Source: Brachionus manjavacas (Eukaryota; Rotifera; Eurotatoria; Ploima; Brachionidae). From it: a stretch of DNA of 64,000 bases. A model generated the notes under the pieces. It was not told the DNA's origin, searched no databases, and saw nothing but the letters and a program-made list of their open reading frames with translations. The stretch lies in assembly GCA_019054805.1 (NCBI GenBank), contig JAHQIY010000012.1:1736001-1800000 (forward strand), in the 5' to 3' direction. Each line of letters opens with the position of its first letter. Position 1 is the first letter of the stretch. Below are positions 1 to 64,000 of the stretch, in pieces. A program made the position numbers and the translations under genes.

Positions 1-471
1 TTTGAAACATCGCACTTTTTCAATTTTTTTCAACATGGATACATTCTGTAATTCAAACACTAAAAATTAAACCATTTCTTCTTAACTTTCATTTTTGTTA
101 GCTTATTTACTTTATTTGAATATTTATTTTATTTTTTTCTGAAGGACCTTTAGCTCAGTACAGAAAACAAATAAAAAAAATTATGAAACATTCATATCGT
201 TAAATCTTTTTTGATAATTATTTTATGAGTATTTTTTGTTTTAAAAAAATTAAACGAAATTAATCAGAACGGCTGGGTTACTATACAAGTAAATAGAAAA
301 TACCTTCCATAACATCTTAAATTGGATCGTAGTTTAAAAAAGTCTTTTGATAAAAATGCAAAAATTTTATTTTGGAACTATTTTGATTAATTAATAAAAA
401 AATTTATAAAATTTAGATCTTAAATTTGAACAATCAGAATTCAAATTAAAATGATATTTTTAAATCTTAAC
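1..471. other. Intergenic, AT-rich; one LINE 3' tail
   Basis: No coding sequence is visible. The only recognisable item is a copy of the recurrent LINE 3' end at 139-180 (listed separately). The remainder is A/T homopolymer-rich spacer downstream of the galactosyltransferase gene. Confidence 0.6.
139..180 (+). repeat. LINE 3' end, family A (stem-loop plus A-rich tail)
   Basis: This matches the recurrent 3' terminus seen at many places in the window: a CTGAAGGA start, a short GAGC-loop-GCTC hairpin (one base changed here, GACC), then GTACAGAAAACAAATAAA. No ORF precedes it, so it is a heavily 5'-truncated retrotransposon copy on the plus strand. Confidence 0.6.
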
Positions 472-1663
472 TTAGATTAACCCGACTGTTTCATTTTTAT
501 ATTTGACATAAAATCTTGTAAAAAGACTATTCTTCTCAATTTTAATTATTTTATATCGCAAAGAGTTTAGGCCATCAGATCGGATTCGGGAAGATGAGCT
601 CATATAAAGAAGAAATCTGTTCGGATTTTTTGGCTGGAGCTCGTGACAATTGGCAAAATAGCGGCCTATTCTAGGATTTAATCTGGCTAATTTTGGATAA
701 TTGGACAAAACTCTATATCGTGCATCATCATCTTAAAATCATAAGAGATTTAAATTTAATTTAAAAAAATCAACCCTTTCTAAATCTCACCTTCAATGCC
801 CCATCCATAATACAAATTAGAGAAGCCATTTATTTTCTCAAATTGTTCTTTGGTAAATGCGTTTACACCACCAAAGTACTTTTCTTTAAAATAGCCTTCT
901 GTCCTAATAAAAAAATATTTGGAAAAAAAAATATTTTTTTTTCTTTTAAATTACGAATAGGCATAGGTGTTTATGGAAACTGCCATTTGTTTCGGAAATT
1001 CCGGATGGCATTCATAAATATTTTTGCTATTTTCTGGAAGCATATCTACATCCTTTAGGCAAGTTTTAGACATAAAACCTCTGATATCTAGTAATTAAAG
1101 ATCTATTTTACATGAAAAATAAAGCAGTCCCATTTTTTGTCCTCTTTAATGGCCTCTAAGAAGCCTACGTTCAAAAGCAAAGCTCTGTTAAAAGTCAAAT
1201 AGCCGAGTGGTTCGAGCAGATAAATTCCATATTCGATATTCTGTTTTGACAGAAATTTGTGCATGTAGAGTAAAAATATGTGGAGATTTTTGACTCGATC
1301 TCGGTAAGGAACAATGATGGCTACTTTTGTGTTGCGGAATGTTTTGGGGTCAGTCAACCGTTTACCTCCATTTTGAAGAGGCAGATAGCCAAGTTCTTTT
1401 TCAATTTGTCTCAAAGTTGCATTTTTCAGGTTCAAACTTTTGTCAGCTTTTGAAAAATTAAATTTTTTTAAATTATTTATTGTTTATTTACCTATTTTGA
1501 ATGGAAGCTGTCTACAGAGTTCGTAATTGGGCGCTACATTGACAAAGTCGAAAGTATTGAAAATTTTTTCGTGGTGCAGGACCAGAAATACTAAGAAAAT
1601 GTTTGCCGCAATTGTTAAATAAATTTTTTTCTTAAATCTTATTCGGTGTATTCTTAGTCTCAT
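472..1663 (-). CDS. Beta-1,4-galactosyltransferase family (GT7) type II Golgi enzyme
   Basis: Five exons on the minus strand: 1663-1492, 1446-1112, 1052-955, 903-791 and 731-472. All junctions are GT-AG with matching phase; the sum is 978 nt, giving 325 residues. The start is the ATG at 1663, which precedes a basic stretch and one hydrophobic anchor (about residues 12-28), the usual type II layout. Motifs in order are [11 protein letters not shown], the [11 protein letters not shown] donor-binding motif, DVD at residues 170-172 (Mn/UDP binding), a YFGGV segment, GWGIEDDD (acceptor and catalytic region) and the SDGLNSL C-terminal motif. Introns are 45-59 bp. Members of this family transfer galactose from UDP-Gal to GlcNAc, GalNAc (in invertebrates) or xylose; the acceptor cannot be told from the sequence. 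All core motifs are intact, so an active enzyme is expected. The open reading frames break at the introns, so no single one shows the whole gene. Confidence 0.93.
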
Positions 1664-4503
1664 TTTTTGTTTAAAGATTTTATTCAAAAGTACCAAGATA
1701 TTTAAACACAAAAATGGATAAAACTATCATGAAAATTTAGACTTGGTTTATTAGTTGCCAAATTGGTTGAATTTGATTCAACCAGGCATCACAATTCATA
1801 AATTATAAAATTTCAGCGAGAACTATAAAATTTTATAATTTTATTGGAAAAATAAAACTTAAATGATTCATGAAATTTTTTGTAATTTTTTAAGTCATAT
1901 TAGATAAAAGATAAATTTTAAATGAAATTTTGTGCTTGAAATGCTTTATAGGTAATCATATTTAAATATAAACATGTTTAGCAAGAAATTAAACGAGAAA
2001 GAAAACAATTAAACCAACTGATTATGGAACCTAAATTTTTGAAAATTTTTGAAAATTTTTCACAACTGGAAGTTTGACACTAAATTGAATATTGCCATTG
2101 CCGCAGCCATATTTTCTTTTAACAAAAAATGTGACGAATCCATTCTTTTGGGATCTAATGAACTCTAGGGCTTTATTTTCGATGATGCATAAATTTATGC
2201 ATCATACTTTGAATTTATACTTTGATTTACTTAAATTTTGAAAGTAAATCGCACCTGTCATCTAATTCTTCTATACAAGTTTAATACTGATTTTCCTCGC
2301 TCGTGCGTAACCATGAGTTTAGATTCTTAATTTAATGCGCCAATTTTTAGTGATTTGAAACAAAAATCTTAAAATTATATTTTTTATGCAAGGAAGAAGA
2401 TGGTTCCCTTTTTTTTAAGAATCAAATTTTAAAGATATGAAATTTTCAACATGCTACACAAGACTAATGCGGTAATATGTTAATTAAAAATAGAAATATC
2501 TTATAAATTTAAAGACCTTTTCGATCCTGAATCATTTCATGGTTTATTAAGTAAAAAGATTTTTTTACAAAAAAATATATTATGATAGCCATTCAAAAAA
2601 AATCTCTATTCTAACTAAAGATCCAAAACATTTACCCTATTCTTAAATGTTTTAGATCTTTAGAAAATGTATCTTTAAATAAAAATAGCTATTTTGTTAC
2701 TAGTATAAAAAAATATAATTTGAAGATTTTTGTTTTAAAACAATGAAAACTAAATATTCTATGTTGTTAATAAGTTTTAATGTAGTAATGTTGCAGAATC
2801 AGGTCCCATTTATTTTTAACAAAATTGATATTAATTAAAAAAATTAAAATTTAGATTTTAAATATAATTAAATTTTCTTGAAGATTTCTTGATATTTTTT
2901 AAATGAGAATTTTGATTTCTTTCAAGTGAAAAATAATTAAATATTAGAGTAAAAAATCCATTTTTTCTATTTTATTTATTTTTTGCCATTTTTCACAAAA
3001 ATTTATTATTTTTCTTCCATTAATTTATTTTTTTTTTGACTAAATTTTACTATAATTACAGGAAATATACGAAAATTATCAATCCGCACATAAATCAATC
3101 CGCAATATTTAATTATTACGCATTATTTTATTCTTATTTAAACTATATACAAAAACCTCTATGAGTTTTTACCTTTTATAATTTTACTTTCATGAACTTA
3201 TGTGATTTTTCAGGATTTTTTTTTTCAAATTATTAAATAATTTATTTCTAGTTATTTTTTTTTTAAATTTATTTTAAAATTTAAATTTTATTCACTTTCT
3301 AGGAAGTTTATTCTGAGACTTTTTTAAATGTTGTTTATTAATGTTCACTTTTTTGATGTATGCCCAATTTTCGCACAGGAAGAGTAATGTTGCTTTAATA
3401 AAACTTAAAATTCCTATAAAATTTTCACCATCATACTTTTTTTTTCAAACAAAAACTAAAATTTTTCAATTAGGAGCAGGGGCTTAGGTCTGAGGTCTTA
3501 TGGGAAGCCCTTGTTTGATGTATCGGATAAGCAGAAGGCTAGGGTATTTTTAATAAATTAGTCTTAATTTTTAAATAAGGGGTTTGTCTTTTTATATATA
3601 AACTCTTTTTGAAAGTAAAAAAGTTAACTTTGAAGAATTCTTTTGAAGATTATAACTTTTTTAGGTCGAAATTAAAGGGAATACACAAAACACATTAAAA
3701 ACTATATATATGAAGAACAAATAATGGTAATCAAAGAGATTGAGAAAGAAAAAAAGATTTAAAAAAAAATTAAATTAGTGACTCGATTAAAACATGATAG
3801 TATCCTTGATTAAGGCATCATGAAAATAAACAGAATGAAAAATGAAATTAGAAAAAACAAAAATAATTTCTAAAAAATAATAAATTTAAATAATTGAATA
3901 ATTTATTTTAAAAAAAATAATTCAGAAAAAATTTTGAACTTCATGTGTCCGTTTGTGCTAAATAAAATTGATAAAGAACTTAAAATATTTAATTTCAAAA
4001 TTTAAATTGCATTGCCAGAATTGGCCTTTATTGAAAAAATAAATTTATAAATTAAAGGGGATATTTAACCGTGGAAAAAAAAGTTAATTCAACAAAAAAG
4101 ACAAAGACATAAATTGAATTAAAAAAATGTATTTTCTATTAGTAATTGCTTTTTTTTATTTAATTCTTTCTTAAACTGTACTAAAACATGGAGCATGGAG
4201 AAATTTATTTTATTCATTATTTTTATTTATTGTATTACCTTTTTTTTGCATTTTTGATTTTTTTTAATCTGAACGCACCATTAGCTTGAAATGTATAAAC
4301 AAATAAATAAAAAAACAAAATAGTCTAAAATGTGATTTCAAAATTCTAAAATAAATTATTTTATTTTTCTCCTTTTTATCAATTTTCAATAATAATTATG
4401 AATTCAAGTTTTAAATTTAAATTTCTTAAAAAATCTGGATAATTTCAAGCTATATTGCTGAAAAAAATCATAAATTAAAATCTATTAATCATCAATTTAA
4501 ACT
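1664..4503. other. Gene-poor spacer
   Basis: No supported gene. It holds a perfect 24-bp palindrome (2182-2205), a divergent LINE 3' tail (about 4268-4315, plus strand, ending CAAATAAATAAA) and, at 3475-3560, a short less AT-rich patch. On the plus strand that patch reads as an open segment after a TTCAATTAG acceptor-like site and ends at a stop near 3558 (last residues about KARVFLIN). It could be an orphan terminal exon, but no family is recognised. The rest is A/T-rich with no recognisable feature. Confidence 0.5.
2182..2205. repeat. Perfect 24-bp palindrome
   Basis: ATGATGCATAAA is followed directly by its reverse complement. In AT-rich DNA such palindromes can arise by chance or act as protein-binding or cruciform sites. 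No function is evident. Confidence 0.7.
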
Positions 4504-5550
4504 AGAGGAGATGCTGAATCTGACAGCTGTCCCGAAGAACTAGTTTGGGAAAATACTAAAGCCAGAAATCACGTTGATCAAGTAGAGATGCTTAATAGTT
4601 GCTTTGCATCTATTGTGTCTTCTTCTTTGTCCGATTAAAATGACCCAGCTAAATTTATATTTGACAATTTTGAGGAATTAAAATCGATTAATTCCATTCT
4701 TACACCAGGTATTTCATTTCATGAGTTTTCAATTGATTTAATCAAAAAATCACTAGATAAATTACCCTCTTCTCGCTCACCAGGTTTTGTTGGTATTCAT
4801 TCAAAAATCTTAAAAAGTTTTCCTGACTATTTTGTCTCCGTACTTCATGAACTTCTTAATGATTGCTTAAACCTGAAAAGTATACCAGAAGACTGGAAGT
4901 TGGCAAATATTAATCCATCATCTAAAAATATAGGAGACAGATCATACATAAATAATTACAGGGCTGCATCAGTTTTGTCTCCATAAGCAAAAAAGTTTGA
5001 AAGACTATTAGCAAGTCAGATTTCCAAATATTTTAAATCAAACAAACAATATTTTTTTTGATGGTCAACATGGATTAAGACTTGGTCATTCTTGCCAAAA
5101 GACTCTTCATGAATATTTAATGGAAATAAATCAAGCTAAAGAAAAAATCATTGTTTACCGATTTTAGAAAAGCTTTTGATGCGTTTGATTCCAATCTTTT
5201 GCTTTTAAAATTGTTACACTATAGATTTGATAATAATTCCTTAGGTCTTCTATTTAATTATATTACTAATAGATCACTAAAAGTTCGTCTAGGGAAGAAA
5301 AATCTAAACCTACTTCACTTAAGTTAGGTGTCCCGCAAGATTCAGTATTAGGTTCACTTCTTTTTCTCATTTTTATAAATTATTTTCCTTATCTTTTAGG
5401 TAAATTTAACATAAAAATGTTCGCTGATGATACGAAAATTATTCGTTCAGATAAAAATTTGGAAAGTGCTTTAATAAATTTTTCAACAACCATTAAAAGT
5501 CTTAATAATTGGGCAACTTGAAGTTCATGATCATGATCAAATGATCAAAA
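4504..5550 (+). pseudogene. Decayed non-LTR retrotransposon reverse transcriptase
   Basis: Plus-strand translation, with stops and frameshifts, gives an ordered series of non-LTR RT blocks. These are a linker region, a block around LPSSRSPG, the IPEDWKLANI block, NNYRAASVLSP (followed by a TAA), a degenerate FDGQHG-like block with a frameshift, TDFRKAFDA-like residues near 5160, GVPQ-like residues near 5330 and the catalytic KMFADDTKI near 5415. Endonuclease and ORF1 are missing. At least three in-frame stops and several frameshifts show it is dead. It resembles the fragment at 46900-47560. Confidence 0.8.
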
Positions 5551-6081
5551 CTTAATAGATTAGAATCTTTTAAATATTTTTTTAATTCAACACAAAATAT
5601 TTATTATCTAAATTAAATATAAAATATATTTTTTTTTTCCAATTGATCTTTAATTGATTTTTATTAAAATATTAATTTGAAAATTTTAAAGACAAATTTA
5701 AAATCCACATTAAAGCATCCAAATAATGGCTTTAAATGATATTTTAATATTAATTGAAATATATTACAGCGAAACAAAGTTAAATTTTGTAATGCAAAAT
5801 TTAAAAAAATATTGATTTAGATTTTATTTTATTTCAAAAAAAAATTCATATAATTTTCTTCCTAATTAAAGATTAAACAAATCATGTTTAATAAAGTTTA
5901 CAAATTTAATAATTAAAGAATTGATATAAAATACTTTTTTATTAATCCAAAAACTTAAAATTTTGATTTGAAACTTTAAGAAAAATAAATTTAAAGAAAA
6001 TGACTCAAGGAATTTGAAATACAATTTAAGGAAAATTGGCAATCTGATTGAACCGATGTCAAAAACAGCTAATGATGAAAA
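5551..6081. other. AT-rich spacer
   Basis: No coding signal or RNA gene is visible; A/T homopolymer-rich sequence between two LINE remnants. Confidence 0.5.
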
Positions 6082-6360
6082 ATTTATTTATTTATTTATT
6101 TGTTTTCTGTACCGAGCTAGGGCTCCTTCAGAATAAATTAAAAAATCAAAATAAAAAATTAAATTAAAGTTAATAAAATGAGATAAAAAAAGAAAACAAA
6201 ATAAAGTTAATAAGCTAAAAAAATGAAAGTTTAGAAGACATAGATTGTTACATGTGGCACATGCTTACATAGTTCAGGTTTCAGGAAAAAAAGAGGAAAA
6301 AGTAAGGTAGCAATTACACAATGGAGTTAAGTATTCAAAAAACCTTCGTATATATTTTTT
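6082..6360 (-). mobile_element. 5'-truncated LINE 3' end, family A
   Basis: Read on the minus strand, this holds the degenerate end of ORF2 (the EYPTPLCN region, seen as the complement near 6305-6345), the 3' UTR and the terminal stem-loop GAGC-CCTA-GCTC, followed by GGTACAGAAAACAAATAAATAA. It matches the 3' end of the larger copy at 15586. Confidence 0.7.
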
Positions 6361-7677
6361 TACTAGGAGAAATCAAGCTAGAAGATAGGAAAAACAGTCA
6401 AAATGGTATTTGTGAATCGATAAAATACTGTTTGGAGAACCTTAAAGAAAGAACCACTGAATTAAAATTACTGGTTAGAACTCACTTTTGATGATAGAAT
6501 GCCCTGTAGTAATAAAAATAAAACATATTTTACCCTGGACCCAGTCAGTTTGGATCGTTATCCTCTTGGAGCGGACTTGAGAAATGTTTATAACATTTAG
6601 AGGTGGTGGAATGGGGACAGCGGACCTCTCTCCTTTATCGACGACTTTATGAAATTGGATGTGTCGAAAAGAAGGAAAAAAAAAGAAGAAAAAAACAAAC
6701 AAACAGTCATTTTTTTATCGTCACCAAATCGGGCGTAATTTTTGAAACAAATAAATAAATAAATTTTTTTATTCAAGATTAATGAATAGCTTTGTGATTA
6801 AGAGATTAATGTTGAAGTTTGCAACTTTCAAGCTTTCTTTATTTAATAATATCAATTTAATTTTTTTTACATAATTTTTAAAAAAAAAATTACCTTTAAT
6901 TTTTTGGGGGGGTGACAAGTTTAATTTTTTTAAGATGACAAAAATAACTAAAAGTGGTAACTAATTTAATTTTTTTAGCTGACTTTAAAAAACTATAAAG
7001 TATTTTTGTCACTCAAATCATTATTTTACCAGTCAATTAATTTATTTGTCATCAAATGTAGTCTTTTTGTTAGGAGATTTAGTCGTGTTTGTCAGTCCAT
7101 TAATTGATTGCCAAACAAATCCAGAAAATCAAATTTAAAAATAGAAATGTTTTGCTTTATTAATTTTTTTTATTTCTATTTTGTATTAATTATTTTATAT
7201 AATAAAATTAATGAAGTGTTAATCGGTCTTTCATGGCATGAGCACTAGCCTGTTGATTACTCTTGAAAATGAAACAAAAAAAAAGACAATTAATATTGTA
7301 AAAATGAAGTTTATTAACTTAGAATACTGATCCCTTAAACACGGATCCGAACGGCCGGATTAGGTACCTAAAACACCGATCCGGATTTAAAAATGTTAAG
7401 TTTCAAAATAAATATTTATTTAATTTACACAATTTTTGGAACGAAAAAATTAAACGAAAGATTAAAAAAAAAAAAAAATTTTAAATTGGAGTACGTTTTG
7501 AGATTTAAATTTCCAAAACATTCTTCTTCAAAAAAATTTTTGACCAATTTCAGTTGACTCCATTTTTTTGTTTTTTTTTTTTTTAATTTTTCAAACAAAT
7601 ATTTGAGTAAGTAAAGCTCAATTTTTTCAAAAAAAATTTATAATTTTGATATTTTTTAAAATTTAAATATTAAAAAT
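6361..7677. other. Spacer with short repeats
   Basis: No gene is supported; a 75-codon open frame at 6475-6702 has no recognisable features. About 7201-7260 (AATGAAGTGTTAATCGG and TTTCATGGCATGAGCA) recurs at 47645-47690, so it is a repeat, probably a LINE 3' UTR piece. At 7335-7390 a pair of GGATCCG-like sequences forms one arm of an inverted repeat with 9315-9341. Confidence 0.5.
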
Positions 7678-7748
7678 TGTTGGCGGAGCTGTAAGCTTAG
7701 GCTAACTCTACTCCATGGTCATATTGGACCTTTCATACTAGTTATAAA
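7678..7748. repeat. Truncated LTR copy
   Basis: Near-identical to 8898-8968 in the same orientation (two differences seen: GCTAACT for GCTGACT and CTAGTT for CTGGTT), then the similarity stops abruptly. Confidence 0.8.
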
Positions 7749-7795
7749 TGCGCCATATGCTCCTCAAATGACTTTGAAAATATAATGACGTCATC

Positions 7796-8835
7796 TTAGT
7801 ATACAAGGCAGCACGTCCACTTTAATCCAGCAAAAGCAGCGTCCATATAACGTTGGAACGTAGCGGGTGCATTCGATAAGCCAAAAGGCATAGCTTTAAA
7901 CTCAAACAGACCGTAATGGCTTATAAATGCAGTCTTTTCTATGTCTTCTTGTGCCATAGGAATTTGCCAGTAGCCGGAAGTTAAGTCCAGTGCGGAAAAG
8001 AACGAGGCTTGTCCTAGGGAATTAAGGCTGTCGTCAATTCTTGGTAGAGGGTATACATCCCTTTTTGTGATAGCATTAACTTTCCCATAATCAACGCAAA
8101 AGCGTACAGAGCCGTCTTTCTTTCCCACAAGAACCACTGGCGAAGCCCAAGGGCTCTGACTTGGCTGAATAACCCCTTTTTCTAGCATATACTCTATTTG
8201 TTCTTCAATAACTTTCTTTTCCTTTATTCCTGCCTTATACGGCGGGCTATTCACTGGTAAGTTATCTCCAGTGGGAATATGGTGTGATACGTTTACAGCT
8301 TTACCTGGCTCGGCTAATGTTTTACTAAACAAATCCCTATTGGCACATAGTAAATCTTTAAGAACAATCAGTTGTTCTTGATCAAGCTCACAGTCGGTGA
8401 GATCAACTCCTTCCGGTAATTCAGCACTTTCTTTGTCTGCATTTACCTCGGGTGTTTTCCACTCCTCTAAGGTAATCAAATGGTAATCTTTATCCTTAAC
8501 TTGCTTTAACTGGCCCACGATTGTTCCTTTTGGTAAGGCTACAGAATGATTGGTTAGATTACTTAAATTGATAGTGACACTTTCACTTCATTCGACTATC
8601 CCTTTTCCTCGACAAACACCGAATTTTTCTACCAGTGCCGGGTGATTCCCGACCAGGGCCTTATTTCGAAACTTTCGTGATGGATTAGTGTCCATTAATG
8701 AAAATGAAAGGGCAACATTGAGGTCGCTGGATATGGCAGACTCGGTTAGTCGGATAGGACTAACTGGATAAGTCCTATGCTGTAGTGTTATGGCGGTGGT
8801 CCTGATCGCTGCTACAGTGACAGTAGGACATCCGA
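7796..8835 (-). pseudogene. Gypsy-type pol fragment (protease end and N-terminal reverse transcriptase)
   Basis: The minus-strand frame 8518-7796 shows Ty3/gypsy RT landmarks: WASPVVLVGKKDGS, RFCVDYGKVNAIT, YPLPRIDD, LDLTSGYWQI, AFISHYGLFEF and MPFGLSNAPATFQRYMD. It ends just before the YxDD catalytic box, so polymerase activity is impossible. Upstream (8519-8835) the same frame continues with a protease-to-RT linker, broken by a TGA near 8590. RNase H and integrase are missing. The fragment is an old broken mobile-element copy; its orientation relative to the LTRs is discussed in the findings. Confidence 0.85.
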
Positions 8836-8897
8836 ACTAGTACTGTACAGACTAGGGCGTAAAAGCAATGAGGACATTGCTTCTTGACCGGAGGGAG

Positions 8898-9266
8898 TGT
8901 TGGCGGAGCTGTAAGCTTAGGCTGACTCTACTCCATGGTCATATTGGACCTTTCATACTGGTTATAATTTGTAACTAGTCTTGTTGCTAGAATTAGATTT
9001 AAACTAAACTCGTAGTTACCAGGCTGTATCTGACTAATAATAATTGATTGGAACTTGGAGACAATTTAGAAAATAGAATGATATTCAAAGGATATATAAG
9101 AGAGAATATTTTGTGTATCAAGTGTATATAATTTTCTTGGCTCAAGTTTTGGAGTTTAATAAAACTAGTTTCTAAAAACTAGTCTATTCTTTCCAATGCC
9201 AAAGTCTAAGTCCAGTCCTAAGTAACCATGGAGTAGAGTCAGCCTAAGCTTACAGCTCCGCCAACA
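8898..9266. repeat. LTR with 42-bp perfect terminal inverted repeats
   Basis: The first 42 bp of this LTR are the exact reverse complement of its last 42 bp (TGTTGGCGGAGCTG start, CAGCTCCGCCAACA end). LTRs normally share only a few inverted bases at TG...CA. The centre contains a TATATAAG-like sequence near 9101 that could serve as a promoter. Confidence 0.85.
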
Positions 9267-9584
9267 AAATATTCAAATTGGGTTGATTTTAAATTTTCTT
9301 TTTCGATTTTTTTCAATCCGGATCCGTGTTCTAGGTATAACCAAATCTAAAACAAAAATTTATATACTAAATACAAATACAATACTGATAACAGATCCCT
9401 ATGAAATACCTAGTTTTTATTTAAGCTAGCAATGAGGAAATTTATGGCCAAAACAAAATTATTTAAAAAAGAAGAAAAAATTTTTTTTTTAGTATCGATT
9501 TGACATTGAGTAATAACTTTATTTAAAAAATAAAAATTAGCTAAAAAAACAAAAAAAAATTTAAAATAATCTTTTTTAATTTTT
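9267..9584. other. 3' flank of hsp70
   Basis: AT-rich sequence after the Hsp70 stop codon. It includes the right inverted-repeat arm at 9315-9341 and the likely Hsp70 3' UTR. No other gene is visible. Confidence 0.5.
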
Positions 9585-11555
9585 TCAGTCGACTTCATCA
9601 ATAGTTGGGCCACTGCGTCCCGCACTCTCAGGCCCAGCGCCAGGCATACCGCCAGGCATACCGCCAGGCATACCACCAGGCATACCGCCGGGCATGCCAC
9701 CAGGCATACCACCAGCGCCCTGATACAACTGAGTGATAATCGGCGAGCAAACTTTTTCCACCTCTTTGAGCTTGTGCTCGAACTCGTCTTTTTCGGCGGT
9801 CTGGTTCGATTCCAGCCATTTGAGGGCCTCTTCACACGCGTCCAAAATCTTCTTCTTGTCATCGGCGCTGATCTTGGCGGCCAGCTTTTCGTCCTCGACC
9901 GTTTGCTTCATGTTAAAGCAGTAGGACTCGAGCGAGTTCTTGGCGGCGACTTTGTCGCGCTGGGCCTCGTCGTCTTTCTTGAACTTCTCGGCCTCGTTGA
10001 CCATTCTCTCAATGTCCTCTTTGCTCAATCTGCCCTTGTCGTTGGTGATGGTGATTTTGTTGGATTTGTTGGTCGACTTGTCCATGGCGGACACATTGAG
10101 GATGCCGTTGGCATCGATGTCGAACGTGACCTCAATTTGCGGCACTCCGCGGGGCGCCGGCGGTATGCCCGACAGCTCGAACTTGCCCAACAAGTGGTTG
10201 TCCTTGGTCATGGCCCTCTCGCCCTCGTACACCTGGATCAACACGCCGGGCTGGTTGTCCGCATAGGTGGTGAACGTCTGCGTCTGCTTGGTAGGAATGG
10301 TGGTGTTGCGCTTGATCAGGGCGGTCATGACGCCGCCGGCGGTCTCAATGCCCAGTGAGAGAGGTGCCACATCGAGCAGCAAGAGGTCCTGGACGGCCTC
10401 GGACTTGTCGCCGGTCAAAATGGCCGCCTGGACGGCCGCGCCGTACGCCACCGCCTCGTCCGGGTTAATCGACTTGTTCAGCTCTTTGCCGTTGAAAAAG
10501 TCCTGCAAGAGTTTTTGAACTTTGGGGATGCGGGTCGAGCCGCCCACGAGCACAATCTCGCTAATGCTTGACTTGTCCATTTTGGCGTCGCGCAGCGACT
10601 TCTCGACTGGCTCGAGAGTGCCGCGGAACAAGTCGGCGCAGAGTTCTTCGAAGCGAGCTCTGGTGATGCTGGTGTAGAAGTCGACGCCTTCGTGCAGCGA
10701 GTCGATTTCGATGTTGGCCTGAGCGGACGAGGACAGAGTGCGCTTGGCTCTCTCGCAAGCGGTGCGGAGACGGCGCAGCGCCCGCTTGTTCGACGTGATG
10801 TCCTTTTTGTTCTTGCGCTTGAACTCCTCGACAAAGTGGTTGACCAGGCGGTTGTCGAAGTCCTCGCCGCCCAAGTGAGTGTCGCCGGCCGTGGCCTTGA
10901 CCTCGAAGATGCCGTCCTCGATGGTCAGAATGGACACGTCGAAGGTGCCGCCGCCCAAGTCAAAGATCAGGATGTTCTTCTCGCCGGCGCCCTTCTTGTC
11001 GAGGCCGTAGGCGATGGCGGCCGCGGTCGGCTCGTTGATGATGCGCAGCACGTTGAGGCCGGCGATGGCGCCCGCGTCCTTGGTCGCCTGGCGCTGCGAG
11101 TCGTTGAAGTAGGCCGGCACGGTCACCACTGCGTCCGTGACCTTTTTGCCCAGATAGGCCTCGGCCGTCTCCTTCATCTTGGTCAGCACCATGGACGAGA
11201 CCTCCTCGGCCGAGAAAGTCTTCGTTTCGCCCTTGAACTCCACTTGGATCTTGGGGCGGCCCGCGTCGCTGATCACCGTGAACGGCCAGTGCTTCATGTC
11301 CGACTGGACCTCGGCGTCCGTGAACTTGCGGCCGATGAGGCGCTTGGCGTCGAACACCGTGTTGTTCGGGTTCATGGCCACTTGGTTTTTGGCCGCGTCG
11401 CCGATCAAGCGCTCCGAGTCGGTGAAGGCCACGTAGGAGGGTGTTGTGCGGTTGCCCTGGTCGTTGGCGATTATTTCCACTTTGCCGTGCTGGAATATGC
11501 CCACGCACGAGTACGTGGTGCCCAAGTCGATGCCGATTGCTGAACCTTTGCTCAT
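9585..11555 (-). CDS. hsp70: Cytosolic heat-shock protein 70 (inducible type, intronless)
   Basis: A single exon of 656 codons. The ATP-dependent chaperone binds exposed hydrophobic segments of proteins. The nucleotide-binding domain (about residues 1-385) starts with [15 protein letters not shown] and has [14 protein letters not shown] and the [13 protein letters not shown] loop. The substrate-binding domain and lid follow (about 395-610), then six GGMP-type repeats and the C-terminus TIDEVD. GGMP repeats plus a terminal EVD mark the cytosolic/nuclear class; the usual EEVD reads DEVD here. No ER or mitochondrial targeting signal is present. The lack of introns fits a stress-inducible gene. 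The coding region is strikingly GC-rich against its AT-rich surroundings, which creates long spurious antisense frames (for example 10692-11543, plus). Heat-shock elements and a TATA box lie upstream. Confidence 0.98.
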
Positions 11556-11669
11556 TGCTAGTCTCTTTTGGTTTTGTACGAAGTGGTTTTTTTTGTTTCA
11601 AAAATTTAAAAATTAAGATTAATCTTTAGAATTTAGATTGATTTAGTTTGTGTTGAGAGTGCGAAGGCA

Positions 11670-11676
11670 TTTTATA
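11670..11676 (-). promoter_or_regulatory. TATA box of hsp70
   Basis: TATAAAA on the minus strand, 114 bp upstream of the ATG at 11555. A start site about 25-30 bp downstream would give a 5' UTR of roughly 90 nt. Confidence 0.75.
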
Positions 11677-11698
11677 CATGCAAAATTTACTAAGACTA

Positions 11699-11761
11699 GA
11701 AGGTCTTAGAAGCTAGTAGATTTGTTAATTGGTAATTTTGTTGTTCGAGAATTTTCTAGAT
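11699..11761 (-). promoter_or_regulatory. Heat-shock elements (HSF binding sites) of hsp70
   Basis: At 11744-11761 the 5-bp units TTC-nn-GAA-nn-TTC-nn-GAt are in perfect register, a strong HSE. At 11699-11711 GAA-nn-TCT-nn-GAA is a weaker one. Both lie just upstream of the TATA box, as expected for heat-inducible control. Confidence 0.75.
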
Positions 11762-11843
11762 CAATTTTTTTCTAATTTATTTTTTTTTTTTTCTATTTTT
11801 TGTTGTTGTCGAAAAGACACGAGGTGGTGTGCTTTTCTCTCAT

Positions 11844-11864
11844 TCTCTCTCTCTCTCTCTCTCT
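11844..11864. promoter_or_regulatory. (TC)n/(GA)n tract upstream of hsp70
   Basis: An uninterrupted CT dinucleotide run (GA on the hsp70 strand) between HSEs. In Drosophila, GA repeats at hsp70 promoters bind GAGA factor and keep chromatin open; a similar role here is only inferred by position. Confidence 0.45.
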
Positions 11865-11919
11865 AGTCGTTCAGTATTTTCGAACGCTATAATTTGGAAA
11901 ATTTATTCTTATCTTCAGG

Positions 11920-11932
11920 TTCTAGAAAAGTC
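11920..11932 (-). promoter_or_regulatory. Distal heat-shock element
   Basis: TTC-TA-GAA-AA-GTC, two perfect units and one 2/3 unit in 5-bp register, about 250 bp upstream of the hsp70 TATA box. Confidence 0.5.
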
Positions 11933-12915
11933 CAGTCACGTTACTCTGAATCAGCGAGAAAACAAAATGCAGAGCAACTATGACACAAAAAATGCTTTTT
12001 TTGTTCATTCTTTTTCAAATTTTGGTTCATTGTAGGATTTGATGTTTTTGATTTTTTTAGCTAACTGCCAAACCATGAATTTACCATGTTTGAATAATAA
12101 TGATAAACTCAAAATAAGGCTAAAAATTAAAATATTTGTAAAAATCATTTTACTGTGATGCTTGAAAAAAAACAAAAATCAAAATTTTATTTACTATTCG
12201 TACGAGTCTGAAATTCTTGCTTTTGTCAATTAATAAAATAAATTGAATGTTGTTTTAATTTTATAAATGATAATCCTAGAATTTTGAAGTCAGGTAAAAA
12301 ATTAACTTTAGCGACCTTGACTTACAAACAAGCCTGGCCAAAATATAAAGATTATTATCTTTAGAGAAAAAATTATGCTTTGTTTAATTAATTTATTAAA
12401 TTTATTAGAAAATAATTAATAATCACATTGAATTTTTTTAATTTTTTAAAGATTAATCTAGATTGATAGAGAAATGCAATCTGGTAAAAATGAACCAAAT
12501 CCTAAATCCGAATGGAATATTTGGGCTATCGAGGTCGACGACCAACTCTGGTTTAGCTGAGACACATTCAATAACTCAAGTAAACTGTGGTCAATAAAGC
12601 AAAAAAAAAATTTTTTTTTTAATTTAAATTAAAATTTTATATTTAATTTGAAGAGCATAATCAAATTAATTTTTATTTTTAAATGTTGATTTTGAATTTT
12701 TTTAAACAGACTTAAATATTTTTTGAATTTTTATCAAAAGTATTATATATATTAAATTAAAATAAAGAATTCTGCAAAAAGTAAAATTTTGTACAAGCCA
12801 ATTTTAAGCTAAAACCCTGAAATTATATAAATGAAAATCAAATCTTTTAAAATTTTAATTTTTTTCACCTAATTTATCAAAAAAAATTGTCTCAAAAATC
12901 CATGTTACAATTTGA
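11933..12915. other. Spacer between hsp70 and the DEG/ENaC gene
   Basis: No gene is supported. A short plus-strand frame at about 12474-12560 (28 codons, ending EVDDQLWFS) sits in a slightly less AT-rich patch and could be an exon remnant; no family is recognised. The rest is AT-rich and would include the 3' UTR of the channel gene. Confidence 0.4.
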
Positions 12916-14316
12916 TTAAATTGATTGATGAATTTCCTTCGAATTTGTCAAAGACAATAAAATTTTAATAAAAAACTCGATAAATTCTATCAATGTCAAA
13001 AAACTCATACCCAGGAATAGTCCAGCAATGCCGCCTATATTCGATAAAAGAGTTGTCAAGTCAATATTTGGATTTTCAGTAACAGATATGTAATCTAAAG
13101 TTTTATAATAAATATTAACCACTGCTAGGTCATTACTGTCAACTGTTTTATTAAAATATTTAGAATCTTTTCCGCTGTAGCTTGTTAAAAAATCTTCATA
13201 CATTAAATTTGAAAATTGATTTGAAGTAACTGTTTTGTCAAATTTCATTTTTTCACACTCTAATGGACATTTTTTGATACATTCTTCTTCCAAGTAATTA
13301 GTTTCTTCCAGAAAAATATAAGAATAATCTAAACAGAGACTGTCCCATATACCACAAGCTTTCGACTCAAAAAAACATGGAAGATTTGGAAAATAACAAT
13401 TACATCTAGTTATAAATATTTTCTGAATGCATTGAATAACACAAATCCTTTGATTATATTCTGTCAAACTTGAATGTACAAGCTTAAAAAACTCAGAATC
13501 ATGGCTGTTTATGTCATTTGTAGTTCCGTCACATTCACTGTAAGGCTTTTGATAGAAACTGTAAAAAGTTCTTGACAAAGCAATATTTGTTTCAGCTCTG
13601 GATGAAATTGTCAGCTCCTCAACCATTAATGGATTAATAGTGTGATTGTGAATTAAAATTAGGGCTCCGGCACTTGGGCTAATGGATTTTAATTTATTAG
13701 ACACACTTGTGTTTAAAACAAGTCTCAGTCCAAGCATTCTATCAGTTTGAACAATTTTATTTTTTTCAATTAAGTTTCCGCTCATATTGAATCCAGAATT
13801 GAATTGATAGCAATTTCCATACTTAGGATGTAAAAAAAGTCTGAAATTTTTGGCATCGCATAATTTGGTATTGAATTCACATAGGACAATTAACTTGTCA
13901 AATGAGTCACTTGTTTGAGAAATATTCTGGCTATGGCCTTGTACAAATAATTGAAAGTAGACCAGTAATGGGTTGATGGTGAAGTTGATTGAAGTGATAG
14001 TAGAGAAAATGGTGTTGGTGTCAACATTAGACGTAAATTTGTTCAGATTGCAGATGGTAACTGTAGGAAAAAGAGACCTAGGCTCGTTGATCACCCTGAT
14101 CTTTGTTGTTACTTCATGCTGTAAATAATTTTTTATATTTTCTGTGAACAAAAAGAGGCATAGTCCAAATGATAAACAGGTGAAAAATGTCCATAAAATT
14201 TTTATTAAAACATTTTTTGACTTGAAAATACTTGGAATTCCATGAATTGTTGATGAAAGTATCATGTCAATAATAACTCTCTTGACTCTAAGCTTTTTTG
14301 AATTTATTTCATCCAT
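12916..14316 (-). CDS. DEG/ENaC family cation channel subunit
   Basis: A single exon of 466 residues. The topology is two transmembrane segments (about 38-57 and 430-455) with a large cysteine-rich extracellular loop. The family gating motif His-Gly is at residues 25-26 (STIHG). FPTVTICN follows TM1, the post-finger cysteine cluster includes CIQKIFITRCNCYFP and CPLEC, and the pre-TM2 region reads LLSNIGGIAGLFLGMSFLTLIEF. The selectivity-filter triplet is GMS, where many members have G/S-x-S. Such channels form trimers and pass sodium in response to peptides, protons or force; the trigger cannot be inferred. At 466 residues it is slightly shorter than most relatives but has both ends. No introns, unlike most genes nearby. 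Confidence 0.92.
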   Translation of the reverse strand: MDEINSKKLRVKRVIIDMILSSTIHGIPSIFKSKNVLIKILWTFFTCLSFGLCLFLFTENIKNYLQHEVTTKIRVINEPRSLFPTVTICNLNKFTSNVDTNTIFSTITSINFTINPLLVYFQLFVQGHSQNISQTSDSFDKLIVLCEFNTKLCDAKNFRLFLHPKYGNCYQFNSGFNMSGNLIEKNKIVQTDRMLGLRLVLNTSVSNKLKSISPSAGALILIHNHTINPLMVEELTISSRAETNIALSRTFYSFYQKPYSECDGTTNDINSHDSEFFKLVHSSLTEYNQRICVIQCIQKIFITRCNCYFPNLPCFFESKACGIWDSLCLDYSYIFLEETNYLEEECIKKCPLECEKMKFDKTVTSNQFSNLMYEDFLTSYSGKDSKYFNKTVDSNDLAVVNIYYKTLDYISVTENPNIDLTTLLSNIGGIAGLFLGMSFLTLIEFIEFFIKILLSLTNSKEIHQSI

Positions 14317-15485
14317 CTTTTTTTTCTCTTTTTACTTTATTTTTTCCATTGATTTTCGACTTTAAATAGGAAAATTTTTTGAAATTATTTTTTCCGTGAC
14401 TAAACGGTAATTGAAATTTAGCAGAAAAAATCTATAAAAAATTGTCAATTAAGTTGAAATTAGATTTTTTTCATTTAATTTTTATTACAGGAAATAAATT
14501 AAAAAAAAAACTTAAAGAGACGGAAATTTTAGAGAAAGGTAAATTAGAAAATTTTTATTTTAATAATTTGCCATTAATTTAATACTTTTTAATCGATTTG
14601 TACCGGATATTCGATTAGAAGACTAGGCAACATTATTTTTCATTTAAAATAATGACAAACCAAACGATCATTTAAAATTTTAAAACTTAATTAACCTAAT
14701 GATTTTGATAATTTTTAAGAAAAAAATACTAAACATTACTTGACATGCTATGTATAATAATGGTTCATTATCAAATTAACATCAAAATAAATGATCTCTA
14801 ATTTATATAATAAAAACAATCAGCAATTTAAATTATTCAGGTGGTTAAGTTAATTCAAAAATTCAAATTTATAACTTTTATATCCACTCATTCAAACTTA
14901 AATAATGTTATTTTTCCACTAAAATAAATTATAATTTTATAAAAAATAATAAAAAAGACACGATTTCGGGGACACTTATTTGCAAGGGTATACGGTAGAA
15001 ATTAAACAGAGTGTTTTTAGCAACGCCAGTCTCAACACTTATAATTTATATTGTGACTTCTTTTTATCAAGAAAAGTTAATGAGAAAATTGTATATTCTA
15101 ATGATCAATATATAATATAAAGATTGCTTATTTATTCATTTTTATATAAAAATATCCAATTGAAATTTATTCAAGCGTGATCAGTAAAATTTTTTTAGTG
15201 ATCAGTGTTAAAATTCTCGTGATCAATCATTTGATCACATATTGTGTGGTCATCTATTTGGTGATCCGTCTTGTTCACAATACCAGCATTGTTAAAAAGA
15301 TTCTTGATCACATAAAGTTTTGCTTTAATTTTTTTTTTAATTTTCTTATCCAATGTTGAGAAATTTCTTAATTTCTAGGAAATTAAAATATAAAAAAATA
15401 ATAAAAATTAAGTAAAACAAGATAAAATAAAATAAAAATAGATAAGAAGACAAAAAAGGATAAATAAGTTAAACAAGGCTTATAT
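14317..15485. other. Upstream spacer of the DEG/ENaC gene
   Basis: No supported gene. Between 15175 and 15310 TGATCA or GTGATC words recur many times (for example at 15179, 15200, 15222 and 15235), a loose repeat of unknown meaning. The rest is AT-rich and would include the channel promoter. Confidence 0.45.
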
Positions 15486-15787
15486 TTTCAAAGCTATCTA
15501 ATTTTTTTATTTATGTATCTAATTTTAGTATCTAATTTCTTTTTATTGTATCTAATAAAATAATAATTAGTATCTAATTTTTTGTATTTTATTTATTTAT
15601 TTATTTGTTTTCTGTACCGAGCTAAAGCTCCTTCAGAATAAATTAAAAAAAAAAATAAAAATAAAATTAAAGTTAATAAAATTAAATAAAAAAAAAGAAT
15701 CAAAAAAGAGTAAATAAGCTAAAAAAATTAAATTTGAAAAGACATAAATTGGAAAAGATTGTTTCATGTGGCACATGTTTAAATAGT

Positions 15788-18570
15788 TCAAGTTTCAGGA
15801 AAAAAAGAAGAAATAGTAAGGTAGCAATTACACAATGGAGTTGGGTATTCAATATATCTTGATTCGAAACCTTCTTTGTATTCTTTCACCAGTCTTTCAA
15901 CCAATGGAATAGAATGACTCAGTCCTGTCCCAACATATTTCTCACTCAACTCAAAAAGACGATTTGAGACTGTTAGTAATTTTAGTTAATTAAAAGCTTC
16001 ATGTTGCACGATGTTGGAGGGAGTATCATATTTTAAATTAAGGATTGATCTTACTGCTGTATTCTGAATTGCTTGAAGTTTTTTGATATTATTTTCTGAA
16101 AATGAATTCAAGCAAGGAAAAGAATAGTCTAAAATCGATCCGACTAAAGATTTATATAAATTTCCTAGTGTGTTTTGATTGAGACCCCATTTTTTGTTTG
16201 ACAATATCTTAATAATATTATTTTTGTTGCAGCGTTCTTTAATTTCGTCTACTAGTATATTAAAGTTTAACTTAGAATCAAATTTAATACCAAGAAACTT
16301 GATTTCTTTTTGGCTCACTATTCTGTTTCCATAGATTTTTAAGTTTAGATTATCACCCTCTTTTTTGTACCTAGAAAAGACTACTGAACACGACTTTTCA
16401 ATTAATAAGCCATTGTTCTAGTTCGTTGGTGTATTTATTAATCTTATTTTCTAGGTTCCCTTTCTTGTTATAAATGAAGAATGTAACTAGATCATCTGCG
16501 AAAAGCAAGGAGTATTCATTATTTGTTTTGTTTCGTTTTGGGATGTCATTAATATATATACTAAATAAAAGAGGACTAATTACTGAGCCTTGAGGAACAC
16601 CTGCAGTTATTTTATATTCTTCGCTCAGATGATCATTCACATTTACCTTAAATGTCCTACTATCTAAAAAGGATCTAATCCAGTTAGTCAAGTAATGAGG
16701 TGGATTCATTTTAATCAATTTAAAAAGTAGACCTTCATGCCAAACCCTATCAAAGGCTTTAGAAATATCAAAAAAAAGGCCACAAACTCTTTTTTTCTAT
16801 TAAATGATTCCACAATTTTTTGAATTAAAAAGAAAAGATTATCTGATGTTCGCCGGTGTTTCCTAAATCCAGATTGCTCCTGGATAAGGAGTGAATTTTG
16901 TTACAAATAATTGTATAATCTTGAAAATACTATGGGTTCCAGGAGCTTTCCTAAACAACTCGTTATACTTATTGGTCTATAATTTAAAGGATCTTGTAAA
17001 GAAGAGGCTTTTTTTTGAATCATAGTAATGTCCGATGTTTTCCATGCTTTAGGGACTCTACCTTCTCGAAGAGATAAATTAAAAAGTTCTATAATTTCTA
17101 TTAATGAATTTCTAGGTAAGTTTTTTAACATTAGATTATGAATTTGGTCAGTTCCTGATGCCGCTTCATTTTTCAATCTTTTTAGAGCCATAATTAATTC
17201 ATTTAAGCAAATTGGATCATTAAAATTAGTCTGATCATAATTTCTAAAGAATTCAGAGTTAGAATTAAGTATTTCGAAATCTTTATCACGATCGATTAAA
17301 TCAGAATTAGGACTAAATATTGAAGATAGGAGTTCTCCAAAGCATTTTCCCTTTTCTTCATTAGTTTTGAATTCCTTGTCATTTGAAAACAAATTTGGGA
17401 TTAAATTCGATCCTTTTTTTGATCTAAATTTATTTATTTTTTTCCAGAATGGTCTACTTGTCAGTGGGTTTTTTCCCATTTTCTCAATAAAATCAAACCA
17501 ATTTTGATTCCAAAATTTTTTTAAAGAGGCCTTTAACTCAAATGTAAGTTGATTAAATTTTTTCTTGAGATTTTGACAGCGAGTTTTTTGGAAGTTTCTT
17601 CTTACTTACCCACGTTCTTTAATTGAATTAACAACAATGTTCGGTGGAAGACTGGATTTGGAGATTTTCTGAGAATGGTAAGGAATGCTTTTATGTGAAG
17701 TAGAAATAATTTTTTCTGTAATTTTATCATTTAGTTGATCTATTGTGAGGGGACTTTCAGTGATATTAACTATTTGAGAATTTAAAATCTCGCTGAATAA
17801 TTGCCAGTTTGCTTTTTTATCGTAAAATTTTTTATCTGCTGATTTATTTTCTAATTGATAGCCCATAGAAATCGATGCTTCGATTGGGAAATGGTCACTA
17901 GTCATGTCTTGACTATTTAGGACACAAAAGTCGGTAATTTTGTCAATTAATGAAGATGAAACTAAGAAAAGATCAAGAATTTCAAAGTAATTCCTATTAA
18001 AAATATTGAAAGTAGGACGCTTATCATTGATTACTGAGAAGTCTAACTCATTGATTATTCTTTCCAACATTATGCCGTTTTCATTTTCCCCTACGCAGCC
18101 TATTTGCTTTGTTCTGGCGTTAAGATCACCACCTAAAATGTAGTTTCTACATTTTTTGTTAACAGTTTTAAAAAACTCAAAGTTCAGAAGCATATTGGGT
18201 GGATTAAAAACAATTCATTATTCTTTCCTAAGTTCATTTTTATACAAAGGAGTTCGGAATTGAATTCCTCATAAGAGAAATCTTGTATAAATTCAATTCC
18301 TTCTTTAATTAAAATTGCTACTCCTCCTCCATACTTGTTGCGTGGATTTGTTATGAATTGATAATTTTGAAAATCAAGATAAATATTTGCCTCACTTAAA
18401 TTTATCTTTAGTTCATTGAGCAAAACAATGTCTGGACATTTTTGAGCTAAAAAATTGGCTAAGAGATGAACCCTACTAGGTAAATGAAGACAATTCCAGT
18501 GTGTAATTACTAACCTTGTTTTATTAAGAGGTTTTGTTCTTAAAGTTGATTTATTTAGCTTCTTGTTCAT
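15788..18570 (-). pseudogene. LINE ORF2: APE-type endonuclease and reverse transcriptase, broken
   Basis: Starts at the ATG overlapping the ORF1 stop. The endonuclease shows THWNCLHL, VLLNELK, NKYGGGVAILI, GGDLNAR and the SDHFPI block. The RT shows GTDQIHN, VPKAWKTSDI, NYRPISITS, AGVPQGSVISPLLF and the catalytic LLFADDL. The tail of the protein is the conserved EYPTPLCNC segment near 15840. Disabling changes are a frameshift near 18190, an in-frame TAA near 17607, a stop near 16900, a frameshift near 16780 and stops near 16395 and 15985. Such enzymes nick target DNA and prime reverse transcription there; this copy cannot. Confidence 0.88.
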
Positions 18571-19700
18571 TCTAAATTTTCTTGACTGGCAGTTTGCTGA
18601 CCAATTTTGTTAGATGATTGATCTACTTGAATTGAACATTCAGTTGTTGAACTGTTTGATTCAGACTCGAAGGTACTGTCGTTTTGATTTTCTAATACAA
18701 CTAATGGTTTCTTTGATTCATTTTCGGTGAGCTCTTTTTCATTTGGATCAGATTCGGGAAATCTCTTGGTTTGATTTCTGGTTTGGAAAAAATTCTCAGT
18801 CTCATTCTGATCAATTGAGCGTACATTGACAAGTGACTGGCATATTGGTAGAAAATCGTTTAAACGACTTACCAAAGCTTCTTCTAAAACTGGATTTTTA
18901 AGGTCTTTTGGGCTAATTTGGGATATTACGTCATTGAAATTTGTTGGCTGATATCCACGTGTTTTTGGCATCACATTTTCATCATTATCTTTTTGGTCAG
19001 CTTCAAATAATGATTGCGTTTCTTCTTGGTTAATGTAAAGATCATTGTAGTCAATCTTTTTCCTTTCAAGCGACTTAAGCTTTTCGGCAATGGAGCATTT
19101 TTTTGTCAAATGTCCTTTCTGATGACAATTTTCGCATAGTGTTTCTTTGACAGGGCATTTAGCAATGTTGTGTCCTTCATCATCACAAAAATAGCGTTTC
19201 TGCTTTTGTCCAACAATTGACACAAGACACTTAAAACCATACATAATTGTGGGGCCTGACAGGCTTCCAATAATATTCTCAGCTTCTTTTCGAAATGATA
19301 TTCTCACCCTTCTGACACCATTTTTCCTCTCGGGTCTATCTTTATATTTTTCTTCGGTAATGTGTTCAATATTGAGTCCATCAATTCGAACAGCATTAAA
19401 GAAGGTTTCAAGTCTATGATTCTCGAAATCAGAGGGCAAGAAGTGAAATCGAAAAGTACAATACCTTCTGAGATCCGGGACTTTTTTTGCATCTTCTAGT
19501 CTGAAAATGGTTCCATTGATATTGATGTCACGATCGAAAATTTTGGCAACATTAAAAGCAGCATTTAACTCTATTATCCAAACTTTGTTTGAAGAGAAAT
19601 TGTAGATACTTGTGATCGCATCATTTTCCACTTGGTTCAGGACGACATCAAGTGCACTAAATAAGACTTTATGGCTAATCGGTTTGTCTAACCTCTTCAA
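18567..19700 (-). CDS. LINE ORF1 protein with zinc knuckles
   Basis: An intact frame of 377 codons. The N-terminal half is basic and possibly RRM-like in size. Two CCHC-type knuckles follow near residues 170-205. The first lacks its first cysteine (an Arg stands there), leaving C-x4-H-x4-C; the second, CENCHQKGHLTKKC, is perfect. The C-terminal third is rich in Asn, Gln, Glu and Ser. In related elements ORF1 binds element RNA to form the ribonucleoprotein. Its TGA stop overlaps the ATG of ORF2 (ATGA at 18570-18567), suggesting coupled reinitiation. The frame is uninterrupted although ORF2 is broken. Confidence 0.8.
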   Translation of the reverse strand: MKRLDKPISHKVLFSALDVVLNQVENDAITSIYNFSSNKVWIIELNAAFNVAKIFDRDININGTIFRLEDAKKVPDLRRYCTFRFHFLPSDFENHRLETFFNAVRIDGLNIEHITEEKYKDRPERKNGVRRVRISFRKEAENIIGSLSGPTIMYGFKCLVSIVGQKQKRYFCDDEGHNIAKCPVKETLCENCHQKGHLTKKCSIAEKLKSLERKKIDYNDLYINQEETQSLFEADQKDNDENVMPKTRGYQPTNFNDVISQISPKDLKNPVLEEALVSRLNDFLPICQSLVNVRSIDQNETENFFQTRNQTKRFPESDPNEKELTENESKKPLVVLENQNDSTFESESNSSTTECSIQVDQSSNKIGQQTASQENLE

Positions 19701-19931
19701 TCAAAAAATAATTCAATTTAATATCCAATTGACAAATATAAAAATCTTTGATTAGCTCATTACTGATGATGAAAATAAAACCAACTTCAGAATACTTTTT
19801 TTGACAATTATATCTAATCTTCTGATTTCAAAAATTATCTAATTAGCTTAATTGAATTTCTAAATTGATATAAATATCATTGATATCTTTGATATTAACA
19901 AAAAAACTAAACTTAACTAAACAAAAAAATC

Positions 19932-20419
19932 ATGACTGAATCAAGCAGCATTGAATTCGTTCAACCATTGGCAAATAATAATGAAGAATCATTGTTGGAT
20001 GTGATCGTGATTTATTATTATTTAGACAAGGTGATCTAAAGCAAAATAAACGGTTTTATGACTGCCACACACTTGGAAAAAAACAGAAATGTCCTGTCCG
20101 AATGTATCTAGACAAAATCTTTTCCCAATTGTGTACAGCCTACATGTCAACCGACCAACACAACCACAAGGATAGAATGGAACTCGAATGCGAAAATGAT
20201 CGATTAACCCAAAAAGTTAAAACAGAGATTATTCGAATTTATGAAAACGAAACACAATCAACAAATTTGATTTTAGAAAAGCTTTCAGCAAAAAATATGA
20301 AATCGAATCCAGTTCAAATTTACAATCTCTGTATATATCAAAAAAATTCTACTTCCTTTTTTTTTATAATTGATACAACAAAAAAATTTAGATACTTAGA
20401 TAAAATAATTAGATACTAA
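19932..20419 (+). pseudogene. FLYWCH-type zinc-finger protein fragment, frameshifted
   Basis: An ATG at 19932 opens a frame that stops near 20039. A shifted frame takes over from about 20000 and runs to 20419. Joined, they give the family pattern: a lead-in, RFYDC, CPVRMYL and a final HNH after QHNH, matching the C-x-C...H-x-H zinc ligands of FLYWCH or MULE-associated fingers. One base gained or lost near 20000 explains the break. The downstream part is Lys/Glu-rich. FLYWCH fingers occur in host DNA-binding proteins and next to Mutator-like transposases. The surrounding inverted motif arrays favour a transposon remnant, but this is inference. Confidence 0.5.
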
Positions 20420-20489
20420 AAAAATATTTATTCACTATATTTAGATAGCTTATTATTTAGATACAATAAAAAAAGAATTAGATACAATT

Positions 20490-20935
20490 AAAAAATAACA
20501 GTCATTAAAAACGACCATTTAAAATACCTAGAGGTTAGACATGTTGAAATATTTGATAGATCAGGAAAAAAGGAAAACATTTTTAGGGAGCAATTACACA
20601 AAGGAGTTGGATATTCGATAAATCTTGATTCAAATTCTTCTCTGTATTCTTCCATCAATCTTACGATCAATGGAACAGAATGACTCAATCCTGCCCTGAC
20701 TTTTCTACAAGGGTTAATCTTGTCCCCAATTTTCTTTTATAAAATTAAAATTCGAACAATTAGCTGATATAGAAATATAAACTTAATAGGAAAATGATCA
20801 CTCAACATATCATTATCTATCAGAACTTTAAAGTCAACAACTCTATCTAACAGTGAGATTTCGTTAATTAAAAAATTAGAATTATCTGCACTAAGTCTTT
20901 ATTAATTCAAAATTTTAGGTAAAAATTTAAGTTTC
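20490..20935 (-). mobile_element. Internally deleted LINE family A copy
   Basis: Read on the minus strand, an endonuclease piece (SDHFPI block near 20795) is joined directly to the C-terminal segment of ORF2 ([11 protein letters not shown], near 20600). The whole RT domain is missing. It lies immediately downstream of the aminopeptidase-like gene. Confidence 0.75.
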
Positions 20936-20940
20936 CATGA

Positions 20941-23900
20941 TTAAAAAACTCTCTTAATCATGCTGGATAATTTATCATCTTTGTTAATTTTTGTCAATAA
21001 TGATTTGATTTCATCTCTAGCTTTGGCAACAAAGGTCTGCGATGTTTTATTTTCCAAATACTTGTTCTTATTTGGATTGAATTTTCTTCTTCCATCTCCA
21101 AAAGCTTCGATGATTTCCTTTTCCTTGTCCAATAGCCAAATGTTGTTAGTTGATACTACTTCCAAGGCTCGGAATCTCGCATTAGCTGTTGCACCAGTCT
21201 CGGTAAAAAAGACCAACTCCAATAATTCATAGAACAAAAACTCGTTTTCGAATGTTTTTGTAATATCCAAAAGCATTTGACCAAGTCTTGCATCATCTTC
21301 GCCAAACTCTTCAACAAGGGGACGGAAATTGATTCTGTAGTAGTCCCAAGTGATTTCTCTTCCTACTGGATTTTCACTCATCATTCTCACAGTATCAAAT
21401 AGATCAATTTTTTCCAATTTAGCCTGTTTTTGTTCTTCGAGCAATTTTGCCAGCAACCAAGGCAGTCTAGTGAAGGTCAAAGACTCTAGGAGTCTTCTCC
21501 TTTCGGCCAAATCTTCTATATTCTCATACTCTCTCAAAATCAGATCCCATTCGTTCACATTGTAAGTGTTTTGGACGTGGTAGTTAAAGACAATTTCTCT
21601 CACATATGGAGGCAATCGGCTTTACAATTAAATTAAAATTAAAAAAAAAAATTTTTCATAAAATTACATTGGATCAAAAGTTCCACTCAAAAGACTTGGA
21701 ATTACTCCTTGCCAGAGTTCAGTTGTTTTTTTCAAGCAGTAGCTGTCTTGAATGCGACAAGCTAAAGATAAAATAGTTTCTTTCAACAGTCTAAAAAAAG
21801 TTGAAAATTTTTTTTTTAATTTTTATTAAAACTTTTTTGAATTACTCTTCAATATGATTTCCGGTTGGTGACCACAAGTCAATGTCTGCTTCAATCTTTC
21901 TCATCATTGAAGTAAAAAATGACGACACTTGCAAGAACGGTTCCTTGTAGTCCAAAATTCCAACCATATCGCTGATATGTTTATGGGCAGTCTTCCATGG
22001 CAAGTAGTCTTTTTCCCGAGTGAGATAGCTGAGAACATCCACAACCTGAACATAAGATGTTCTTTCAGTGAAACCATTCACGAATAAATTGTGAATTATG
22101 TTGGCTCGATCTTCGGGCAAAAATTCCTTTTTTAAATTTTAATTAAATATTTCTCAAAAAAATAAATAATTCAAAAAAATACTCTATTTTCAGCTTTCAA
22201 GGCTCTGCCTAAATTTTCCCAATTTTCAACTGTGTAATCGGTAGCATAGTAGCCGGCAAATTTTCTGTCACAATGAACCCAGATATATTTTTCGGACTGA
22301 GAATTTGGAACCTGTTCGCTGACTTAACCAAAAAAATTATTTTAACCAAAAAAAAAAATCAAAATTTTCCTACATTCTTTTTGATCAACATAAAAATCTT
22401 TTTCTAAAGGAGAGGTGTCATTTTCACTTCGACCAAATGAGCATGTCAATGGAATGTACCAAATGAAACTAAAAAAAATTCAGAGAAAATTAATTTAAAA
22501 AAAAAATTAAATTTTTTCTTTATACTCGTAAACAGATGGATAGAGGAGGTCGCCAGCAAAAATTGATGAGTAAGAATTCAAAGCTCTCGATTGAGTGACT
22601 TTGATAACTTGCTGATTATTTTCATCAACAAGTCTAATATTCAGCAATGGATAGTTGGATTGAGTGACCCATCTGTCAAAAAAGTCCTTGGCAGGCCACT
22701 TGTCTACTGTTTCCAAAAACTCATAGAACTTGTTAATCTCAGCAACACCCCACGGATGTGCATTCAAATAAGCCTTGTGGAAAAAGTAAAAAAAAAAAAA
22801 AAACTAAAAAATAAACTTATTTACAGTCAAAGCTTGTTCTATTTTGCCAAAGCCAACTTCTTCTTCAACCATTCTTAAGATAGCTGCTGTCTTGCTGCTT
22901 TCTATCTCGTCGAAGTATTCTTCGATTTCATACGGATTTGTGATCGGCTTGTAAATTGGATGAGAAGATGGATAGCCATCGCTAACCAAGACATTGATCA
23001 ATTCTTCTGTTATAAATTGTTGGAGCTAAGGATTTTTTTTATTAAAATAGTTAAAAATGTAATAGAAAATTTACTATATTCCATTGAGGGAAGGCTTGAT
23101 TAACGGCTCTATATTTAATGTAGTCTGCCAAACCTTCTTGTAGCCATAGCTCGTCCCACCAAGCAAAAGTGACAAAGTTTCCGAACCACTTTGGTCAAAC
23201 AGTTAAATAAAATTTATTTTTTGATTATTCTAAAAAATTTACAAATTCAGCCAAATTTTTGGCAATCAAAAGAGCAACTCTTTGCAAGTCTCTTTCACTG
23301 GCACTTGCGAATCTTAACAAAACATCTTTTTCTCGGAATATGGGGAGTCCATAGTGAGGAATGGCATCATACTATTTTTAATTAATTTAGATTGGGAGAA
23401 TACTTAGAGTAGGGGTTTTTATTTTACTGGATATTCGGGAATAATGAACATGTCAATTTTAGATGGCAGGGCTGTTTGGTCCACATCTCTGAATATGTCC
23501 ATGAGACCTTCAAATATTTTTTCAGTCATGTTCAACACGTCCATAGCATCAATGGCAAATTGTTTGCGTGACCAAATGTTAAGTCTAATATCACCAGGCA
23601 AATATAGAGTTTCGCGGACAAAATCATCATTGTTGAACACAACAATGCCAATCAAATAAGTTGGTAATTGTCGGCTAGTGGCAAAAGTAGTTTGAACCGA
23701 ATTATTGGCTGTCGGAATTGGTACATCATTCTAAAAGTTTGAATTAAATTACAAAATTTTTTAATATTTGTCATCAATTTTTCTGGTATAAATTGTTGGA
23801 GCTAAGGATTTTCAGACTGGTGAGGGAATACAAAGCGAGTTTTGAATCAAGATATATCGAATATCCGACTCCATTGTGTAATTGCTTCCTTACTATTTCT

Positions 23901-25944
23901 TCCTTTTTTCCTGAATCATCAAATATCTAGAAATATGAATTCTGTTACTCTCTATCAAAATTTATCTAATTTTATTTTAATATTTTAATATTTTAATATT
24001 TAAACTTTGTTTTTTTTTCTTATTTTTCATTTTTATTTTAATTTATTTTATTTAACTTTATTTTAATTTTTTTTTTTAAATTTAATCTAAAGGAGCTTTA
24101 GCTCGGTGCAGATATACAAATAAATAAATAAATAATAGTTTTCAACTTAACGTTGTAATTTTCTTTTCATTACTAAACTTTATTTATCCTCTTTTTCTCT
24201 TTTTATTTTATTTTATCTTATTTAACTTTATTTTTAAATTTTTTTATATATTTTTGTTCTGAAGGAGCATTAGCTCGGTACAGATTTACTATTAAATAAA
24301 TAAAATTTTTTTATGAAAATATTTTAAAGAAATAAAAGTATTCCGTTGAGGAAAGGCTTAATTAACTGCTTTATATTTATTTATTAATTTCTTATGTTTA
24401 CAGTAACAAATAAAATTTAATTTTTTTTATTTTATATTTTTTTATAAATTAAATGAAATTACTTTCAAAAGAGCCCTAATCTGTTGACATGTCTTGAAAT
24501 TATTTACTAAAAATTTAACTTTTTTAGATATTCTTTTTGCTGTAAATTTTGTCACAGCTATCAAATTAAAAATTAATAAAGTCAATTTTAATTAGACAAT
24601 CTAGTTTAAGGGATGAAGTTAGAAAAAATTTAGAAATAAGTATTTTAAAATTTGGACTGTATTATATCGGCTGAAATAAATCAAAACCACTTTTAAACTC
24701 TAAATGAATAAGTTTTCTTTTTTTTTAGTAAAATAAAAGTAATTTAAATCTAAATTTTTTTTTTAAAGATAAATTAATTCAAAAATTTTTTAAATTTTTA
24801 ATGTTTTAATACTTATTGATACATAGAGAAAAAAAATGAAAAGAAAAGATAATTAATTTTTGAACTAATCTGCCAATATTATTGTATTTACTTTTACCTG
24901 TAATGAAAAATTAAATTTATAATGCCAGACAGCCTGATAAAAGACGAGTTTAAAACTTCAATTAAACAAAAAGAGACCTAAAAATTGTGGAAGAAAACAC
25001 TTTATATTAAAAAAAATTACTTGTGCGGGAGTGTTGAACAAGGCAGTGGTGGTTTTTGGATGATCGATTTTCATTGTCCATGTCGGCTTGAACCTTGGTT
25101 CATCAAAGCAAGGAAAAGCATTTCTGGCCTCGATAGGCTCGAATTTTGAAGCCAGCATAGTTCTAAAAGACAAATTTTTTAATTGATATTTTTTTTGTTG
25201 TTAATATTACGATTCAGATCCAGGTGTGCCGAATTGGAACTCAAAAATACCACTGTCATATTCGGGCAAAATAGCAACAAACAAAAATTCAATTGACAAA
25301 GGACCATTTGTCGGATTTAAAGGGTTTTTTGTTTTTATAACGTAATAGTCATTTTTGTAGAAATTAAATTCACCAACACATTCGACTTCCACCTCTTGGT
25401 CATCTTTGTCTTTGATAAATTGTAGAAACGGAAGCTCCTTGGCTGCGTGTACAAGAATATATTTGTCATTATCTGACGAGTACTCTGCAGTGATGTCAAC
25501 TTTCATATCCATAAAACCATCGTAGACACTTAGTCCCCACTCAGGTACAAGAAGCTCAACATCGTAGTGGAGTGGGACATATCTATCAGGGAGACGTGGC
25601 GAATACCATGGATAGGAAACGCCTGGCTCTGGGTCCAAAATTTCCGGACACAAATTGTAACCATCAACTTTCAATTTTCTTGAAAATTTAGCGGACAATT
25701 CTTCTATTTTGCCTGGATATTTTTGTTTGAATTGAGCTATTCTTTCATTTAGATTTGGTCTTGGTTGTGCAGGTTCTACATCACGTGCTGGACGGTCCAC
25801 AATTTCATTCATTTTGGAGCTAGCATCATCACAAATTGGCCTGTTAACAAAGGGAGGCAATAGACCGACTAATAATGAAGACACGACCACAAATGCAGCA
25901 TAGGAGCCTATGACAACATAAGATATATGTAACTTTTCGCCCAT
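20941..25944 (-). CDS. M1 aminopeptidase N-like membrane protein lacking the catalytic residues
   Basis: Twelve exons, all GT-AG and in phase: 25944-25211, 25162-25021, 23730-23428, 23371-23243, 23188-23075, 23025-22825, 22773-22526, 22468-22374, 22322-22183, 22126-21846, 21790-21668 and 21619-20941 (3189 nt, 1062 residues). A short cytoplasmic N-terminus and one signal anchor (about 8-31) give a type II protein. The M1 N-domain includes [11 protein letters not shown], and an ERAP1-like C-domain ends the protein. At the active site the exopeptidase motif GAMEN reads DAIPH (395-399). The zinc motif HELAH reads KNLAE (431-435), before WFGN, and the third ligand Glu454 in WLQEG remains at the normal spacing. 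With both His ligands and the catalytic Glu gone, peptidase activity is not expected; a binding or receptor role is possible. Intron 2 is 1.29 kb and holds LINE debris and a decayed duplicate of exons 5-6. Confidence 0.92.
23772..24392. repeat. Decayed duplicate of exon 5-6 region inside intron 2, split by LINE sequence
   Basis: 23772-23813 nearly repeats 22996-23037 (start of exon 6 with its acceptor, GTTGGAGCTAAGGATTTT). 24338-24385 nearly repeats 23078-23125 (end of exon 5, GAGGAAAGGCTTAATTAA versus GAGGGAAGGCTTGATTAA). They are in the same order and orientation as the real exons. LINE 3' sequence fills the gap. Confidence 0.75.
23812..24302 (+). mobile_element. Two tandem LINE 3' ends (family A) in an intron
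   Basis: The plus strand has the end of ORF2 ([13 protein letters not shown], near 23860), a 3' UTR and a stem-loop tail at 24088-24135. A second 3' UTR and tail (GAGC-ATTA-GCTC, near 24258) follows, ending at about 24302. Both are 5'-truncated and lie opposite in sense to the host gene. Confidence 0.75.
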
Positions 25945-28009
25945 AATTCCGAGCTCTTATTATTTTCTATATTATATTTTTTTCTTAATTCAATTTCAAA
26001 TTAATTCGTCAAGTTTTATAGAATTTTTTATCAAAAAAATTTGGCTTTAATCTTTTATTTAAGTTGTAAAATTTACAGTTTTTGTTTTATTTGTTGATAT
26101 TTTGACTTGTTTTATGGCGAAAAGATTTGTTGATTGCTTACAACAAATTTTTTTATTTTAAAAATTTTATTAATTTATTCTAAATTAGAGCTTTTCTGAT
26201 AATTTACTTTAGTAAATTGTTAATTTTTAATTGTCGACATAAATTGTAATCAATTTTAATCGCCCAACTTTTTTAGGTAACTCTTTCTAAATTAAAGAAG
26301 ATATCATACGCCAGTGGTGAGTTCTTGGTAGAGTTTTTAGTGTAAAAAAATTAAAATTTTCATAAATGACTACAAATGGCTGCTCGTTCGGTTGATGCCA
26401 CAAGATGCAGCAAAAATTGTCATCCGGACTGATCCATTTAAATATTTTTTTTTTTAAAAGCTTAAAAGTTTTATCAAGAATCTTATCAATTAAAGTTATT
26501 TAATCACGAGTATTGATTCTTGCATTTTTCTTGCTCAAAAACATTACCAAAAAAAATTAAAGTCAACTTTTTGTTCAAAAAAATAATCGTAGATCGTGAT
26601 AGTAATATGGCATTTTTACGACTAAATTGACTTTCAAAATAAACTGCTCAGTGGTACATAAAATTGGTTAGCTTAAAAATTCCTTGATCAATCAGTATTC
26701 TTTATAATTGAATACCTGGGTCTGAAAGGACTTAAACTTTTTAAAAAGTTAATTATCTAAAACCCCTGGGTATGAATTTTTTTTTGTTTCTCTCAAAAAA
26801 AGAATAAAATTTGGACTTTCAAAAGACTAAGTGTACGAGTTTCGGGTAAAAATTAGAAATTCAGATAGTCCTTCAGTTTTGAATTTCTGCAACTTTACCA
26901 CATTGGTTTTAAAAAAAATGAATAGAGGATCAATTTGAAAAAGAATTTTTATTTTAAATTATAATTTTTAACATTTTTGAAATTTAATCTCAGATAACAT
27001 GAATTAATGGACAAAGTTTTTCCCCGTAAGTGTAAAGGAATTTTCCAGCTTTAATTTAAAACAAAAATCATCAAGATTGATGGAATCTGACGGATGGTAT
27101 TAGACTCAAAATTAATATGTCTGACTATAGTTTATGATTTGAGGCATTATAAAGATTTTAAAAATACAGACATTTGATGACTCATTACAAATGAGCTTGT
27201 AAAAATTAATTAAATAAAAAGTTAAAAAAATGTCATTTCATTTCCATTTCAGATTCTCTTTTACTCATCCACCACAGGCACACCTTTCTCACTTAATTAA
27301 TACCAACAATATCATCCTCAAATCATCAACAAGGCTTTTAAGTGTCTAAACCAAGGTTAAGCTAGAAAAATTGAAATTAAGAATAAAACAAATTAAGAGA
27401 ACCTTAGATAAACATAATTTTTAAAATTATATTTTTTACATCTGTTGACTGTAAATCATGTTATAATATACTTTATTTATTCAATTTTAAGTCCCATGAG
27501 ACTACAAGAAAATAATTAAAGCATTCCTTATTTATTTCAATGAGATTTCATTTTTCCATCGATTTTTTACCACTTAACTCACATTTTCATCAAATTTCCA
27601 ATTTCACTTTTATTTTTTTAGCTAACAGTGCTTCTGAAAATTAAAGTATTTAGGCATTTCATGTTTTTTTTTCTGGCCTAATATTTAAATCCCTTAAATC
27701 CACTGACAAAACTTCAGCTGTTTCCTACTATAAATCACTGAATTTGATTTAATTGATTAAATTTCAAAATAAATAAAAAATAATTATACTATTAGAATAG
27801 ACAATCAAAATTATTTTTGGTATTTTTTATTTCTGTTCTGTTACGCTGTTCTTTTTTGGACTTCAGGTATTTTGTAGTATTTAATTAAGGCGAATAATTT
27901 TTTAATAAAAATACCGATAATTTAATAAAAACTCATCTAAAAGAATAGAAACACGTCTTTTTTTTTTCCTTATTCACTCTTTGTGGAACATAGGGTCATA
28001 ACTTTTATA
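25945..28009. other. Gene desert upstream of the M1-like gene
   Basis: No open frame, RNA gene or recognisable repeat is visible. The promoter of the M1-like gene should lie at the left end, but no TATA box stands out. Confidence 0.5.
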
Positions 28010-28655
28010 CATTGACAATGAGGAAAGAACTCAATGGGTATTACAGGTTCCTTTTTAATAAAGAATTTTTTTTGGTTATTTTTATGTTCTTTTTAGGTTC
28101 TTTTTTGTTTTTTTTTGGTTAAAAATTATTTGTTTAATTAATTTAATAAATATAAAATGATTAAATTTTCTTATAATTTATTTAGTAAATTCAAAGAGTT
28201 TGAATGAGCATTGTTAAATTCATCGCAAATTATATAAATAAAAAATTGATGTCTTGATCGATTCATATGTTTCACAAAATGTTTAAATTTTGAAAACCAA
28301 GAATTTACCTGTTCTCCTACTGAAGAATTTAAACTTTTTAATTCTGGGTATTTTGTTAGATTACAATAAATTTCCTTTTTTTGTGGCCTTGATAATGGAA
28401 TCTTTTAATTAAAGAACAAAAAGGAACAAAAAGGAATCTCAAAAGAACCAAAAAGGTTCTTTTTAAAAAAAGGAAAAAGAACCGAAGATCTTAAGTAAAG
28501 AAACTATAAAGAACCATAAAAACCAGAAAGAATCAAAAATATTCATTTAGAAAATTTAAAAAGAAGCCAAATTTTTTTATTCAATTAGATTTATACTGAA
28601 GTTTTGTTCCCTTTTCTAAGAGCACCTTAAAGAACCAACAAGTTCATTGTCTATG
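28010..28655. repeat. Candidate non-autonomous inverted-repeat element (AAAGAACC-rich)
   Basis: The left end, CATTGACAATGA, and the right end, TTCATTGTCTATG, are near-perfect reverse complements (about 11 of 13). The interior carries GGTTCTTTTT words on the left and the complement AAAAAGAACC on the right, so the arms are inverted in motif as well. No target-site duplication is clear and there is no coding capacity. Confidence 0.4.
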
Positions 28656-29482
28656 GGACTAAATTCTTCAATTTTTATACTTTTAAATAATTCTGCAAAT
28701 ATAAAACTTTTTTTACTCATTTATTATTTTTATAATAGATAAATCTTTTATATCGGTTCAAACAAAATCAAAAGCTATTCAGACCAACCTGGGGTGCTTC
28801 TCTAAAATATATTTTTAACTATAAATAATTTAAAAATTTCATTTCTTCAAATCTATCTAAAACTAAAATAATTTAATCATCATTTCTGTTTAAGTCACAA
28901 TGCAAAAAATTTGTTTAAACTTGATTAAGAGCTCACTAATTAAAAAACAAAACAATAAAAAAAAAAATTATAGAAATCTATGATAAATTTTAAAGTAAGC
29001 ATTTAAGGCCCAACTTAACTTATATATATATAATATCCCAATTTTTAAATAAAATATCTCAAATTATTAAAGAAAAATACTATTTTAACCATATTAACAC
29101 AAAATTAATAAAAAAACCTATTTAATACAAAAGGTCTATAATTTTCCTCAGAACAAATATTAATAAACTTTTCGCTAATTTTAATAAAAACGCCACTTTT
29201 CAAAAAAAAAACACTATTTATTAAATTAAACATATTAAAATAAAAAATTATCTTCTTTTATTTATTAGCATGTTGCAAGATGAGCACAATTTATTTTCTT
29301 CATTTTGAATACCATTGTCCGGTCGTCTTTTTTTCGAATTTGCAGTGAAGTTTACATTGAATCAGCATCGTCATTCAAGAGCATACTCTAGATGCATGAG
29401 AATTTTAGTAATTTTTTGCTAAAATTATTCCAAATTTTTTAAAGAATATTTTTTTATATTCATTCTAACTTTTAACTTTAAT
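28656..29482. other. AT-rich spacer
   Basis: No gene or structured element is recognised. Confidence 0.5.
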
Positions 29483-29610
29483 AGTAGTAGTAGTAGTAGT
29501 AATTTGCTGCGTGGAAACCCACAAGCTGGAACGTGGGCCAGAGCCCCAAAAACACGCCCAACTTTAGCAGCCAAAGTACCTTTAATGTTATGAGCCTCTG
29601 AGCCTAGGCA
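29483..29610 (-). mobile_element. LINE 3' end with trinucleotide tail
   Basis: On the minus strand, a GC-richer 3' UTR-like segment ends in (TAC)n at 29483-29505. The layout resembles the 3' end of the L2/CR1-like element ending at about 41700 (TACTAC-type tail). No ORF part remains. Confidence 0.5.
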
Positions 29611-30474
29611 TCATAAATTTTGATTTTTGAATTCTTGAAACACCATTAACCAAGCATCATTAACAATACTATTTTTACTTTATTAAATTTTAATTTAGAT
29701 GCAATTTTAATTAATTAAGAGGTAAGTGTTATTAATTCAGAAGAGTTTTTAATATATACATAATCTTAAATAAATTTTATGATAAATTTTTTTGTGGAAA
29801 CTTAAGTTGTAAATAAATTTAATTTTGTTCATAAAGTTTTTCAATTTTTTTTTAAGTAAAGATGATGAACAATTGTTCAAGAATTTTATTTGAAATTTTT
29901 TTTCGATAAAAAATATAAACAGCTGGTCATAAAGTATATCACCCCCTAATTTTTAATAAAAAATTGTTTTAAAGCCATTTTAACATCACATTTTTTACAA
30001 ATTTTATATTGTGATTTTTTGAGTCTCGAATCTTGGTCTTTATTGAAGTTGATGTCTCCTCTCCTTTCTTGCCATCATCCTACTCGGTAGCTTTAGGTAG
30101 TGTACTAGAAGCTTGAGTTTCTTTTGCCTGTAATTGAAGTGCTCCTATTGTTTTTTATATTTACATGATCTTACCTTTTTTACCATAGGAAATTAATCTG
30201 ATTTTATTATATTAATTTAAACGTTTGTTCCAATTGCAAAACAAATTTTTGCTATTTTTGATTCCAAATTTTTAGACATCAGCCAAAACCCCTCAAAATC
30301 AAAAAGAAATTTTCTAAATCTTATTTTTATTTTTATCATGGAATTTTTAAATCATGTCTGATATGAGGATTTTTAGAATTTTTGAATGGGCGAACAAATT
30401 CCTATCATAAAATATTTAGAATATTTTCAAAAATCTATAAATTAAATAATCCAAAAGGAATTAAAAAACTCAAA
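29611..30474. other. AT-rich spacer upstream of the small secreted protein gene
   Basis: No gene or repeat is recognised. Confidence 0.45.
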
Positions 30475-30708
30475 ATGAAATTTATAACTTTCAGCTTAGT
30501 TTTAGTTCTGTTTGCTTTTTTGGCCACAAAAAATGTCTTCGGTCAATTGACCCTCCAAGACATCATTCGACTTCTGCAACAAGAAGATCAATATTATTAC
30601 CCCGGACAGGGTTTACCAGGCCTACCCGGCGGTGGAATGAGTGGTGCAGGAGGCGGTGGCGGAGGAGCAGGATTACCGGGTCTACCAGGAATGCCTGGTC
30701 GACGCTAA
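30475..30708 (+). CDS. Small secreted Gly/Pro-rich protein
   Basis: 77 codons, taking the ATG at 30475, which directly begins a signal peptide (MKFITFSLVLVLFAFLATKN) with likely cleavage after VFG. An upstream in-frame ATG at 30382 would bury the signal. The mature part has a Gln/Tyr-rich start (IRLLQQEDQYYYP) and a glycine tract with GLPGLPG and GLPGMPG collagen-like triplets, ending in RR. AATAAA sites follow at 30724 and beyond. The composition suggests an extracellular-matrix, cuticle or mucus peptide. No family is recognised. The next gene (ADH5, minus) ends only about 90 bp away, in convergent orientation. Confidence 0.65.
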   Translation: MKFITFSLVLVLFAFLATKNVFGQLTLQDIIRLLQQEDQYYYPGQGLPGLPGGGMSGAGGGGGGAGLPGLPGMPGRR

Positions 30709-30796
30709 AAAAAATCAAATTCAATAAACAATCAAATAAAACTTTATTCTATCTTTTATTTTTGTAATTAAATTAAATTTCGAATAAAATAAAATT

Positions 30797-32082
<1,286 letters not shown>

Positions 32083-33456
32083 AATCGTTTTTTTTTAATA
32101 ATAGATAAGAATTTAAGTATAAAACTTGTGATAGTTTCTCTATTTTGCTTGAATGTATGTTAATTTTTCAGTGAAATTAAATATGAATTGTTATATGCTT
32201 TATTCAATAAATTCAAAAGCGTTTAACTAGAAGTTTCTGAATTATTTTTAGGGTTAGAAAAAATTTAAAATATGATCAAATTTATTTTTTTGTAAATAAA
32301 ATTTAAATCAAGATTACAGATATTTTTAGATTTAAAATTAGAAAACACCAAGCGAGTGTTTTTTATGAAAAACATTTCTTTAATTAAATTTAAAAAAATT
32401 TCAATTTAAAAAAGGAGGACTTCATTTAGAAATGCTTTTCAAAAAAATTTAGAACAATCGTTTTTGGGATAATTACAAATTATTTTTTTGTAGCTTTTCA
32501 ACTAAAAGTTAACATTAAATTTAGACTAAATTTTCCTTTTAAAAAGCTATATCTATTTTAAAAATTAAAAGATATTCATAATAATTTAATTTTTTAGTAA
32601 AAATTTATTTTTTGAATAGGAATGGCCTTCTTCAGACTCATCGAGTTCAGATGCTGTTAAAAGTGCCGATTATTTTTATTTCAGTCTTTTTGTTTTGTTT
32701 TCAGCTCTATTAAAAAAAAAAAATAAAAAAAAAAAATTGAAACATTTAAAAAATTTTGAATTCTTTTCAAAATCTGTAAAAATAAAATTGATATTTTTGG
32801 ATTCAAAATTTGAATTTTGAAATAAAAAGTAAATGTAAAAGTGTTTTGTAACGTTTTTTCTCTTCTGAAATGTAAATAATAATTTTTTTTATTTTTTATT
32901 TTAAAAAAAATTTATTTTATAATTAAATATATATTTTTAACAATATAAATTATTTATAAATAATAAAAAAAAATTTTGTATTTTTTATACTTGATTATGA
33001 TATTTTTTTTTATAAATTAAAAAATTTTTTTTTGAATTTTTTTACTTTTAATTATCCAAATAAAAATATATTTTTTTAATTTTGATTTTGAATTTCTTAT
33101 TACCGATTATTTTTTGTAAATAAACTTTTTTTTTTTTGAGATTTTAAACTTTCTAAAGAAAATCTAAATTTTTCTAAAATATTCATACTCAGTTTTTTTT
33201 TTGATCACACTAAATCTTATTTGATATTTGACACCTTTTGATCTTTAATTTCTATATTTATTTAGATTTAATTTTTACAAAGTCACACTTTTTAAATTGA
33301 CTTTAAGTATAGCTTTTTTTTTAAGAGAGAATAAAATTTTAATATTATTTTTTTCAACCATCTTTATCCAAAGCAAAAATTGTGCCCTTTAATACCAGCT
33401 CTCTCTAATCAAATTAAAAAATTAACATTTTAGATAACTTTTTCAAAAAAATTAAA
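32083..33456. other. Divergent promoter region between ADH5 and the DFR-like reductase
   Basis: No coding sequence; extremely A/T-rich with long T and A runs. It must hold the promoters of both flanking genes, but no clear TATA box or binding site could be singled out. Confidence 0.5.
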
Positions 33457-34431
33457 ATGTCACAAAAAATTTTGGTAACAGGCGCGAATGGTTACATAGC
33501 CATGCATGTAGTCGACATGCTAATTAAGCAGGGACATCATGTCCGAGGCACAGTTCGAAATTTAGATGACTCGGACAAAGTAGAGTCTTTAAAGCGACTC
33601 GGACCGATTGAGCTGTACCAAGCGGACTTATTGGACGCCCAGTCTTGGAAAAAACCCTGCGATGGTGTAGACATTGTGATGCACATTGCTTCACCTCTTC
33701 CAGTAGTGGCTCCGGGTGATGAAAATTTGGTTATTCGTCCCGCAGTTGAAGGAACACTAAACGTTTTTAACGCATCCCTAAATGCTAATGTAAAGCGAGT
33801 TGTTTTGACTAGCTCTGGTTTGTGTGTTTCTGGATATGACTATAAATCTAGAACATTTAATGAAGATGACTGGGTTGATATTTCCGAGGCCAAGACTCCT
33901 TACCAGAAATCAAAAATTTTGGCTGAAAGAGCCGCATGGAACTTTGTGAATGAGAGAAAACAAAAAAATGAAAAATGCTTCGAAATGGCAGTGATCGTGC
34001 CTACTTTTGTGCTTGGTCCAGTCTTAAGTGCTGCTTCTGGTTCGTCGGTCACTAAATTTTCACGAATCTTTGATCCAAATGTGCACAAAATTGACGAAAT
34101 GTACGCAGCTACTTGTGACGTGAGAGATGTGGCTCTGGCTCACGTAAAAGCTGCCTTTGAGGACAAAGCCATTGGACACCGAAATTTGATCACATCTGGC
34201 AGAAATTTGTTTAGCATCAAGAATTGGCTGGATATTTTAAAGCAAGAGTTTAGTGGTCATAAATTTCCAGAGGTTGTCTCGGATGAACAAAAAGCTAAGA
34301 AAATTGAAGAGACGATTTTTGACAACAGTCGAATGAGAACTGTTCTTGGAATTGAACCCATTAATTTTAAGTCTACAATTTTAGATATGACCAAAAGCTT
34401 GATAGAGTATGGAATAATTAGCAAGCCATAA
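33457..34431 (+). CDS. NAD(P)-dependent reductase, dihydroflavonol-4-reductase-like (extended SDR)
   Basis: A single exon of 324 residues. The N-terminal Rossmann fold has the TGANGYI nucleotide-binding loop at 8-14. Substrate-side landmarks are HIASP (76-80), the TSS triad serine near 118-120 and the catalytic Tyr149/Lys153 pair in YQKSK. The layout fits extended short-chain dehydrogenases of the DFR / cinnamoyl-CoA-reductase / aldehyde-reductase group, which use NADPH to reduce carbonyls. Animals do not make flavonoids, so the substrate is unknown. AATAAA occurs shortly after the stop (about 34446). There are no introns. All catalytic residues are present, so activity is expected. Confidence 0.9.
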   Translation: MSQKILVTGANGYIAMHVVDMLIKQGHHVRGTVRNLDDSDKVESLKRLGPIELYQADLLDAQSWKKPCDGVDIVMHIASPLPVVAPGDENLVIRPAVEGTLNVFNASLNANVKRVVLTSSGLCVSGYDYKSRTFNEDDWVDISEAKTPYQKSKILAERAAWNFVNERKQKNEKCFEMAVIVPTFVLGPVLSAASGSSVTKFSRIFDPNVHKIDEMYAATCDVRDVALAHVKAAFEDKAIGHRNLITSGRNLFSIKNWLDILKQEFSGHKFPEVVSDEQKAKKIEETIFDNSRMRTVLGIEPINFKSTILDMTKSLIEYGIISKP

Positions 34432-34760
34432 ATTTTATTTAAAGAAAATAAACACTTATTTTTAGCGTTAATAAACAAATTACAAAAAAATGAATTTTTT
34501 TTAGAACCTATCTTGATTAATCTAAACAAAAAGAGGTAATGACGACGGTCCTTTAATCCGACGTACTGTCTTTAGTACATTCAGATTGCTAAACCTTTTA
34601 AAAATGGCCTAACATATAAATCGTTCATTTTATTCAGTTTGTTCATTTTGATCTTTTAGTATATTTTGCTTATTTGATCTTTGGAAAATTTCAATAAAAG
34701 ATAATTATTTTTTAATTTTTATTTATTAATTTAAAATTTTTCTTTGTTTAAAATATTTAA
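34432..34760. other. Spacer
   Basis: Likely 3' UTR of the reductase gene, then AT-rich DNA. A short hairpin (GTACT...AGTAC) lies at about 34563-34578. Confidence 0.45.
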
Positions 34761-35419
34761 CATGCACCAGAGTACATCTGGCCCATGCTATAATATTGTT
34801 AACTTTGGGAGCATGATCTAATAGCGTAATCACGCGTTTAGATCCGCATCAAACACTGAAAGCCTTAGGTTTAATGCGTCATCAAGACACCTTTTTTAAA
34901 GCAAAAAATAAAAAATAACTTTTTGAATTATGCATTGGGTGCAGCACCCAAAATTAAGAAATAAATAGTATTAAAAAATTTATTTTTAATATGTTTCGAT
35001 TAAAAAAATAACAAAATTCAAGTTCTACTGCGGCAATATTTTTATAAAAATTCAATAAAAAGACTAAAAAATTTTAATTTTTAAAAAATTTAATTTTTTG
35101 CTTTTGAACCTTTTAAACGACCCCTTCTTCTAACTGCGGCAGTTTCTTGTTCTACGGAAGTTGGCATAACTGGAATCGTTGTTTGAATCATCACTGGAAT
35201 TTGACTTACAATACGAAAAGTTGATGGAAAATTCTGGCTAAAAATGGAAATCGGGCTTGCACATTGGATGGATTTACCTACCCCACTACCGGATGACGAT
35301 GATGCTGAAGATGATGAAGATGATCTATTCCTGCGAGCCTAAACGCGTGATTACGCTATTAGAGCATGCTCTCAAAGTTAACAATATTATAGCATGGGCT
35401 AGATGTACTTTGGCGCATG
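34761..35419. repeat. 81-bp inverted repeat with 497-bp spacer
   Basis: 34761-34841 and the reverse complement of 35339-35419 agree at 76 of 81 positions (CATGC start, CGCGTTTAG end). The arms are less AT-rich than their surroundings. The right arm ends exactly at an AG that works as a splice acceptor for the exon at 35338. No flanking duplication is obvious. Confidence 0.85.
35090..35338 (-). CDS. Putative terminal exon with AT-hook-like C-terminus
   Basis: A minus-strand frame following a TTTAG acceptor at 35339-35340 runs 82 codons to a TAA at 35090. It has a Ser-rich acidic-coded start (RSSSSSSASSSSG), a Thr/Pro/Val middle and a basic end RRRGRLKGSKAKN, close to the RGRPKGSK AT-hook style. 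No ATG opens the fragment, and the upstream exon was not found; a possible donor (GAAGTAAG) lies near 35468-35475. It could be the end of a FLYWCH-type or other DNA-binding protein, or a gene piece caught in a transposon. Family not certain. Confidence 0.35.
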   Translation of the reverse strand, partial: ARRNRSSSSSSASSSSGSGVGKSIQCASPISIFSQNFPSTFRIVSQIPVMIQTTIPVMPTSVEQETAAVRRRGRLKGSKAKN

Positions 35420-36128
35420 GTCCAAAGGCGTGTTTTAACTTGTGGTGATGCATAATCAGTATTTTGCTTACTTCTAAAAATGAAAAATAAAATTGATGTT
35501 GATAGCAATTTTTTTTTAAATATTTTAATTTTTTAATTTTAAAGAAGGAAATTTTAATCAAAATTTATTCAAAAATATTTTTACCAATCGATCGATCTAA
35601 TTTTTTTAATTTTTATCGGAAGAAACGATTTCCTTGAGGACATATAAATTCTGTAGCATTGTTTTTTTTTTTAATTTCAATTAATGGTTAAACAATCAAA
35701 AATTTTATTAAAAAAAATGGGTTTTGAAATTTTTAATTTATTTAGTTAAAGTAATAATAATAAATGAACTTCGTTAATTGATTGTAAATGGCTTGTATTT
35801 AAATGAAAGGTATTTATATAATTTTTTTCAGTTCAGTAAATGTTCTATTAAAGAGAATGAAAAATGTTTTAGTCTTCACTAAAATTGAATTTTAGTTAAA
35901 CAAAAGTTGTTATCTTTGGTATTGAATTATTTGTGTCGGATTTCCACCTAAATGGATCTGAAATTAACGAAACAAATCAGAATACCTGGGATTTATTATA
36001 AGCTCAAATTTTGACCTTAACACACAGGCAGCTATAAATTTTAAAAAAGTTCAGAGCAGTTTTTATGGATTTTCATATATTCTGCCTAAAAATAGTCCTA
36101 CCTCTTCACCTAGATTCAAATCATTTGA
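35420..36128. other. AT-rich spacer
   Basis: No supported gene. A frame at 35325-35561 (minus) mainly reads the inverted-repeat arm and is not convincing. Confidence 0.45.
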
Positions 36129-36395
36129 ATGCAAAACTATTTTTATTTTTTATCTAAATTCACCTATGGTCTTGAGGTCCTAACTCTTAATTCGACCACA
36201 AAGGATTCAATAAATGAATTACAAAGCAACTCAATTAGACAAATGTTTGGTTTAGAACATTTCTGTCACATATCACAAGTCTTAAAAGTACTGAAAATTT
36301 TCAGCTTTGATGAACTTTATCCATTTACAAAACTAACTTTCATTGATACAATTAAATATAACAAGGTTTTACCTGTTGCTCCGCTGCCAGAATAA
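36129..36395 (+). pseudogene. LINE ORF2 C-terminal fragment
   Basis: 88 codons with the pattern TYGLEVLTLN...LQSNSIRQMFGLEHFCHIS, the segment after the thumb in several LINE ORF2 proteins. It is similar in type to the fragments at 43170 and 62480. No RT or tail is attached. Confidence 0.6.
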
Positions 36396-37135
36396 AAAAA
36401 AATAAAAGAAAAAGAAATTAGTATTGATTATTTAATTGATTGATTTATTTTATTAATAATATTGAAAAATTCTTATTAAAAATTGATTTTAAAATTTTTT
36501 TTTCATAAGTGTTGATTAAATGATTTAATGAATATTTCAGTGTTTTCACAAAAAGTAATAATCAAACTTTTTTTTCTATTTGATTGTTTTTTGTTTATTA
36601 TTTCGTTAACTCGGCTATTTCTCTTTCAGTCTTTGTTCTATTTTTCAAAAAAACCTGCAATTTGCCATCTATGATGATCAGTTATTTTATTTTTATCCAT
36701 TTTTTCTCTATTTTGTCAGATTTTTATGTTGTCTTACTTTAAAAAAGCTATTATTTGAAAAAAATTCAAAGTAAAAGATTTTTTTAATTGCAAAAAAACA
36801 ATATTTTTATTTTTTTCAGCCTGATTCTAACTTTTTGTGACATAGTGTACAAATTACATTTCTTGTAAGAAAAATTTGAATGAATGAATTTCAATGAATT
36901 TGAATGTTTTTTTATTTTCTTAATTTTTTAAATTAAAATTTATTTTTAAGTTGTAAAAAAATTAATATATAATATGTTATCTAAAAAAATGGATTAAGAC
37001 AATTATTAAAGCACTATATTCAAATATTAAAGTTAGTAATCGTAAGTATATGCATGAAAATTTTACTTTTTTTACACATTTGGGTTTTAAATATTAAGAT
37101 TATCTCTCATCACAAATTATAAAATCTATGCTAAA
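36396..37135. other. AT-rich spacer
   Basis: No gene or clear repeat is visible. Confidence 0.45.
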
Positions 37136-37665
37136 TAATAATAATAATAATAATAAATTGAGTCATAGCAGGGAAGCACCCTGCGAGCAATCCAAAACAA
37201 CTTGAATCGCTATGATGACTGGTTGTGCGTTTGGCGAGAAGGAATGTGGGACGATGAGTGTTCGAGCTAAGACCCCCCCAGTCCTAGCGTAAACGCTTCT
37301 GGGGACTGCCTAGGCCTTCAACTCACCGTCTCACTGACTGGGCCATGGTTGGTCGTTGAGGTTTAGGTGGTGGTGGTGTTCGTGAGGTCAAGATGCATGT
37401 CGAGGCGGGCCTTGAAGCTGTTAAGGGTTGGAGCGTTGACTGTCGAGGACGCGAGGTTGTTCCAGGTTATTTAGGAAATTTGTTCGCGCCAGGCAGTTGG
37501 ATAGTTGGATAAAAAGGCGTTTTTGTGACCCCTGATTGCGATGGCTGGCCCGTGGCAGGTGATGGACGACATAAGTTTGGTTGAGGCTAGCCAGTTGATG
37601 TCAAGTAGTCCATTTGCGATCTTGTAGTGGGAGACCTTATTTCTTATAGATCTTTTTCCTTCGAC
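37136..37665 (-). mobile_element. L2/CR1-like LINE 3' part with (ATT)n tail
   Basis: On the minus strand the segment reads the end of a LINE ORF2 (WNNLASSTVNAPTLNSFKAR-type region, with stops). A GC-rich 3' UTR follows, with the hairpin CAGGG-TGCTT-CCCTG at about 37170-37184, then an ATT repeat at 37136-37155. Its base composition differs sharply from its flanks, suggesting a young or recently acquired copy. Confidence 0.75.
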
Positions 37666-37739
37666 TTGTTACTTATTTCCAAGTTCTTTAAAATTGTACT
37701 TACTTAAAATTGTCTAATCTTAATTATCTAATCTAAACT

Positions 37740-38315
37740 TAAAAATGTATAGACACAGAATACAGAGCCAAAAAGAAATCAAGTTTCTTGGTATTAAATT
37801 TTATTCTTAGTTAAATTTTAATATTAGAAGACGAAATTAAAGAACGCTACAAAAATATCAAAAACTACAAGCAATTCAGAATACATCAGTAAGATCTATC
37901 CTTAATTTAAAATATGATACTCCCTCCAACATCGTGCAACATGAAGCTTTTAATTAACTAAAATTACTAACAGTCTCAAATCGTCTTTTTGAGTTGAGTG
38001 AGAAATATGTTGGGACAGGACTGAGTCATTCTATTCCATTGGTTGAAAGACTGGTGAAAGAATACAAAGAAGGTTTCGAATCGAGATATATTGAATACCC
38101 AACTCCATTGTGTAATTGCTTCCTTACTATTTCCTCCTTTTTTCCTGAAACCTGAACTATGTAAACATGTGCCACTTGTAACAATCTATGTCTTCTATAC
38201 TTTCATTTTTTTTTAAGCTTATTTTATTAACTTTAATTTTATTTTTCATTTTGATTTTTTTTAATTTATTCTGAATGAGCCCTAGCTCGGTACAGAAAAC
38301 AAATAAATGAAATAA
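37740..38315 (+). mobile_element. LINE family A 3' fragment
   Basis: The plus strand carries EIKFLGIKF, an internal deletion, QAIQNTSVRSILNLKYDTPS, HEAFN (stop), GLSHSIPLVERL and [10 protein letters not shown]. The 3' UTR and stem-loop tail (GAGC-CCTA-GCTC) follow at 38266-38315. It is very close in sequence to 15586-16320, so the two copies are of recent common origin. Confidence 0.85.
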
Positions 38316-38424
38316 ATTGTAAATTGTATAATTTTAATTACAGTAAATATAAAATTGGAGTCAATTAGACAAATTTTTTATTACAAAGCATAAAATATTC
38401 TTTGTCAAACAAATTAAATATTTA

Positions 38425-38612
38425 AGGAAAGATTAGAAGATATTTGATAGAGAGAATACGTCTTTTATTAAACAGTTATCAAAAGTAGAAGATCTGACTT
38501 ACATAAATTGCACTGAATACGATTTAGCATTCAGTGTTCGTTTGATTGAATGGTGCCTTGAATGTAGCGACTATGGGATAACCGACTCGATAAAATACTA
38601 TTTTTATTAATA
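38425..38612 (+). pseudogene. Short LINE ORF2-like fragment
   Basis: A plus-strand frame containing SFIKQLSKVEDLTYINCTEY and SVRLIEWCLEC, with one stop near the start. The style matches the extreme C-terminus of the LINE type seen at 36129. Assignment is tentative. Confidence 0.35.
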
Positions 38613-39060
38613 GAAAATTGTTTGTTGTAATCTTAATCATTTTTTTGTATTTTACTAGCTGAATTTTTTACTTAATTGTAAAATGGATATTAACTGTCTA
38701 TTAATTTTTATTTCAATTTGCCCTTATGACTTAAACTTTAATAAAATAACTAATAAATAAACCAACTTAAAGAAAAATCATAAGAATAATATAATTTGTA
38801 ATGATCGTATATTTGTTTCAATTTGGTTATGTCTTAGCAATTTAAAATTCAAGCATTACAGGATTCTCTTAGATGAGCTAATTCGAAATAAAATAAATTC
38901 ATAAATTTGATTCAAGCTCTCTTGCCTTTTAACTTTCAAAATCGGTCTTTTTCCTTCTTTATTTTTTTTTTATTTTTTATTTTCTTTTAATTTTTCATTT
39001 TTTATATAATTTTTCTTCTTTTTTTTTCTACTTCACCTTATTTTAATTTTCATCAATAAA
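38613..39060. other. AT-rich spacer
   Basis: No gene; pyrimidine-rich stretch just before the LINE at 39060. Confidence 0.45.
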
Positions 39061-41705
39061 AATAAAAAATAATCGAATAGGACTGTTGACCATAGCATTG
39101 CAAAATCACTAGAAGCTGCATCACGACTGATACAAAGCAAATCATTCTAGGCAGTCGTTTTAATGGGAGATTTTAATATGACAGAAATTGAATGGGATGA
39201 AAATGGTTCTCCAGTCAACGTTTCGTCTCAAAGTACAATTGTTAGTGATGCGATCAGCAGTTCAAGCTTAGTGCAAATTGTAAATGGGAATACTTCCATG
39301 AATGATGGTCAACCGATAAGTCTTCTTGACCTAATACTAGTCAGTAATCAAAATCAAGTCACTGAAGTAGAAATCGGCCCTCCATTAGTGAGTAATGCAT
39401 CAAGGAGCCATTGTAGCTTGCGATTTCGGATAATTTCAAAGACAGCAAAGACAAATGCATTCGATAGTAGAATCTTCAATTGGAGAAGAGGAAATTACTT
39501 ATCAATGAATTTGCACCTCGGCAATTTCGATTAGAAGTCCGCACTCGAGACAAACTGCGTCCAGGAATACTACAAGAATTTCCTTGAAATTTTTGGTTTA
39601 GCATCTCAAATGTTCGTTCAGAGAAAGAAGCCACCAAAAGGATGCCAGAAGCCGCCATGGTGGAATTTAGAGATTACTTCGTTTGTTCGCAGAAAAAGGC
39701 GTCTCTCTATCGCAAAGCGCGTCAAAAAAACAAATTGTTATTAGACGTGAAATACAAAAATATATGTAAGAACGTCAAATATGTAGTCAAACAAAGAATC
39801 ATCGATTTTGAATTCATATTGGCCCAGGAATCGAAAGAAAACCCAAAAAAATTATACTCATACATGAATCGCAGATTTTCTACAAGAGAGACCATTGCAG
39901 GGATAATGGAAAGAAATAGACTTTTCATTACGGAAAAAGCAAGCATATGTAACACATTTAATGAATTTTTTCACTCAGTTTTTGATGAACCGACCTCGTC
40001 TTCAGCAATCAAACACGCTAAGGAGATCTTTTTGGCAAGGTCAGAGCCTGATCCAGCTTTCAGTGTTAAAGACATTGTGACACCCGAAAAATTACTCATC
40101 AAGCTTAAAAAACTATGTAGTGACAAGACAGCCGGAATCGACCAGATTTCTACACATGCTCTGAAAATGTGTGCAGAAGCTTTAGCCGGACCCTTGGCAG
40201 TCATATACGAGCAATCTCCAACCCAGTCTGTTCTTCCTAAGGAATGGAAAGAGGCAAATGTCTCACCAATCTATAAACAAGTGAGTAGAACGAATGTTGG
40301 TAATTATCGTCCAGTTTCGCTCATTTCAGTTCCATTTAAAGTTCTTGAGTCACTGATCAAAGACTATATTTTAGGGCAACTGGTCGACAAAAATCTATTG
40401 TCGAGTAAGCAACATGGTTTTGTCGCTAACAAGTCCTGTGTAACAAATTTACTTGAAACTATCGACTTCCTAACTGATTCCAAGAGCCGTAGGTTTCCTT
40501 CGGACGTCATCTACCTTAACTTTGCCAAAACATTTGACAAAGTTTCGCATGAGCTACTCCTTGTCAAGTTGGAGGCGTATGGAATCCCGACTATTATAAT
40601 CGACTGGGTTCACTCTTTCCTCATTGGTCGAAAACAGCGAGTTGTAATTGGAAATGTCATGTCTGAGTGGAATCCAGTCACAAGTGGGGTAGCTCAAGGT
40701 TCTGTTCTTGGTCTACTTCTTTTCGTTATTTACGTCAATGACTTGCTTGATGTATGTCACTCAATCTGTAAGCTTTACGCTAACGACACAAAACTTATGG
40801 ACTCTGTCAAATGTGCCGATGATCTTGAAAGTTTCAAAAGGATCTCGACAATTTGGTTGAATGGTCGAAACTTTGGCAAATGGGCTTCAATAAAGAAAAA
40901 TGCATAGTCATGCATCTTGGAACAGACAACAAATGCTTCGAATACAAAATGAGTAGTCAAAGCCTTGCAAAAACAACCAGAGAACGGGATTTGGGAATAA
41001 TCATTACAAGTGATCTAAAGTCGGGAGAACAGGCCAAGCGAGCAGCAGCAAGGCCCATGATGGTAGCATGTAGAATCAAGAATACATTTACCTTCTTTTC
41101 TCGTCACCTGGTAAATCTGCTTTTCAAGTCATTTGTTAGACCGCATCTTGAGTTTGCAGTGGGCGCTTGGAATCCCTATCGACGTGGGGATATTGATTTA
41201 CTTGAGCGAGTTCAGAGGAAATTTTCAAAACTGGTTCCTGAACTTAAGTCAAAGCCACATCTAGAAAGAAGAGAGGCTCTTGGTTGAATTATACTTGAAG
41301 AAAGACGTAGACGTGGTGATCTAATCCAGCTCCAAAAGATTCACCATGGCCATGATCGTGTTGAGCTTATACATGGCAATCAAACAATCGCATCAAATGG
41401 TTTGGACAGTCCTGCAGGGCGCAAAAGAAAGGGCCAAATGGCAATTGAACGTCAGCTTGTAAGAAATTGTGGAGCCAGGCATAACTTTTTCACCAAGCGA
41501 ATCGCCGGAAACTGGAACACACTTGACGCGACGACTCGAAGTATAAGCGATACAAATATGTTCAAGAATCGCATCGACAAACTTCTTGGTTTCAGATAAA
41601 TAATGTTAAGCGTCAAAAATGGTCGATGGCTGTTATAGCAGGGCGTTTACATGCGCATCTGCTCGGGATTTAGGTCCCTACAGCATAACTTACTACTCCT
41701 ACTTC
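39060..41705 (+). mobile_element. L2/CR1-like LINE, 5'-truncated and broken
   Basis: The plus strand starts within the endonuclease (GDFNMTEIEWD near 39163, then SHCSLRFRI) and runs through RT and the C-terminal region to a 3' UTR ending near 41700 with a TACTACTCCTAC tail. RT landmarks are DKTAGIDQIS, LPKEWKEANVSPI, NYRPVSLISV, KQHGFV, YLNFAKTFDKVSH (normally DFxKAFD) and SGVAQGSVLG. YANDTKL replaces YADDTKL. Frame changes occur near 39534 and 40880, and a stop near 41285. The catalytic Asp to Asn change and the missing Asp in FAKTFDK mean no polymerase activity. Confidence 0.9.
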
Positions 41706-41832
41706 TAATAATATATGTCTTTTAAAACTTTACATTTTTTTTAGCTTATTAACTCTATTTTTATTTTTATTTTTAATTTATCCTGAAGGAGCTCTAGCTC
41801 GGTACAGAAAACAAATAAATAAATAATAAAAA
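41705..41832 (+). repeat. LINE family A 3' UTR and tail
   Basis: Immediately after the L2/CR1-like 3' end comes a family A 3' UTR piece and the stem-loop GAGC-TCTA-GCTC, then GGTACAGAAAACAAATAAATAAATAA. The first element may have landed in an older family A copy. Confidence 0.75.
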
Positions 41833-41879
41833 ATGTGATTCCCACATGAAAAAAAACTAATTATTTTAATGATGAAAAA

Positions 41880-42325
41880 AAACCGTGTTGCTGAGGTGCA
41901 GGTCATATTTGATTAGATGGGCTATCATTGCTTCCTTGATGATTCTTTCCATTAACTTGCATAGAACTGATACCAGTGAGAATGGTCTGTAGTTTACTAC
42001 CGATTAGGTCTTCTATCCTTTATATAGATAAGGGTTATAATTGCCTCTTCCCACACATTCGGTAATTACCCAGTCATGATGATTTTCTTTAAAATAGGTT
42101 CCAGAAGCTTGGCAAAGTTTGCTGCGCAGCTTCTCGGTAAATGTGGATGTACGCCATCCTTTCTACATTATTTCTTTTGGCAGTTTGGCATTGGTATCAA
42201 TGCTAAATGCTTTTTGAAACTGATAGTTTAATATGTTCGCAGCTGTTTCTTTGTCTACTGTCAAATCGCGATTGTCCAGAATATAATCCCAGGACAGGAA
42301 TGTGTGCAGTTTATTTTTGGTAGAT
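41880..42325 (-). pseudogene. Fragment of another LINE reverse transcriptase
   Basis: The minus strand reads ILDNRDLTVDKETAANILN (linker), a degenerate KGWRTSTFTEK region, NPYLYKG and VNYRPFSLVSVLCKLMERI, with stops and a frameshift. This is the finger region of a CR1/L2-type RT, distinct from the neighbour at 39060. Confidence 0.7.
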
Positions 42326-42350
42326 GTTCCAAAAAATTAAGTCTGTTTTA

Positions 42351-42418
42351 AATCAAAATCAATTTTACGGCTCTCGGTTTTTTACATGGAACCGAGAGCC
42401 GTAAAATTGATTTTGATT
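42351..42418. repeat. Perfect 29-bp inverted repeat, 10-nt loop
   Basis: 42351-42379 is the exact reverse complement of 42390-42418 (arm core ACGGCTCTCGGTT). The stem contains a GC-rich segment unusual for this region. If transcribed it would form a long perfect hairpin. Confidence 0.9.
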
Positions 42419-42816
42419 AAGTTATGGGTTAACTTTAGAATTGTGACTTTAAAACAACTCTAAAAACATTTTAAAATCATTTGATATTTATTTAATAATT
42501 AAGAATTTAGACCATATTAAGGTTTTTTTTTTGTTAATGATATTTTTGTATTTTAAAATTTTCTGAGAACCCATACAAATTTTTTTAAAATGTTACTCAC
42601 TTTCTGATTTTAATGAAGCATTTTTACTTAAATGAGAACGGTAGGATCATTTTTTTTCCGATAGCCTTTTGAATTTTTTTAAATCATTTTTCGATTCTTA
42701 CCTTTTAAACACAGACCTTTTCTTTTCTCTCTTAAGATATATTTTTTGTATAAATTATATAAAATGTTTTATATCTAGTACAAAATAACCTTAAAAGTGT
42801 AAAGTCTCAATCTATG

Positions 42817-42839
42817 ATGACAGAAAACTTTTCTGTCAT
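42817..42839. repeat. Perfect 11-bp palindrome with 1-nt centre
   Basis: ATGACAGAAAA and its reverse complement TTTTCTGTCAT surround a single C. Confidence 0.8.
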
Positions 42840-42876
42840 GTTATCTTTTTTTAATAAAATTAATGATTAATTTAAT

Positions 42877-42985
42877 TCAGACTTGTTTTTAAGTCACAGG
42901 TCTTAAGTCAAGTCAAGTCAAGTCATAGCTTTGACTTACAATTTTCTGACTTAGACTTAAAACTGTGACTTAAAAACAAGTCTGA
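42877..42985. repeat. 23-bp perfect inverted repeat with AAGTC-rich loop
   Basis: 42877-42899 is the exact reverse complement of 42963-42985. The 63-bp interior holds repeated AAGTC units on the left and GACTT units on the right, so the fold can extend inward. Confidence 0.9.
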
Positions 42986-43159
42986 TTTAATTCTAGACTC
43001 AGTTCAAAGTGAAGCAATACATTTCAACAAATATTATAATCTTCCACATGAAAAACCATTTTCTATTCTTTTATTTTCTTCATCATTCCTCAGTTCCTTC
43101 TAGTTTTATAAGTAAATTTATAGGAGTAAATTTTAATTAGTGATAAAGTAAAAGTAATT

Positions 43160-43800
43160 TTGTCAATCTTTTTTCAGATATCATTTAGATCTCCTGTTTA
43201 TTGGTGAAAAGAAACTAAACGAATTAGACATAAGACAAAATATACTACTGAAAAGAGCATTTGGTATTAAGAAATTTGCAAGATTCAGGGCAATGTTAGA
43301 AGCAGTAAAAGTCGAGTCAATAGAACAAATATATTTGAAACACAAGATTTTTTTTTGAAGCAAATACGTCAAAGTAAAATTTGCAATGATTTATTGGTTT
43401 TTTTGAAAGATCATTATAATTTCTTTTACCAAAAAAATGTCTCATTTTGTAAACAAACAATAAATCTGAAAAAAAAATACATATTGATACGTTAGATTAC
43501 AGTCCTAAGACGTCACTTGTTGTAATTGATCATATTTTTAAGAACAATCGTGGTTTGGTTGATTCAATTGAATATGTTGTTTCACTTATCAGTTAACAAA
43601 ACTTTTTCCATTATTTTAATATTTTAAATGACTTACTAAAAGTAAATTTTCTAGATTATTCAATTTTATTTGTAATTTTTATGTAATTATGTAATTAACT
43701 TAGATAGATATTTTATATTTAGATATTTTTTTTTGAAATTTTTTTTATTTTTTTTTTGTATAAACTTGCCTTTGAGGCTTAATTAAATAAATAAACTAAA
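43160..43800 (+). mobile_element. LINE ORF2 C-terminal remnant and 3' end
   Basis: The plus-strand frame, with one frameshift near 43356, reads KLNELDIRQNILLKRAFGIK and on to DYSPKTSLVVIDHIFKNN, ending at a stop near 43595. A T-rich 3' UTR and the end CTTTGAGGCTTAATTAAATAAATAA follow. It is the same type as the 36129 fragment. No RT is present. Confidence 0.65.
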
Positions 43801-43992
43801 AGTAAATGGCTTTAATTATTAGCAATTAATTATTAATAAAGCATTGGCCTGCATGTGGACTTTTCCTGTTAATTGAGTGAAAATGAGTGAGTGAAATAAA
43901 AATTAAAAAATTTATTTAAAACAAGAACAAACAAATAAATTTAAAAAGACTAAAACTAAAATATTAAAAAACAATTAGTTGAGGTCTAAAAG

Positions 43993-45055
43993 TTAATATC
44001 CACTGGTCCTAGATTGTCTTCGCGACGGATAGTATCCATTATTTCCTTGACTTGGCGATGAATAGTATGAGTTGCTATTGTAGTAGCTGTTTGATGAAGG
44101 ACGTCTTCTGGATTTCGAGCTTGGTCTTAGATAGTAGGAGTCATCATTGTAGTAACTGCTTGGTGAAGGTTCATAGTATCCATTGTCTTCTTCATAATAT
44201 CCTTTGCTAGGTGATGAATAGTAGGAGTCATCATTGTAGTAGCTGCTTGAAGAGGGCTCATAGTATCCATTATCTTCTTCATAGTATCCTTTGCTTGGCG
44301 ATGAATAGTATGAGTTGCTGTTGTAGTAGCTGTTTGATGATTGTTGACTTTTGGATTTTGAGCTTGGTTTTGAATAGTAGGAGTCATCATTGTAGTAGCT
44401 GCTTGACGAGGGTTCATAGTATCCATTGTCTTCTTCATAGTATCCTTTGCTTGGTGATGAAAAGTAGGAGTCATCATTGTAGTAGCTGCTTGATGAAGGG
44501 CGTCTTCTGGATTTTGAGCTTGGTCTTGAATAGTAGGAGTCATCATTGTAGTAGCTGCTTGACGAGGGCTCATAGTATCCATTGTCTTCTTCATAATATC
44601 CTTTGCTAGGTGATGAATAGTAGGAGTCATCATTGTAGTAACTGCTTGGTGAAGGTTCATAGTATCCATTGTCTTCTTCATAGTATCCTTTGCTAGGTGA
44701 TGAATAGTAGGAGTCATCATTGTAGTAGCTGCTTGAAGAGGGCTCATAGTATCCATTATCTTCTTCATAGTATCCTTTGCTTGGCGATGAATAGTAGGAG
44801 TCATCATTGTAGTAGCTGCTTGAAGAGGGCTCATAGTATCCATTGTCTTCTTCATAGTATCCTTTGCTTGGTGATGAATAGTAGGAATCACCACTCGAAT
44901 AACCTCGGCGGTAATTTCTACCAACTCTTGAACGTCCTAATGATCTTGCATTTACGGCTTCATTAAACAATTTAGTTTTTTTTTAAAATAAAATTACTAG
45001 GCTTACAAATTTGGCAAAATAATACAGCAAAAATCAAAGCTAAAAGAAATTTCAT
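43993..45055 (-). CDS. Secreted Tyr/Ser-rich tandem-repeat protein
   Basis: Two exons: 45055-45007 (start and signal peptide) and 44957-43993, joined across a 49-bp GT-AG intron in phase; 337 residues. The signal is MKFLLALIFAVLFCQI followed by SVNA. The mature chain is built from a 29-residue (87-bp) unit of the type YYSSPSKGYYEEDNGYYEP followed by SSSSYYNDDS. It occurs about eight times, with variant spacers (RPSSKSRRRPSS, KPSSKSKSQQSS). Tyrosine pairs recur every 5-8 residues alongside acidic and basic patches and no cysteine. Such low-complexity Tyr/Ser proteins occur in cuticles, egg shells, silks and adhesives, often cross-linked through tyrosine. That role is an inference; no named family is recognised. 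Repeat copies are very similar, implying unequal crossover or gene conversion. Confidence 0.85.
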
Positions 45056-46686
45056 TTTGACGCAATAATTTTCTAATAAAAAATTTTTTTAAATTAAAAA
45101 TTTTTAAGAGCTATAAATTTTAAACAAACCAAGTCTTTTTAAAATAAATTTGAACACTTGCTTTATAGTTGATAGCTAATGTTAGATTGAATTTATGTAA
45201 GCGATTAAAGAAAGAGATTTTTTCAAAAAGATCCAAAATGTGCTCTGTATCATCTAGTGTTCTAGTGTTGAATTTAAGCTAAAATTAGAAAAGTTAAATC
45301 AATAATTGTTTAACCAAAAAAAGTCGTACCAAAGCCACTGTTAAGTCGCAAAAAAATACAAAAAAAAATTAAATTACCTTTTAGATTGAGTAGATTTAAT
45401 AAATTTGATAGATTAAGCTTAAAAATTGCTGATTTGTAGCTCAAATTTAAATCCAAGCATAAATGGTCGTTTAACTTATTTTTTATGAAAAAGAATACAT
45501 CATTGTGTATTCATGAATTCCAAGAACAATCCAAGAATTTTGGAAGTTTTATAGTTTTAGCCTCCGAGTTGAATTTTCTTGAATAAAAAAACCAGGTTTC
45601 TCTTCAAAACTTTTAAAATGGAAAATTAATTATATTTCTTAACAAGCTGTGAAGTACTATTATGATAATTTTTAAAAAATTAATTCATCAAATAATTTAA
45701 AATTGACTTTTTTGCTTCTTCGACTTTCCCTAAAAATGCTGTGCAATAAATAAACAATTTTGTACCAGGTTATTTTCCAATTTTTCTTTTCCCAATTTAA
45801 ATTTTTTAAATTTCAATTTAGAAATTTATTTAAAAAGGCTTTTAAAGTACTGACTTCGTCGAGCCTATAAATGAATTTTTTTTAATTTTTTCTTCACCGT
45901 TGGGTAGTGAAACTTTCTTATTATTTAATTTTCAGACAAAATTTAAAATTATTGAAATCATAGTACATTTTGGGCAACTCGTAATTTTGAAAATTATTGT
46001 CAAGATTAATTAAACTTTATTCAGATAGTTCAGCTTTCAAAAAAATAATAAACTACTTTATTTCTGTATTCCTTTTACTTATAATTTGAAAATTTTGTAT
46101 CAATGATTAAATAAATTCTGTAAAATGTTTTCAAATGATAATTTACACTAAAAAGTGTTTTCCAAAAGATCAAAAGTTTTTTTGAAAAATTTTGAACAAA
46201 TATTTCAAACCTTGAGAATTATTTTCAAAATTTTGAAAAGCTGAAAATTTTCCATGATTTCATGAGGCTCGTCAAAGTCTTTAAAATAAGAAGATTCCAA
46301 AAAATTGCCAAATTGAAGCGCTTTTCGTTTTTTCGTCTTTAGTTGAGATTAAACTAATTTTTGAGAATCTTTCCACTTTTAAGTTGTGTTTTTATTGCTT
46401 ATTAAAAAGTATGGAATATTTTGAAAGCAAAGATGATTCCTATTAATCAAAAGTTTAAGATATTCTTGAAAAATTAAAAAAAAATTATTTTTTCAAAAAT
46501 TATTCAACGTTACTTTGAATACTCCAATTTGATAAAAATGGTTTCTCTAAATTCATATTTAATTTTTTTTATCAAACAATTAGTTTAATAGAATTACACT
46601 TTTTAAAAATGAGATTCAATTTTCCATATCAAAATTATTTCATTCCAATAGAAAATTTTCTAATGAAATGTGTCAAAACTTTTTCA
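45056..46686. other. AT-rich spacer
   Basis: No gene, RNA or clear repeat is visible. The promoter of the repeat-protein gene should lie at the left end; no TATA box was singled out. Confidence 0.5.
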
Positions 46687-47915
46687 TTAGAAATTTTGAA
46701 ATTTAGAATTGATTTCTCAGATTTTTCTTCTAACCACAAAAATAAATAAAAAAATTTTAGAAATTTATTTTTAATAATTTAATAAGATTTAAATACAAAA
46801 AACTTATAATAAATATTTTTTATTAAAAAAATAATTAGCAAAAATAAAAAGAAAAAAAAATAGAATAAAAATTAGAACAAAATAAATAAGATTTTTTTAA
46901 ATGGACAACAAGGTTTTATAAATTGGGCATTCTTGCCAAACAGTCATCCATGACTAGATAATCCTTGAGTGGTGTGGTCGTGGAATCTAGAAAAGTGTAA
47001 TCAGAAAATAGAAACTCTTTAAATTAAAAACTTGAATAATAATTTAGAAAATTAAAGAAAAAAAAGGAAAAAAAATTATCAATATTTAAAATACACTTTC
47101 GAAAAGTATCTTCTCTTCTCTTACAATTTTTTTGTTTCACTTTTTTTATTTTATATTTTTTTTTACATCGCCTACAAGGTGTTCATTGAAATAATTAAGC
47201 AAAAGAAAAAAGACTAACAACTGTCTGTTTGTTTATTGACTTTAGAAAAGCATTTGATTTTATAGATACAAATTTATTATTTTTAATACTCTTCCATTAT
47301 GGTTTTGACAATTCTTCTTTGGGTTTTCTTTCAAACTTTTTCGAAAAAAGATCTCAGATAGTTAGAATTGGCAGTGAAATGTCTAAACCTGTAGAATTAA
47401 ATTGGGTGTACCGCAGGGATCTGTTTTGTGTCCACTGCTTTTTCTTATTTTTTTTAAATGATTTATCATTTTTATTTAAAAATTTAAGTATCGAAATGTT
47501 TGCAGATGATACAGCACTAATTACCTCTGATAAAGACCACGATACAGCTTAGATAAAATCAAATGTTAAAACAAAAAAAATTAAATGAATGGTGTATTTT
47601 TAACAAAATTATTAATATTGAATCTGTTTTTCTAATAATCAATTTAATAAATGAAGTGTTAATCAGTGTCTTGAGGCATGGGCATTTATATTTAAAAAAT
47701 TGTTATATTAGAAATTCTGAAATTTAGTATTGATTTCTCAGATTTTTCTTCTAACAACAAAAATAAAGACTTGATAAAAAAATTTAACAAAATTATTTTT
47801 AATTAATTTTTTTAAGGTTTAAAAACGAAAAGCTTAAATAAATATTTTTTATTAAAAAATAATTAGCAAAAATAAAAAGAATAAAAAAATGAGAATAAAA
47901 ACTAGTACAAAACAT
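46687..47915. repeat. About 200-bp direct repeat flanking a LINE fragment
   Basis: 46687-46884 and 47707-47915 are diverged copies in the same orientation. They share GATTTCTCAGATTTTTCTTC and the stretch AATATTTTTTATTAAAAAA, with small indels elsewhere. The RT fragment at 46900-47560 lies between them. Confidence 0.75.
46897..47690 (+). pseudogene. LINE reverse transcriptase fragment and 3' repeat
   Basis: The plus strand reads NGQQGF (46902), then, after a deletion, CLFIDFRKAFDFIDTN, YGFDNSSLGFL, a damaged GVPQGS block and SIEMFADDTALI (near 47490). A stop at about 47550 and frame changes disable it. The closing AATGAAGTGTTAATCAGTG segment (47648) also occurs at 7208. The closest relative in the window is 4504-5550. 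Confidence 0.8.
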
Positions 47916-47947
47916 TGCTCAAAAATTTATCTGAATATTAGTCCAAA

Positions 47948-50900
47948 TTATAAATCAAGAACTGTGTCAACCGTGTCCAAATTAGGAGTATACTTTCCAT
48001 TTATGCCACATTCTGTAAATGTTGGGTTATCAAATTCACCAGCCACGACATAGCCACTTGTTTTATTTTCACTTTTCCCTCCTCTTAAGCTAGTCTTGCG
48101 TATCACTTGAATAAAAGTTATTGCCCTGTGCCAAATCATAGCCACAAATTGCAGCATTAACATGATAACAAACAGCATCACAAAAGAAAAATAGATTGGC
48201 TCATATTTTACCGAATTTCCAAACACACTTATATTGATGTAGATTTTATCTATTAATTTATCCTTTAACAATTGCATTGAAAACAAAAGAAGATACCACA
48301 ATGAATTAACAAGCAAAAAATAAAAGCTGCACTTATTTCGAAGACTGTCTAAATTTTCCTTAACTTCTTCCTTATCTACCACTATATTAGGATCCAAATA
48401 CTTGCTGATAAGTTGGTCGAAAAAAATTTTCTCCTCATCAGACATTACATCAAATTGAGAATTTTTCAGACTAGCATGTTCAGCCCAGTTTTTGATCTCG
48501 GTCGATTCAAATTTGACATTTTCTGCACCATCGCTCTGTACAACCATCTTCTCTTTTGGGTTCTCACTCTTATTATTTGTAAATTTGACTATTAATTTTT
48601 TTACCAGACTGATGATACCAGAGTTGTTCACGACACTATTGGGACCCTTGATTTCCCTTGTGCCCCATGAAACATTGTTCAAGTTAATGACTGCGTAAAT
48701 ATTCAGTAGGACAAAAGCAGATGGAAGAGTTATGAAATAGAGCACACCAGGTATTATGCATTTGAATTCTTTTGGATGTATTATGGCAGCCATAGTAAAT
48801 GTAAAAAACAAAGCAAAGAGTATGACTGAACTTGGACTCAATATTGGACTATTTAGGGTCCTGGCTGCGGCACCAACCATTATGACAATCATTAAATAGA
48901 CAAAAATGGTGCTCAAAAAGGCTGCTACTTTGATTTGTGAGTCATTTTTGAGGCTGAAACAAGATACTATAAAAATGAGTGTTGGCAAAACAGCTAGGAA
49001 ATAGGCTAGCCATAAATTTAATTCTTAAAAAAATTAAATAAATTTACTAATCAAGAACGGATTCTGAAAAGAATTTAAAATTACCTAAACTTGCATTTAA
49101 GGTATCGGCAATCATAAGAGTTATGGTTGCCGGGCCGAGAATTGACGCGAAAAAGTTGACCAAGATGTAGCAGACGAATAAATATGTAACCCTTTGATTT
49201 ACTTTAAGGATGTGTTTGTAATCTTGAAGGAAATCGATTAAATTTGCCATTGTTGACGGAATCCATCTTCGACGTTGATTATAGTATTCCTTTAATGTGA
49301 ATATTCAATTAAAGGCAATTGATTATGAATTTTTTTTAAATGTAATATTAATTCTACATTTCAAAATTTGTTTTCAATTTTTTCAGTAAAAATAAACAAT
49401 TCTTAATGTTATTGCAAATCTTTGATTTGTGAAAATGTTTTTTGTTTACTTTAAAAATTTCATTCAGTTTTTGGTAGATAAAAATTTATCAATACCATTT
49501 ATTGATTAAAAGATTTTTTTATTGAATCAAGATTTTTCAAAATTTTAACTGACTATTTTTAATTACACAAATTTAAATGCAAAAATTTTGTCTTAATTTT
49601 AAAATTAAAATTTTTTTTCATTTATTATAACTCTTTATAATTTTCGGTTTATTAAATTATTGATATATTTTTAAGGCTAATAAATTAGAAGCTATCATTT
49701 TTTTTAAATCTAAATCTTCGTCAAAACACAGAGTAAATAATCTAATTGAAAATTATTTTTATTATTTTTTTTCAATTGTCATCAATATGGTCATGTTTTT
49801 TATATTATTATAACTACTTTTCTAAAAAAAATTAATTAAGTAGATTAATTTAAGTGAGGAATTCTCTATTGAAGTCGATTCTAATGTAATTTCAAATAAA
49901 AAGATGAAAACTTCCTGGATCAATAAAACAAAGCGAAATTAGTTGAAGATTATCAAATTTAAAAAAAACAAACTTTTCTTCCATTTTTAAAAATTATTTG
50001 CTTTCCTTTTAAATTTTAAAAAAATTCTTCTGTTTTTTATTTTTTGAAAAAATACACTAAAATAAAATATTGGTTACTTAATATTTAGATAAATTAATAA
50101 TTAAAGTTTCGTTAAAATTTAATAAAAGAACATTCACCAGCTATTTTATCAGCTGATAGCATTGAAAATAATTTTTTGCTAATATTTTCACAATAATGAT
50201 AGCAAAATAAAATTTAAATTTAATTAAACTAAATTGAAAAAACAATTATTTAAAATCTAATGAAAAAAATTAGCTTTTTTAGAAATATAACCCCATTTTA
50301 TTTCTATATTGATTAAAAATTTTTTTTTAGATTTTCGGAGTGAAGACCATTTGTAAGATAAACTGATAAAATATCCGAATAGATATTGATTCACTTAGAG
50401 ACATGTAAAGATTATCTAACTTTTAATAATCAAGACCCAATTTTTTATTATAAATTTAGCCTTGAAATACTAAATTTTTTAATCAATCAACTTTTGAAGT
50501 AAAATTCAAAATTGATCCAAATTTAAGACAACAAAAATTTTCCAGCTATCAAGATCTTTCATCTAAATCGATCAAAGGGATTAAGAAATTAATTAGAGAA
50601 ATCGATTAATGAAATTAAGAGATCAAAGCCTATAGATCAAGTTTTTCTACTCAGATTTTGAAAAGTTCAGATACTTTTTTATCTTATTTTCTATGTTACC
50701 CTTTTTTTGTTGTTTAAATTAAACAAAAATATGACCAGGAAAGCATAGTATTCATTATTTGTTTTATCTCCTTTTCGTATTTAATCAATGTATATTAATC
50801 AATCACTGAGGCTTGAGTTAGTCCTAAAAATCAAAAAATTTAAATAATTTTGAAGAAATTTTGCTCATTTTTAGAAGTATTTAGGGTTTTTTTGTAGAAA

Positions 50901-53900
50901 AATATTCGAAAAATGAATTAAAAATTACATTAAAGGTTTCTGGTGAATATGTATAAGAAGTGGCTGCCGAACAGTATGCAACATAATATCCTTGCTGTAT
51001 TATCAATGTACTCAACCATCTGTCTTCTCCTGAAAAATAAAAAAATTTCAAAAAAATCTCAATTTTAAATTATTTTAAATTGCCTTGATCGTATTGTACA
51101 TAATGACTAGCGTGGGTGGATTTTGTGGAATAAACACTTAAAATGTTATCTTCTAGCAAAGTAGAACCTCTTAAGAGTGAAAAGCACCCAGGACTGCACA
51201 TCACAGTGCCGAATATATGCTCGGATACTTTTTGCAACCAATGACCAACTGCATACTCAAATATTTGGTACCAAACAATTGGACCCGAGCCTATAGGGTG
51301 AACTCGACCGCACACTGAACCAATTTTTTTACTTTCTCTCATTTTATCGATCATCAACTTAACCGAATTTGGTCTAAATTCAACATCCCCATCAAGTGTT
51401 AGTATAAACGTGTTCTCTAACTTAACAAAAGAATTCAAAAAATTTTCAAAATAATTTCCAAATTTCAAAAATTCACCTTTTGTCTTAAAGAATGGTCAAT
51501 ATTTTTCAAAAAGTTTCCAAAGCCAAAAAATTTTTCTTTCTTGTCATGCTTAACATCGTAAACATTGTTAGTGTGGTAAAATTTTTCCATGTTTTCGAGG
51601 TCACCAAAATATTTGTAGCCTAATAAATAGTACATGTACATAATCTGACTCCAGCGTTTTTTGTTTCTTATTAAAGTTTTGTCTTTCAAATGTATTATTA
51701 AAAAGTTGCCTTCGGGTAGCTTGAAGCGTAATTGACCACCGTACGGGGCCACTATTTTAGTTGGTGGTTCAATCTGAACATCGTATTTGTGCGCAAACAA
51801 AGCTGCTTCTTCCACTGATTTAATTAAGTTTTGAACAAAGTGGTTCGGCTCCGAGGAACCATTTGGAAAATGTGATATGGCATCATCGAAAAAAATGTGC
51901 GCTTCGTAGTCAAAACAATCTGACTTGGAACTATTTAGGCGCCTTTTTTCTGACTGGTCGATGTCAAGTCTAAAAAATTTAATCTTTAAAATTTTTATTT
52001 TTAATTTTTTTACAAAAAAAAAAAACAAATAAATTTTTTTCCGATAGAAAAATTCAAATTTTATGCTTTTTAATAAAGAATTAAAAATAGACATTTTTTT
52101 TGTTCCTTTTGGATCATTTTAATTGAGATTTTAAATAAAACATAATTTATAATTTAATTGAATATTTTTTAGTCATTTAGGTTCTGAATGTAAAATTTTA
52201 ATTTCAATTTTTTTTATAAAATTCAGATCTATTGATTTACACAGTCCTCAAAATACAATGATTTAAAAAAAATTACCAAATAATCCAATTTTAACTTATA
52301 GATTGATTGATTTTTCTATGCCAAAGCAAAAAAAAAATGGAGATTAAATTAAGTCTTTTAATTTCATACTACTTGCTTAAAATTACTAATTTTTTCTTTA
52401 AATTTTTTATTCTTTAAATTAAATATTATTTAAAATTCATAAATTTAAAATATATTTAAATTAAAAGTCAAGCTAAAATTTGAAAATGATCAGCTTTCAA
52501 ATTGACTCTTAAGTAAGACTCAAATGAAGAAAAAAAGATGAGCAGAACGAAAGGAATTGGCAGGCGCTTAATATATCTTATGTCTCAATTTACTCTAAAC
52601 TCTAACATGTTCTATTCTTATTCTTTTCTGGTAAAAAAAAAAAAAAGAAAAAAATTATTTTAGGTAACTTTTATTTTTTTAATAGGGAGTTAAATTTTTA
52701 AATTTATCTTTTTTTTATGAAATTCAATTAAAATTGGTAATTTCACAGAAATTTTGTTTAATAGATCGAAGCAAACCTAAATGAAAAAAAAGGCTCTGAA
52801 TTTTAAATACAAATTGATCATAAAATCCTTATTTTTATTTTTTTGTTTTTTTTTCTAAATAGCATAAATTGTTCTAGCTAAAAAATGTTTCAGTATTTTT
52901 TTAACTAAATTTTATTATCTTGAATTTTAATATATCAAAAAAAAAGTATGAAAATGGTTATTTTATTTTTACCTTTAAATAATATTTTTTTTTATAAATA
53001 TTTTCTTATTTTTTGTTAGTAAAATTTTGACCAAAAAAACCGAGAAAATGTATCATTTAACCAAGAATAAAAATGTGTTATTTACCTCATAATTGATTTG
53101 AGTAGCTGAAGCATTTCGTTTTCGTTCTCGTGCCACATTGTTGCACATATAAAAAGCGTAGTCTTTCCAGTGTACACGTCCTGTTCCGATTCTGAGTCGT
53201 CAAGAGCTGCTTGGTCCTGATTTTTAGGCGGATAGTTGAACATCAATGAATTCTCGGCAAAAACCGTGTTAAAATTTTGAAATTTAAAAATTCTCTTAAC
53301 ATTTTTCAACTTATAAGTGCCATCTGTTGACCATATGTGACTACTTGACCAAAGATTGGACAACCACCAGAGACACAGCCCACACACCAACTGCCATTTA
53401 TAGCTCAAAACTCTGCTAGTGCAGATAAAATGACTGCTAAATATATCCATCCAATTATTTGCCATTAAGTTGGGCTTTCTTAATTCGCAGATAAGCACGG
53501 ATGCTACAATGGACAGCGGGGTTACCAGCGTCATAGGAAGAGCAAAACTGAACCGGTTCATTCTCAGCTTGTACGCCATAGATGACGCCAAAAAACACAC
53601 CATAGAAGACACCACTTGCACCAACAATGGATACACATACACAATTGGACCTTTTTCTAAAACCTCTTGGTCAAAAAGCCAAAATTTGAGTTTTTTTTCT
53701 GGATAGAAAATGTAGCAGAACAAAAAAATGACTCCAATCTTCCACGGATTGGTAAAAAGACCTATTTTTTGTCTTGTCAAATCAATGTTATGCTTAGAAC
53801 GTTTCAAGTGATCGATCAACAAGTTTTTTAGTTTAAATCGCGACTGATTTGTGGAATTAAAGCTGAAATAGTTGAAAAATAGCGACACTGAAACCAAAAA

Positions 53901-54677
53901 AATAGCCAGTATGGTTTTCCACTTGGAGTAGTCAAGATAGTCTGAAAAAATTAGAATCAAAATGCCAGAAATTTGCATCAGTGCTGCCATCAGGTTCATG
54001 TTGAACATTAAAATTTGATCTTTTTTTCTGATCCCGGTCAATTTGAACAAAAATGTTTTGATGATGAAGTACAAGTTGTTTTTGCTGCGTGGGGCTTCTG
54101 AGCCGACAAGGACATTCACAACTGAGGGCACAATGCTCAAGAGGTTTGCTAGCAAAATGGAGCGGACAAGATCAAGCTTTGAGAAGACTCCAAAGCAAAG
54201 TATACTAGTGCCGATTGCGCTGATGGTCTCGAAAACAAGTGCCTAGATTTAAGAGTTAAAAAGTATGCTTGGATCAAAAGGAGTAGTTTACGGTAAAAAA
54301 TTCGACAAGACTCGGATTGGGCACCTGTCGGAACATTATTTTTACCAGACAAAGCATGAAAGAAATAGCGTATGGAGTGCTCAAAGTGAGTAGCAATGTC
54401 CACAGCCATTTTTCATTAGTTTCATTCTATTTTTTTTTAAATAAATAAAAAATAAAATTCAAAATTTTTTATTAAAATTTACTTTTTCAAAATAATCTAA
54501 TTCATTTGTGATTAGAAGAAACGATATTTTGCTGGTTATTGCCGAAGCCAAGACAGTCAAAGCCAATAGAACATGAACACTCAACCTGAGGAATTTGAGG
54601 ATGCAAATTGTCCTCGACTCGCCGCTTTCATGCCGATTCTCTTTTTCTATCAAACGAATTAGTTGGTTGCGTTTCAT
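47948..54677 (-). CDS. CHS: Chitin synthase (GT2, multi-pass membrane enzyme)
   Basis: Eight exons in phase: 54677-54483, 54426-54292, 54242-53086, 51969-51477, 51420-51084, 51029-50929, 49289-49085 and 49023-47948; 3699 nt, 1232 residues. It polymerises GlcNAc from UDP-GlcNAc into chitin and extrudes it through the plasma membrane. The N-terminal third is multi-pass membrane. The catalytic core follows ATMWHEN: KRWSQIMYMYYLLGY, LTLDGDVEF (Asp670-Asp672), HPIGSGP, CSPGCFS, EDRW (774-777) and QRRRW (811-815). A C-terminal membrane domain contains the metazoan NVSWGTRE motif (about 991-998). Introns 3 and 6 exceed 1 kb. Intron 5 starts with GC (CAAG|GCAATT) instead of GT. The start chosen is the first ATG (54677) after an acceptor-like TTTTAG at about 54700; a 5' UTR intron or trans-splice site is possible. 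No myosin head domain is encoded. Confidence 0.95.
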
Positions 54678-56720
54678 CACTTTCAATAGACCAGATTTAG
54701 TTCTAAAATTAAATTTTTAAAAGCATGTTTTTTATTTTTTAAAAAAAAGTGTCTACAAAGAGACTCTATGTGATTAGTCTTGGAAAATAAATTGTTTTGA
54801 TTAATAGAAGACATGATGAATTTTGGATTTGTTAAGCTAACACTTGAGCATTAAAAAGTATCCTTGGGCTACACTAAAGAAATTAATTATCATTCAACGA
54901 TGTTTGTGGACAAGCTTGTTGATCTGAAGCGAACTTATAAGCTAATAGCCATTTGGATTATACTAAACTTTTGCAAAAATGTCATTTGATTTTTGAAAAC
55001 TTTCATATCAGAATCAAGCTTTTTATGTAATTTTTTTTTATTTGTTTTTTTTCTGAATCGAGTTTAAAATCAAGGATCCCAAGATCTTGATCACTTTTTG
55101 ATGGTATGATAATTTGATTTTGTCAATATGCTAAAAGGGTATTAAGCTAAGTATTAATATTAAGACTAGCGGTATCTGTACTCAGATTAAACGAAGTTTT
55201 GATTTATCTTTTAAATTACTGTTTTAACATTTTAGAGTAAATAAAATTTTTAATTTTTTTTCACATTTTAGATTAATGTGGTTTAAGATTTTGTTTTTTT
55301 TTGAATGTCAACAGAAATTAGTTAAATTTTGAACTATTTTATTAAGCTAAAATCTAACATTATTGTTTTAATAACAATTCTTCTATTTATTTTTCTAAGT
55401 AGTAATGTTTTTGGTAAATTTTTCCTAAACACCTACACACTATTCGTATGGGTTAGTATTAGTTGCTCGTTATTCATTTAAAAGAATGGTGTGGAGGATT
55501 TTTAAAAAATTCAAAAAGGGCTGCTCAGCTTTTGGCCAAGAAATACTCTAAAAAAATAATCTGAGGTATTTTTTTAACTATATTTGAAATACACCAAAAT
55601 TGGTTTAAAGAACTAAAATATTAATTAAAAAAAATGAAACATTAAAATTAATCTATATTTTTTCGTTCAATCTTAAAAACACCCAATTGCCGGAAAATTT
55701 GACATAAGAAACCTTAAATTCCAAAGAGGTTTTAAGAAAAAAATCCAAATTTTTGTAGAATCAAGCCTAGAAATTAATCTGCTATAGAATAAGCTTTCTT
55801 TAAAAAAATTAACAATTCCTCTTTAGAATTACTTTTGTCATTTACAATCTTTTTTTGCTCAAATAAAATTTCCCAATCTTTAGTCATTTTTTAACTTAAC
55901 ATTTTTTCATTTTTATTTGTTTATATTTCTAAACTGCTAAAGTTTAAGTTATGTGGAATTAAAGCTTGAGATTTTTGTTGAAAATCTTAGTAAACGAAAT
56001 ATTAATATTCGATTTTTCAGAATTTCAGTCTTAAATTCTTTAGGGTTATCCGAACATTTCGGATTTACACATGATTTTTCCCTAATAAAATTATTTTTTA
56101 AAATTTTAACAACTCTTTCAGGTAGTTTTTTAAACTGAAATATTGTTCAATATTTTTTGGAAATAAAATCATTTTTGAAAATTTATTTTACTGATTTGTT
56201 AAAAAAATTCAAAACTTTTTAATTGTCTTAAAAATATTTTTTTTTAATTTAAAGAATTCATAGGCAAATTGAAAAAGAAACACAAAAATACAAATTACAA
56301 TTAAAAGAAAAAAAAGATTATTTTTAAAAATTATTTATAAAAAATAATGCGATTTTCATATACTAAATTAATTTTACTAATACTAAATACTATTCAATTA
56401 ATCAAATAATGTAACAAATAAATTAATATTTTAGTTTATTGTTTTAAGCTTAAGTAAAAGCATTTGTTTCAAACAATTTAATTTTGGTATTTAATATAAA
56501 TGTTTGATGATACAGAATCAAAAGAAAAAATAACTAAAAGAAACATTGCCTAATTTTTGTTAATTTTTTTTTAAAAAAAATTTTTATCAATTTTTTTTTT
56601 GTTGAAAATATTCCGTTTTTTTTTCTATTTCTTTTCTTTTTTCGTGTTTAAAAAAAAACATTAAAAACAATGAATTTTTTTTTTAAAGCACAACTAATTG
56701 AGATAATTATTTAATTTATA
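54678..56720. other. Upstream region of chitin synthase
   Basis: No supported gene; frames such as 55953-56138 have no recognisable content. AT-rich throughout. The chitin synthase promoter should lie here. Confidence 0.5.
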
Positions 56721-57028
56721 TACAGTACCGATTTGACAAGTGGATTTCAGAAATCCACTTCAAAAAATCCACTACTTTTTTAACTAATTTTTACGTAAAT
56801 TTTTTTAAAAAAAAGTAAAATATGGTAAAAAAAAGTAACTTTTGGTAAAATTTGATTTAATAAATAGGAACTAATTTTTTAAAAATTTATTAGAAAATAA
56901 TAAAAAATTCAAAAAATCGGGCTTTTTTTGGCATTTACATTTTACCATTTTTTACGTAAATTTACATTTTGTTACAAAGTAATTTTACGTAAAATTACCA
57001 TAAATCCACTTGTCAAATCGGTACTGTA
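56721..57028. mobile_element. MITE with 25-bp perfect terminal inverted repeats and TA duplication
   Basis: TA, then CAGTACCGATTTGACAAG..., with the exact reverse complement at the right end, then TA. Arms are 56723-56747 and 57002-57026; the unit is 304 bp plus TA. The left subterminal part adds a small palindrome (GTGGATTT-CAG-AAATCCAC). No coding capacity. TA target duplication and a CAGT start fit the Tc1/mariner superfamily. Confidence 0.88.
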
Positions 57029-58065
57029 TTTTTTTTGAAACATTTTATATAAGCTTGGCAAAGGAGCGAAAGCTCGAGCCAATATTTATTTATTTAAATA
57101 AAGACGTTTATCATCAAGTCGAGGTGCTTTGAAATTCGTCAATATGAAGTGATTGTTCATTATTTCTTTTTAACTATCTGTTCATTTTATTTTAGCTAAT
57201 TTAACTTTATTTTTATTCTTATCTGATCTTTTTTTATTAAATTCATTTAATTATTTTTATAATTTATTCTGAAAAAGAACAAATATATTAAATAAATAAA
57301 TAAAATAAAATGTTCTTCATAACAATGACTTAAAAAAAAATACAAAAAATAGGTAATCTCGGGAACAAAAAAAATCTGTATTTTTGATTCACAAAATACA
57401 TTTTTGTATCCTGGATTACATTATGTATCCAAGAATACATTTTGATGCATCCTCAGATACATGCCAAAAATGAGGTCAATGGAACTCATCTATACCGAAT
57501 TTAGATTTAAAAATAAATTAAATTTTGGTGTTTTTTAAATTTGATAAGACATTGGTAAATCAATCTCTTTGAAGCCTAATTGTTTTATCATAATCATTTG
57601 ATGTAAAACTATAATAAATAAATCATTGATAGTTTAAGAAAAAATATTATAAAAAACATTGATAAACATTTCTAAACATTGTTTAACCATTTTTTTAGTT
57701 TTATAATTTTGGATTGATGAGAGAAAAAAATAAAAAAAATTTAATTTTTGCAACATTCTGTATAAACATGAATGAAAGAATTCAAATTTTGTTGCTAAAT
57801 CCTTTCAATTAACAAGTTACGCAATAATACTTTGTAAAAATTTATTTTAAAAAAAAATTATAAAATATAAGATCAGATAAATCTAAATAAATATAATGCA
57901 AATTTGAGACAAATTTTCAAACTAATTTTGGCAAAAATTAATAATCAGACATCTCAGCTCTTAAATTTTCTCTTGAATGACATAAATAATTTTGTCAAAA
58001 TTATAAAATTGCCTGCTTTTCCAGTAAAAAGAAATCGACTTAGTCATTACAAAAAAAAATTCATT
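57029..58065. other. Spacer with LINE tails
   Basis: 57052-57105 is a divergent LINE 3' tail (GGAGC-GAAA-GCTCG stem-loop, then ATATTTATTTATTTAAATAAA); 57266-57303 is another. At 57395-57470 TACAT/TGTAT words recur (a short imperfect repeat). No gene is present. Confidence 0.55.
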
Positions 58066-61000
58066 TCATCGCTTTACTAAATTTGAATACAAAATTAAAA
58101 ATAAAATCAATAAAAAACTTGTCACTATATTTGTGTATATAAAAATATTATAAGTCTTGAATTCATAAATACACAAGCTGCTTAATAGCGATACCACAAC
58201 TCCTCCGATTAGTACTGCGCTCCAAACAAAACTGAGAAGTACATTTGCTTTCAACTTTGTCACCAATTTCTTATCATCCTGAATTAAATTTACCAACAGC
58301 GGCAGTGAGAAACTCAACATGAATGGATAAAATGCTCCAAAGATGAAGATGGTGTACAAATCAAGCTTAACATTGCCAAAAATTGAGCTAAATGCCATCT
58401 CTGGTGTTTTAATGGATGTCCTATTGAAGAGCATGAACTTCAAATTTTCGGTAAAGTGATCCGAAGTCAATTGGATAAGTGACAAAATAAATAGAACCAA
58501 AAACAATATGCAGAGTGATGAGTGCTTCCGGTTGAACAAATTTTTAAAAACTTTCCCATCCAAAAATTTAGACAGACAATTCTGCTCGGCATGAACCAGT
58601 TCGGTCTTGTTCAATGTGTAAGCATAGATAAGACTAAGAAATCGGCCAACAATAAAAGCCAAAATAAAAAACTTATTAATCAATTCAACTTGATAAAAAT
58701 AGGACTCGGTAAGCCGCGAAATCAAGTAGTTGTCCATGAAAAGAACAAAGTTTAGAAAAAATCCGCCATAGGCTGCCAAAATGGCCAGATATGTCCAAAA
58801 GTTGGCCATTTTCAAGTAAGATTGTCGCTCTCGAACCGGTGGCAAATTCACTCCTGTGCTTCTCTCCTCGTAATCATCCTCAATAAACCTGGTCTCTTTT
58901 TCGTGATCGAACAGGTCCTCATTTTTTAATTTGGTGAACTTAAACCCGGTGGAAAAATTGGTCATTTTGGAATTTTGTCTCTTCATTCTTTTTGTTTTAA
59001 ATTTTTCAATGCACAAAAAACACTTCAGCGTAAAGCATACAAAATGGACTAGCCTTACTAAAAATGGTTTCATGTGTGACAATATCAAGAATGTGTACAT
59101 AAATGCCAAAATCAGATTCAGAACTCCTATTATTATAAAAAAAAATTGAAGCTGATTTGCGTTGGTGTAAAATTCTTTCAATTTTAGAATAGTACCATCC
59201 ATTATGGTGTTCATTTCAAAATGACTCTTTGTGGTAGCCATTTCAAGCAATGTAGATTTAATTGTGGAAATTGAAGTGGTAGTGGTAGTGGTAGTGGTAG
59301 CAGTAGTTGTAGATGTTGGAGTTGTGGTTGTTGTAGATGAAGTTGATGTTGTAGCTTGTGTAGTCTGGTACGTCGAGTGACAAGTGTTTAGATTTGTTTG
59401 GTTAAATTCGCAGCTAAATTTGATGTGGCAAATACTCTCGGAATTTTCATACAGCAAATTACATGTGCTATTTTTTTCTGTACCATCCTGGACACCATTC
59501 ATTCTAATCTTGTTAAAACAATTCGATTCAGCCAAAGAAAAATTCAAATTAAAGCTTTTAAATTGTTCACAGCTCTCGTCCATGGACTGAATATTGCCAA
59601 AGCTTTCTGGACTAAAAAAGTATTTGTAGTCGCATTTTGGCTCGTTGTTGCCATCTTGAGTTGAATTGGTTTGTGTGCAGTTGAAAATTGTGAAGGTGCA
59701 TGTCTTGTTCAGCTTGAGAATGCATTCGGAAATTAGTTGGGATACAGGCTTGGTGCTTTTTGGATCTTTGGTTGTTTTAAGACTGTCCAAATTGGGTTTA
59801 GTAATTCTGTTTTGCTCTAGTTGACCGCCATCTGCTATCTCAGGTTTGGTTTTATGCACCGGTGTTGTAGTTGTGGTTGTAGTGGTTAAAAAATAAGTCG
59901 AGTTGTCTGAACTTTGGGCTAAATCTTCTAGATTATCTTGACGTTTCATTTCGAAGTTTTGCTCTGAGGTGTTAATTGTGTGGTTATTAAGCGAAGTTCC
60001 GATGCTACCTTGGTGTTTGAGAGTAGACACCATCATAAAGTAGCAAACAAAGAATCCAATAAATAATTGAATATATAAAAGATTTAGTTTGAATATGTTT
60101 AAGCATTTTATTTTCTTCAAACACCATTTATAAGAAACTAAAAATTTGAAAAATTATTAAAAAATTATTTTTTTTGTTGAAAAGTTTTAATTTTTTTTCT
60201 ATTAATTAACTTTTTTTTCATAATTTCTTGAAAATAATCTTGTATAGAAACTTTTGATCTTTAAAGAATTGAAATTATTCTTTATTTATATTTTATTTTA
60301 AACAACACCAAGTTTTTAATTTTTTTTGGTTTAAAATTAATAAAATATAATTCATCTTTATGCTGCACAAATACAATGATCGACTTTTACTAAAAATGAT
60401 CAAAAATCTCTTTTTAAAAAAAGATTTAAATTAACTTCTTCTTTAAGTAGAGCATTAAAATAAAAAAAAATTATTCGGGTATTAAAAACCTGTAAACCAG
60501 TGGTCGCTAAATCTCACGGCCATGTAAAAAATAATTTTTAGTTAATTTTTTTTCCATGGCCAAGTTAATTGTTAAATTAGTTTTATTGATAACAATGGTC
60601 ATACATTTTTTAAAGTTTGCTATTTACTATGAATATTTTAAAAATCCAAAATTTCCAAAGTTTCTTTGTAATTATCATTATTATTTATTAAAACTTTTTA
60701 GGTATCATACTAATGTTAGCAGATTTCCATGCTTTCGAGAGTTTACTTTTTCTTAGACTTAAACTAAATAAATAAATAATGGCTTTAAGAATAAACTTTT
60801 GGTTACATATATTTTTATTTTTGTCATTCAAAAAAAGGTCATGTGTCAATAAATTATTTTATTGCAACATAGTGTGTAAATAGACACTCAGAAAAAAAAA
60901 GAAAAAATTTACAAAATCGAGTAAAAAATAAAATTTAGATTCAAATCAAAATATGAATTTAAAAAACTCAATTATCTCAAAAAATTTAATATTTTAACAG

Positions 61001-64000
61001 TAATTACTGCGATAAAGGCTCTGAAAAACAGAAAATGTTGAAAGCTGACAGTAGGATCACAATAGGGATATTAGAAGACCTCTTCAGCAAGATATGGAGG
61101 CAAGAAATCATACCAGAGGACTGGTCAAAAGGCCTAATAGTCAAGCTCCATAAGAAAGGTAACAAAATGATTTTTGACATTTGGCGAGGAATAACACTGT
61201 TACTAATAGCAAGCAGGGCGTTCTGCAGCATAATACTGGAAAGAATCAGGAACTCCTTGGATGTTATACTCAGAGAAGAACATGCAGGATTTAGACGAGG
61301 TAGAGGATGCATAGACCAGATATTTAAACTTAGGACTATCATAGAACAAAGTCTGAAATGGAATAGCCCCGTGTATCTTAGCTCTATTGACTTCAAGAAA
61401 GCCTTTGATAACATACACAGAGACCATATTAAGATCCTATGGCCTGCCACAGAAGATAGTTAACTTGATAAAACTCTTCAATGAGAAATTCAACTACCAA
61501 TGCGAGGGGTATACAATGGGGATTAACTGCAAAACTTGAAGACTTAGACTTTGCGAATGATCTGGTGCAAATATCTAATACAGAAGCACATATGCATATT
61601 AAGACACAAGGGTTGGCGAACAACGCTAAACCAACCGGGCTCGAAATAAATGTGGCCAAAACGAAAGTTATGTGCATAAATACCAAATTGGATACCCCGA
61701 TCACCATCGATGGTTCACCAATCGAGTGTGTGAATGAATTCACATATCTATGTAGCACAATCAGTACAACGTTGGGAACACACAGAGACATTAAAAATAG
61801 ACTTGGTAAAGCAAAGAGTGCCTTCGCAAGACTCAAATCAGTATGGAAGTCAACCAGTAAGGAAACAAAACTTAAACTAACAATAGAGGAGTAAAAGCAA
61901 CACTGTTGTACGGAAGTGAATGTTGGGGCAGGAAAAGTCTCAACACCTTCCACACGGAAAGCCTGCAGAAAATTCTCGGAATACACTGGCCTGAGACATT
62001 GTCGAATGCTGACCTGTACAAAAGAACAAATTCAGAGCCATTAAGTCAATGCATTAAGAATAAAAGACTGCGATGGCTCGGGCATGTACTTAGAATGAAA
62101 AAAACACGGATACCAAAAAGAGCCCTTCAATGGACACCTCAAGGGCGACGTTAGGTAGGACGACCAATAGTAACATGGAAGTCAACAATCACGAAAGAGC
62201 TCATCGAAATGGGAATGACGGAGAGAAGCAAGGGTAAAGGAAAAAGATCGACTTGAGTGGAAATCAAAAGTAATGACCCACAATGCTCCGCAAAGAGTGA
62301 ATAAGGAAAAAAAAATTACTCAAACTGAAAAACTAGTTCCTTTTTTAGGCACTGTTTAAGAATGGAAACGCGCCAACTGATAAGAGTAGATCAAATGAAG
62401 TACCTGGGAGTCTCCTTTAACTGTACCAAACGTACGCAAGTCCAGGGCTCCTTAATGGACTGGATGCTCTAGCCATTAATCAGACAGAAACAAAGATACA
62501 AGTCATTGAATCAAACATTCTTAAAAGCATGTTTGTACTATCAAGATATTCAAAGAGCTCTGTGTTTGCAAACGCCTTAGGAATTGATACAATTGAATCT
62601 CGAATAACTCTCGCCGAGTGTGTTCTATTAATAAGATTATGTCAGAATTCCCTGACTTTTACCTTTCTAAATCAATTATTTGCGATTAGAAACAGCTTAC
62701 CAAATTATATTAATGATAAACCTTTATAAGAGACATTGAAAATATAATTGGGATTCACGGGACTGATATCGATACCATACTCAAATTAGCCCATAATTTA
62801 CGTCTTTTGGTGTTTTTACTCGAATTAAATAAATAGCTGCTTTTTTAAAAAAATTCAAAACTTAAGTGTATAAATTCAACTAACTTTGGAGACTATCTCT
62901 TCTTCTGTAAAAAAAAACTTCACTATCTGATTCCTCTGTTTCAGTGTGAGAAAGGATAGATTTAGACTTTGGTAGCAAACTGATATTTTTTAATAATATA
63001 GGATTAAAAATTTTGTTAAAATATACAAAATTTAAAAGAAATCACATGATTTTGAGACTTTATATTAAAAAGAGCTAAAATTCAAAAAATCAATTTATGG
63101 TTTGTTCAGAATTTGTCTAGTTTTTTAAAAAAATTGGGTCTTAGGTGATCTGATGGACCCATACGATTCAAGCGGAAAAAAAGTATTTTTTTTTCGGCTT
63201 TTTCTAAATAAAAATATACAACAGAGTGTAGAAAAATTTATGATCTTTCAGAATATAATTTAGAAATTCAGGTAATAATTTAGTAAAATTATAGAAAATT
63301 TTGTTATTTAATTAATTTCTATTTTAATAATCAACAAGTGAACTTTGATGTAAGAAAAAATCAGAATCACTTAGAAAAATTGCTGATTAAATAAGAAAAA
63401 GTTATTTTTTGCAACCAAATTTAAATTTCTGCATTAAATTATGAAATCGGAAAGGTAATTAAATATTTTTGAAATAATTTTGAAAATTTGCTTTGTTAAA
63501 TGTGCCATGGTCTTTATTTTATCTCAGAATTCGATTCAAAAATAAAAAAATAAAGCAACGAATCGAAAATAATATTTAAGAAACTGCTGTAATTTAACTG
63601 ACCAAATTATAAAATAGAAAAAGATATTGTGCTTTTATATTCACGATTATTAAAAAGCTTTATGATTTTTATTTCAATTTTTAATTTTAAAAATTTTTGA
63701 GCAAAATTAATTGATTTTAAAAACTTCGAAAAAATGTTTCATCACTTCATCAAAATTATTGAATTAAAAAAAAAAACTTACTTATTTTAACTGTTCCGAA
63801 GGAAAATCCGAACAAAAATAGTGCAAGCCAAAAGAAAAGCACGGATTTTAAGAATGGAATTATAATTAAACAAACCGAAGCAACAATAGAACTAAAGAAT
63901 ATTAAATAAAATCGGTCGTATCTAAATAAAATTAAAATTAAAAATAGAATTTTGATTTTAGTTTTTAATGCTACTTTAATGACACTATTGAAATTAGAAC
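58066..64000 (-). CDS. MFS-like multi-pass transporter with Thr/Ser-rich extracellular insert (5' end outside window)
   Basis: Exons seen: 64000-63975 (partial), 63921-63782 and 60137-58066, joined in phase. The first pieces read VLISIVSLKYDRFYLIFF and, after further helices, LALFLFGFSFGTVK, a pattern like helices 3-4 of major-facilitator proteins of the MFSD4/NaGLT type. The last exon (690 codons) begins with a membrane segment. A roughly 250-residue loop follows with many N-x-S/T sites, cysteines and runs of Thr/Ser (for example TTTTTPTSTTTA), mucin-like. Then come about eight more hydrophobic helices including LAILAAYGGFFLNFVLF and SLSLPLLVNL-type segments. The mucin-like insert is unusual for MFS. 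The substrate is unknown, and family assignment rests on topology and a few motifs. The intron at 60138-63781 is 3.6 kb and full of LINE debris. Confidence 0.6.
60138..61009. other. Intron sequence, AT-rich
   Basis: Part of the long intron of the transporter gene. A 66-codon frame at 60556-60756 (plus) has no recognisable content. The sequence ending near 60778 (TTAGACTTAAACTAAATAAATAAATAA) looks like another LINE 3' terminus. Confidence 0.45.
61010..62310 (+). mobile_element. Second-type LINE (RTE-like), internally deleted
   Basis: The plus strand shows IIPEDWSKGLIVKLHKKGN, WRGITLLLIASRAF, EEHAGFRRGRGCIDQI and IDFKKAFDNIHRD, then a break near 61460. A later part follows: LEDLDFANDLVQIS (YADD box changed to FAND), GLEINVAKTKVM, FTYLCSTI and SECWGRKS, then LQKILGIHWPETLSNADLY and RWLGHVLRM. 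The middle of the RT between KAFD and FAND is shortened, and stops follow near 61894 and 62153. The motif set is unlike family A and the L2/CR1-like copies. Inactive. Confidence 0.82.
62330..62730 (+). pseudogene. LINE ORF2 C-terminal fragment
   Basis: Frames reading QLIRVDQMKYLGVSFNCTKR, then LLNGLDALAINQTE and ESNILKSMFVLSRYSKSS, ending at a stop near 62730. Same general type as 36129 and 43160, directly after the RTE-like copy. Confidence 0.65.
62731..63781. other. Intron sequence, AT-rich
   Basis: No coding or repeat signal is recognised up to the donor side of the next upstream transporter exon. Confidence 0.5.

Follow-up and report, generated by a model that had tools for sequence, protein, structure and literature searches.

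Pseudopeptidases are common, and to our knowledge few dead homologues of M1 ectopeptidases have a known role. MNP-1 of C. elegans, an M1-family "matrix non-peptidase", is described as necessary for the migration of muscle and neuronal cells in the embryo (PMC10368266), and an interaction with the Ror receptor CAM-1 is reported in a title cited by that paper. The yeast M1 protein Tma108, which works at the ribosome, is described as having lost a single active-site residue, one with a part in substrate binding, and is believed to bind nascent chains rather than cut them (PMC11266112). Drosophila Gone early, of the M13 (neprilysin) family, is presented as a type II membrane metallopeptidase homologue without zinc motifs, located on the germ cell membrane (PMC4242634). 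No title or abstract opening among the literature matches listed dealt with a rotifer M1 pseudoenzyme. Here we describe a gene from the rotifer Brachionus manjavacas, found in a window of 64,000 nt (contig JAHQIY010000012.1, positions 1,736,001 to 1,800,000), that looks like a maintained non-enzyme, a kind of which a few other organisms already offer examples. It resembles MNP-1 in kind, as an M1 non-peptidase, a likeness drawn from the published description of MNP-1; MNP-1 has 781 aa and the window protein 1062, and the rotifer protein belongs to a clade in which we found four members with common Lys and Glu replacements. In contrast to Tma108, it carries a putative membrane anchor and keeps only the third ligand among the zinc and catalytic residues tested. 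Gone early is likewise a non-peptidase homologue but comes from a different peptidase family.

The gene occupies positions 20941..25944 of the window on the minus strand, stop codon included, and encodes an M1-family non-peptidase homologue in 12 exons. We rebuilt it from the DNA and found all phases consistent, in agreement with the initial annotation, with 11 GT..AG introns that measure 48-57 nt except for intron 2, at 1290 nt (23731..25020). A spliced aligner fed this same protein returned identical exons, which is a check of self-consistency only. Exon 1 (25211..25944) encodes a short N-terminal tail, the signal anchor, a stalk and most of domain I; it is followed by exons 2 (25021..25162), 3 (23428..23730), 4 (23243..23371), 5 (23075..23188), 6 (22825..23025), 7 (22526..22773), 8 (22374..22468), 9 (22183..22322), 10 (21846..22126) and 11 (21668..21790), and exon 12 (20941..21619) encodes the end of the ERAP1_C domain and a variable tail.

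Homology places the protein in family M1, since the Pfam profiles Peptidase_M1_N (96.7 bits), Peptidase_M1 (143.2 bits) and ERAP1_C (154.5 bits) all scored over their cut-offs. The C-domain had been called complete, and PF11838 is indeed covered nearly end to end (profile positions 7-309 of 318). The best PDB match was human glutamyl aminopeptidase (APA, ENPEP; PDB 4kx7; E 6.8e-105), with 26.5% identity over 853 columns. The window protein has the same four-domain ectopeptidase scaffold as APA and aminopeptidase N, with residues 110-1008 aligned and the active-site motifs free of gaps. Residues 10-28 (25861..25917, minus strand) form a hydrophobic segment with a Kyte-Doolittle 19-residue maximum of 2.26, and no segment beyond residue 60 exceeded 1.6. 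APA has a type II membrane anchor, and from its single N-terminal hydrophobic segment we infer the same topology for the window protein.

Unlike APA and aminopeptidase N, the window protein has the GAMEN loop, both zinc-binding His residues, the catalytic Glu and the catalytic Tyr replaced on an otherwise complete M1 scaffold. As the initial annotation had noted, GAMEN reads DAIPH (residues 395-399; 23354..23368, minus strand) and HELAH reads KNLAE (residues 431-435; 23246..23260, minus strand), neither motif containing an insertion or deletion relative to human APA. The third zinc ligand, Glu454 (23135..23137, minus strand), is retained with exactly 18 residues separating it from Glu435, the spacing previously claimed. 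An intact HExxH-(18)-E zinc site, a GxMEN loop and the catalytic Tyr, by which an active M1 peptidase is recognized, are all missing. The position of the catalytic Tyr is occupied by Ser517 (22897..22899, minus strand), a loss absent from the initial annotation.

Could a splicing or assembly artefact have hidden an active site that a missed exon would restore? The long intron 2 gives this reading its one foothold, as it holds repeat sequence and degraded scraps derived from exon 5, intron 5 and exon 6 of the same gene, including copies of the exon 5 and 6 edges (95% identity over 40 nt to the start of exon 6 and 76% over 84 columns to the end of exon 5). However, the exon 5 scrap contains an in-frame stop, and a six-frame reading of 20.5-26.5 kb revealed no HExxH or GxMEN-like motif, so alternative splicing to an active exon within this region is ruled out. 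A different exon 4-5 junction, the refutation proposed earlier, cannot restore HExxH because KNLAE lies wholly within exon 4, which contains both dead motifs. As a close paralogue elsewhere in the genome also reads KNLAE, we consider an artefact exceedingly improbable.

This near paralogue (C12:2980032-2968250) is complete, 67% identical to the window protein and likewise divided into 12 exons, of which the ten internal ones match those of the window gene in length. It reads EAIPH and KNLAE, begins with ATG, has GT-AG boundaries at 11 of 11 introns and reaches a stop three codons past the end of the model. L024 (46% identity, DASPS/KQLSE) and L026 (43%, EAVPH/KLLSE), dead paralogues that are less closely related, group with these two in one clade with support of 100/100, all four members coming from the single B. 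manjavacas genome, in which three oligos of that species have exact matches. Each has a similar single N-terminal hydrophobic anchor, and Cys38 and Cys99 are also common to all four.

Within this clade, Pro398, Lys431, Glu435 and Gln453 are found in every member, so that the GAMEN Glu has become Pro, the first zinc His Lys and the second zinc His Glu in 4/4. The third-ligand Glu is present in all four and in 12/12 active-type rows. The position of the catalytic Glu varies (N, N, Q, L), as does that of the catalytic Tyr (S, K, R, S), which is Tyr in all 12 active-type rows. Using the 68 columns that are near-invariant across those rows as a baseline, we found 39 retained throughout the dead clade, 14 retained in some of its four members only and 15 retained in none; active-site loops, as assigned by our own judgement, account for 11 of these 15. 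Chance does not explain the active-site loss, given that most of the baseline is kept and most of the lost columns lie in these loops. The comparison shows what is expected of an M1 pseudoenzyme, an intact scaffold from which essential residues are lost. Sharing of the replacement residue, by contrast, is not special to the pocket: a single residue was found in all four members at 4 of the 11 lost loop columns and at all four lost columns elsewhere (234, 372, 674 and 719), and domain II has 134 columns in which the active-type majority residue is missing from every dead member, 40 of them with one residue throughout the clade.

The lost active-site residues, the exon scraps and repeats in intron 2, the dead clade's long stem, with 1.07 changes per column, and a poorly conserved C-terminal tail (pN 0.47) would all suit a decaying pseudogene whose frame is still open by chance. 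The comparison with the near paralogue argues otherwise. Between the two copies, both open in frame, pS was 0.71 and pN 0.195, giving a dN/dS of about 0.10, with 0.08 in the catalytic domain and 0.045 in residues 380-470 around the dead site, values that are rough owing to saturated silent sites. Strong purifying selection acts on the protein and also on the region of the replaced site; of the parts with computable dS, the surroundings of the dead site show it most strongly, and the gene is maintained as expected of a pseudoenzyme. For three other pairs dS was unmeasurable (infinite or 1.9-5.0 by NG86, 15-22 by ML) and their dN/dS values were left unused. At all five divergence levels simulated under neutrality, every one of 200 runs acquired stops; the average was 12 at 0.05 substitutions per site and 85 at 1.1. 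Neither stop codons nor relaxed selection was seen between paralogues of this one genome, as judged from the near-paralogue model and dN/dS. The complete paralogue with its intact introns, start and stop, the dN/dS and the simulation together rule out a pseudogene, and we give that reading very little probability. The "conserved pseudoenzyme" proposed earlier is borne out by this selection, by the paralogue with the same exons and KNLAE, and by the fully supported dead clade.

We favor, with a probability of about 0.72, a maintained membrane-anchored M1 non-peptidase homologue whose role would be that of a receptor, adaptor or peptide trap at the cell surface and not that of an enzyme. The clade is best read, from its sequences, as a rotifer family of such homologues, probably binding or scaffold proteins by analogy with the described systems. 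The initial annotation's "cell-surface binding protein" is plausible: all four members carry the anchor, and fold, topology and analogy point to binding. In the mechanism we propose, the type II protein would expose its ectodomain outside the cell and would not bind the catalytic zinc. Lys431 would occupy the zinc position, held by Glu435 and Glu454, in an arrangement that may keep domain II folded; a Lys-Glu-Glu salt bridge replacing the zinc is possible from the residues present. Binding would then fall to the large cavity of the M1 fold together with domain IV.

That the charged residues at the ligand positions (Lys431, Glu435 and Glu454) are common to 4/4 members could instead indicate altered catalysis, with a metal-free or differently metal-bound site performing new chemistry. 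However, position 432 has lost the general base Glu, 517 the Tyr and 398 the Glu of GAMEN, and the first two of these positions differ between dead members, making such chemistry very unlikely. Alternatively, the dead protein might bind no outside ligand on its own and pair with active M1 aminopeptidases, tuning or localizing them. M1 ectoenzymes frequently dimerize through domain IV, one of the regions that the dead clade conserves best (invariant at 107 of 330 columns, compared with 88 of 250 in domain II), and the same genome holds at least 13 HExxH-bearing M1 genes as candidate partners. In other families, live paralogues activated by a dead partner have been described (PMC5201418, PMC3663545). 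The window protein nevertheless shares less than 30% identity with any of those 13 HExxH-bearing genes, and we regard a regulatory partner as unlikely.

Beside the HExxH-bearing genes, the genome contains at least six dead M1 genes, which together make a testable series from enzyme to non-enzyme; CRISPR editing has been published for B. manjavacas (PMC10395877). The second dead pair, L016 and L017, carries replacements that are partly common to both dead clades and belong to that series. This pair probably lost catalysis independently of the window clade: the AU test rejected a common origin of the six dead genes both with the whole protein (p 0.0076) and with the pocket columns removed (p 0.0008), though our naming of the six-gene grouping after the tree was seen weakens that test. 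A more speculative scenario, which we think doubtful as a whole, all the more as the shared replacement residues are not peculiar to the pocket, is that the zinc site of rotifer M1 proteins turned into a metal-free Lys-Glu-Glu cluster locking the ectodomain as a permanent receptor, with GAMEN Glu to Pro and first zinc His to Lys arising twice independently, in the window clade and in L017, which would suggest that aminopeptidases become receptors by a favored path. Against the rejection of a common origin, the catalytic segment, when taken with its motif columns, gave a tree that grouped all six dead genes (80/89, in 82% of bootstrap trees); without those columns, the grouping appeared in only 14% of bootstrap trees. 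The catalytic segment may have undergone gene conversion.

Rebuilding the M1-family gene of the window from the DNA gave a protein of 1062 aa encoded by 12 exons (25944..20941, minus strand) and interrupted by 11 GT..AG introns of consistent phase; the initial annotation had likewise described twelve exons splicing in phase. The protein contains Peptidase_M1_N, Peptidase_M1 and ERAP1_C domains, each above its Pfam cut-off, and among solved structures human glutamyl aminopeptidase (APA; E 6.8e-105, residues 110-1008) is the closest to it in sequence. The alignment to APA is gap-free at the active-site motifs and places DAIPH at GAMEN, KNLAE at HELVH and Glu454 in register with the third zinc ligand, bearing out the earlier claim that both motifs were replaced without an indel while this ligand was retained. 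The catalytic Tyr, a position on which the annotation was silent, is lost too (Ser517). A different exon 4-5 junction, which had been raised as a way of restoring HExxH, is unable to do so because KNLAE lies wholly within exon 4, and neither an HExxH nor a GxMEN-like motif occurs on either strand between 20.5 and 26.5 kb.

The genome (114,169,980 bases in 61 contigs) is taken to be that of Brachionus manjavacas or of a closely related member of the B. plicatilis complex: each of the three B. manjavacas oligos searched, namely the MMRBF primer of the mate-recognition gene (PMC2746195) and the mlh3 and vasa sgRNA targets (PMC10395877), has a single exact match in it. Searches of this genome yielded, exon by exon, 31 matches to the Pfam M1 model and 57 to the window protein. 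Eighteen loci were rebuilt with a purpose-written spliced aligner, so that, counting the window gene, at least 19 M1 genes are present; several of the other models lack ends (e.g., loci L016, 726 aa, and L018, 488 aa). Since the aligner avoids stops by construction, stop-free models are informative only where exons match independently, as in the window gene and its closest paralogue. HExxH is kept in 13 of the 19 genes and lost in six, here called dead. Three of the 13 depart from GxMEN (L010, EAMEN; L015, GAMEH; L025, GASEN), and L025 (C4:4312000-4321000), in which HExxH and the Tyr are intact, is possibly an intermediate or an enzyme of altered specificity.

The closest relative of the window gene is the near paralogue (C12:2980032-2968250), ~1.2 Mb away and 67% identical over 1057 columns, with the motifs EAIPH and KNLAE. 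It has an ATG start and ten internal exons of exactly the window gene's lengths; of its 11 GT-AG introns, three span 1.1-4.4 kb and the others 44-63 nt, and a stop stands three codons past the end of the 1068-residue model. Two further dead genes, L024 (DASPS, KQLSE; 46% identity to the window protein) and L026 (EAVPH, KLLSE; 43%), have models with doubtful tiny exons in their tails. In a tree of 18 rows, from which L014 and L018 were omitted as too divergent, these four genes formed one clade (100/100) on a long stem of 1.07 changes per column. All four members share Cys38 and Cys99 and a single N-terminal hydrophobic anchor, the L026 model beginning at window protein residue 4; the anchor cannot be called specific to the dead clade because the N-termini of active relatives were mostly unrecovered.

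Comparison of the window gene with the near paralogue gave pS 0.71, pN 0.195 and dS 2.25, corresponding to dN/dS of 0.10 (NG86) or 0.09 (ML), values that are rough because dS is saturated. By part, dN/dS was 0.36 in the anchor, 0.31 in the stalk, 0.08 in both domain I and the catalytic domain, and 0.075 in the C-terminal part, falling to 0.045 at residues 380-470 around the dead site; the final ~50 residues are poorly conserved (pN 0.47, dS infinite). When the window coding sequence was evolved neutrally in simulation, stops averaged 12 at 0.05 and 85 at 1.1 substitutions per site, and 0 of 200 runs was stop-free at each of five substitution levels. We conclude that the M1 scaffold has been kept, that its active site has been replaced and that selection on the window gene is strong, in agreement with the conserved pseudoenzyme originally proposed.

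How the site changed can be followed in 68 reference columns where 11 or more of 12 active-type rows agree; these rows are human APA and 11 rotifer genes, L014 and L018 being left aside. Within the dead clade every member keeps 39 of the columns, 15 are lost throughout and the remaining 14 are mixed. Active-site loops, by our assignment, hold 11 of the 15 all-lost columns (391, 395, 397-400, 431, 432, 435, 453 and 517). All four members carry the same replacements Pro398, Lys431, Glu435 and Gln453; at the catalytic Glu432 and Tyr517 positions the replacement varies. Shared descent alone could explain the common replacements, because the four all-lost columns outside the loops (234, 372, 674 and 719) likewise each show a single residue across the clade, which is also uniform at 40 of 134 comparable domain II columns. 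The Lys and Glu at ligand positions beside the kept Glu454 are compatible with a possible salt bridge replacing zinc.

The other two dead genes, L016 (C11:870500-880400; NELAH) and L017 (C11:856500-866000; KELAH), have both lost GAMEN as well. In the full alignment they grouped with the HExxH genes L013, L015 and L025, and this group of five joined the dead clade in a nine-gene set (100/100). That set is not robust: it left the starred sets when pocket columns were removed, and in the domain I tree the dead clade sat instead with human APA, L011 and L022. L016 and L017 again joined the three HExxH genes in the domain I (96/96) and C-terminal (100/99) trees. A single origin of all six dead genes, a group named after the tree was seen, was rejected by the AU test (p 0.0076; 0.0008 without pocket columns). 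The L016/L017 loss was probably independent of that in the window's clade, and Pro398 and Lys431, common to L017 and that clade, taken with the tree reflect parallel change. With motif columns included, the catalytic segment tree grouped all six dead genes (80/89), so gene conversion of that segment may have occurred.

The window protein would be located at the cell surface, would lack zinc and may have a binding or scaffold role. We favor a surface receptor or adaptor; the main rival is a regulator of active M1 partners. A cited title by Thompson et al. concerns puromycin-sensitive aminopeptidase. The nearest published kind that we found to the rotifer dead M1 proteins is Caenorhabditis elegans MNP-1 (PMC10368266). 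Pseudopeptidases are numerous, with 180 in the FlyBase validated group (PMC12869072), and the kind represented by the rotifer family is already known. The family itself and its shared replacement residues appear to be undescribed, as far as our literature search reached. For Brachionus calyciflorus, PMC6768451 names ANPEP in a figure legend within a section on putatively selected genes.

Intron 2 of the window gene (23731-25020) contains a decayed copy of part of the gene itself (the end of exon 5, the edges of intron 5 and the start of exon 6), divided by ~500 nt rich in repeats. Repeats related to these occur in intron 4 of the near paralogue on C12, downstream of that paralogue and, at lenient settings, in the window at 15.4-15.9 and 20.4-20.7 kb. 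An inverted repeat pair of 120 nt (78% complementary) lies downstream of the gene (20549-20668) and in intron 2 (23807-23926). Elsewhere in the window are reverse transcriptase or endonuclease-reverse transcriptase domain frames (7796-8587, 17606-18214 and 39588-40907), a 695-codon open frame (58066-60153, minus strand) without a Pfam match at E 0.001, and an amiloride-sensitive sodium channel (ASC) domain in a single open frame (12916-14331, minus strand). An HSP70 gene occupies one open frame (9585-11597, minus strand), and its 2 kb bin (10001-12000) is the most GC-rich in the window (0.535 vs. 0.195-0.406 elsewhere).
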